Below, piece by piece: positions 1 to 32,831 of a stretch of 32,831 nucleotides of DNA. Source of the DNA: a virus; IMG/VR virus record IMGVR_UViG_3300007734_000585, positions 1 to 32,831 of that record. One strand, given 5' to 3'. Position 1 is the first letter of the stretch. Every line of letters starts with the position of its first letter. Below the pieces are notes generated by a model. That model did not search any database, was not told where the DNA came from, and worked only from the letters and a program-made list of their open reading frames with translations. Position numbers and translations under genes: made by a program.

Positions 1-127
1 AAGTCGTTGCTGGCGGTCGGCTGCGCACGCAGGCCCAGGGTTTTCAAGTAATCAAAGGCTGTGACCTCATAGATTGCGTCCCTGGCCATGCCTGCCGGGT
101 CACCCCATATCAAAACCTGGTGGTTTG
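1..127. repeat. Left copy of 127-bp terminal direct repeat (circular assembly overlap)
   Basis: Bases 1-127 are identical to bases 32705-32831. A terminal overlap of exactly 127 bp is what a de Bruijn assembler run with k=127 leaves on a circular contig, so this is most likely an assembly signature rather than a biological terminal repeat. It lies inside the terL coding sequence, and the reading frame is continuous when the two copies are merged, which supports a complete circular or circularly permuted genome of 32,704 bp. Confidence 0.95.
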
Positions 128-1235
128 GGTAGAGCTGGTTCAATTCGGCCAGCAGCTGGTGGCCAAAGCGCTCCAGGCCCATGTCAAAAGTGACGATTTC
201 CTTGTGAATCAGCCAGCGACCGTTGGATAAACGCTGGCCAATGGTGGCTGCAGGGGTCAAACCAAAGTCGAGCCCCACCTGTATGGGCACCGTTGGGTCA
301 ACTTCGGTGTCACCAGACATGGTCGAGTCCTCATATTCCGGCCAAACAGGGCGACCTTCTTGCACATAGGTGTATTCGCCCCCGGCATAGCAGCGGATCC
401 AATCCAAATTCTTGCCAAGCAGCATCTGTTGGTAGTAGCCGGACGGCAGGTTGTGGACGTTTTCGGCCCTTGGGTTGATCTTCCACCACTTGCCAGACGC
501 AAAGATGTGGTCGTTGGCCTCTGGGTTGTCTGGCAGGTCGTCAGGATCCACGGGCACCACGCCGCCGGGCTGCTTGAAGAACTTCCAAGCGTACTGGCCA
601 GTCATTTTTTCCTTTTCGGCCATGCGGTGCCACCAATGATCGTCGTCCATGGGGTTGGTGTCCATCCAAATACCATGCCATGTGGCACCACCGTCGCGCT
701 TGGTGGGGTATCGGCCAACCCGGTGGGTCAAACCATCGATCACGGCCTTGGGCAGCTCACGGGCCTCGTTGACCCAAGCGCCTGTCAGCTCCAGCGAGAG
801 CAGTTTCCTGACATCCTTGGGCTGATCAAGGGCCAAGAAGATGACCTCGCAGTCAATCCCAGCCGCGTCACCACGGGCAGGCAGCCTGATGTGGTGGGTG
901 ATGGGCGGTGTCCACAGCATGGGGCCAAAGGTTGACTCAGGGAAGAGATCCAGCCATGTCTTGATCGTTGTCGTTTTCAGCATAGGGTAGCTGTTTCGGA
1001 CAATGGCCCAGCGCGAATACCTGACATTGTCAATCGGACTTGCCTTTTGCTGCACTGCGCGAATGAAGATCTTGGCCGCGCAGCCGTAGCTCTTGCCCGA
1101 TCCCACTGGCCCCATGATCCCCTGCACGAAGTTCTTGCTCTGGATGAAGTCGTAGATCACCGGCGACTCGCTGAAGTCTAGGTTCAGACCAGCTATCGGC
1201 ACGCTCTTGTCTGACATTTCTTTGGTACGGGCCAT
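1..1235 (-). CDS. terL: Terminase large subunit, N-terminal part (gene continues through the circular join)
   Basis: This is the ATPase half of the DNA-packaging motor, which cuts the concatemer and drives DNA into the prohead through the portal. The start is the ATG at 1235, preceded by GGAGC and by an in-frame TAG about 24 nt upstream. Residues 42-49 form a Walker A loop (GPVGSGKS). A Walker B-like segment ends in WVNEA at about residues 154-158, with the catalytic Glu at 157. The nuclease domain begins near residue 320 (GLDFG, Asp323) and includes WGDPAG (Asp379). The left edge of the window cuts the gene after residue 411. Joining it to the frame ending at 32386 gives a full 517-residue protein, normal for podoviral TerL. 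It follows terS by one small gene. Confidence 0.95.
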   Translation of the reverse strand, partial: MARTKEMSDKSVPIAGLNLDFSESPVIYDFIQSKNFVQGIMGPVGSGKSYGCAAKIFIRAVQQKASPIDNVRYSRWAIVRNSYPMLKTTTIKTWLDLFPESTFGPMLWTPPITHHIRLPARGDAAGIDCEVIFLALDQPKDVRKLLSLELTGAWVNEARELPKAVIDGLTHRVGRYPTKRDGGATWHGIWMDTNPMDDDHWWHRMAEKEKMTGQYAWKFFKQPGGVVPVDPDDLPDNPEANDHIFASGKWWKINPRAENVHNLPSGYYQQMLLGKNLDWIRCYAGGEYTYVQEGRPVWPEYEDSTMSGDTEVDPTVPIQVGLDFGLTPAATIGQRLSNGRWLIHKEIVTFDMGLERFGHQLLAELNQLYPNHQVLIWGDPAGMARDAIYEVTAFDYLKTLGLRAQPTASND

Positions 1236-1281
1236 CTTGTTGCTCCAGTTGTTCAGCTATTTGTCTCTTGCGCCACATCAC

Positions 1282-1650
1282 TCACCCCGCGGTGCGCTGT
1301 GGTGGGGTGGCTTCTGTTAATGGTTCTGTACTGTTGAAGTTGTCACGCTTAACCTCAAACTTTGCCAACCAATCATCAGGCGCATCACGAAATTTAGGTT
1401 CTCTCTTCTCAGTCAATGCAACCATGTATTCCATGCCGTTGTACAACCCGTGCATATATGAGTCGTAATTCCAATTGCCGTGTTGCCCTTGTACTTCCAA
1501 CATTTCACGCATGATGCGTACAGGCTCTTGCTCCGGCCGTGCCAAGGCTTCTTTGATGGCGGTGATGGCTGGTTGTCTTGCTTCCAGCCATGATGGGCCG
1601 GGATATTCCAACGCCTCAAGCGCCAACTTCAATGCTTCATCTTGTGTCAT
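1282..1650 (-). CDS. Hypothetical phage protein, 122 aa
   Basis: The product is an acidic, helical small protein of unknown function. Its N-terminus (MTQDEALKLALEALE, then an ITAIKEALA segment) resembles a very common family of short hypothetical proteins in phages of Burkholderiales and Enterobacteria, usually found in accessory or early regions. I chose the ATG at 1650 because GGGGGA lies just upstream and because this start overlaps the end of terS by 14 nt. The open frame reaches further upstream to 1683, but that part lies inside terS and looks unlike the family. It lies between terS and terL, 46 bp ahead of the terL start. No membrane segment or catalytic motif is visible. Confidence 0.75.
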   Translation of the reverse strand: MTQDEALKLALEALEYPGPSWLEARQPAITAIKEALARPEQEPVRIMREMLEVQGQHGNWNYDSYMHGLYNGMEYMVALTEKREPKFRDAPDDWLAKFEVKRDNFNSTEPLTEATPPQRTAG

Positions 1651-2074
1651 GTTTCCCCCGTGGTGCCACCACATTGATGTCAATCACACTCGGTTTCTCA
1701 TTGCCGTCGTCCAGGTTGTCCAGCAGCCCACTGGCCTTGGCCAGCAAACGCAGCACTCCAACCTTGTCATAGAGCTCAATGTCAAGCGTCGAGTACACAT
1801 TGCCCTCCGAGTCCTTCTTGCTGTTGACCTTGATGCTCTTGATCGCATGCAGCGCATGCTCTGGTATATCGCTAGACCTCTTGACCGTCACATTGCCCTG
1901 CTCATCCCAAGACATGATGTCAGTCAGCTTGGTGTTGGCCATGCTCAGCAAGGCATAGGCCACAGCTTCCTTGTTGTCCATGATGGTTCTTGAGCGCTCC
2001 AGCCTGCGCTGCACAGACCTGACCCCACCCCAGTTGGTCAAGGGAGGGATCACGGTTGACTTAACCCGTGCCAT
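1637..2074 (-). CDS. terS: Terminase small subunit, 145 aa
   Basis: The small terminase recognises phage DNA and delivers it to TerL for packaging. The C-terminal half carries the signature of the Terminase_2-like family: a stretch with IPEHALHAIKSIKV followed by a beta strand (TLDIELYDKVGVLRLLAK). The N-terminal DNA-binding helices expected of full-length members are short here, with only WGGVRSVQRRLERSR before the first conserved segment. The ATG at 2074 overlaps the upstream gene by 14 nt and has only a weak ribosome site. An internal ATG at 1981 (MDNKEAV) is an alternative start. Position directly before terL, with one small gene between, supports the call. Confidence 0.8.
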   Translation of the reverse strand: MARVKSTVIPPLTNWGGVRSVQRRLERSRTIMDNKEAVAYALLSMANTKLTDIMSWDEQGNVTVKRSSDIPEHALHAIKSIKVNSKKDSEGNVYSTLDIELYDKVGVLRLLAKASGLLDNLDDGNEKPSVIDINVVAPRGKHDTR

Positions 2075-2309
2075 CGCGAGCTTTCAGCATTGCGTCTGCC
2101 ATCCCATAACAGGCTTCAGCCGCCGCATTTTTTAACTGAGTTGTTTTTTCATCTGAATATGACCTTTTTTGCAATTCAGCAACAACAGAAGGCATGATTA
2201 TTTGCATAGCCTTAGCCGCAAAGTAGTCCCGCAGTGTCATGCCACCCTCAGTTTTTTGTGCCAACGTAGCTGTTGGAAATGCTGGTGGGTTGTTCATGTC
2301 GGCCACCAT
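2061..2309 (-). CDS. Hypothetical phage protein with GMTLRDYFAAKAM motif, 82 aa
   Basis: This is a short soluble protein of unknown function. It contains NNPPAFP near the N-terminus, GGMTLRDYFAAKAMQ in the middle and a helical tail ending CYGMADAMLKAR. That arrangement is widespread among small accessory proteins of Proteobacteria phages; no biochemical role is known to me. The ATG at 2309 shares one base with the stop of the upstream SSB-tip gene (TGATG), which implies translational coupling. The family usually begins at MNNPP, so the ATG at 2297 is a good alternative. Its 3' end overlaps terS. Confidence 0.75.
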   Translation of the reverse strand: MVADMNNPPAFPTATLAQKTEGGMTLRDYFAAKAMQIIMPSVVAELQKRSYSDEKTTQLKNAAAEACYGMADAMLKARDGTG

Positions 2310-2605
2310 CAGAACGGTATATCGTCATCATTGTCTGGCACCACAGCCTTGGGGCTAGGCTGGGGAGCAGCAAACACAGGCGCAGCAGCAGCCACAGGCC
2401 CACCACCACCCGTCTTGGCCTTGCCAACCTTGATCTTGAACCAAACCCCGCCATCAGGCTTCTTGTTGACGTAGATGTCCAAGAAATGCTTGGTGCCATC
2501 AGGCATCACAAACGTGCCCTTGTAGTCACCATGCCACAACTCGGTCTTCTCAGCATTCTTCCAAGCCCTGCCCTCGCTCGGCTTGATCTCATTGTCGTTT
2601 GTCAT
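2309..2605 (-). CDS. Small protein with SSB-like acidic C-terminal tip, 98 aa
   Basis: The start is the ATG at 2605, with AAAGGA about 8 nt upstream; the open frame extends further but that part is not protein-like. Residues about 10-55 are rich in alternating aromatic and charged positions (WKNAEKTELWHGDYKG, then HFLDIYVNKKPDGGVWFKI), consistent with a small beta-barrel such as an OB fold. A Gly/Ala/Pro linker follows. The chain ends NDDDIPF, the same last six residues (DDDIPF) as bacterial single-stranded DNA-binding protein, whose tip recruits repair and replication proteins. I infer an ssDNA-binding or SSB-mimic protein acting with the nearby initiator. The core does not look like classical SSB, so the fold is a guess. 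The stop overlaps the next start (TGATG). Confidence 0.65.
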   Translation of the reverse strand: MTNDNEIKPSEGRAWKNAEKTELWHGDYKGTFVMPDGTKHFLDIYVNKKPDGGVWFKIKVGKAKTGGGGPVAAAAPVFAAPQPSPKAVVPDNDDDIPF

Positions 2606-2976
2606 AAATATGTCCTTTGCATGATTGTCGTTGAAAAAGGGAAAAAAGCCTCCAAGGAAAAAGGAGGGAAAATTTTTGGGGTTCCCCCGACCGCTACCGT
2701 GAGGGGTGGGGGGCAAGGGGTCGCGTTCCGGGCGCGTCGTCGGGCGCGGATCGCCTGCGCGCACGCTGGCGCATATAGGAAGCCTGCCCCGCCAGTAGCC
2801 AGACACCCCTTGATCGGCCAGCCCTGTACAAAATCCATACGTTCGTATGCTGGTTGGACACATCGAATTACAGGCCCTACAACGCACTGACAGGTTGAGT
2901 GGCTACCCTTGCCTAGACCAGCCTGCGATCGTGGCTGGAAGGTTGGTTTCCGTGGCTTGGCGGGGTATCCAATCAT
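2602..2976 (-). CDS. Doubtful 124-aa frame filling the gap between the replication initiator and the SSB-tip gene
   Basis: An open frame fills this otherwise gene-free 367-bp gap. Its ATG overlaps the initiator stop as ATGA, and its stop overlaps the next start as ATGA, which is the coupling style of the neighbours. Against it, the product is almost devoid of acidic residues, rich in Pro, Arg and Cys, has no recognisable domain, and has no convincing ribosome site. The stretch 2690-2830 is clearly more G+C-rich than its surroundings. It may instead be structured non-coding DNA or RNA leader for the downstream gene. The function is unknown in either case. Confidence 0.25.
   Translation of the reverse strand: MIGYPAKPRKPTFQPRSQAGLGKGSHSTCQCVVGPVIRCVQPAYERMDFVQGWPIKGCLATGGAGFLYAPACAQAIRARRRARNATPCPPPLTVAVGGTPKIFPPFSLEAFFPFSTTIMQRTYL
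2836..2849. promoter_or_regulatory. Perfect dyad CATACG-TT-CGTATG, candidate operator
   Basis: A 6+2+6 perfect inverted repeat lies in the gap between the replication initiator and the SSB-tip gene. Its size fits a dimeric repressor or ribbon-helix-helix site. No strong promoter hexamers are adjacent, so the role is inferred only from symmetry and location. Confidence 0.3.
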
Positions 2977-3908
2977 CTGGCATCTGCCTGCAACTGCCTG
3001 ATACCTGCCATCAGGGTGGCTGAGCTGGGTGTGATGCCCTCGGCCTTGTACAGCGGCAGCAGGGTGTCGAGGCAGCTTGCGATCTGCTCGGTCGTTATGC
3101 CGTCACTGACCAGCTGTTCAACTTCTTGATTGCGCAGAACTAACATGTTGTCTTCTTCTTTTAAATGTTTACTTGTTTCATGTTTACTTATTACATGTTG
3201 TCTTAACATGTGTTCTTCTGTGTTTTGCGACACTCCTGAGTGTCCTATTGGTTGCCTATGTAACATGTCTTCATTGGACACTGCTGCGTGTCCTATGTGG
3301 GCATGGTTATCCACAGGCTTGGTGCCCTTGGATTGAGCCTTTTTGATTGCTTCTTTCATGCTCTTGACTGTGATTGTTTCGCCTTGTTTGGGCATGGTTT
3401 TGTACCTCTTGATTGGCTGCTTGAGTACTTTGCTGATTGCTTGGGCGACTCTGCGTTGGCCCTCTGGGTCTGGTTGCTCTGCTTGCATTGCTTGCTCCTC
3501 CTTGATTGCTGGTGGCCTGGTGTCTTCGATGCTGCTGGTGACTGCCATGGCTGTGGCCGCGTCTACTGATTGATCAAAGATGACCCGCAGCGTGTTACAG
3601 CGCTCGCCTCTGAATCCCTTTTTGATGATCTCGACATAGCCTGCAGCCCTGAGTTGCATGAGCTGGTTGGTGACCGCTTGGCGGCTAATGTTGAGGTCTT
3701 TGGCTAGCCTTGCTTGGCTCACCCATGTGATGCCAGCCCGGTTGCAATAGCTGCACAGCACACCCAAGATCCTGATTGACCCATCTGTCAGCGTCTGGTC
3801 TGTCAGCGCCTTGAGCGGCATCACAGCGATCTTGCGTTGGTCTGGCGGCGCGTCCTTCTTGTAGATGCGCGGCTTCTTGGGCAGGGTGAAGTTGACAGGC
3901 TCAGCCAT
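2973..3908 (-). CDS. Winged-helix replication initiator (lambda O-like in role), 311 aa
   Basis: This probably binds the phage origin and recruits host replication proteins. Residues about 30-110 form a winged helix-turn-helix domain: helices around ALTDQTLTDGSIRILGVL, a recognition helix in LNISRQAVTNQL (about 72-83), and a wing rich in basic residues (EIIKKGFRGER). A long polar linker, about residues 110-260, is low in structure and is encoded partly by the repeat cluster at 3143-3315. The C-terminal 50 residues are again helical. This N-terminal DNA-binding, origin-in-gene, C-terminal-recruitment plan is that of lambda O and related initiators. The ATG at 3908 is 5 nt after the upstream stop; a GTG at 3932 would add eight residues. 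No primase or helicase motifs are present. Confidence 0.65.
   Translation of the reverse strand: MAEPVNFTLPKKPRIYKKDAPPDQRKIAVMPLKALTDQTLTDGSIRILGVLCSYCNRAGITWVSQARLAKDLNISRQAVTNQLMQLRAAGYVEIIKKGFRGERCNTLRVIFDQSVDAATAMAVTSSIEDTRPPAIKEEQAMQAEQPDPEGQRRVAQAISKVLKQPIKRYKTMPKQGETITVKSMKEAIKKAQSKGTKPVDNHAHIGHAAVSNEDMLHRQPIGHSGVSQNTEEHMLRQHVISKHETSKHLKEEDNMLVLRNQEVEQLVSDGITTEQIASCLDTLLPLYKAEGITPSSATLMAGIRQLQADAR
3143..3315. other. Origin-like repeat cluster (iterons, dyads, AT-rich stretch, DnaA box) inside the initiator gene
   Basis: Within the initiator gene lie two identical 12-mers ACATGTTGTCTT (3143-3154 and 3193-3204, 50 bp apart) and two variants (3206-3217 and 3263-3272). Two ATGTTTACTT copies sit 15 bp apart (3165 and 3180) in an AT-rich stretch. 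Two related dyads follow, GACACT-N4-AGTGTC (3229-3244) and GGACAC-N6-GTGTCC (3276-3293), each followed by CTAT. A perfect DnaA box lies at 3307-3315. Repeated binding sites, an AT-rich unwinding candidate and a DnaA box are the parts of an iteron-type replication origin. Functional assignment is inference. Confidence 0.65.
3307..3315 (+). promoter_or_regulatory. Perfect DnaA box TTATCCACA
   Basis: The nine bases match the high-affinity R1 DnaA box of Escherichia coli oriC exactly. It sits at the edge of the iteron and dyad cluster, suggesting host DnaA takes part in initiation. A single 9-mer can occur by chance, so the weight comes from the surrounding repeats. Confidence 0.6.
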
Positions 3909-3913
3909 TGCGT

Positions 3914-4207
3914 TCACTTGGATGCCTTCCACAGCTTGGTGACCATGGCTGCCAACTCATTGGCTGACTCTTGGCCACGCTTGTCAATAACCGACATGAT
4001 GTAATCCCTGCGACTGATCTGCGGGGTTGACTTGCGCCTGCGGTTGACCGTAACAGGCAGCTTGTCCAATACCCACTTGGCTTCGGTGTATGCCCTGTAG
4101 GCACTGCTGTAGCTGCCCACCACGGTGCCATCTGGCAGCGTGATGAGCTTGGCATCTGGGTGTACCCTGCCGCATGCCCGGCATGCGAGCTCATCTCCCG
4201 AAGACAC
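3914..4207 (-). CDS. Hypothetical protein with short Cys pair, 97 aa
   Basis: The function is not recognised. The N-terminus carries CRACGRVHPDAKL, a CxxC plus His arrangement that could be half of a zinc ribbon, followed by a beta-like segment (ITLPDGTVVGSYSS). A helical basic C-terminal half ends at the initiator gene. The start is a GTG at 4207, directly after an in-frame TAA, and it overlaps the upstream gene by 17 nt. An ATG at about 4194 belongs to a different frame whose product is not protein-like. The position between a small DNA-binding-like protein and the replication initiator suggests a replication or regulatory accessory. Confidence 0.65.
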   Translation of the reverse strand: MSSGDELACRACGRVHPDAKLITLPDGTVVGSYSSAYRAYTEAKWVLDKLPVTVNRRRKSTPQISRRDYIMSVIDKRGQESANELAAMVTKLWKASK

Positions 4208-4391
4208 GGCTTATGATCTTCTTGCCAAGGCTTGGCTGCTCTGCCTGCCAACGCCTCTCCAGCTCAGTTGTCAGCTGCCTACGCAGCCACTTGGCACCGC
4301 CCAGCTGATGAAACATCTCCCGCTGAGCTGCAGTCACCCTTGCGTAAATCTGTATGTTTACGCCCGTGATATCACTTTTACCCCTTGGCAT
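4191..4391 (-). CDS. Small basic DNA-binding-like protein, 66 aa
   Basis: This is a short basic protein with a beta-like N-terminal segment (DITGVNIQIYARVTAAQREMF) followed by two helices, GAKWLRRQLTTELERRW and a basic tail. The pattern resembles ribbon-helix-helix regulators, in which one strand contacts DNA and two helices dimerise, but the match is loose. The ATG at 4391 overlaps the upstream gene's last 14 nt, and the stop overlaps the next gene. No ribosome site stands out, so translation is probably coupled. Confidence 0.6.
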   Translation of the reverse strand: MPRGKSDITGVNIQIYARVTAAQREMFHQLGGAKWLRRQLTTELERRWQAEQPSLGKKIISRVFGR

Positions 4392-4611
4392 TGTTGTCCT
4401 TCAAAATCTCTTCGTTGAGCTCATACGCGATGCGCCTGACCGAGTCCAGCAGCTCCCGCAAATCAGCCACCATGTTCATTTCACGCTCAAGCGCCTGCTT
4501 GAGCAACTCAATCTGGTGCTGCAGGTTGCGGAACTCGCCGTTGGCTTCCTGTGAGTCCCGCACCGTGCCTTCGTCATCCCTAAACAGCTTGACGTAGCTT
4601 ATGTGCATCAT
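4378..4611 (-). CDS. Coiled-coil hypothetical protein, 77 aa
   Basis: The product begins MMHISYVKLF and continues as an acidic helix with heptad-like hydrophobic spacing (FRNLQHQIELLKQALER, then MVADLRELLDSVRRIAYEL), so it is probably a coiled coil. No function is recognised. The ATG at 4611 has GGAG five bases upstream; the next ATG, at 4608, is equally possible. The frame is open upstream to 4764, but that part overlaps the 33-residue membrane gene and the RuvC-like gene in other frames and is not part of this protein. The start overlaps the stop of the membrane peptide gene. Confidence 0.6.
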   Translation of the reverse strand: MMHISYVKLFRDDEGTVRDSQEANGEFRNLQHQIELLKQALEREMNMVADLRELLDSVRRIAYELNEEILKDNNAKG

Positions 4612-4709
4612 TCGTGCTCCAAATACTTCAGCATGAGCCACAACACCACAAGCGTGAGCAATGAGCCCAGCAACATAAGTGCGACTACCCAAAAAACAGT
4701 CATCAACAT
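4608..4709 (-). CDS. Single-pass membrane microprotein, 33 aa
   Basis: A 34-codon frame encodes an almost purely hydrophobic peptide (MLMTVFWVVALMLLGSLL, then a second hydrophobic run) with a short polar tail ending KYLEHE. It would span the inner membrane once. The ATG at 4709 is preceded by a perfect GGAGGT Shine-Dalgarno about 6 nt upstream, one of the strongest in the window. Its start lies within the end of the RuvC-like gene, and its stop overlaps the next ATG. The role is unknown; small membrane peptides in early regions can act in superinfection exclusion or membrane modulation, but nothing here shows that. Confidence 0.6.
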   Translation of the reverse strand: MLMTVFWVVALMLLGSLLTLVVLWLMLKYLEHE

Positions 4710-5170
4710 GATTGCACCTCCAATACCCAATGTAAAAGCGCCAGCGCATCTGCCTCATTGTCATCTGTCACCGGGTGGCCACGCAACTGCATGGCAGCAA
4801 CCATGTCTTGCTTGCCGGCGTTGCCCTTGCCCGTCGCATGCTTCTTGATGGTGCCCACCGGCACGCCAGCATATGGCACGTTGTGCAGCTCACACCACGC
4901 CGTTAAGATGGCCATCAGCCCACCGTACACATGCGCCGAGTCTGTGCTGGCATGCCTGCGCACCTCTTCAAAGTAGACGGCCTGCAGCTCGCCACCCAGC
5001 GTGCCTTTGAGCTCGTTGAGCCACGTTTTGAACCGCAAGTACCGCATGCCGCCACCCTCGTACCTGCTGGGCTTAAAGCTGGCCCAGCCATGCACAATGG
5101 TGCCGTCCATGGGCCTGCATGCCCAGCCCGTGGTCGTGCCCAAGTCCAACGCCAAGATGTTCTCATTCAT
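4703..5170 (-). CDS. RuvC-like Holliday junction resolvase / RNase H-fold nuclease, 155 aa
   Basis: This is probably a structure-specific endonuclease that resolves branched replication or recombination intermediates before packaging. Asp9 in ILALDLGTTTG, the acidic pair at 68-69 in VYFEEVRRH, and the C-terminal DDNEADALAL (Asp141) reproduce the catalytic acid pattern of RuvC and poxvirus-type resolvases. A K-K-H-x-T-G-K-G segment (about 109-116) is also typical. The ATG at 5170 has GGAG upstream and overlaps the preceding gene's stop. Its length is normal for RuvC-like phage nucleases. It would fit functionally with the exonuclease and RecT encoded on the other strand. Confidence 0.85.
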   Translation of the reverse strand: MNENILALDLGTTTGWACRPMDGTIVHGWASFKPSRYEGGGMRYLRFKTWLNELKGTLGGELQAVYFEEVRRHASTDSAHVYGGLMAILTAWCELHNVPYAGVPVGTIKKHATGKGNAGKQDMVAAMQLRGHPVTDDNEADALALLHWVLEVQSC

Positions 5171-5288
5171 GGCCGGGCTCCGCAGGCTTGTCGCCCGTGG
5201 CCACCAGCGCCAGCTCAATCAGGTATGGCGGCACCAGCTGGCCATCCCTAACCCTGTCCAACAGCTTGTGTGCTTCTTGTGGTGTCAT
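5163..5288 (-). CDS. Small hypothetical protein, 41 aa
   Basis: A 42-codon frame fills the space between the RHH regulator and the RuvC-like gene. It starts with ATGA overlapping the regulator's stop and ends overlapping the RuvC-like start. The product (MTPQEAHKLLDRVRDGQLVP, then an aliphatic helix and a GDKPAEPGHE tail) resembles short uncharacterised phage peptides of the form EA..LL..VR.G....I..AL..TGD. There is no Shine-Dalgarno; translation is likely coupled. The function is unknown. Confidence 0.5.
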   Translation of the reverse strand: MTPQEAHKLLDRVRDGQLVPPYLIELALVATGDKPAEPGHE

Positions 5289-5479
5289 GGCTGGCGTACT
5301 CCAGACAGGAACCGCTGCAGCCGGGGCTGGAGCTCACCGTAGCGTGGCTGCAGCTGCTCACGCACACACTGGTCGATTAGAGATGACACGCTGCGACCTT
5401 GGTCAACAGCTGCCTTGTCGAGCAGCTCTCTGGTTGAAGGGTGCAAGCGCATGAGAAAAGGTTTGAGTTTAGGTTTCAT
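5285..5479 (-). CDS. Ribbon-helix-helix (Arc/MetJ-type) regulator, first gene of the leftward operon, 64 aa
   Basis: This is probably a dimeric DNA-binding repressor. The N-terminal strand KPFLMRLHPSTRELLDKAA followed by the helix-turn-helix pair GRSVSSLIDQCVREQL is the ribbon-helix-helix pattern in which the strand enters the major groove. The ATG at 5479 gives the canonical short N-terminus; an ATG at 5512 would add eleven residues, and neither has a good ribosome site. The gene lies next to the divergent control region and is the first leftward gene, so it is a natural candidate for controlling one or both directions, including itself. A dyad (TAGGG-N5-CCCTA) is 55 bp upstream. Confidence 0.7.
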   Translation of the reverse strand: MKPKLKPFLMRLHPSTRELLDKAAVDQGRSVSSLIDQCVREQLQPRYGELQPRLQRFLSGVRQP

Positions 5480-5533
5480 GGGCGCTGAGTGTATATCTAC
5501 CTGATACCGCATGCCCAGCCAAATGTGTTGTAT

Positions 5534-5548
5534 TAGGGTAACTCCCTA
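5534..5548. promoter_or_regulatory. Dyad TAGGG-N5-CCCTA in divergent control region, candidate operator
   Basis: A 5+5+5 inverted repeat lies between the leftward RHH gene and the rightward cassette. A second, weaker symmetry (CTTGG 5556-5560 facing CCAAAG 5572-5577) is 8 bp to its right, beside the rightward promoter candidate. The RHH regulator encoded next door is the obvious candidate ligand. This is inferred from symmetry and position only. Confidence 0.35.
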
Positions 5549-5585
5549 GAAAATACTTGGTTTACCCACTTCCAAAGCGATATAC

Positions 5586-5614
5586 AAACTATGCTATGAT
5601 TCGCTCATGTTCAA
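5586..5614 (-). promoter_or_regulatory. Candidate leftward promoter (weak match)
   Basis: Read leftward, TTGAAC (5614-5609) and TAGTTT (5591-5586) are separated by 17 bp. They would drive the RHH-to-terminase operon with a leader of about 75-100 nt. The -10 match is poor (3 of 6), so this is tentative. It overlaps the rightward promoter candidate, which would make the two directions mutually exclusive. Confidence 0.25.
5592..5600 (+). promoter_or_regulatory. Extended -10 promoter TGcTATGAT for the rightward cassette
   Basis: TG-n-TATGAT is an extended -10 element, which can work without a strong -35. A weaker alternative pair, TTGGTT (5557-5562) and TATACA (5581-5586) with an 18-bp spacer, lies just upstream. 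Either would give a short leader before the AAGGAG ribosome site at 5631 and the ATG at 5645. Confidence 0.45.
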
Positions 5615-5644
5615 CGCACAGATGACGTGCAAGGAGTTGCAGAC

Positions 5645-5839
5645 ATGACCCCAACAGCAAAGCAAATCGCAGACATTGAGCGCCAGATTGCTCTCATTGA
5701 GCACAATGCCGACAGCTACATCGGTGGTGCCAAGGCCTACTACTCTGGCAATCAAACCTTTCTGAAGCCTGCTGCACAGCGCAAAGTTGACTCGCTCAAC
5801 AAGAAGCTGGACGCATTGCTTGACAGCGTGGAGGCCTGA
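5645..5839 (+). CDS. Hypothetical protein, first gene of the rightward cassette, 64 aa
   Basis: The ATG at 5645 has a clear AAGGAG eight bases upstream; a GTG at 5627 in the same frame lacks one. The product begins MTPTAKQIADIERQIALIEH, contains a central segment with several Tyr (SYIGGAKAYYSGNQTF) and ends in a helix (KVDSLNKKLDALLDSVEA). Two helices flanking a Gly/Tyr loop suggest a small helical hairpin. No function is recognised. It ends 2 nt before the recombinase start, whose GGAGG ribosome site lies inside its last codons, so the two are co-expressed. Confidence 0.7.
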   Translation: MTPTAKQIADIERQIALIEHNADSYIGGAKAYYSGNQTFLKPAAQRKVDSLNKKLDALLDSVEA

Positions 5840-5841
5840 TC

Positions 5842-6492
5842 ATGTCCAAATACGTCGCCTACTACCGCGTTTCCACCGACCGCCAAGGCCAGTCAGGCCT
5901 CGGCCTTGATGCCCAGCGTGCAGCTGTGGCCAAGCACATCGCGGCAGCCGAGCTGTTGGCCGAGTTCACCGAGGTCGAGTCTGGCCGCAAGAACGACCGC
6001 GAGCAGTTGGCCGCTGCGCTGGCCACCGCCAAGAAGGCCAAGGCCACTTTGGTGATCGCCAAGCTCGACCGCCTTGCCCGTAACGTCCACTTCATATCTG
6101 GCTTGCTGGAGTCCGGTGTGCCCTTCGTCTGCGCCGACATGCCCGAAGCCGACCGCACCTTCTTGCAAATGATGGCCGTGTTTGCTGAGTGGGAAGCACG
6201 CAAGATCAGCGAGCGCACCAAGTCAGCGCTGGCGCAGGTCAAAGCACAGGGCCGCACCCTTGGCTGCCCAACACCAGAGATCGGCTCAGCCATTGGCGTG
6301 GCCAAGATCCAAGCCAAGGCCGACAAGTACGCTGAGCGCGTTGGCCCTATCGTGCGCGACATCATCACCAAGTCTGGCGCAGACACCATGCGCGACATCG
6401 CAGCAGCCCTGCAAGCACGCGGCGTAACCACACCACGCGGCAACACCAACTGGAACGCCTCTCAGGTGTCCAACCTTCTCAAACGCATTTAA
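5842..6492 (+). CDS. Small serine recombinase (resolvase/invertase family), 216 aa
   Basis: This is a site-specific recombinase that cuts DNA through a serine nucleophile. The N-terminal catalytic domain shows YYRVSTDRQ with Arg9 and nucleophile Ser11, KLDRLAR with Asp76, Arg77 and Arg80, and a long helix MMAVFAEWEARKISERTK (about 110-127). The C-terminal part ends in a DNA-binding helix-turn-helix (DIAAALQARGVTTPRG, then WNASQVSNLL). At 216 residues it is the size of resolvases and invertases, far shorter than the 450-600 residue phage integrases. GGAGG lies 7 nt upstream of the ATG. It could resolve genome multimers, invert a segment or act as a minimal integrase; no crossover site is evident. 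It is the only integrase candidate in the genome. Confidence 0.9.
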   Translation: MSKYVAYYRVSTDRQGQSGLGLDAQRAAVAKHIAAAELLAEFTEVESGRKNDREQLAAALATAKKAKATLVIAKLDRLARNVHFISGLLESGVPFVCADMPEADRTFLQMMAVFAEWEARKISERTKSALAQVKAQGRTLGCPTPEIGSAIGVAKIQAKADKYAERVGPIVRDIITKSGADTMRDIAAALQARGVTTPRGNTNWNASQVSNLLKRI

Positions 6493-6503
6493 GGAGCAAA
6501 CCC

Positions 6504-6710
6504 ATGGTCGAGAAATTTAACACCGGCAAAGTGATCATAGGCTCATGCTATGAGCCACCCCTCATCCCAGAATCAGACCCCGACATGCTGCGCCTGCAGC
6601 GTGCCTTGTTGCCACCACCACACCAACTTGAAGTCAGAGCAGCCGCAGCAGCCGACATGGCCTTGTATGTGGTGTCTGCAATCGCGCTGGTTGTCATCAT
6701 CTTCGCATGA
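6504..6710 (+). CDS. Tail-anchored membrane protein, 68 aa
   Basis: A polar N-terminal region of about 45 residues precedes a C-terminal hydrophobic segment (MALYVVSAIALVVIIFA) that would anchor the protein in the inner membrane with its N-terminus in the cytoplasm. There is no signal peptide or known domain. TAAGGAG lies 8 nt upstream of the ATG. The stop overlaps the next start (ATGA). The function is unknown; the early position suggests host modulation or exclusion rather than lysis. Confidence 0.65.
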   Translation: MVEKFNTGKVIIGSCYEPPLIPESDPDMLRLQRALLPPPHQLEVRAAAAADMALYVVSAIALVVIIFA

Positions 6711-6991
6711 AGGTTGGCCAGATCATCCGGGACGCGCAGCTCGACCTGTTTGAGCAGCGCGATGCCGACTTCTTGGCACGGTGCCGGGCGGTTGCAGCCG
6801 AGGTCTGCCGCCAGCATGGCAGCGTCAGCATCAATGATGTGCGCGAGCGGGTTCAGCTCCCTGCGCACCTCCACCCATCTGTTCTGGGCGCGGTATTTCG
6901 CACCAAGCAGTTCGTCAAGGTTGGCCTTGTTGAGGCCAATCATCCCCAAGCGCATGCCAGAGTGGTGCGTGTTTATCAATTACAGGAGTAA
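6707..6991 (+). CDS. Winged-helix-like hypothetical phage protein, 94 aa
   Basis: The product starts MKVGQIIRDAQLDLFEQRDA and contains a helix-rich middle (FLARCRAVAAEVCRQHGSVS) followed by VRERVQLPAHLHPSVLGAVF and a beta-like end. The PAHLHPSVLGAVFR segment with following VRVYQL is shared by a family of small phage proteins of unknown function and looks like a winged-helix domain. It begins within the stop of the membrane protein and ends 4 nt before the exonuclease gene. A link with recombination is suggested only by its neighbours. Confidence 0.65.
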   Translation: MKVGQIIRDAQLDLFEQRDADFLARCRAVAAEVCRQHGSVSINDVRERVQLPAHLHPSVLGAVFRTKQFVKVGLVEANHPQAHARVVRVYQLQE

Positions 6992-6995
6992 AAAA

Positions 6996-7952
6996 ATGGC
7001 AGGCAAACTGACCGACGACAAATCAATGAGCGCCTCGCGCTTGCCCGGCCTCATGGGCTTCAGCAAATACAGCACACCCAATGATGAGCTGCAGTTCAGC
7101 ATCAACGCCATTGATGGCAAAGAGCGGCCTGACATTGGCAATGAAGCCATGGGCTGGGGCAATACGCTGGAGCCCGTGATCCTGACAGAAGCAGCCAAGC
7201 GCTTGGGGCTCACCGAGTTTGACACCCAGATCGACAGAGCCTACACACACAACGCCTTTCCCCTGTCGTGCAGCTTGGATGGCATCGGCTTTGGTCTTGG
7301 CCAAGAGATCAGCACCGACCCGGACAAGGGCTTGTATGTGGTTGGCCAAGACACCATTGTGCTCAACGGGCCCGGCGTGCTGGAAGCCAAGCTCACCAAG
7401 ACCATGCCCGAAGATGTGCCCCACCTCGCACGCGGCCCCATCCAACTGCAAGGCCAGATGCTGATCACCGGCCACAAGTGGGGCGCAGTCTGCGTGCTGT
7501 ACCAAGGCATTGAGCTGCGGGTCTTCCTGTTTGCGCCGCATGATGAAACCCAAAAGGCCATCATCAAAGCCGTGCTAGCCTTTGAGCACAAGTTGCAGGC
7601 CTACCGCAAGTTTGGCGTAATCGACTGGTACCCGCCAGAGTCAAGCAAGGAGATGGATCGCATCTACCCGCAGGCCGTGGCCAAGGAAGAGATCAGCCTC
7701 GACATGCAGGCCGAGCGCTTGGCCGAGCAGCTGCTGGCTGCCAAGTCTGTCATCCGCGAAGCCGAGGCCACCATTGACAACTGCGAAAAACAAATCAAAG
7801 AACTGATGGGTCAGGCTGAGCGTGGCCGAGCTGGCCGCTATGTGATCAACTGGCCCATGCGCAACTACAAGGCAGCGCCAGAGCGTTTGGTGCCAGCCAA
7901 GGAAGCCTACAGCATTCGCCAGTCCACATTGACCATCAAGGAGCAGCCTTGA
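6996..7952 (+). CDS. YqaJ-type (lambda-exonuclease-like) 5'-3' exonuclease, 318 aa
   Basis: This would resect double-strand ends to leave 3' single strands for the annealing protein RecT, encoded two genes downstream. The PD-(D/E)XK core is visible: GWGNTLEPVI (Glu59), SLDG (Asp95), LEAKLTK (Glu130 and Lys132) and QLQGQM (Gln152). The C-terminal 100 residues include a helical region (about 230-275), perhaps used for oligomerisation. The start is the ATG at 6996 with AGGAG seven bases upstream; the frame is open further left but overlaps the previous gene. The stop overlaps the next start (TTGA). Confidence 0.88.
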   Translation: MAGKLTDDKSMSASRLPGLMGFSKYSTPNDELQFSINAIDGKERPDIGNEAMGWGNTLEPVILTEAAKRLGLTEFDTQIDRAYTHNAFPLSCSLDGIGFGLGQEISTDPDKGLYVVGQDTIVLNGPGVLEAKLTKTMPEDVPHLARGPIQLQGQMLITGHKWGAVCVLYQGIELRVFLFAPHDETQKAIIKAVLAFEHKLQAYRKFGVIDWYPPESSKEMDRIYPQAVAKEEISLDMQAERLAEQLLAAKSVIREAEATIDNCEKQIKELMGQAERGRAGRYVINWPMRNYKAAPERLVPAKEAYSIRQSTLTIKEQP

Positions 7953-8134
7953 ACCTACAGGGCAGGCCAGATATTGAGCGTGCCTACGACGCAGCTGTGG
8001 TGGCCATGCTCAACGCCACCGGCTGCACCGAACCACAGGCCGAAACCTTTGTCGAGGCCATGGCCAATTTGATTTTCACCACCATGCAAACCTACTTAAC
8101 CGAGAGAGATCCAAATGGAATTAACCACCACTAA
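7949..8134 (+). CDS. Hypothetical protein between the exonuclease and RecT genes, 61 aa
   Basis: A TTG start at 7949 with AAGGAG five bases upstream overlaps the exonuclease stop by 4 nt, and the stop overlaps recT by 20 nt. The product is a mostly helical, acidic protein (IERAYDAAVVAMLNATG, then QAETFVEAMANLIFTTMQTY). It has no known domain. The tight placement between recombination genes suggests a recombination accessory, but nothing in the sequence shows it. Confidence 0.55.
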   Translation: MNLQGRPDIERAYDAAVVAMLNATGCTEPQAETFVEAMANLIFTTMQTYLTERDPNGINHH

Positions 8135-9116
8135 CCGAGGCTTTGCGCCAGCAACCCTCACCGAGGCCATCCAATTCAGTGACATGCTGTCCAGCTCCAG
8201 CATGGTGCCCAAGGCCTACCAAGGCAAGCCCCAAGACATTCTGGTGTGCGTGCAGTGGGGCTACGAAATGGGACTGGCACCCATGCAGGCGCTGCAGAAT
8301 ATCGCGGTGATCAACGGCAAGCCTAGCGTGTACGGCGATGCAATGATGGCGCTGGTACAGGCCAGCCCAGTCTGCGAAGACGTTGAAGAATATTTCGAGA
8401 ACGAAGGCACACCTAACCCGGTGGCCGTCTGCATTGCCAAGCGAAAAAATCGCAAGCCAGTGGTTGCCAAGTTCAGCGTCGAGGATGCCAAGCGAGCTGG
8501 CCTGTGGGGCAAGCAGGGCCCATGGTCGGCGTATCCCAAGCGCATGATGCAAATGCGTGCTCGCGGCTTTGCGCTGCGCGATGCCTTTCCTGATGTGCTC
8601 AAGGGCTTGATCAGTGCCGAGGAGGCAGCAGACTATCCTGACGAAGCCAAGCCCCGGCCAGTGGCCAAGCCAGCCAACCCGTTGGACATGGTGGCCAAGG
8701 CCGATCCGGTGGCCATACCCGTGCAGACCAGCGACCCCGTCATCATTGAGGCCGCGCTGGCCGATACGGTTGAGCCGCAGTTGGAAGACTTTGCTACAGC
8801 TACAGTTGCTACAGTTGCTACAGATGGGGTAGGTGTAGCAGAGCAGCCCATCGGGTATGCCTTGATGGTGCCCGGCAAGGAAGAGGCTTTCTCAGTGCAT
8901 CAGAGCTTGGATGAGTGGGCAGATGCATACGAAGATCTGGCTGACAAGACTGCTAGAGCTGGAAAGCGTCCAGCCCGTGAGCGAATGACCGCATTGAAGG
9001 AGCTGCGATTGGTCAACCAAGACACCATCGGACGCATTGACATGGTCAAGCGTATCAGGCACACAGCTAGCTACACCCAGCGCATCAAAGCGCTGGGTGC
9101 ATCGCAGCAGGGTTAA
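8115..9116 (+). CDS. recT: RecT-family single-strand annealing protein, 333 aa
   Basis: RecT-type proteins coat 3' single strands produced by the partner exonuclease and anneal them to complementary DNA, serving phage recombination and concatemer formation. The first 175 residues show the family features: MVPKAYQGKPQDILVCVQWG, EMGLAPMQALQNIAVINGKP, and GPWSAYPKRMMQMRARGFAL. Residues about 180-240 form a Pro/Ala/Thr-rich linker containing a short DNA repeat. The last 90 residues are a separate helical region that may bind partners. The ATG has a GAGAGA-type weak ribosome site, and the gene overlaps the previous one. It is the last rightward gene; its stop overlaps the stop of the endolysin gene on the other strand. 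Confidence 0.88.
   Translation: MELTTTNRGFAPATLTEAIQFSDMLSSSSMVPKAYQGKPQDILVCVQWGYEMGLAPMQALQNIAVINGKPSVYGDAMMALVQASPVCEDVEEYFENEGTPNPVAVCIAKRKNRKPVVAKFSVEDAKRAGLWGKQGPWSAYPKRMMQMRARGFALRDAFPDVLKGLISAEEAADYPDEAKPRPVAKPANPLDMVAKADPVAIPVQTSDPVIIEAALADTVEPQLEDFATATVATVATDGVGVAEQPIGYALMVPGKEEAFSVHQSLDEWADAYEDLADKTARAGKRPARERMTALKELRLVNQDTIGRIDMVKRIRHTASYTQRIKALGASQQG
8791..8823 (+). repeat. Short tandem repeat TTGCTACAG in the recT linker
   Basis: Three TTGCTACAG units, interrupted after the first by a 6-bp CTACAG partial unit, encode an Ala-Thr-Val-rich stretch. Copy number could vary by slippage in frame (9 bp and 6 bp), changing linker length without breaking the protein. Confidence 0.7.
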
Positions 9117-9577
9117 GCTACCAAGCCCGGCAGGTACTGAGTCTTGCCTGCCACCTTGGTGGCGGTAAGCTCTTGCTTGCGAAGATCATCCGGGTTATAT
9201 GAGACATGCACCCAGCCACTGTCTGGAATTCCGGGTGTGTAGAACTCCAGAATAAGCTGTGTGTATTCCAAATTGTCCATGATCCACTGAGCCAGATCGG
9301 CATTGGCCACGCCGGGTATCTCAATGTCGGCAGCTTGACCCTTGCAATGGTCTGATGTTTTGCTGCCACCCACTGCAGCATTGGATTCTGGGCTACGGTA
9401 CCCAGAATTTACCTTGACACCCTTGCCGTAGTGGTCGCGCACCGGCTGCAGCACCTTCTCGCACAGCAAGCGCAGCGCCTCAATCTCAGCTTCACCGGGT
9501 GTGTTGTCATAGCCCATGCGCAGAGCTGTCTCTGACTTGGTCAGCTCATGCAGGGAAAAATTGGCAGTCAGGTTCAT
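9113..9577 (-). CDS. Endolysin: zinc D-Ala-D-Ala carboxypeptidase-like (peptidase M15), 154 aa
   Basis: This would cleave peptidoglycan stem peptides at the end of infection. The zinc site of the M15 family is visible: SDHCKGQAADIEI (His77 and Asp84) and WVHVSY (His124). SGYRSPESNAAVGGS is the usual substrate-binding loop. There is no signal peptide, so release needs a holin. The length equals stand-alone M15 endolysins. The ATG at 9577 overlaps the Rz stop as ATGA. It is the last gene of the leftward late operon and ends against recT. Confidence 0.88.
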   Translation of the reverse strand: MNLTANFSLHELTKSETALRMGYDNTPGEAEIEALRLLCEKVLQPVRDHYGKGVKVNSGYRSPESNAAVGGSKTSDHCKGQAADIEIPGVANADLAQWIMDNLEYTQLILEFYTPGIPDSGWVHVSYNPDDLRKQELTATKVAGKTQYLPGLVA

Positions 9578-10032
9578 GGTTTCCTTTCAGTTGTTGGCCA
9601 AGAATTGGTCAGGGTTCTTGCGTCAGTGGCGTGTCCATCAGCTTTTGTCGCCAGCTCTTCAAGAGCTGCAGCACATTGCTCGAATACGGCTGTGGCGGTG
9701 GCGGCGTAGTCTCTTGCGGAGGAGCAGGTAGCTGTGGGCAAAGCGCTGGTGGCGGCGTTGATCTGGTTGCGCAACCCGTCGCGCTCAGCGCGAGCAGCAG
9801 CAGCAGCAGCAGAGTTTTCTTGTGCGCGTTTGGCCGCGAGTCGTAGTGCGTCATCCTTCTTCCTTTGCATCTCAGTGGTTTGTTCCATGGCCTGCGTCGT
9901 GGCCGCAGCCACAGCAGCTGCGTTGGCCGCCTCAATCGCAGCGATCTCTGCATCCTTGCGCCAGCCCTGCACAGCAAAGCCAGACGCGAAGGCAGCAGCC
10001 AGCATGGCAGCAGCAATGGCCAGCTTAAGCAT
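9574..10032 (-). CDS. Rz-type inner-membrane spanin subunit, 152 aa
   Basis: This works with the nested Rz1 lipoprotein to fuse the inner and outer membranes in the last step of lysis. An N-terminal transmembrane segment (MLKLAIAAAMLAAAFASGFA) precedes a long Ala-rich, charged coiled coil (about 25-95). The conserved C-terminal part has two Cys (TATCSSARDYAATATAVFEQ) and a TLTNSWPTTERKP end, as in phage i-spanins. The start overlaps the EF-hand membrane gene, and the stop overlaps the endolysin start. Confidence 0.85.
   Translation of the reverse strand: MLKLAIAAAMLAAAFASGFAVQGWRKDAEIAAIEAANAAAVAAATTQAMEQTTEMQRKKDDALRLAAKRAQENSAAAAAARAERDGLRNQINAATSALPTATCSSARDYAATATAVFEQCAAALEELATKADGHATDARTLTNSWPTTERKP
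9609..9854 (-). CDS. Rz1-type outer-membrane spanin lipoprotein nested inside Rz, 81 aa
   Basis: This is an o-spanin entirely inside the Rz gene in another frame. The ATG at 9854 is preceded by a strong AAAGGAAGAAGG. A short basic N-terminus (HKK) is followed by a poly-Leu signal sequence (LLLLLLLALSATGC) with a lipobox-like ATGC and Cys28 as the acylated residue. The mature part is Pro-rich (PAPPQETTPPPPQ) and ends in a helix, as in lambda Rz1. The first half of the same open frame, from 10016, is not part of the gene. Confidence 0.85.
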   Translation of the reverse strand: MTHYDSRPNAHKKTLLLLLLLALSATGCATRSTPPPALCPQLPAPPQETTPPPPQPYSSNVLQLLKSWRQKLMDTPLTQEP

Positions 10033-10354
10033 CGTTCATCTTGCCTCTGATGTAGGCAGTGGCTGCCATGAAGGCCACCACAATGGTGCCCATGGCTGCA
10101 GCAAAGGTTGTGGCCAAGCCCATTACCAGCTGCACCCGCGAGTCAGCAATGTAAGGCAGGCACAAGAACATGATGATCAAGAATGGCAAGCCCATGGCCA
10201 CCCAAGCCATGACCCGCTGCTGGTCAGCGAGCTTGTCCATGTTCTCGATTTGCATCATGCGCTCGCTCTTGGCGAGCTCGTCGTCTGTCACTACGCCATC
10301 ATGGTTGGTATCGAATTGGTCGTAGATCGACCCCTTTTCAAGCTGCTTAGTCAT
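10025..10354 (-). CDS. EF-hand membrane protein, holin candidate, 109 aa
   Basis: The N-terminal soluble region contains one canonical calcium-binding EF-hand loop, DTNHDGVVTDDE (residues 15-26, ligands at 15, 17, 19, 23 and 26), then a helix. Two strongly hydrophobic segments follow: MGLPFLIIMFLCLPYIAD, and a second spanning about 77-101 (VMGLATTFAAAMGTIVVAF). Two membrane spans and a place directly before the spanin genes make it a good holin candidate. An EF-hand on a holin-sized protein is unusual and suggests divalent-cation control. The alternative is a membrane protein with a structural role. The start has GGGGA upstream and overlaps the previous gene by 8 nt. Confidence 0.6.
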   Translation of the reverse strand: MTKQLEKGSIYDQFDTNHDGVVTDDELAKSERMMQIENMDKLADQQRVMAWVAMGLPFLIIMFLCLPYIADSRVQLVMGLATTFAAAMGTIVVAFMAATAYIRGKMNDA

Positions 10355-10652
10355 CCTGGTTCCCCTTTCTTTGTTGCTGTTCCATCTGCCGTCTGAGCTT
10401 TTGCAAACTCTTCTTTTCGTCCTTCAGTTCTGCAAGCGCTGCTTTTGTCTCCAAATACATGTCAACCACCACCGGGGCCAGCCCCAACAACAGTACCACC
10501 AACAAGATGATCACAATCAAAAAGGCGGTGTCGTCGTGTTCTTGATCCGCAGAATTTGTAGCCATAGGTGGAGGTATCCAACTAGGAACAGAGCCGCCAG
10601 CAGCACCGCGATTCGCACTTGCAGCTTTCCTTTTCGCTGGTGTAGTCGCCAT
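10347..10652 (-). CDS. Membrane protein with C-terminal coiled coil, 101 aa
   Basis: A Pro/Ala/basic N-terminus of about 40 residues is followed by one strong membrane span (FLIVIILLVVLLLGLAPVVV, about 44-63) and a charged coiled coil (ALAELKDEKKSLQKLRRQME). The ATG at 10652 has GAGG eight bases upstream. This start overlaps the preceding gene by 136 nt in another frame; an ATG at 10565 would shorten the overlap but lacks a ribosome site. The layout resembles holin or spanin accessory proteins. The exact role is unknown. Confidence 0.65.
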   Translation of the reverse strand: MATTPAKRKAASANRGAAGGSVPSWIPPPMATNSADQEHDDTAFLIVIILLVVLLLGLAPVVVDMYLETKAALAELKDEKKSLQKLRRQMEQQQRKGNQDD

Positions 10653-11233
10653 GCCTCTTGCCTCTTTGTTGCCTCTTGTTTCAGCCTTGCTTGTTCTTGC
10701 TCCTCTTGAATGACCTCTCTCATCTTGAACACCTCTGAGTACAGCGCCCCCATCTCAGGTGGCGATTGGTACACCATGGTTTCTCTGATCTGCACTTCAA
10801 GCTCTGCCATCTGCTGCGCTGCCATGACCCGCTTGAGCGCAGCCTCCATCAGGTTTTGGTCAGGGTCATAAACCGTCTGACTCTTTTCTTCTTCTTCTCT
10901 GATGTGAGCAGCGAGCTGCTCTTGCAATTTGAAAAACTCTGTCAGGTTCTTGACGATGTCAACTTTGACCTGAGTCTCGTCAACAGCGACATAAGCAGAC
11001 TTCTTGTTCTTTGCCACAGGCTTTGCAGCTTGTGACTTGGGTTTAGGTTTGCTGCCAAAGAACGAAAGGATCTGACTCCAGAATCCATGCACCTCTTTGC
11101 CAATGGCAATGACTTCATCAGCAGTTGCTTTGATCTCGACAAATGATTCTTTAGCCTGCTTGTAAAGCTCGCACCCAGCTTGGATCTGCTTGACCAAGCC
11201 TGCCGCAAGAAGGCAGATGCTGATTGGATCCAC
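10517..11233 (-). CDS. Late coiled-coil protein with C-terminal membrane span, 238 aa
   Basis: This starts at a GTG (11233) two bases after the previous stop, with no clear ribosome site; coupling is likely. The N-terminus MDPISICLLAAGLVKQIQAG is followed by helices, a Lys/Pro/Ala-rich linker (about 58-80) and a long charged helix (MEAALKRVMAAQQMAELEVQ and beyond). A membrane span lies near the end (VRIAVLLAALFLVGYLHLWL). Similar MDPIS-starting proteins sit near tail fibre and lysis genes in other podoviruses. I cannot say whether it is a tail-associated or a lysis protein. Confidence 0.65.
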   Translation of the reverse strand: MDPISICLLAAGLVKQIQAGCELYKQAKESFVEIKATADEVIAIGKEVHGFWSQILSFFGSKPKPKSQAAKPVAKNKKSAYVAVDETQVKVDIVKNLTEFFKLQEQLAAHIREEEEKSQTVYDPDQNLMEAALKRVMAAQQMAELEVQIRETMVYQSPPEMGALYSEVFKMREVIQEEQEQARLKQEATKRQEAWRLHQRKGKLQVRIAVLLAALFLVGYLHLWLQILRIKNTTTPPF

Positions 11234-11234
11234 A

Positions 11235-11390
11235 TCACAGCTTCAACACCAACGTCATCAACATGCCAATGATGGCGGCACATGACCCAATCAAGATCTG
11301 CTCAATGCGCTTGAGTCTGGCATTGATGCTGTCGTAACGCAACTCACACACAGCTTCGTGCGTGTCGAGTCTGGCTTCGACTGGTGTCAT
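11235..11390 (-). CDS. XhlA/hemolysin-like small membrane protein, 51 aa
   Basis: A charged amphipathic N-terminal helix (ARLDTHEAVCELRYDSINAR, then LKRIEQ) leads into one C-terminal membrane span (ILIGSCAAIIGMLMTLVL). This is the layout of XhlA-type holin partners and related hemolysin-like phage peptides. AAGGAG lies 5 nt upstream of the ATG, which overlaps the previous stop as ATGA. It would be the first gene of the lysis cassette. Confidence 0.65.
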   Translation of the reverse strand: MTPVEARLDTHEAVCELRYDSINARLKRIEQILIGSCAAIIGMLMTLVLKL

Positions 11391-11551
11391 GTCTGCTCCT
11401 TATCAGCAGGAAGTGGTTCGTTGCCCTCTGCAAGCCATGCAAGGTAGGCTTGGTAGTCAGCGTTGTCTGGGTCGAATGGAATAGTTGCGTTATCGTTAAG
11501 ACGAATGACGCTATTTTGTTTACCCATGTATGAAAGTGATAGTTTGTACAT
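11387..11551 (-). CDS. Short fibre-associated protein, 54 aa
   Basis: The product (MYKLSLSYMGKQNSVIRLND, then IPFDPDNADYQAYLAWLAEG) matches a common small protein found directly after tail fibre genes, in which an N-terminal beta strand is followed by I-P-x-D/A-P-x-N-x-D-Y-x-x-Y-x-x-W. It is thought to be a fibre cap or assembly factor, but the role is not firmly known. It starts immediately after the stop of the accessory fibre gene and ends overlapping the XhlA-like gene. Confidence 0.65.
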   Translation of the reverse strand: MYKLSLSYMGKQNSVIRLNDNATIPFDPDNADYQAYLAWLAEGNEPLPADKEQT

Positions 11552-12523
11552 TTATAACTCCGCTGATGCTAAAAGACAAACCGACCCAGTTGCCGCATAC
11601 ATAAGTCCAATAGGAGCATATCCAGAGGCAAAAGTTGGTGTAGATGCCGGTATTCTTAAATAAATTGAATATGGGGATGCGCCCCCCAAGGTTGGAGTTC
11701 CCGTATATGGATTTAATCCATCCGACAATCCCCATGAATTATTTCCTGCTGGCACGGAACCAGCTGGACTGCTTCGCATGGTCACTGGAAACATGATAGT
11801 TATTTCTACTGCTGATACGGCAGGTCTCCAAACACCCATAAAAGAAGAAGCATTTTGTCCATTTGAAATTAAAGTAAAGCAGTACCTCTGACAAAGCGCC
11901 AACTCAGTCCCATATGGTCTGTAATCAAAGCTCGTTGCTGTTGAGCCTTTTTCTACTTGTATTCCTGTTATGAGAAATGTTGCTGTTATAGAACCAGACG
12001 GTATGAATAGAGTAACGCTTAATCCATTTGTTACATTGGCAGGCAATGTGTATGTGTACGAATATCGTGTCCATGTTGCAGACATAGCGGCAACAACATT
12101 TGTTTCGACAATAGTTGTGCTAGATGAATAGTTGTCTACTGCGTTTGGATAACCCAAATTAATATTTAGTGCGCTGGCAGTCCCAGAAGTTTGTTTTACA
12201 TAAAATGAAACCGTTATAGCCTGACTAGCGCAGTCTGCAATATTGACAGATTCAATACGTTGGGAAACTCCGGGGTAAGCGGTAGATGATGCCGCATTAC
12301 TAAAAGAATATGTAAACCCCGACGGAACATCAGTAGACCGAGATATTGTTCCTGAAGAGGCATTACCAAAAAATCTGTCAGCGGTGTATGTTGAAGACCC
12401 GCCGCTTGTAAAAGAAGTGCCTCTTTGCCAAATACCAAAAGCACCATTGATGATGCGGTTACGAAACCCGAGCGAGCTGTCAGCAATGCTGCCGATGTTT
12501 GCCAGTGATGCTGTCTTTCCCAT
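11552..12523 (-). CDS. Accessory tail fibre / receptor-binding-type protein, 323 aa
   Basis: Residues about 17-35 (SLGFRNRIINGAFGIWQRGT) are the characteristic N-terminus of phage fibre proteins that carry a jelly-roll carbohydrate-binding domain. The following 180 residues are beta-rich with repeated Ser/Thr and aromatic positions, then GIQVEKGSTATSFDYRPYGT, the usual end of that domain. The last 110 residues form a variable beta-rich tip. It starts on the stop of the S74 fibre gene (TAATG). Its DNA is noticeably more A+T-rich than the neighbouring late genes, suggesting recent exchange. It may decide host range. Confidence 0.75.
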   Translation of the reverse strand: MGKTASLANIGSIADSSLGFRNRIINGAFGIWQRGTSFTSGGSSTYTADRFFGNASSGTISRSTDVPSGFTYSFSNAASSTAYPGVSQRIESVNIADCASQAITVSFYVKQTSGTASALNINLGYPNAVDNYSSSTTIVETNVVAAMSATWTRYSYTYTLPANVTNGLSVTLFIPSGSITATFLITGIQVEKGSTATSFDYRPYGTELALCQRYCFTLISNGQNASSFMGVWRPAVSAVEITIMFPVTMRSSPAGSVPAGNNSWGLSDGLNPYTGTPTLGGASPYSIYLRIPASTPTFASGYAPIGLMYAATGSVCLLASAEL

Positions 12524-14793
12524 TATGTGTTCTCCAGTGATTCAATTCGTGCTGTCAGGGCTGTGATGAGGGCTTGTTGCTCTTGAATGGCTTTGATGCA
12601 CAGCGATACCATGTTGCCGTACGCCAAAGCATCTGGAGTTCCATCATCTGCGTATTGCACAAACTCAGTCAAACCAGCGGCATCAACTTCTTCAGCGATT
12701 AAACCGCCAAAAATAGTGTCACCGTCGTTTTTGCCCTTATAAGTAACGGGGCGCAATACCATGACTTCAGCAAGACCGTAGGTTGCGTCTTGTACGTCGG
12801 TTTTATATTTTAAAGACGAAGTAGAACGTCTTAAATCACCGCCTGTTCCAACAAATACGTTTGCTGCTGAAGCGGTTGTTAAATTGTAAACACCTTGGAC
12901 AGTTATGTAGCCCGTTGTTGCTTCAATCTTGAACCAAGTCGTTCCACTAATGCCTGTTTGACGAATAGTGAATGCGCCATTGTTTACTCCTTGGTCGCCA
13001 CATTGAAGTGTCCATGTTGCGCCACCACCAGCAGTATTCGTTAATGCAAGACCATAACCAGCGGATGTGTTTGTGCCATCTGTATCAATATTAAGTCTGG
13101 CTCTAGTTGTAGTAGTTGTATTAACCCCCACATTACCGCTGGAGTCGATGACCATGCGCCATGCGGCGGCAGTTTCATCATAAAAAACTAATGCACCATT
13201 TGTGAAGCCGCCAACAGTTCCAAGAACACCAACACGAAATTGACGTTCTGAGTTTTTGTACAAATTAGCGGCGTTATACCCATTTGCTGTTCCACTGCTA
13301 TCAATCAATGCGTACACATTACCAGCACTGGCGGCACTTGCAACATGAAGTTTGTTGGTGGGCGAAGCAGTACCAATCCCCACATTACCAATGACTTTCA
13401 CATCGCCATTGAATGTGCCGCCAGTTGAAGCTGGCACCGTATCAGCGACGGTGAAACTCTTGAACGCAATGATGTCAATGATGTCGCCAGTGCCAGCAGC
13501 CACACTCAACACCACACTGGTGCCGTTCGTTGCTGTGTATTCAGACGGGTCAAGCGTGGAGCCATTGCGGTTCACCACAATGTTGTTGCTGGTGTAGCTC
13601 ATCGTGGCGCTGTTTGCATCAGCGCCGCTGAAAGTCGTCTGGCCACTGGTCGCCACATAACGATAGCGGGTCATGGACGTTGTGCCAGCAGCTGTGGCAG
13701 CAATCCAATTTGCACCGTCGTACACCTTCATGGTCTGGGTGGTGGTGTTGTAGTACAGGGCACCTGTCACCAACGCATTGCCGTCATTGTCCAGGGTTGG
13801 GTCGCTGGCCTTGGTGCCCAGGTAGCGGTCGTCAAAGCTGTCATAGCTGGAAGCAGCTGCAGCAGCAGAGGCAGCGGCAGCGGTTGCAGAGCTGGAAGCA
13901 GAGCTCGCGCTACTGGCTGCATTGGTCGCCTGGGTGGTCGCGGTCGTTGCGCTGTTTGCTGCATTTGTTGCGCTTGTCGCAGCGCTGCTTGCAGAGCTTG
14001 CAGCGTTGGTCGCAGACGTAGACGCATTGCTTGCTTGTGTGGTGGCTGTGCTTGCGCTCGCTGCAGCATTGGTTGCACTGGTGCTGGCAGCAGAGGCTGA
14101 GGTGCTGGCAGAGGATGCCGAGCTGGCTGCATTGGTGGCAGATGTGCTGGCATTGCTGGCCTGGGTTGTCGCAGTGCTTGCAGATCCACTGGCGCTTGAA
14201 GCAGACCCAGCTGCAGCAGAGGCAGAGGCAGCAGCTGCTGTTGCGCTGGTGGCCGCGTTGCTGGCATAGGTCACAGCGTTGGCCACATCGGCAGCGCTGA
14301 TGCCAAGGGTTGGGTTGCCGTTGGCATCAAAGGCCAGTGTCTTGTTGGCGCGTGACGATGCCTTTGGCAAGGTCATGTTGATGGTGGTCGGATCAGTCTG
14401 CGGTGCTTGCAATGAGCGGGCCACGCCTTCAGCGTTTTGCTGCGCAAAGATGGTCTGCTGGTCGAGCTCGTCATTCAGCGTGTTGGCAAAGAAGTCACCG
14501 CCTGTCGTGAAGTCAGTTGACCTGGAGATGGTGCGGTTGCCGACAATGGCGTACTGGGTGGGCGAGGTCGGTGCAAGCGCCAGGCCAGCTGCAGTGATGG
14601 TCACAGAGCCAGTGCCATTGGCATTGATGGTGACCGTGTAGTGCGTGGTCAGGGTCAGCAGCGTGTCGTCCTTGTAGACGGCAATGTCGGTGTTGGCCAG
14701 GATCTCAAACGTGAATGAGTATGGGCCAGCGCCACCAGACCCGCTGGGTGCGTATACCTGTCTGCGTGTCACGTTGCTGATTGGTATGGCCAT
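12523..14793 (-). CDS. Tail fibre with C-terminal S74 intramolecular chaperone, 756 aa
   Basis: Residues about 1-150 form a podoviral fibre attachment domain (VTRRQVYAPSGSGGAGPYSF and following beta strands). Residues 177-316 are an Ala/Ser/Thr repeat stalk. A middle beta-rich region runs from about 317 to 650. The last 100 residues are a peptidase S74 chaperone: SSLKYK holds the catalytic Ser659 and Lys664 five apart, followed by TYKGKNDGDTIFGGLIAEEV and a helical end. In this family the chaperone trimerises the fibre and then cuts itself off. AGGAAGG lies upstream of the ATG. The fibre probably carries the first receptor contact, with the 323-residue protein downstream as partner. Confidence 0.9.
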   Translation of the reverse strand: MAIPISNVTRRQVYAPSGSGGAGPYSFTFEILANTDIAVYKDDTLLTLTTHYTVTINANGTGSVTITAAGLALAPTSPTQYAIVGNRTISRSTDFTTGGDFFANTLNDELDQQTIFAQQNAEGVARSLQAPQTDPTTINMTLPKASSRANKTLAFDANGNPTLGISAADVANAVTYASNAATSATAAAASASAAAGSASSASGSASTATTQASNASTSATNAASSASSASTSASAASTSATNAAASASTATTQASNASTSATNAASSASSAATSATNAANSATTATTQATNAASSASSASSSATAAAASAAAAASSYDSFDDRYLGTKASDPTLDNDGNALVTGALYYNTTTQTMKVYDGANWIAATAAGTTSMTRYRYVATSGQTTFSGADANSATMSYTSNNIVVNRNGSTLDPSEYTATNGTSVVLSVAAGTGDIIDIIAFKSFTVADTVPASTGGTFNGDVKVIGNVGIGTASPTNKLHVASAASAGNVYALIDSSGTANGYNAANLYKNSERQFRVGVLGTVGGFTNGALVFYDETAAAWRMVIDSSGNVGVNTTTTTRARLNIDTDGTNTSAGYGLALTNTAGGGATWTLQCGDQGVNNGAFTIRQTGISGTTWFKIEATTGYITVQGVYNLTTASAANVFVGTGGDLRRSTSSLKYKTDVQDATYGLAEVMVLRPVTYKGKNDGDTIFGGLIAEEVDAAGLTEFVQYADDGTPDALAYGNMVSLCIKAIQEQQALITALTARIESLENT
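13846..14265 (-). repeat. Ala/Ser/Thr-rich stalk repeat region of the tail fibre
   Basis: About 140 residues consist almost only of Ala, Ser, Thr and Asn. The block TTQASNASTSATNAASSASS occurs twice, 42 residues (126 bp) apart, and partial copies surround it. Such repeats form the stalk of side tail fibres and can expand or shrink by recombination, changing fibre length. Confidence 0.8.
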
Positions 14794-14826
14794 GATGCAA
14801 TCCTTCCTCTTGGAAATTGTACGGTT

Positions 14827-17691
14827 TTAGTCTGGTTTGTAGAAGAGTCCATTGGCCTTCTTGAGCTCTTTTAGCTCATCGATCTTGGCTTGCAGGCTGG
14901 GCTCTTCTGTCTTGAGTTGTTGTTTGGCAGCATCCATGAATTTGGAATGCACGCGCTGCACGGTCTTTTGCTGGTCGTCCAGCGACAGCAGATCAAAGCC
15001 AGGTGTCTGCATGACATCCAGGATCGATTGCTTGCTTGGTAGCTCCTTGCCGTAGATGGTCAGCAGCCGGTTGTACTGGTATGCGTCCATCTCCACGCCG
15101 TCGATCTTGCGCTCTGGCATACCCAGCGGTGAGCCCAGGCGCACCAGCGCGTCGTCCACCTCAGAGAATTGCTGGGGTGTCACACGGGTAGGCAGCACAA
15201 GCTCATACCATGAGCCCGTACCAGACTTGGTCGGATCGCCCCACAGGTTGAGCGCTTCCGGCAGGTCGGCATTGAAGTACGGGATCCTGGACTTGTATCT
15301 GTTGAAGGCCTCGACAAAGCCACGCACGCCCATGGGCAGATCTGGGTTGGCGCGGGTGTCGCGGTTGGTCGGATCGGATAGACGCTCGATACCGGCCACC
15401 AGGGAGCTGTATGCGCCAGCTGGTGAGCCACCGATCACAAAGCCACCAAACTGTTTGACCAGGCCGTCAACGATCTTCTTGCCGTCCACCTGGCCAGCCT
15501 GATTGGTGCCGATCAGCTTGGCCACATCAGCCACGCCCTGCAGGTAGGGCTGTTCTTTGAGGTATTCATACAGGCCATAGGTCGCACCCAGGAAGACCTC
15601 CTCGATCTTGCCGGCATCCTGCTCATGCTTGGCGTATTCGGCGTAGTCGGACGCAATGGCCATCAACGCAGAGATAGGCTCCATGCCGCTGTAGCTGTAA
15701 TAGTTGTCGCCGATCTTCATGGAGTAGGGCTGCCAGCCGTCGCGGATCAGCGCGTCACGGTCAGCCTTGCGCTCTGGGCCCCTGCCGGTCATCAATCCTT
15801 CGGCAGACATGGCAGCAAAGGTTGCCAGGATGGCAGAGCCCAGTGTCACCTTGGCAAGCGCCATGTCGCGGTACACGCCACCCTGAGCCACCTCTTCGCG
15901 CCAGCGGCTGGACAGCGGCGCAAACGGTGTGCGCTCAACAACCTCCAGCCCAATGTTGGCCGGTGTCTTGAAGAACGGCACCACCACCTTGAGCGCAGGG
16001 TGGTTGAAGGTCTGCTGCAGGTTCTTGAGGGCTGGCGGCAGGTCGGCAGTGAACGTGCCGCGCTGGGCAAACTGAGCTGCTGCCTCGTCCAGGTCGCGGG
16101 GCGGGTTCTGGAACAGACTCACAACCTCTGCTTCGCTCTTGGCCAGCGCATCGGCATCAGACATGCCAGCGTCCAGCGCATCACGATAGACCTGCTTGCC
16201 GCGCCTGGTGATCTGGGTATTGAGCTCCATGCGGTAGAGCGCACCCTTAAAGAATTCATCCTCGGACATGAGCGCCCGACCAGGCAGGGTGATGGCTGTG
16301 CCGTAGTAGTCAATGGCCTTGGCCAGCCATTTGTCCTGCTCAATGCCAAAGGCAGCCGAGCTGATGGACGGCACACTGGTGCCGCGCTGCGCCTCGATCT
16401 TGCTCATCAAATCGTTGGGCTGGTTCTTCTTGAACGCGGTGCTCGCCAGATCAAAGCCTTCAACCAGGCCATTGCGCAGCGACTGAATCATGGTCAGCGC
16501 TTCGTCGTAGGCGATCTTCTCGGACTCGCTGCCGGGCACCAATGCCTTCCAGGAGCGCACGCCATCGGGCAGGGTATTGCTGTAGAAAGATGCGACCAGG
16601 CGCTCAGGGATTTGATACAGCCCAAACATGGTGTTGGACACAATGTTCTTGGCATGGCTCACTGGGCTGGACAGCAACCCGTTGATGTAGGTGGTGAACC
16701 AGACATCCTTAATGCCAGACATCATGGACTTTTCAACAAGGGCATTCTTGGCTGCACGCGACTCCAGCGTCAGATAGGACTTGGCCATATCAGACAGGGC
16801 AGCGTCGCCACCGTACTCGTCAATGACCTGGCGCACTACAGCTGCATTGCCGTCACGGGGAATGCGGAACACGGCCAGCGCTCTGGCGGTCTCGGTCTGG
16901 ATACCCTTGACACCGCGCTGGATCAGGCCATGGAAGGCGATCTGCTGGCGCAGCACCAGCTTGTCAACATCGGTGGCCAAGCCAGAGTCAACCAGCTTGA
17001 AGAGTCGGTCGAGTTCGTTGGCGCTGGACTCCAGCACCTCCAGCGCTTTGTAAGTCTCAACGGCGCTGGGCAGCATCTTGCCGTCATTGCTTACCAGGCG
17101 AGAGAGGAATGCTTCGCTGATGCCAGACTCGGCAGCCTTGGCTTTGATCTCGTCAAAGGTCACGGCCTTGGTGCGGATATTGAGCGCGTCGGCCACGCCG
17201 CCCACAATGGCGGCAGCGTCCTCGGTCTGGTAGCGCGACAGGTTGAATGGCTCAACCGGCACACCGGCCTTGACCTCGGCTGCGGTTGGACTTGGTTTGC
17301 CAATGTTGGGCGCAGCTGCTTTGCGACCCTTGACAGCGCCGGTCACCGTGTCTGTCAGTACCTGGTCTGCTTCTGGGATCAGCTTGTAGCGGCCAGCCTT
17401 GGTGGCATCCGGCAGCGCCCCCTCTGCAGCGCGAGCAGCATCTGGTACCAAATTGCGTGTTGCTTTGGGGGCCTGCTTGGTAACTAGGTTGCGAATGGCC
17501 GACATCGGCCCAGCGACCTGGATGCCTTCGTCCATGGTTGGCGTGCCGGGCTCGGCAGCCAGTGGAGGCTCGGCCATCATGTCCTGGCTTGCACCAGGCA
17601 TGGGCTCTAAAGGGATGTCTTCAGCAGGCGTGCTGGACGCTGCTGGCAGGATGCTGCTTAGACGTTGTTCTAAGGGGGGGATGGCCATCAT
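14827..17691 (-). CDS. Large internal (ejected) virion protein, 954 aa
   Basis: This is probably the largest core protein ejected into the host envelope, the positional counterpart of T7 gp16. The N-terminal 130 residues are Pro/Ala-rich and flexible; a long helical body follows. A hydrophobic segment around 612-634 (VTLGSAILATFAAMSAEGLM) could insert in a membrane. The C-terminal end is a charged helix (QQLKTEEPSLQAKIDELKEL). I see no lytic transglycosylase motif. The first ATG (17691) overlaps the stop of the upstream internal protein, and a second ATG follows at 17688; GGAG lies upstream. The order, after the tail tubes and smaller internal proteins and before the fibre, supports the call. 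Confidence 0.75.
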   Translation of the reverse strand: MMAIPPLEQRLSSILPAASSTPAEDIPLEPMPGASQDMMAEPPLAAEPGTPTMDEGIQVAGPMSAIRNLVTKQAPKATRNLVPDAARAAEGALPDATKAGRYKLIPEADQVLTDTVTGAVKGRKAAAPNIGKPSPTAAEVKAGVPVEPFNLSRYQTEDAAAIVGGVADALNIRTKAVTFDEIKAKAAESGISEAFLSRLVSNDGKMLPSAVETYKALEVLESSANELDRLFKLVDSGLATDVDKLVLRQQIAFHGLIQRGVKGIQTETARALAVFRIPRDGNAAVVRQVIDEYGGDAALSDMAKSYLTLESRAAKNALVEKSMMSGIKDVWFTTYINGLLSSPVSHAKNIVSNTMFGLYQIPERLVASFYSNTLPDGVRSWKALVPGSESEKIAYDEALTMIQSLRNGLVEGFDLASTAFKKNQPNDLMSKIEAQRGTSVPSISSAAFGIEQDKWLAKAIDYYGTAITLPGRALMSEDEFFKGALYRMELNTQITRRGKQVYRDALDAGMSDADALAKSEAEVVSLFQNPPRDLDEAAAQFAQRGTFTADLPPALKNLQQTFNHPALKVVVPFFKTPANIGLEVVERTPFAPLSSRWREEVAQGGVYRDMALAKVTLGSAILATFAAMSAEGLMTGRGPERKADRDALIRDGWQPYSMKIGDNYYSYSGMEPISALMAIASDYAEYAKHEQDAGKIEEVFLGATYGLYEYLKEQPYLQGVADVAKLIGTNQAGQVDGKKIVDGLVKQFGGFVIGGSPAGAYSSLVAGIERLSDPTNRDTRANPDLPMGVRGFVEAFNRYKSRIPYFNADLPEALNLWGDPTKSGTGSWYELVLPTRVTPQQFSEVDDALVRLGSPLGMPERKIDGVEMDAYQYNRLLTIYGKELPSKQSILDVMQTPGFDLLSLDDQQKTVQRVHSKFMDAAKQQLKTEEPSLQAKIDELKELKKANGLFYKPD

Positions 17692-20480
17692 TCAGCTCCA
17701 GATTGCGGAGCTGCGCGGCCCCGGTTTACTGTTGTGGATTTGTTTGCTTTTTTACGGAGCCGGTCAGATACAGCTCTTGAAAAGTCTTGTCCGACTTCTC
17801 CGCTTGGATTTGATTGCGCAGCATTTGCACCGCCGGGTGATCCTTGCCCAAGCGCTGTTCCCGTTCCTTCAACATTTCTTCCAAGGTAAGCATCGTAGTC
17901 ACTCCTAAAGAAGACCTTAGTGTCGTACCAGACCAACCTGGCATCTGACACATTACCTTCGCCAATTATATCTGTAACGACCTGATCGAAAAGCCTTTGT
18001 TTATCAGCCATGATTTTTGCCCGGTTGGCGGCGTTGTAGCCGTCGTCAAATTCCGGGATGTACTGAAAACGCAGGCCATTTAAACCTGCCGTGTCAGGCG
18101 CTCCAGGTCTGGCTTGCACATTGATCCGGTCGCTGAACCGCATGTCTGTGACATAGGTAAACCCGTCAACCCCATACTGGCGCAGCTTCTCGGTCACTTT
18201 TGCCATTTGGTCTGGGGTGATCTTCTGCTTGAAGTAAATTTCCACACCTGGTCGCGCATTTGGGCTGGCTCCATTCCTGACAACTTTGGAGATGAAGACT
18301 GCATCCTGATCGTATTGTTTGCCTTGCTCAATCAAACGACGCTCAAGCCCAGCAGGATTGAAATTTTGACGCGCAACAAATTCAGCGTTGAGCGCACGCT
18401 CGGTTTGAGCCATGAACGAACCGTAGGTATTGGCCAGGTTGTAGGTCATAACACTTGGATCATTGCGAACCACATCATCAAATTCAGCAGCCAACTCTGC
18501 TTGCGCATAATTGCTCATTGGTTTATCTGGTCTCTCACCTGACACACCCAATGTGTAGCGCTCAACATCGGCTTGCTTGCTGGCCAACATGCTTTGGCTC
18601 TGAGCTTTATTAGAGTCATACGCCACTTTTGCATCTTGTACGCGCTGCGCATATTGCTCATCAGTTTCAGTCTTGCGGCGTATAGGGAGTTTGAATCCCT
18701 GGTTAATGTCTCGGCGCAAGTCTTTAACTGCTTGTGGATCAGCAGCGCCAGCAAGCGACATCTCGTAGTCAAGAGATCCACCTTCACCTGCCTTACTTGT
18801 CCAACCGTTATTTGTCCATTTTTCTTTTTCAATGAACCAGGCAACGGCTTGCAGATCATCAGGCCCAAGGTCACCAATTTGTGGTGCCACGTTCTTGATG
18901 ATGCCGCTGTTGTTGATCTCTGCTGCAGCTTCTCTGAATACGTCTTGGCCAAAACCAAACTCGCTGCCTACCTTTGGGTCATACAAAGTTGACCCGACCA
19001 AGTGTTTGCCAGCTACACCTTTTTCAGCTGGTGGAGGGATGCGCGGCAAATCAGCCAGGCGACGCAACATGCGAGCAGCCCACACATCAATGGTTGCTTC
19101 GTTGGTCAATCCAATCAAGTTGCCGGTGAAGTTAGGTGTCTTTGGTGAATCGCCTGCTTTGACTGCGCGGAACATATCAAGCAAAGCACCCATAGACGCG
19201 GGACTGTTGGCATTGAACAGTTGACCACCGGCTTTGGTAATCAATGGGAATTCACCTTTTTTAAACAACTCGGTGAGGGTCTTTGCGTCCATTGGATCAC
19301 CAGACTTGAGTCTGCTCTCATAAGCAAACAGCTCGGTATCGTATTCACCGCGTGAGAACCGACGCAATATTTCGACGGCATTGTCAAAGTTTTGCTCAAC
19401 CCCGGTTTGTGCGGATGTCGTGCCAAGCACATCAGCAAATACATCACCGATACCGCCAAACTCTGCGCGCAAACGATCACGCATTGACCTGTACCAGCTT
19501 GCTTGATTCAGTATGTCAATGGCTGCTTGGTCGCCAGCTTTGGCGCGATCAACAACAGACTGAACTTCTTCAAACATGCGAGCTGACAACGTAGATTGCC
19601 AAATGTCTTTTGGCACACCATCAGGCGGGGTGTGGAAGTCATAGGGAATTTTTCCAACCTCAACTTCTGCAATTGGCGCGCCTTCTTTAGACTCTTTGAA
19701 TGTAATCTTGTTGGCTTCAATCGGTGTCCAACCTTCTGCCTCTGGGAAGTTGGCGTGCAAATCTTCTACTGCTGTTGTGGCTGTTTGTCTTAGCGCTGGC
19801 TTTCTGCCAGCGGCTTTCGTAACAACACTGCGTTCTGTGCGCGTAAGGGTAGGAACAATTGACGGCCCTTCTGGCACGATGTTCATTTGCAAAGGCGTGC
19901 CCAGCTTTGACATGCTTTTACTGACCATCTTTCCAGCAGTTGGGGCAAGAGTTTTTGCTCCAGCTTTGATACCAGCAACGCCAACATCAATTGCACCAGG
20001 CAGCGGAGCGAGCTCACCAAAGGTTTGCCCATACCCTGCGCTGCGTGAGCGCATAGCTGCATCAGGCGCGCTAGGTGGTACCACGGGTGGAAGTATCTCT
20101 CCCATGCGCTCAGTGGTTGGTAATAGAGTGCCTTCGTTCAATCCTTTGGCAAATGCATCCAATCGACTTTGATCTTCTGGCCGGTTGAAGATTGACTTCA
20201 ACCCGTTGTAGAGCATTTGCAGATCACCAGGCAGGCCAAGCGTTTGAGCCACTGCACCACGCACAACACCGGCACCTGTATCCAACAAAGCCATTGGGAC
20301 ATCAGTCATTGGTCTGTCGGAATTGCGGCCAGCAGCATTGCCACCCATAGCCAGCATCACATCACCAGGCTGCCTGCCTGGCATGGTTTGCTCTGGCATC
20401 GCAGGCTCAATCGGCGCGTCAGGGAATTGGACAGCGGTCAGGGCCGACAGGTATTTGTTTTCAATTGAACTGTAGGCCAT
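17688..20480 (-). CDS. Large internal virion protein with DUF7178-like segment, 930 aa
   Basis: Probably part of the internal core ejected with the DNA. Residues about 328-383 include SWYRSMRDRLRAEFGGIGDV and TSAQTGVEQNFDNAVEILRR, a conserved segment (DUF7178-like) found in large phage structural proteins; its activity is unknown. A second conserved region near residues 540-610 contains DLGPDDLQAVAWFIEKEKW. The ATG at 20480 is preferred to the TTG at 20486; the start lies just after the previous stop. The last 65 codons use many GGA and AGA codons unlike the rest and coincide with a convincing separate gene in another frame (17726-17893), so this tail may be overprinted. Confidence 0.75.
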   Translation of the reverse strand: MAYSSIENKYLSALTAVQFPDAPIEPAMPEQTMPGRQPGDVMLAMGGNAAGRNSDRPMTDVPMALLDTGAGVVRGAVAQTLGLPGDLQMLYNGLKSIFNRPEDQSRLDAFAKGLNEGTLLPTTERMGEILPPVVPPSAPDAAMRSRSAGYGQTFGELAPLPGAIDVGVAGIKAGAKTLAPTAGKMVSKSMSKLGTPLQMNIVPEGPSIVPTLTRTERSVVTKAAGRKPALRQTATTAVEDLHANFPEAEGWTPIEANKITFKESKEGAPIAEVEVGKIPYDFHTPPDGVPKDIWQSTLSARMFEEVQSVVDRAKAGDQAAIDILNQASWYRSMRDRLRAEFGGIGDVFADVLGTTSAQTGVEQNFDNAVEILRRFSRGEYDTELFAYESRLKSGDPMDAKTLTELFKKGEFPLITKAGGQLFNANSPASMGALLDMFRAVKAGDSPKTPNFTGNLIGLTNEATIDVWAARMLRRLADLPRIPPPAEKGVAGKHLVGSTLYDPKVGSEFGFGQDVFREAAAEINNSGIIKNVAPQIGDLGPDDLQAVAWFIEKEKWTNNGWTSKAGEGGSLDYEMSLAGAADPQAVKDLRRDINQGFKLPIRRKTETDEQYAQRVQDAKVAYDSNKAQSQSMLASKQADVERYTLGVSGERPDKPMSNYAQAELAAEFDDVVRNDPSVMTYNLANTYGSFMAQTERALNAEFVARQNFNPAGLERRLIEQGKQYDQDAVFISKVVRNGASPNARPGVEIYFKQKITPDQMAKVTEKLRQYGVDGFTYVTDMRFSDRINVQARPGAPDTAGLNGLRFQYIPEFDDGYNAANRAKIMADKQRLFDQVVTDIIGEGNVSDARLVWYDTKVFFRSDYDAYLGRNVEGTGTALGQGSPGGANAAQSNPSGEVGQDFSRAVSDRLRKKANKSTTVNRGRAAPQSGAE
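17726..17893 (-). CDS. Overlapping 55-aa charged protein in an alternative frame within the 930-aa gene
   Basis: A 56-codon frame inside the 3' end of the 930-residue gene starts at an ATG (17893) with a strong TAGGAGTGA about 8 nt upstream. It encodes a charged, helical protein (MLTLEEMLKEREQRLGKDHP, then QMLRNQIQAEKSDKTFQELY). Codons are typical of the genome (CTG, AAG, GAG), whereas the overlapping frame there is not. Short proteins starting with TLEEMLK and containing a G-x-D-x-P-x-V-x-x-L-R core occur near virion genes in related phages as far as I recall. The function is unknown. Confidence 0.55.
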   Translation of the reverse strand: MLTLEEMLKEREQRLGKDHPAVQMLRNQIQAEKSDKTFQELYLTGSVKKQTNPQQ

Positions 20481-20482
20481 GC

Positions 20483-22276
20483 TCAATACCCTTCCGCTCT
20501 TGTGAGCAGCTTCTCGATCTCAGTGATTTGCCGCAGTTTGTTGGGATCGTTGCCAGCCTTTTGCTTGAGCGCAGGCAGGGTCTCGCGTGTCACTGGGCCA
20601 GTGATCCAATCGCGGCCAGGCTTGTAGCTACCGTCTGGTCGCTTGGCAAACTCATCGAGTTGGCGCTGTGCAGCTTTGGCATCTTCAGTGCTGCGACGCT
20701 TGGTCAGGCCGTCTTCCAACTGGGTCAGGATCTGACGCGGTGTCAGGCTCTTACCTTCGCCAGCAGCTTGAGCTTGAATTTGAAATGCTTGTTTTTGCAA
20801 TTCAGAACGGCGCTTGAATTCTTCACCCTTGGGGTCGAGGACAACCACGCTTCCAGGAATCACAGGGATGCCAGCCAGCCTGGAGATGCCGCGATCAAGC
20901 TCTGAGCTGTCGCGCCGGTCTTCGCTTTGCAAGATCTTGAGCGCAGCCACCGCGTCCTTGCCGGTCAAGCCTTTACCAACCAAACCCCAGATCTGCTTGG
21001 GGTCGGTGATGGTGTTGTTGTAGATGCCGGACAGCAGATTGAACTGCACAACTGGATTGCTCTCACCTTGCGGTGATAGCAAGTCTTTGAGTGTGCCAAT
21101 GGGCACCGAGCCTTCTGGCAGAGCGGTGAGCTGGTCAATGAGCTGCTTCTTCTTGGGGCTGCCATCCGGCAGCGGGAAGATCTGCTCCAACAAATTGATG
21201 GCCTGAGCTTCGCCTTGCTTCTTAGCTTCTTCAGCCTTGGCATCCTTGATTGACTTGCGGTTGTTGACGGCCACCATGAAGTTGGCAGTCACCTTGGCCA
21301 CAGCATCAAAGTCATTGACGATCATGGACTGCAGCACCGGGCTCATATTGCCCAGGTCGCCGCTTCTGATTTTTTGCAAGGTGCGCTCTGGATCCATCAT
21401 GTTCTCGTCTTTGATCAGCGCCTTGGTCACCGCATTGATCTTGGCATTGCGCAGCGCTGTCTCAAACTTGGTGCTGTATTCGGTCTGCAGCGCCTTGTCA
21501 CCCAGCAGCAGGGATTGTGTGAGCACGTTCTTGCGGAACACATCGGCCAGATCATCAATAGATCGCTGCTGGCCATTGGCATCAGTCCAGCTGCCCTGCG
21601 AAATAGTCGCCTCAAGCAGCCTTGTGCTGTTGTCAAAGTCAGAATCAAACTTGGCAATGCGCTGGGCTTTGGCGCGGTCGAGCTCGGACTTGTAGGCAGC
21701 ATTGAGCACGGTGTTGCCGTGCGTGGCCATGGTGGCTCTGAACTTGATCGCGGCCTCTGGGTCAATGTTGGCCAGCGACTTGGCATAGCCTTCGGACATG
21801 ACTTTGATCTTGTCGCTTACCTGGGCAGAGGTTGCGTTTCCAGCTTCAACATCAGTCAACAGCTTGGTCAGCTCGTTGCGGCCTTCGATCTCAAAATGGC
21901 CAGCGAGCTCTAGGCTGCGAGCCTTAGCCACAGCCTTAGCAAAATATCCAGCTGAAGCGACAGTTGGTATTTGAGCCTGTTGGCCATCTGGCCCCATGAA
22001 CCAACCTTCTGGGTTGACTCCATCTTTTGCCAATTGCAATTGCTGTGGTGTCAGCGGGTTTTGAGCAGCAAACTGGAAACCTTCTTGCTGACGCATTTCT
22101 GCAGCAGTTTGAAAAAGGTTTGCGCTCATGCGATCAAGAATCTGAGCCAGTTGATTGTTGGTTTGTGCAGCAGCTCGCGGGCCAATGAAGTCAACCGGCT
22201 GTTGTTGCACTTGCACCATTGGTACATTGCCAACACCGCGCACTTGAATTTGTCCTGATTCGATTCTTGTTGCCAT
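20483..22276 (-). CDS. Internal virion protein (T7 gp15-like in position), 597 aa
   Basis: A long, mostly helical soluble protein without membrane segments. The N-terminus (RIESGQIQVRGVGNVPMVQV, then FIGPRAAAQTNNQLAQIL) is a pattern seen in ejected virion proteins of podoviruses, followed by helical repeats to the end. It lies between the 230-residue and the 930-residue internal proteins, which is the gp14-gp15-gp16 order of T7. It probably forms part of the internal core or the trans-envelope tunnel. The stop is 3 nt from the next start. Confidence 0.75.
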   Translation of the reverse strand: MATRIESGQIQVRGVGNVPMVQVQQQPVDFIGPRAAAQTNNQLAQILDRMSANLFQTAAEMRQQEGFQFAAQNPLTPQQLQLAKDGVNPEGWFMGPDGQQAQIPTVASAGYFAKAVAKARSLELAGHFEIEGRNELTKLLTDVEAGNATSAQVSDKIKVMSEGYAKSLANIDPEAAIKFRATMATHGNTVLNAAYKSELDRAKAQRIAKFDSDFDNSTRLLEATISQGSWTDANGQQRSIDDLADVFRKNVLTQSLLLGDKALQTEYSTKFETALRNAKINAVTKALIKDENMMDPERTLQKIRSGDLGNMSPVLQSMIVNDFDAVAKVTANFMVAVNNRKSIKDAKAEEAKKQGEAQAINLLEQIFPLPDGSPKKKQLIDQLTALPEGSVPIGTLKDLLSPQGESNPVVQFNLLSGIYNNTITDPKQIWGLVGKGLTGKDAVAALKILQSEDRRDSSELDRGISRLAGIPVIPGSVVVLDPKGEEFKRRSELQKQAFQIQAQAAGEGKSLTPRQILTQLEDGLTKRRSTEDAKAAQRQLDEFAKRPDGSYKPGRDWITGPVTRETLPALKQKAGNDPNKLRQITEIEKLLTRAEGY

Positions 22277-22279
22277 GGC

Positions 22280-22972
22280 TTATGCGCCCGAAATGGTTTT
22301 GTATGCTTGAACGGCACCCTGGCTGAGTGTTGCCCCAGCAAGAATGCCACCAGATCTGCGAGCAGCAGAGGCAGCAAAATTGAGTTGGCCAGCCTGGCTT
22401 CTCGCGCTGTACAGGTTGAGCATGTTTTGCATGTCGGTAGACTGCAGCATGGCGGTGGCATCCTCAAAGCCCATGACCCTGGCGGTCAGCGCGTTGAGGT
22501 CTGCAACTCCAACATCACGCATGGTGGCCGCCACGTTCTCGGTTTGCACAGCCTGCACAGATCCTTCACCCAGCACGACACCGCTTGCAGCAGCCCTGGC
22601 TCGCATAGCTGCATTGGTGGCTCGCATGTTTTTGAGCAGGCTATTGCCAGCAATGGTGTAGTTCTGCGCCTCAATCTCGGCACGCTTGATGGTGCGGCCA
22701 GCCTGGATGGTGGCGTACTGTTCAGACATGTCAGCACGCACCTCGGCCACAGCCAGGGTGTCACGCGCCTGCAGCAAGTAGCTGGTCTGTTGGTTGATTG
22801 CAGCAGCCTTTTGCGCTTCTGCTGCGCCATACGCACCAATCAAGCCTGCAACACCCATGGCTTGCCCAGCGCTCACGTTTGGTATCCAGCTGGGTTTCAT
22901 AGACGCAGCAAACCCGCTTGTTGCGTAAGGGATCAATCCGGCTGAATATGAATTTGAAGTATCAACGGCCAT
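22280..22972 (-). CDS. Small internal virion protein (T7 gp14-like in position), 230 aa
   Basis: The N-terminal 60 residues are Gly/Ser-rich and mildly hydrophobic (AGQAMGVAGLIGAYGAAEAQ), followed by long Ala-rich helices (NMRATNAAMRARAAASGVVL) that end in a Gly-rich tail. This layout matches the small ejected protein thought to open the outer membrane. The ATG at 22972 has CAGGAA eight bases upstream; the frame is open to 23014 but that overlaps the tail tube gene. It is the first of the internal protein group. Confidence 0.75.
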   Translation of the reverse strand: MAVDTSNSYSAGLIPYATSGFAASMKPSWIPNVSAGQAMGVAGLIGAYGAAEAQKAAAINQQTSYLLQARDTLAVAEVRADMSEQYATIQAGRTIKRAEIEAQNYTIAGNSLLKNMRATNAAMRARAAASGVVLGEGSVQAVQTENVAATMRDVGVADLNALTARVMGFEDATAMLQSTDMQNMLNLYSARSQAGQLNFAASAARRSGGILAGATLSQGAVQAYKTISGA

Positions 22973-22973
22973 G

Positions 22974-24959
22974 TCATGTTCCTGAGAAAACAGCCACTCG
23001 GTAATCCAAACCAAGCAGGTTCATCTTGAGCGGCAGGTCTTGCGACACCTCGATGGACTGCTCGCGGCTATAACCAAGCACGCCATTGACGCGCTTGATG
23101 CCAGTGAATTCTGGCACTGGGTCATCCAACAGCGGATTGTCAAAGAGCCGGAATGCGACCGGCTGCTGGTTGATGATCAGGTTCTGGGTCTCGTTGACCA
23201 CAGCGCTGATCTCGACAATCCGCTTCTTGAACGACACCCGGCTGCCGGTCTGCAGCTTGACCTCTGCAGGCATGGTCTTGACGTAGACGGTGATAGGCAG
23301 GCCAACCTCGTAGCTGGTCGTGCTGGCGCGATCAAACGTCACCGAGCCACCACCGCTCACGGTCTCATTGCCCTGGGGCGAGCCATCGCAAATCACGTTC
23401 AGTGACTTGCCAACATGAGGCAGGCTGCTGGCGCTTGCTGCAGCTCCACCAACAAACGCACAGTCGGTGAAATACTCGTAGCCAAAGCGCTCAATGAAGT
23501 ATCTGTCAACGCTATTGAAGGTGCGCTTGGTCACAACGTAGATAGTGTTGACATCAATGCCAACGTCAATGAACTGGCCATCGGTTGTGAACTCGGACGG
23601 GCTTGTCACCTGCTGGCTGCGCATGATGCTGAACACAGCCATGCTGCCGTCATCGGTGTTGGTCATCAGCAACAGGTCTGCTTCCTCAGTGCTAGATGCC
23701 CGGCGCAAAGCAATGCGCTGCGGCCCCTTGAGCAAGTGGCCGGACAGCAGCGAAATGCGCTGTGTGATGTATGTGAGCTGAGTGTCGGAGAACACAAACT
23801 CGTTGAGTGACTTGCCTTGGCGCTGGATGTAGATCGAGCCAGACTCCACCGATTGCACCCGTGTGCCAGGCTTGATGCCATTGCGGCTCACGTTCTTGAA
23901 TGTGAAGGTTAGCGGGGTGACCGGATCGGTGCCCTGCTGCGGCACATAGAACTCGCCGCCTGTAGTGAAGACCTGGAAGTCACGCGAGCTGATGATGTCA
24001 GTGATCACGTTCAAATCGTTGGTGTCCAGCGTCGCCTCGACCGCATCGTCGTCCAACGATTCGCTTGGCACAAAATCGTAGAACAGACCGATCTTGGAGC
24101 CCCACACGGTAGATGGCCGTGACTTGCTGCCGCCAAAGTACAAGCGGCCTTCATGGAACGTGACGGTGCGCGGCCAGCCCTTGCCAGAGCTCCACACATC
24201 TTCGTAGCCACTTTCAATTTCCCAGTTGCCTTGCGCAATGTTGCTGGTGTCAAAAAACGGGTATTCAGTGATAGCTTTGACAACGGTTGCGCTGACGTAC
24301 TCCACAATGCGAGCCCGACCTTGCGGTGACGCATTGATGTACTGATTGACGCTAGAGGCAGAGAACGCAGAGTTTTGAGAAGTCAACGTGACATTACCCG
24401 ACACAGCACTTGGCGTTAAATGACCAGATGTTGGCGTTGTAATGGTCAGCGTGAATGCGTACTTGGGGATCGAGTCAAACGTGATGGTGGTGGCCGTCCA
24501 GGCCGTGTCGCTGGTGCGAGTGATGCGCACCGGCTGCAGGTCAGGATGCACCACGATCAGGGTGTCAGCAGACTGCGTCCAGCACATGTCATCAACAATG
24601 CTGCTGCCAATGGTGGTGGTCAGGTAATTGTTGCCGCTGCCGTTGATGTTGGCCTGCACTACACCGTTCTTGACGACGTACATGCGGTTGTGGGTGAAGC
24701 ACAGCATGTAGCTGTCATCAACCGAGAACTGGAAGGGCACCAAGCGCACGCCATTGCCTGCGCTGGGCGTAGAGCTGTTTGGCAGCTCCAGGATGTGTTT
24801 GGTGCCAGGCCTGCGACGCAGTCCACCCTGGGGCTGGATCAGCACGTTGGTGGCCTTGGCCAGGGCATTGTTGTAGGCCTGCAGATCCACCCGCGCACGC
24901 AACAGCGGGTCGAGCTCGCCCGTCGCAAAATTGGTGGTGAACTCTACAAAGCGCGGCAT
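22974..24959 (-). CDS. Tail tubular protein B / stabilisation protein, 661 aa
   Basis: This protein forms the nozzle of the short tail. The N-terminus (TNFATGELDPLLRARVDLQA, then QGGLRRRPGTKHI) is the conserved start of the T7 gp12-like nozzle family in podoviruses, in which the chain then folds as a beta propeller; GWPRTVTFHEGRLYFGGSKS is another family motif. It shares one base with the stop of tail tubular protein A (TGATG), the usual gene order. Its length is normal. Confidence 0.88.
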   Translation of the reverse strand: MPRFVEFTTNFATGELDPLLRARVDLQAYNNALAKATNVLIQPQGGLRRRPGTKHILELPNSSTPSAGNGVRLVPFQFSVDDSYMLCFTHNRMYVVKNGVVQANINGSGNNYLTTTIGSSIVDDMCWTQSADTLIVVHPDLQPVRITRTSDTAWTATTITFDSIPKYAFTLTITTPTSGHLTPSAVSGNVTLTSQNSAFSASSVNQYINASPQGRARIVEYVSATVVKAITEYPFFDTSNIAQGNWEIESGYEDVWSSGKGWPRTVTFHEGRLYFGGSKSRPSTVWGSKIGLFYDFVPSESLDDDAVEATLDTNDLNVITDIISSRDFQVFTTGGEFYVPQQGTDPVTPLTFTFKNVSRNGIKPGTRVQSVESGSIYIQRQGKSLNEFVFSDTQLTYITQRISLLSGHLLKGPQRIALRRASSTEEADLLLMTNTDDGSMAVFSIMRSQQVTSPSEFTTDGQFIDVGIDVNTIYVVTKRTFNSVDRYFIERFGYEYFTDCAFVGGAAASASSLPHVGKSLNVICDGSPQGNETVSGGGSVTFDRASTTSYEVGLPITVYVKTMPAEVKLQTGSRVSFKKRIVEISAVVNETQNLIINQQPVAFRLFDNPLLDDPVPEFTGIKRVNGVLGYSREQSIEVSQDLPLKMNLLGLDYRVAVFSGT

Positions 24960-25573
24960 CAGTTCCTCACTGCGATCAGGCTGTAGTCTTCAATGATGCG
25001 CACAGGGTTGTTTTGGCCATCAATCTGTGCGGCGGTGCGGAAGTAGCCACCACGACCATTCTCAGAGATGTCGCCAGTGGCCACGCGCTGCCACTTGGCA
25101 GCCTTGTCCTGTTGCTCGGTGATGGTCTCGGCAATGTGCCAGGCCACCATGTATTTCAACAGCTGCACAAAGTATTGCGGCATGGCGTACTCAGGCACGC
25201 TGTACTGGTAGTCGATGTAGACGTTGGTCAAGTTGGTGAGCAGGCTGTCGCCCTGGATCTCCCAATCCTTTTGCACTGGGCTGCCAGGGTTGGCGCTGTT
25301 GTACACAGCGCGGGGATTGGCCAGTTTGTCGCCAGGCAACTGGTAGGCGTATGTCCAAACGGTGGCTGGCGCTGTGATGAGCTGCGCCAGCTGCACCTTC
25401 TTCATGCTGAAACTCCACGGGTACATGACCAGGGTGGAGTCGCGGATATCTGGGTAGAGTCGGTCGCAAACGCTGGACTCGTCGGTGCCGTCATTGAAAG
25501 ACGATATTGCCTTGGCTCCAATCAAGAGCAGGGCATCAGAGCAGATCGATACACCAGTGTCGCCAGCAGCCAT
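24959..25573 (-). CDS. Tail tubular protein A (T7 gp11-like adaptor), 204 aa
   Basis: This forms the ring joining portal and nozzle. The N-terminal SICSDALLLIGAKAISSFND and the following CDRLYPDIRDSTLVMYPWSF are typical of the family, as is the central YQLPGDKLANPRAV. Its length is normal. AGAGG lies upstream of the ATG, and a hairpin lies between it and the decoration-like gene. It overlaps the next gene. Confidence 0.9.
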   Translation of the reverse strand: MAAGDTGVSICSDALLLIGAKAISSFNDGTDESSVCDRLYPDIRDSTLVMYPWSFSMKKVQLAQLITAPATVWTYAYQLPGDKLANPRAVYNSANPGSPVQKDWEIQGDSLLTNLTNVYIDYQYSVPEYAMPQYFVQLLKYMVAWHIAETITEQQDKAAKWQRVATGDISENGRGGYFRTAAQIDGQNNPVRIIEDYSLIAVRN

Positions 25574-25594
25574 ACAAACCTCTTAATGTAAGAA

Positions 25595-25628
25595 GAGCCA
25601 ACCTCCGAGAATCCCCAGAGGCTGGCTC
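25595..25628 (-). terminator. Hairpin after the capsid genes, candidate (partial) terminator
   Basis: Read leftward, GAGCCAGCCTC pairs with GAGGTTGGCTC (11 bp with one G-U pair) around a 12-nt loop and is followed by TTCTTAC. The T tract is short, so it may be a partial terminator or RNA-processing stem that lowers expression of tail genes relative to capsid, as the terminator after T7 gene 10 does. Confidence 0.55.
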
Positions 25629-25646
25629 CATTTGAGTCAACGCCGA

Positions 25647-25934
25647 TTAGTCGGTGTTGGTCACAGTTGCGGCGGTCGCGTCAGACGTATCGACCACGCC
25701 AGCAGCGGAGACACTCATCACAACGTGCCAGCCTGCAGTGGACACAGCGCCACTGGAAGTTGTCACACGCCAGATCAGGTCGCCAACCTTGAGCAAGGAA
25801 GACACGCTGTTGAAGTAGCCGCTGGTGTCAACCGTTGCGGCAGCGTCGGTGGTGGTGTAAGTCCACATTTGCGGAGCATTGCCCGCTTTGGACTGAGCAC
25901 CTGCGGCATTGAAGCCTGCTGAATCAAAAGCCAT
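25647..25934 (-). CDS. Capsid decoration / head-associated protein, 95 aa
   Basis: A small Ser/Thr/Val/Ala-rich beta protein: MAFDSAGFNAAGAQSKAGNA, then DTSGYFNSVSSLLKVGDLIW and WHVVMSVSAAGVVDTSD. Proteins with this MAFD...Q.K.GNAP....Y..TD..ATV..SGYFN...LLKVGD plan follow the major capsid gene in many podoviruses and myoviruses and are presumed head decoration proteins. It lies 16 bp after the capsid gene and before a hairpin, so it would be made in the same high amount. Confidence 0.7.
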   Translation of the reverse strand: MAFDSAGFNAAGAQSKAGNAPQMWTYTTTDAAATVDTSGYFNSVSSLLKVGDLIWRVTTSSGAVSTAGWHVVMSVSAAGVVDTSDATAATVTNTD

Positions 25935-25950
25935 TTTCAGACCCTCCTAA

Positions 25951-26805
25951 TTAGGCTGCAGCCGCAGTGTCGCGGGCAGTGATTTTGACGATACCCTCGG
26001 AATCGATGCTAATTGCACCAGCCGAGAACACAGCATTGACAAGCCAGCTGGTTTTCTCAGGGATGTAATTGATCTCGGTGCGAGGAGCGATGCCTTCGGC
26101 GTAGCCAATGGCGCTGGTGTGGAATGCGTACAAAGTACGGTCGCTAGAACCGTCAATGGGCAAGCCACCTTCGGTGCGATCACCCAGCACATGGAACTGG
26201 AAGCCCATGAACGTGGAGATTTCACCTTGTACCAAAGCCTTAACGGTGTTGAAGTCAGAGCTGGTGACAGAGGTCTGTTCCAACATTGCAGCCAAAGAGT
26301 TGGCGTGAATGATGATGTGACGACCGTCGCTGGGCACGTTCTTCGCGTTGAGGATCTTGGCGGCTTCGCGCAACTTGCTGATGTTCATGTTGGTGTTTGC
26401 GCCACCAATGCTGTTGGCCACAGTGCCAGTGCTGGTTGCAGCAGCCAGTGCGTCCAAGATCAATTGATCTTGACGACGACCGATTGCATTGCCAACAACT
26501 TGCACAAGCTCAGAGCGCTCATCAAAGTTGACTTTGGCCTGGCTGAAGATGTCGCTGTACTCAGCGGCATTCCAATCAGACAAGGTGCAGGTGACAGTGC
26601 TGAAACCCACATTGAGTGGGGTCACATCAGTCTGCGGAACACGGGCGGTGGCAACGCCACGACCCACTTTGGGAAATTTAACAGTGGAGCCTTCGACACC
26701 ACGACGCTGACGCACAGCACCAACCAGTTCTGCTTTGCCCTGGTAGGCTTGTTTGACCTCAGCATCGAATAGCGTCACAAAGGCATTTGAGAGAGAAATG
26801 CTCAT
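25951..26805 (-). CDS. Major capsid protein, 284 aa
   Basis: This is the HK97-fold shell protein. The sequence shows family features of podoviral capsid proteins: a short N-arm, GRGVATARVPQTDVTPLNVG, helix SELVQVVGNAIGRRQDQLIL (the long spine helix), the DGRHIIIHANSLAAML segment and the beta-rich end (EINYIPEKTSWLVNAVFSAG). GAGG lies upstream of the ATG. It has its own promoter and a terminator upstream, which is consistent with very high late expression. Confidence 0.88.
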   Translation of the reverse strand: MSISLSNAFVTLFDAEVKQAYQGKAELVGAVRQRRGVEGSTVKFPKVGRGVATARVPQTDVTPLNVGFSTVTCTLSDWNAAEYSDIFSQAKVNFDERSELVQVVGNAIGRRQDQLILDALAAATSTGTVANSIGGANTNMNISKLREAAKILNAKNVPSDGRHIIIHANSLAAMLEQTSVTSSDFNTVKALVQGEISTFMGFQFHVLGDRTEGGLPIDGSSDRTLYAFHTSAIGYAEGIAPRTEINYIPEKTSWLVNAVFSAGAISIDSEGIVKITARDTAAAA

Positions 26806-26945
26806 TGGGATACCTCATTCGGTTGTTGATCAGGGTTTATCGCGTCGGTGAGCCGCTGATGCGGGCCTGTGCTTGCTGGTATCGCCAGCCACTCGGTGGT
26901 GTCTCGCCACTGGTCAGGGTCGGTTGCCCGATAAGCCTTGGCCCG

Positions 26946-26972
26946 ATTGTAGAAGAAATTTCACGTTGTCAA
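26946..26972 (-). promoter_or_regulatory. Sigma70-like promoter for the major capsid gene
   Basis: Read leftward, a perfect -35 TTGACA (26972-26967) and TACAAT (26951-26946, 5 of 6) are separated by 15 bp, slightly short of the optimum. It lies just downstream of the strong terminator and about 140 bp before the capsid ATG, so the capsid gene would be transcribed independently of the scaffold and portal genes. Confidence 0.6.
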
Positions 26973-26994
26973 TAGGGGGTGTTGGTAAATGGAC

Positions 26995-27021
26995 AAAAAA
27001 AGACCCAGACGAATCTGGGTC
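26995..27021 (-). terminator. Strong intrinsic terminator after the scaffold gene
   Basis: Read leftward, GACCCAGA-TTCG-TCTGGGTC forms a perfect 8-bp stem closed by a UUCG tetraloop and is followed by seven T residues. This is a textbook rho-independent terminator for the leftward transcript, 36 bp after the scaffold stop. Confidence 0.88.
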
Positions 27022-27056
27022 AAAGGGCAACTGCCTGTGGGCAGACCTTGGAGTTG

Positions 27057-27833
27057 TTATTTGATGGACGCTTGAAACATCCTTTCGACCTTCTGCCGAT
27101 AAGCCGGGTCGGTCTTGTATTTGGGATCGGCCACCATGGCATAAAGCTCTTCCTTGCTGGGTGTACCTTCTGCAGGCATGGACTCAATGGGCACCCTGCC
27201 TTCGTAGGCTTCGCGCACCTTCATCAGCGCGGTGAGGCCGCGAGCGGTGCCACCCATGATCTTGAACTCCTCAAAGTCGTCCTTTGACCAGACACCCTTG
27301 TTGACTAGGCCGCGAGCCCAATCCACCATGCCGTTGACAATTGCGCCAGCATTGGGGCCCAGCTGCTTCATCTCGACTGCAGGGTCAACCATGTCACCTT
27401 GCATGATCTCCTGGGCTTGGGTCTGCAGATTGGTGACCAGCTCGTCAAACGCAGCCTGAGACAGCCCGTTGTTCTTTGCCCAGCCGGACAAAGCGTTGGC
27501 CATTGGGTTGCTGTCTGCTTGCTCGCCAAAGGCTTTGAGGTCGTACTTACCATCTGCTGGCGCTTTGTGTTTGCCCTGGCTGATTTGCTTGCGCAAGTCT
27601 GACCAGCTCTTGGCAATGCCTTCCAGGTCGGGCTCGTTGGAGTCCTTTTTCCAGAAGTTTTCTGGCCAGTAGTCTGGCCGCTCAAGAGGATCATCAGGCG
27701 CTGGCGCACCTGCGGGAGCGGTCTTGTGGTCGATTTCGACGGCTTGTGGATTTTGCGGCTTGGTGTCGTCAGTCACTTGCACGTTGTCAAGTAGGCCGGT
27801 TCCACCGGGCTCGACGGTTGCTGTGTCGGTCAT
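27057..27833 (-). CDS. Capsid scaffolding protein, 258 aa
   Basis: An acidic, largely helical protein that should shape the prohead and then leave it. The first 55 residues are low-complexity and acidic; a conserved element follows (RPDYWPENFWKKDSNEPDLE, then WSDLRKQISQGKHKAP), typical of podoviral scaffolds, and a helical C-terminus ends in charged residues (YRQKVERMFQASIK). The position between the Bbp19-like gene and the capsid gene is the standard one. ATGA overlap at the start; a terminator follows the stop. Confidence 0.88.
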   Translation of the reverse strand: MTDTATVEPGGTGLLDNVQVTDDTKPQNPQAVEIDHKTAPAGAPAPDDPLERPDYWPENFWKKDSNEPDLEGIAKSWSDLRKQISQGKHKAPADGKYDLKAFGEQADSNPMANALSGWAKNNGLSQAAFDELVTNLQTQAQEIMQGDMVDPAVEMKQLGPNAGAIVNGMVDWARGLVNKGVWSKDDFEEFKIMGGTARGLTALMKVREAYEGRVPIESMPAEGTPSKEELYAMVADPKYKTDPAYRQKVERMFQASIK

Positions 27834-28093
27834 AGTTTCCTTGCTGTGTTGATCCGTACCTCGATGTCTCTCACCACCGTCCTTTGCCCTTCAGCAAAAT
27901 AGGCGTGTGAAGAGTCTGTGCCCGGCACGGCGATGGGCACATTCACATACATGTCTTTGAGCCACTGCAAGAGTTTCTGGCCGTCCTCAGAGCCAAAGAC
28001 GCGCAAAGTCAGACGCGCCAGATCTTCACGCTGCTGGGCCACATCCCGGATATCTTCGGTTTGGCCAATGGCGTTGATCTCGTCCCAGCTCAT
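27830..28093 (-). CDS. Bbp19-like phage protein, 87 aa
   Basis: A small protein with the pattern ...LRVFGSEDGQKLLQWLKDMY... followed by AYFAEGQRTVVRDIEVRINT. This matches the Bbp19-like phage family (named from Bordetella phage BPP-1), whose members sit between portal and scaffold genes; the role is unknown but presumably concerns head assembly. It overlaps both the portal stop and the scaffold start (ATGA at each side). Confidence 0.75.
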   Translation of the reverse strand: MSWDEINAIGQTEDIRDVAQQREDLARLTLRVFGSEDGQKLLQWLKDMYVNVPIAVPGTDSSHAYFAEGQRTVVRDIEVRINTARKL

Positions 28094-29703
28094 GCCATGG
28101 CTCCTTGTGGTGCTGGCAGCGCTTGCATACCGGCACCGCCCTGGGCCTGCATGGCCATGGCCTGCGCGATGGCTTGCTGCTGCTGTTGGTTACGCATCTC
28201 TTCCATGAGCACAGCACGCTCGGCTGCAGTGTTGCGCACAGAGGCAGGCACGCCCAGCTTGTCGGCCAGGTAGTCCACCAGCATGTCGGTCTTGATGGCC
28301 AACTGGCCATCGGTGCCCAGGCCCTGGCTGATCTGTAGGTACTGCATGATCGCGTTGACCTCTTCCATGTTTTGAGCCATGGCCAGGGGTGCGACAGGGG
28401 TCACCTTGACTTCAAGGCCATTGACCCGTAGCGGCATGTCAATCAAGCCGCGCTCGTCCATCACTTCCAAGATCTTGGCCGTGACAGGGATCATGGTCTC
28501 GTTGATCAAGCGGCCAAAGGCAGAACCCAGGTTCTGGGCCAGCTCCTTCATGCGCTCCACGATCTCGGTGGCAGACCTGGCGCTCATGTTGTCTGGCGGC
28601 AACGATTCGTCCAACAGGATGCGCTTGACGTTTGAGCGTAGGTCGTTGATCACCAGCTGGCTGACGTTGAAGTCGCCGGAGCGGGGCAGGGGCAGCAGGG
28701 CGGGGCCTTGTGAGCCACCATTGCGTGCCACAGGGATGATGGCACCAGGCACGATCTTGACCGTGTTGGGGTTGAGCACACCATCGTCTGCAGCGGTGTA
28801 GACACCGGCCACGGCCAGCGATGCGTTCTTGAGCAGCAGCTCGATGGTCTTGTTCAGCGTCTTGATGTCTGGCAGCGCGGTCATCAATGGGCCACGACCA
28901 TAGATCTCACCGGCCACCTTCATGTAACGACTGATCACCCATGGGCTCATCTTGCGACGGCGGTATACCAGCTCCTGCTTGGATACCTTGTCGATAACGT
29001 GGTAGCAGTAGTCGCCGCGCTTATGGTCGTAGATGGTGGCCTCCAAGAGCTCCACATCGTCGGTTGGTTTGTTGTCAATGCGGCGTTGCAACTCGTCTGG
29101 AATATCGGCATCTGGCCATTGGCGCTGGATGCTTTCGCCCTTCATGCGCATGCGACGGTAGACATTGTCCACCTGGCCGTTTGCTCCTTCTTCGTAACTG
29201 ACCAGGAAGAGCGGCACGGGGATAAAGTTGAGCGGCTGCACATCGTCGCCAGGCTGCACCATCATGCAAGCAGTGCCCACAGCCAGGTCGAGCAAGAACT
29301 CACCCATGGCAATGTCAAAGTTGGACTGATTGAGCACGGTGAACATCTTGTCCTGGTAAACCTCCAGGATGGCTTGGGCCTGCTGCCTGCGATCAGCCGG
29401 GATGTCTGAGCCAGCTTCCAGCTTTGCCCACTTGCGCTGGGGTGGGAATACAACCGACTGCAACCGATTGGCAAAGCGCTGGGTGCTGTTGATCGCGGTC
29501 GAATCAAACACGCGCTGCATCTTCTTGCTGCCTGTGGCACCACCTTCCCACAGCCCGTAGAGCTGGCGCTGGGGCAGAGCAAATTCGTAAGCATCTTGGT
29601 AGAGCTGCTGGAATTCGTCCTTCTTGCGCTGGGCGAGCTCCTGGCGTTTCAAGATCTGCTCAGGGGTGAGGCGCATGCCTCCAGTTGTGTTGTTTGTTGC
29701 CAT
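28090..29703 (-). CDS. Portal (head-tail connector) protein, 537 aa
   Basis: This forms the dodecameric vertex through which DNA is packaged and ejected. Family features of T7 gp8-like connectors are visible: DSTAINSTQRFANRLQSVVF and PPQRKWAKLEAG near residues 67-100, FLLDLAVGTACMMVQPGDD, SRYMKVAGEIYGRGPLMTAL, and the C-terminal helix region with RSATEIVERMKELAQNLGSA. A Gln/Met/Ala-rich tail follows. AAGGA lies upstream of the ATG at 29703. Its length is normal for the family. Confidence 0.92.
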   Translation of the reverse strand: MATNNTTGGMRLTPEQILKRQELAQRKKDEFQQLYQDAYEFALPQRQLYGLWEGGATGSKKMQRVFDSTAINSTQRFANRLQSVVFPPQRKWAKLEAGSDIPADRRQQAQAILEVYQDKMFTVLNQSNFDIAMGEFLLDLAVGTACMMVQPGDDVQPLNFIPVPLFLVSYEEGANGQVDNVYRRMRMKGESIQRQWPDADIPDELQRRIDNKPTDDVELLEATIYDHKRGDYCYHVIDKVSKQELVYRRRKMSPWVISRYMKVAGEIYGRGPLMTALPDIKTLNKTIELLLKNASLAVAGVYTAADDGVLNPNTVKIVPGAIIPVARNGGSQGPALLPLPRSGDFNVSQLVINDLRSNVKRILLDESLPPDNMSARSATEIVERMKELAQNLGSAFGRLINETMIPVTAKILEVMDERGLIDMPLRVNGLEVKVTPVAPLAMAQNMEEVNAIMQYLQISQGLGTDGQLAIKTDMLVDYLADKLGVPASVRNTAAERAVLMEEMRNQQQQQAIAQAMAMQAQGGAGMQALPAPQGAMA

Positions 29704-29706
29704 GAT

Positions 29707-30030
29707 TCAGTCCTTGTCCATCTTGTATTTGTCCAGCAGGTTCCTTCCCTTTGCGGCCAGCCTGGCTGCGGCACCAGCTGTGCGCGGCACCGGCTCGCCC
29801 CAAGCATTGGCTGCAAGCGCCAGCCTGGTCGGGTCGCCGTCCTTGTCCACCAAAGGCCCACTTGGGTTGGTGTAGAAGCGGGTCAGGAATGAGCCTTTGC
29901 GGCGAGCACGCTCACCCAGCGGGCTGGATTCCTTGACACCAGGCTGCAGGTTCTTGCTCTCACCAGAACGCTCAAACTTGCGCCGACCAGCTTCGGTCAG
30001 ACCACCCTCTGGGTCTTTGTATTTGCTCAC
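29707..30030 (-). CDS. DUF6321-like basic phage protein, 107 aa
   Basis: A basic protein with the motif series DPEGGLTEAGRRKFER, LQPGVKESSP, RRKGSFLTRFYTNPSGPLVD, and PTRLALAANAWGEPVPRT. This is the DUF6321-like plan seen in podoviruses and large phages; the function is unknown, and the charge suggests nucleic-acid binding or a packaged protein. A GTG start at 30030 overlaps the previous stop (GTGA). It directly precedes the portal gene. Confidence 0.75.
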   Translation of the reverse strand: MSKYKDPEGGLTEAGRRKFERSGESKNLQPGVKESSPLGERARRKGSFLTRFYTNPSGPLVDKDGDPTRLALAANAWGEPVPRTAGAAARLAAKGRNLLDKYKMDKD

Positions 30031-30182
30031 TTCTTTGCTGCTGCCATGTTGTCAACCAGGTTTGGATATGGTCGCCCAGCTTTTGCAGCACGACGCATAG
30101 CCATTCGCTTTTGTGACGATGACAGCTCCTTTGGTTTGCCCAGGTCTTTGGGCCTTGGTTTTTCCCAGACTTCTTTTTCCAT
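30027..30182 (-). CDS. Small basic phage protein, 51 aa
   Basis: The ATG at 30182 has GAGGA 5 nt upstream. The product is Lys/Arg-rich (KPRPKDLGKPKELSSSQKRM) and ends with RAAKAGRPYPNLVDNMAAAK, a conserved end among small basic proteins near portal genes of podoviruses. Its composition suggests DNA or RNA binding. The open frame upstream to 30299 is not part of it. Confidence 0.65.
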   Translation of the reverse strand: MEKEVWEKPRPKDLGKPKELSSSQKRMAMRRAAKAGRPYPNLVDNMAAAKK

Positions 30183-30183
30183 G

Positions 30184-30636
30184 TCAGTCCTCTTCTGCTT
30201 CATCGGTGATGGGGCCACCAACCAGCCATGCGTCGCAGGTGCGCGAGGCAGCACACTTGAAGTGCAAGAGCTCGCAATAGCCAAGATCGGCAGACTCAAT
30301 TACATCTTCGTCGTATCCAGCTTCCTGCTCTGGGCGCTTGGCCTCGATGCCAGCCTTGATGCAGTCCAGCATTTGCTTGGTCTTGATGAAGGCAGAGCAG
30401 TTGCCGCAGCGCATGCCCATGGCCTCGGCCACGGTGCAATTGAGCATGGTGGCTTTCTTGAGCCAGAACACTTCGTTGTTCTTGGTGTCATTGGGATTTG
30501 CTGGGCCGTAGCCATAGTGCTCAAACGCAAAGTTGCGGGCCTTGAGGTTTTCAGCCAGGTCGCGTGTAGCGATGGGGCAGGAATACTCTTCTTGCTCCAG
30601 CTCTGCGTCCATCAGCATGGCGCGTTTGGTTGCCAT
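30184..30636 (-). CDS. Cysteine-rich, possibly Fe-S binding phage protein, 150 aa
   Basis: The product has eight Cys (residues 20, 67, 77, 80, 92, 121, 128 and 134). The cluster CGNCSAF...DCI...GYCELLHFKCAASRTCDAW is reminiscent of high-potential iron-sulfur proteins, in which four Cys bind a 4Fe-4S cube, but spacing differs and zinc is possible. Similar proteins (CP-x-A-T near the N-terminus, GPANPND, Cys-rich end) occur between terminase and portal genes in other podoviruses. The ATG at 30636 overlaps the previous stop (TGATG); a GTG three bases earlier is possible. It is cytoplasmic, with no signal peptide. Confidence 0.65.
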   Translation of the reverse strand: MATKRAMLMDAELEQEEYSCPIATRDLAENLKARNFAFEHYGYGPANPNDTKNNEVFWLKKATMLNCTVAEAMGMRCGNCSAFIKTKQMLDCIKAGIEAKRPEQEAGYDEDVIESADLGYCELLHFKCAASRTCDAWLVGGPITDEAEED

Positions 30637-30797
30637 CACTTGCCCTTCTTGAGTTTGTCTGCCTCGCTCATGGCAATGGCAATGGCTTGCTCACGGCTGC
30701 CGACCTTGTCGCCACTGGAGCTCTTCAACTTGCCAGCCTTGTATTCGCGCATGACCTTGTGGACTTTTTCTTGCATCTTGGATTTCATGTCTTTCAT
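30636..30797 (-). CDS. DUF6496-like small basic protein, 53 aa
   Basis: The product (MKDMKSKMQEKVHKVMREYK, then AGKLKSSSGDKVGSREQAIA and IAMSEA) matches the DUF6496 plan: a basic helix, GKL-x-SGSG, KV-x-SR-x-QAIAIA-x-SEA. Members are found in phages and in bacteria; the function is unknown. It begins in the stop of the upstream gene (ATGA) and ends TGATG with the next. Confidence 0.75.
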   Translation of the reverse strand: MKDMKSKMQEKVHKVMREYKAGKLKSSSGDKVGSREQAIAIAMSEADKLKKGK

Positions 30798-31399
30798 TGC
30801 TGTGCTCCTGCTAAGAGAGGTCTTGTTGCCCGGCGAGAAACGGCACCCAGTTTGGCTGCGCGGCGCTCTCCGACCTCGCGGCTGAATTCGCCCTGAGCTT
30901 GAGCTCTTTTGGCCTCAAACTGTGATGAATCAAACTCTTCAATGGTTGGCGCTTGTGGCGTTTCTGGCGGGGTGGGTGCCTGCTCGGTGAACTTTGGAAT
31001 TTCCTTGGGAACGTAGTAGGTAAATGACTCGCGTTTGGTGTTGTAACCAAGCAAACCAAACAAACCAAACCTTGGGGTCTTGGTTTCTTTGATGCCGGTC
31101 GCCTCAGTCACTGGATTGGCTTGGATGTCGGCCAGCAACTTGTTGTAGTCATCGAGTTTTTTCATGTACGCGGCTTTTTGAGCCTCGTAGGTCGGCAGTA
31201 GTGACTCTTTGTAGGTCGCCATCTGCTCTTCAAACGGTTTCATCTTTTCGGCCACGCCAGCCTGGTAGCCGGTGAATGCGGTTTCGTATTCGCCTGTGAT
31301 GCCAGCCACGTTTTTCTTGTACTGCTCGGCCAGGCGCTGGATGTCGGATGAGCTGCGACGCGCCAGCTGCTGTTGTTTGAATTGGGGTAGGGTGGCCAT
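30794..31399 (-). CDS. Coiled-coil virion-associated protein, 201 aa
   Basis: An elongated helical protein: heptad-like helices over residues 1-95, then a Pro-rich hinge (FTEQAPTPPETPQAPTIEEF), then a basic helical end (REVGERRAAKLGAVSRRATR) closing with PLLAGAQQ. The R..S..PLL-type end is shared with the preceding 149-residue protein and occurs in small structural proteins of related phages. It probably acts in head or tail assembly. The start shares a base with the previous stop (TAATG). Confidence 0.65.
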   Translation of the reverse strand: MATLPQFKQQQLARRSSSDIQRLAEQYKKNVAGITGEYETAFTGYQAGVAEKMKPFEEQMATYKESLLPTYEAQKAAYMKKLDDYNKLLADIQANPVTEATGIKETKTPRFGLFGLLGYNTKRESFTYYVPKEIPKFTEQAPTPPETPQAPTIEEFDSSQFEAKRAQAQGEFSREVGERRAAKLGAVSRRATRPLLAGAQQ

Positions 31400-31848
31400 T
31401 ACTGCAACCTCATCCCGCCACCACTCAAATCAACCGGCACGCCAAGCTCTGCGTCCATGCGTTCACCTGAGAGCAGGGATCTGCGGCCACCACGGGTGCG
31501 AGCTCTGAGTGCAGATGCTTCTTGTGATGCAGCTTTGCGACGCTCCTCGTCTGCAGCTGCTTGCACCTCCTTGGCTTTCTTCTCCATCTCCAGCTTGTTG
31601 GTCTGGTATTGAAGTTGCGAGGCTTCAAACTGCTGCCTGGCGGTCTGAGCTTGCTGCTCAAGGGACGCGCCTTGCTTGGCGTACTCAGCGGTCTGCTTGG
31701 CCAGCTCAGTGCGCATGGCAGCCTGGTCAGCGGCCTGCTGGGCCAGCAATGTGCGCTGGTCATTTTCGGCCTGCTGCCTGGATTTGCGCGCCTGGTCAGC
31801 GCTGACAGCGGTGCTCAAAACAATGGCACCCGTGATCCAATAGGTCAT
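31399..31848 (-). CDS. Coiled-coil protein with N-terminal hydrophobic segment, 149 aa
   Basis: A short hydrophobic start (MTYWITGAIVLSTAVSA) precedes a long Gln/Ala/Glu-rich coiled coil (residues about 20-105), and the end contains RGGRRSLLSGERMDAELG. A GGAGGTAA ribosome site lies upstream, one of the best of the late region. It may be a virion protein or membrane-linked assembly factor. No enzymatic motif is visible. Confidence 0.65.
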   Translation of the reverse strand: MTYWITGAIVLSTAVSADQARKSRQQAENDQRTLLAQQAADQAAMRTELAKQTAEYAKQGASLEQQAQTARQQFEASQLQYQTNKLEMEKKAKEVQAAADEERRKAASQEASALRARTRGGRRSLLSGERMDAELGVPVDLSGGGMRLQ

Positions 31849-32321
31849 TTGATTACCTCCTTGTGTTCATAAACTTCCATGCCCAGCTCGGCGTATTCCA
31901 GCGCGGTGAACATGTTTTCCAGGGTCTCGATGTCGGTCTCGTTGGCCGGGTTGGGGTGAATCGTTGTCCAGATCGCATCCTCATGCGTATGCACAACCCG
32001 CTTGGTTCCAGCCTCTGAGATAAATGACGCTGGCGCTGTATGTGTTTCCAGGCCAAACTCGGTGTAGCAGGTGATGCTGCCCTGGCTGATGATGTTGAAG
32101 TGACGATGGCGGTGGATCTTGCCAACCACCACAGTGCCAGCAGGCAAATGGATCTCTCGGGCATAGATACCAGGCGCAAGCCAGTGTTTGACGGGTGGCG
32201 ATTCGTCCATGCGCTGGCCATCAGGCAGCGCCTGGCAAGCCCTTTGAATGGCCATGATCTTCTGCCGCGCTATCGGCGCAGGCAGATTCGCTTGCGGCAT
32301 TTCAATGATGGCTGTCGTCAT
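31845..32321 (-). CDS. Cupin-like protein after the terminase gene, 158 aa
   Basis: The core HWLAPGIYAREIHLPAGTVV, GKIHRHRHFNIISQGSITC, SFISEAGTKRVVHTHEDAIW, and the following THIHPN-like strand form a single beta-barrel (cupin) with several His that could bind metal. Proteins of this type occur between terminase and portal genes in podoviruses; their function is unknown. The ATG at 32321 has no Shine-Dalgarno, and a promoter-like site lies directly upstream, so translation may start on a leaderless or very short leader. The frame is open to 32441 but that part overlaps terL. Confidence 0.7.
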   Translation of the reverse strand: MTTAIIEMPQANLPAPIARQKIMAIQRACQALPDGQRMDESPPVKHWLAPGIYAREIHLPAGTVVVGKIHRHRHFNIISQGSITCYTEFGLETHTAPASFISEAGTKRVVHTHEDAIWTTIHPNPANETDIETLENMFTALEYAELGMEVYEHKEVIK

Positions 32322-32323
32322 AC

Positions 32324-32357
32324 CAATAGATTCTATTGAGTGTTGTACACAATGCAA
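32324..32357 (-). promoter_or_regulatory. Palindromic promoter-like site between terL and the cupin gene
   Basis: Read leftward, TTGCAT (32357-32352) and TAGAAT (32335-32330) are 16 bp apart. The -10 lies within a perfect palindrome, CAATAGA-T-TCTATTG (32324-32338). Two GATATC copies (32365 and 32376) lie just upstream. The predicted transcript would start at or near the cupin ATG. The -35 match is weak, so the promoter is tentative; the palindrome is certain. Confidence 0.4.
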
Positions 32358-32385
32358 TAGCCTTGATATCTTTGCGATATCACCT

Positions 32386-32831
32386 TTATGCAAACACATC
32401 AAAATCGGTGCTGGCGCTGGTTTGACCCATGGGCCTGCCACCGAGCTGGTGGGTGCGGGTCATGCGGTTGTATTCGCCGCCGCCCAGCATCAGGTAGCCG
32501 AATGAGTCGCCAATGTGTGAGTGTTCGTTCTTGTTTGGCGCGTCGCGGAAGCGCTCCTGGCCAGCACCGACGGCCACGCGCTTGAAGTGGTAGCCACCGG
32601 CCAGCGATTTGCGCAGCAGCTTGCACTCGCGATTGACAATAAGCCCCGGCTTGCCGTTGATCAGGCGCTGCATGGGCGCGGCAGAGGCCTCACGGCGCAC
32701 CTTAAAGTCGTTGCTGGCGGTCGGCTGCGCACGCAGGCCCAGGGTTTTCAAGTAATCAAAGGCTGTGACCTCATAGATTGCGTCCCTGGCCATGCCTGCC
32801 GGGTCACCCCATATCAAAACCTGGTGGTTTG
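32386..32831 (-). CDS. terL: Terminase large subunit, C-terminal part (continues from 1 through the circular join)
   Basis: This is the nuclease half of TerL, covering residues 371-517 of the joined gene; residues 371-411 are repeated from the left end. The active-site residues Asp379 (WGDPAG) and Asp478 (HSHIGDSFGYLML) belong to the RNase H-like nuclease. The upstream frame is that of the gene starting at 1235; frames agree when 32705 is set equal to 1. The gene ends 64 bp before the cupin start. Confidence 0.93.
   Translation of the reverse strand, partial: NHQVLIWGDPAGMARDAIYEVTAFDYLKTLGLRAQPTASNDFKVRREASAAPMQRLINGKPGLIVNRECKLLRKSLAGGYHFKRVAVGAGQERFRDAPNKNEHSHIGDSFGYLMLGGGEYNRMTRTHQLGGRPMGQTSASTDFDVFA
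32705..32831. repeat. Right copy of 127-bp terminal direct repeat
   Basis: These bases are identical to bases 1-127. Removing one copy closes the genome at 32,704 bp and restores terL. Confidence 0.95.

Follow-up and report, generated by a model that had tools for sequence, protein, structure and literature searches.

The placing of an origin of replication within the gene for its own initiator is already known, from the O gene of phage lambda and from plasmid pSK41. In lambda the iterons within O are 19-bp imperfect inverted repeats, and the minimal unwinding unit consists of two iterons and the AT tract (PMC7466680). In pSK41, a RepA_N plasmid, the origin boxes lie in the linker of rep, and this linker is dispensable as protein (PMC5703833). 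Two further systems bear on specificity. In PLE satellites, RepA's DNA-binding domain covaries with the origin and the two are mutually specific (PMC8263062). pPR9, a chimeric staphylococcal plasmid initiator, has an HTH_36 (PF13730) domain resembling a phage replication protein and comes with a distinct origin segment of its own (PMC5703833).

Here we describe a 319-residue initiator encoded by an uncultured virus, in a stretch of 32,831 nucleotides (IMG/VR record IMGVR_UViG_3300007734_000585), hereafter the window. A cluster of DNA elements inside the initiator gene is very likely the replication origin of this phage, built along the lines of the lambda origin (Table 1). As in lambda O, the putative origin lies, judged by position and conservation, between the parts of the gene encoding the DNA-binding and C-terminal domains; the predicted iterons are likewise imperfect inverted repeats of ~18-19 bp whose sequence is coupled to the initiator, binding being predicted here; and an AT-rich tract again lies on the C-terminal side of the iterons, both in the window and in the profile of its family. 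A dyad scan run on lambda as a control recovered the lambda iterons. The window differs from lambda in having two dyads 48 bp apart rather than four iterons at 20-24 bp, in using a different word, in carrying a DnaA box inside the cluster, and in that the scan of the flanking genes recognised no P-like loader. The likeness between the two initiators is distant, being expressed in matches to O-like PHROG families at E about 5e-7.

With the RepA_N initiators the window protein shares a winged-helix N-terminal domain; unlike them, it has no match to RepA_N (PF06970) among its Pfam matches up to E 0.1. The exchanges described for RepA_N and PLE comprise whole domains together with the origin, whereas in the present family a change may involve no more than the recognition helix and the dyads; the origin of PLE is external to the gene rather than within it. 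pPR9 shares its Pfam domain with the window initiator and differs in possessing the C-terminal domain of pSK41; no residue-to-base relation for it was encountered in PMC5703833. A relation at the level of single residues between the helix and the word of the origin, extending over a large natural family, is apparently unreported in the open-access literature, of which part was covered.

The closest cultured relative of the window is the Methylophilales phage MEP301 (an OM43 phage), with a portal protein 73% identical and an initiator domain 38% identical, and the two share the neighbouring SSB-like gene. The MEP301 initiator has 201 residues and the helix TAPSVSRQ, and a scan of its gene gave neither a perfect dyad with 7-bp arms nor a DnaA box. 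Among the cultured phages searched, a similar initiator occurs in MEP301 only, without in-gene dyads; the bacterial genomes searched for close relatives gave one distant match, and the plasmids gave weak domain matches only.

Table 1. Positions in the window of the initiator gene, its encoded domains, the elements of the putative origin and the neighbouring SSB-like gene
Feature	Position	Strand	Basis or remark
Initiator gene, 319 aa, GTG start	2973..3932	-	HTH_36 match, PHROG families, AlphaFold model
Winged-helix DNA-binding domain, residues 41-117	3582..3812	-	Pfam and AlphaFold; weak Foldseek neighbours RepA NTD 4pt7/4pql
Start of recognition helix, SRQAVTNQ, residues 83-90	3663..3686	-	AlphaFold helix 84-97; helix class predicts dyad word
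Predicted disordered linker, residues 202-263, codons carry putative origin	3144..3329	-	pLDDT below 50
C-terminal three-helix domain, residues 268-318	2979..3131	-	pLDDT about 93
Dyad (predicted iteron) 1, GGACAC-N6-GTGTCC	3276-3293		Position and symmetry conserved across family
Dyad (predicted iteron) 2, GACACTC-N2-GAGTGTC core, one mismatched end	3228-3245		48 bp from dyad 1
Perfect DnaA box, TTATCCACA, codes for VDN in initiator	3307-3315	+	Sole TTWTNCACA of window, either strand
AT-rich stretch beside dyad 2, probable DNA unwinding element	3141..3225		Contains 12-mers (3143, 3193) and 10-mers (3165, 3180)
Small SSB-like protein gene, 97 aa, ends DDDIPF, next to initiator	2309..2602	-	39% identical to MEP301 gp50 (annotated ssDNA-binding)

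The initiator and the elements within its gene

The initiator scores 35.8 bits against HTH_36 (PF13730), above the Pfam cut-off of 25, and gives weak matches (E 5e-7) to PHROG families of replication initiation and O-like proteins. An AlphaFold model derived from a 38-sequence alignment (mean pLDDT 67) comprises the winged helix and a confident helical domain at residues 268-318. The recognition helix spans residues 84-97, which places R84 and N89 at its start, and we infer from the sequence comparisons below that these are the specificity residues of the window initiator. Searched with Foldseek against the PDB, the model weakly resembles winged helices of the MarR/CodY type and the N-terminal domains of plasmid RepA initiators (E about 0.008 for RepA); against predicted viral structures it finds phage HTH proteins, one of them a putative O protein. 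A PDB search by sequence returned generic winged helices. By likeness to lambda O and the RepA_N initiators, the C-terminal helical domain probably recruits the replisome. An internal start codon for this domain (at EEDNM) was considered and dropped, the Met not being conserved.

Read in the sense of the gene, the elements follow in the order DnaA box TGTGGATAA, dyad GGACACGCAGCAGTGTCC, dyad GACACTCAGGAGTGTC, AT-rich stretch with 12-mers and 10-mers, and C-terminal domain. The core of dyad 2 (GACACTCCTGAGTGTC) occupies 3229-3244 of its 18-bp register, and the two dyad centres are 48 bp apart. Two exact copies of the 12-mer ACATGTTGTCTT, at an interval of 50 bp, lie at 3143-3154 and 3193-3204, and variants of its core at 3205 and 3262; the 10-mer ATGTTTACTT is found at 3165-3174 and 3180-3189, 15 bp apart. 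No other 150 bp of the window is as AT-rich as 3121-3270. A first-pass annotation of this DNA had gathered the repeats, two dyads and a perfect DnaA box within 175 bp of a gene for a winged-helix protein, and each element was recovered where it had been placed, the fold of the protein agreeing with the HTH_36 score. The same holds for the T7-like particle (portal matching phrog_332, tail genes phrog_376 and phrog_394) and for the 32,704-bp circle, the 127-bp terminal repeat having been confirmed. Its proposal that the linker peptide is partly dictated by the repeats agrees with the low pLDDT (below 50) of residues 202-263.

As a test against chance, synonymous codons were resampled over codons 190-280 of the window initiator. 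The window has three dyads where 0.47 are expected (P 0.006), a longest direct repeat of 12 where 8.4 is expected (P 0.005) and 13 repeated 8-mers where 2.3 are expected, a number reached in none of 5000 resamplings; for the DnaA box P was 0.017. This excess indicates that the dyads, the direct repeat, the 8-mers and the DnaA box are present beyond what the peptide dictates.

Relatives were taken from IMG/VR as a set of 30 with the window protein, two sets of 80 with family alignments and a third set that extended to less closely related members. In about 130 of them, two or three dyads of ~18 bp occur at the equivalent place; an AT-rich stretch comes after them, and a DnaA box is often present as well. 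Every main lineage examined has two or three dyads in its linker, in a word specific to the lineage. In L002, the nearest full-length relative, the dyads and DnaA box match those of the window letter for letter, the recognition helix is identical and the remainder of the DNA-binding domain is 97% identical; codons 200-236 show no synonymous change between the two, against 26 in the 195 codons of the core. Alignment to relatives, which had been put forward as a check for conservation beyond coding, thus finds the dyads and the DnaA box kept beyond the needs of the protein.

In place of window positions 3141-3225, L002 has an unrelated AT-rich sequence swapped into a gene that is otherwise ~90% identical. 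The replacement brings a long inverted repeat of its own, ATACTAGTA-N7-TACTAGTAT, and its AT-rich part lies ~50 nt past the second dyad. CTAGTA repeats similar to those of L002 occur in L046 and L048.

The 136 family genes contain 69 perfect DnaA boxes, where 3.4 are expected from coding, and the VDN peptide is spelled TGTGGATAA in 55 of 120 family cases. The place of the box relative to the dyads varies, and since only 61 of the 136 genes possess a perfect one, the use of DnaA may be optional. Across the family, AT content climbs from ~50% to a peak of 73%, reached 40-60 bp beyond the last dyad, before falling below 40%. An AT peak and enriched DnaA boxes are the neighbours expected of an origin. 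Cumulative GC skew, which had been suggested as a marker, did not point to this site: its extremes lie at 13.5 kb (the minimum) and 1.0 kb, with none near 3.2 kb. In a mosaic phage such a profile provides neither strong support for an origin at 3.2 kb nor strong refutation of it.

Recognition helix and dyad word

The word of the dyads tracks the sequence with which the recognition helix begins, [ST]-X2-Q-x-[VI]-x-X7, where X2 and X7 are R84 and N89 in the window. The rule pairs R,N at X2,X7 with the half-site GGACAC, R,K with GCAACC, Q,K with ACAACC and K,K with TCAACC. It was fixed from the first loci before more were fetched; of 68 new non-redundant proteins then obtained, 64 fell within the rule and 62 of these were predicted correctly (QK 44/44, RK 7/7, KK 7/7, RN 4/6), against 44 of 64 if the commonest word is guessed every time, the held-out proteins being relatives of the training proteins. 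The two RN misses are L149, which is truncated before the linker, and L245, a true exception whose helix SRQAISNQ is accompanied by GGTCAGCC/GTTGCG-like sites.

Training and test loci pooled give 221 exact dyads in 131 genes, with no off-diagonal entry in the table of helix by word and 7.0 dyads predicted by synonymous resampling (as regards INDEPENDENCE, because the family proteins are related, such counts are not independent events). In control comparisons specified with the rule, predicted half-sites reach 18.7 per kb in the linkers, compared with 0.63 in the N-terminal coding DNA and 0.68 in the flanks; the corresponding densities of dyads are 5.57, 0 and 0.002 per kb. The spacing of the half-sites follows the helix subtype, being 4 bp with QAVAKQ (75 of 77 dyads), always 6 bp with TN helices and 5 bp with SQQAIGKQ.

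Helices with R at X7 (TRQAVGRQ, SRQAITRQ) stand outside the rule and are found with half-sites of the GCAACA/GCAACC type, so that R at X2 still pairs with G. A further helix, AKQQVARA of L250, is found with GACAACA half-sites and does not follow the K-to-T pairing. The pairings of R with G and of Q with A are classical among amino acid-base contacts.

The dyads are conserved DNA elements tied to residues 84 and 89, as cognate sites would be, and the link between helix and word strongly supports their prediction as binding sites of the initiator. We consider it likely that a nearly digital code operates in this large family of uncultured podoviruses, in which residue 84 (R/Q/K) corresponds to the outer base (G/A/T), residue 89 (N/K) to the inner GACAC/CAACC and the helix subtype to a spacing of 4, 5 or 6 bp, and in which lineages repeatedly switch the helix and the in-gene origin together, giving rise to origin-specificity groups.

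Function of the dyads

From the link between helix and word it follows only that the protein ought to bind the dyads, and many of its nearest folds are transcription repressors. The dyads could, accordingly, be cognate winged-helix sites that work as autoregulatory operators or in a partition-like role, and not as an origin. We regard this as improbable given that they are situated well inside the coding region and not at a promoter, with no promoter-like site found in the gene, that the AT-rich tract and DnaA boxes adjoin them, and that the gene itself matches replication initiator families and neighbours the SSB-like gene in a region of recombination and replication functions.

The first-pass annotation had envisaged a lambda O-like origin in different words, with the 12-mers ACATGTTGTCTT as its iterons, which would leave the dyads secondary. 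The lambda-like layout is supported; the assignment of the iterons is not. Exact copies 50 bp apart and additional variants do exceed what coding in the window requires, but one copy lies within the codons of the conserved KEEDNM segment, and the AT-rich segment of L002, a relative with the same helix, differs from that of the window and is without the 12-mers. The ACATGTT core is altogether absent from 114 of 136 family genes. This absence, together with the pattern in L002, identifies the dyad and not the 12-mer as the conserved element, and makes it very improbable that the 12-mers are the sites of the initiator; by this comparison of relatives, the predicted initiator-binding iterons are the two ~18-bp dyads. 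That the dyads are RNA hairpins (an attenuator or terminator) or a by-product of a repeated peptide is scarcely credible, for in spite of a terminator-like score for one dyad and repeats in the linker peptides, nearly all dyads vanish on synonymous resampling, many half-sites stand alone and the choice of word depends on the DNA-recognition helix, encoded some 130 codons from the dyads.

If the cluster is the replication origin, as we favor, replication would start at this site in the following manner. A dimer of the initiator would bind each ~18-bp dyad through its winged-helix recognition helices, the bound dyads sitting in the codons of the disordered linker of the initiator itself. Host DnaA would probably assist from the adjacent box, the AT-rich tract neighbouring the dyads would open, and the C-terminal helical domain may then recruit the host replication machinery or helicase. 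Recruitment from the host is proposed because the genes examined include no recognised polymerase, helicase or loader of the phage's own.

Switches of specificity and genomic surroundings

In a tree from which the recognition helix was left out, the helix class changes at least 16 times and the word at least 13 times, with only about five changes forced by strongly supported branches. Formal tests of independent pairs on such branches provide two pairs for each residue, and every pair agrees with expectation. Support for the joint switching is, therefore, strong in pattern and limited in the number of independent events.

A close pair of relatives allows the extent of one difference to be seen. 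L182 has the helix TQQAISKH and the word ACAACC, and L184 the helix SRQAITNQ and the word GGACAC. Compared along the gene, their nucleotides are 92% identical ahead of the helix, 69% within it, 87% from the helix to the origin, 39% in the dyad region and 83% thereafter. Two separated patches thus differ together, a pattern that a single contiguous exchange does not easily account for; it could reflect two exchanges, or selection acting on both patches. Exchange of whole domains as the sole route of switching is disfavoured since the DNA between helix and dyads is well conserved in this pair.

How initiator and origin specificity can change jointly without loss of function is an open question for which few natural series exist. 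The present family offers over 120 natural variants that use four main words, and includes close pairs (L182 and L184, for example), which makes the evolution of specificity directly testable. As origin and initiator occupy one gene, every change must also preserve the reading frame. Furthermore, the rule relating helix to word offers a route, by sequence only, to the origins of uncultured phages of this group.

The product of the SSB-like gene beside the initiator has an SSB-like tail on a small fold and no Pfam or PHROG match. A short serine recombinase of 216 residues (5842-6492, + strand), comprising a resolvase domain and the start of a recombinase domain, has a similar gene in MEP301. 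Genes for a YqaJ-type exonuclease, a RecT-like annealing protein and a RuvC-like resolvase are located at 6714-9116 (+) and 4703-5218 (-). The presence of recombination genes without a recognised phage polymerase or helicase suggests the use of the host replisome and recombination-dependent replication. Between 11000 and 13500, a segment that contains the skew minimum at 13.5 kb, GC content is about 43-46%, compared with about 56% elsewhere in the window; by position this segment probably holds the tail-fibre genes, and it is possibly a recent acquisition.
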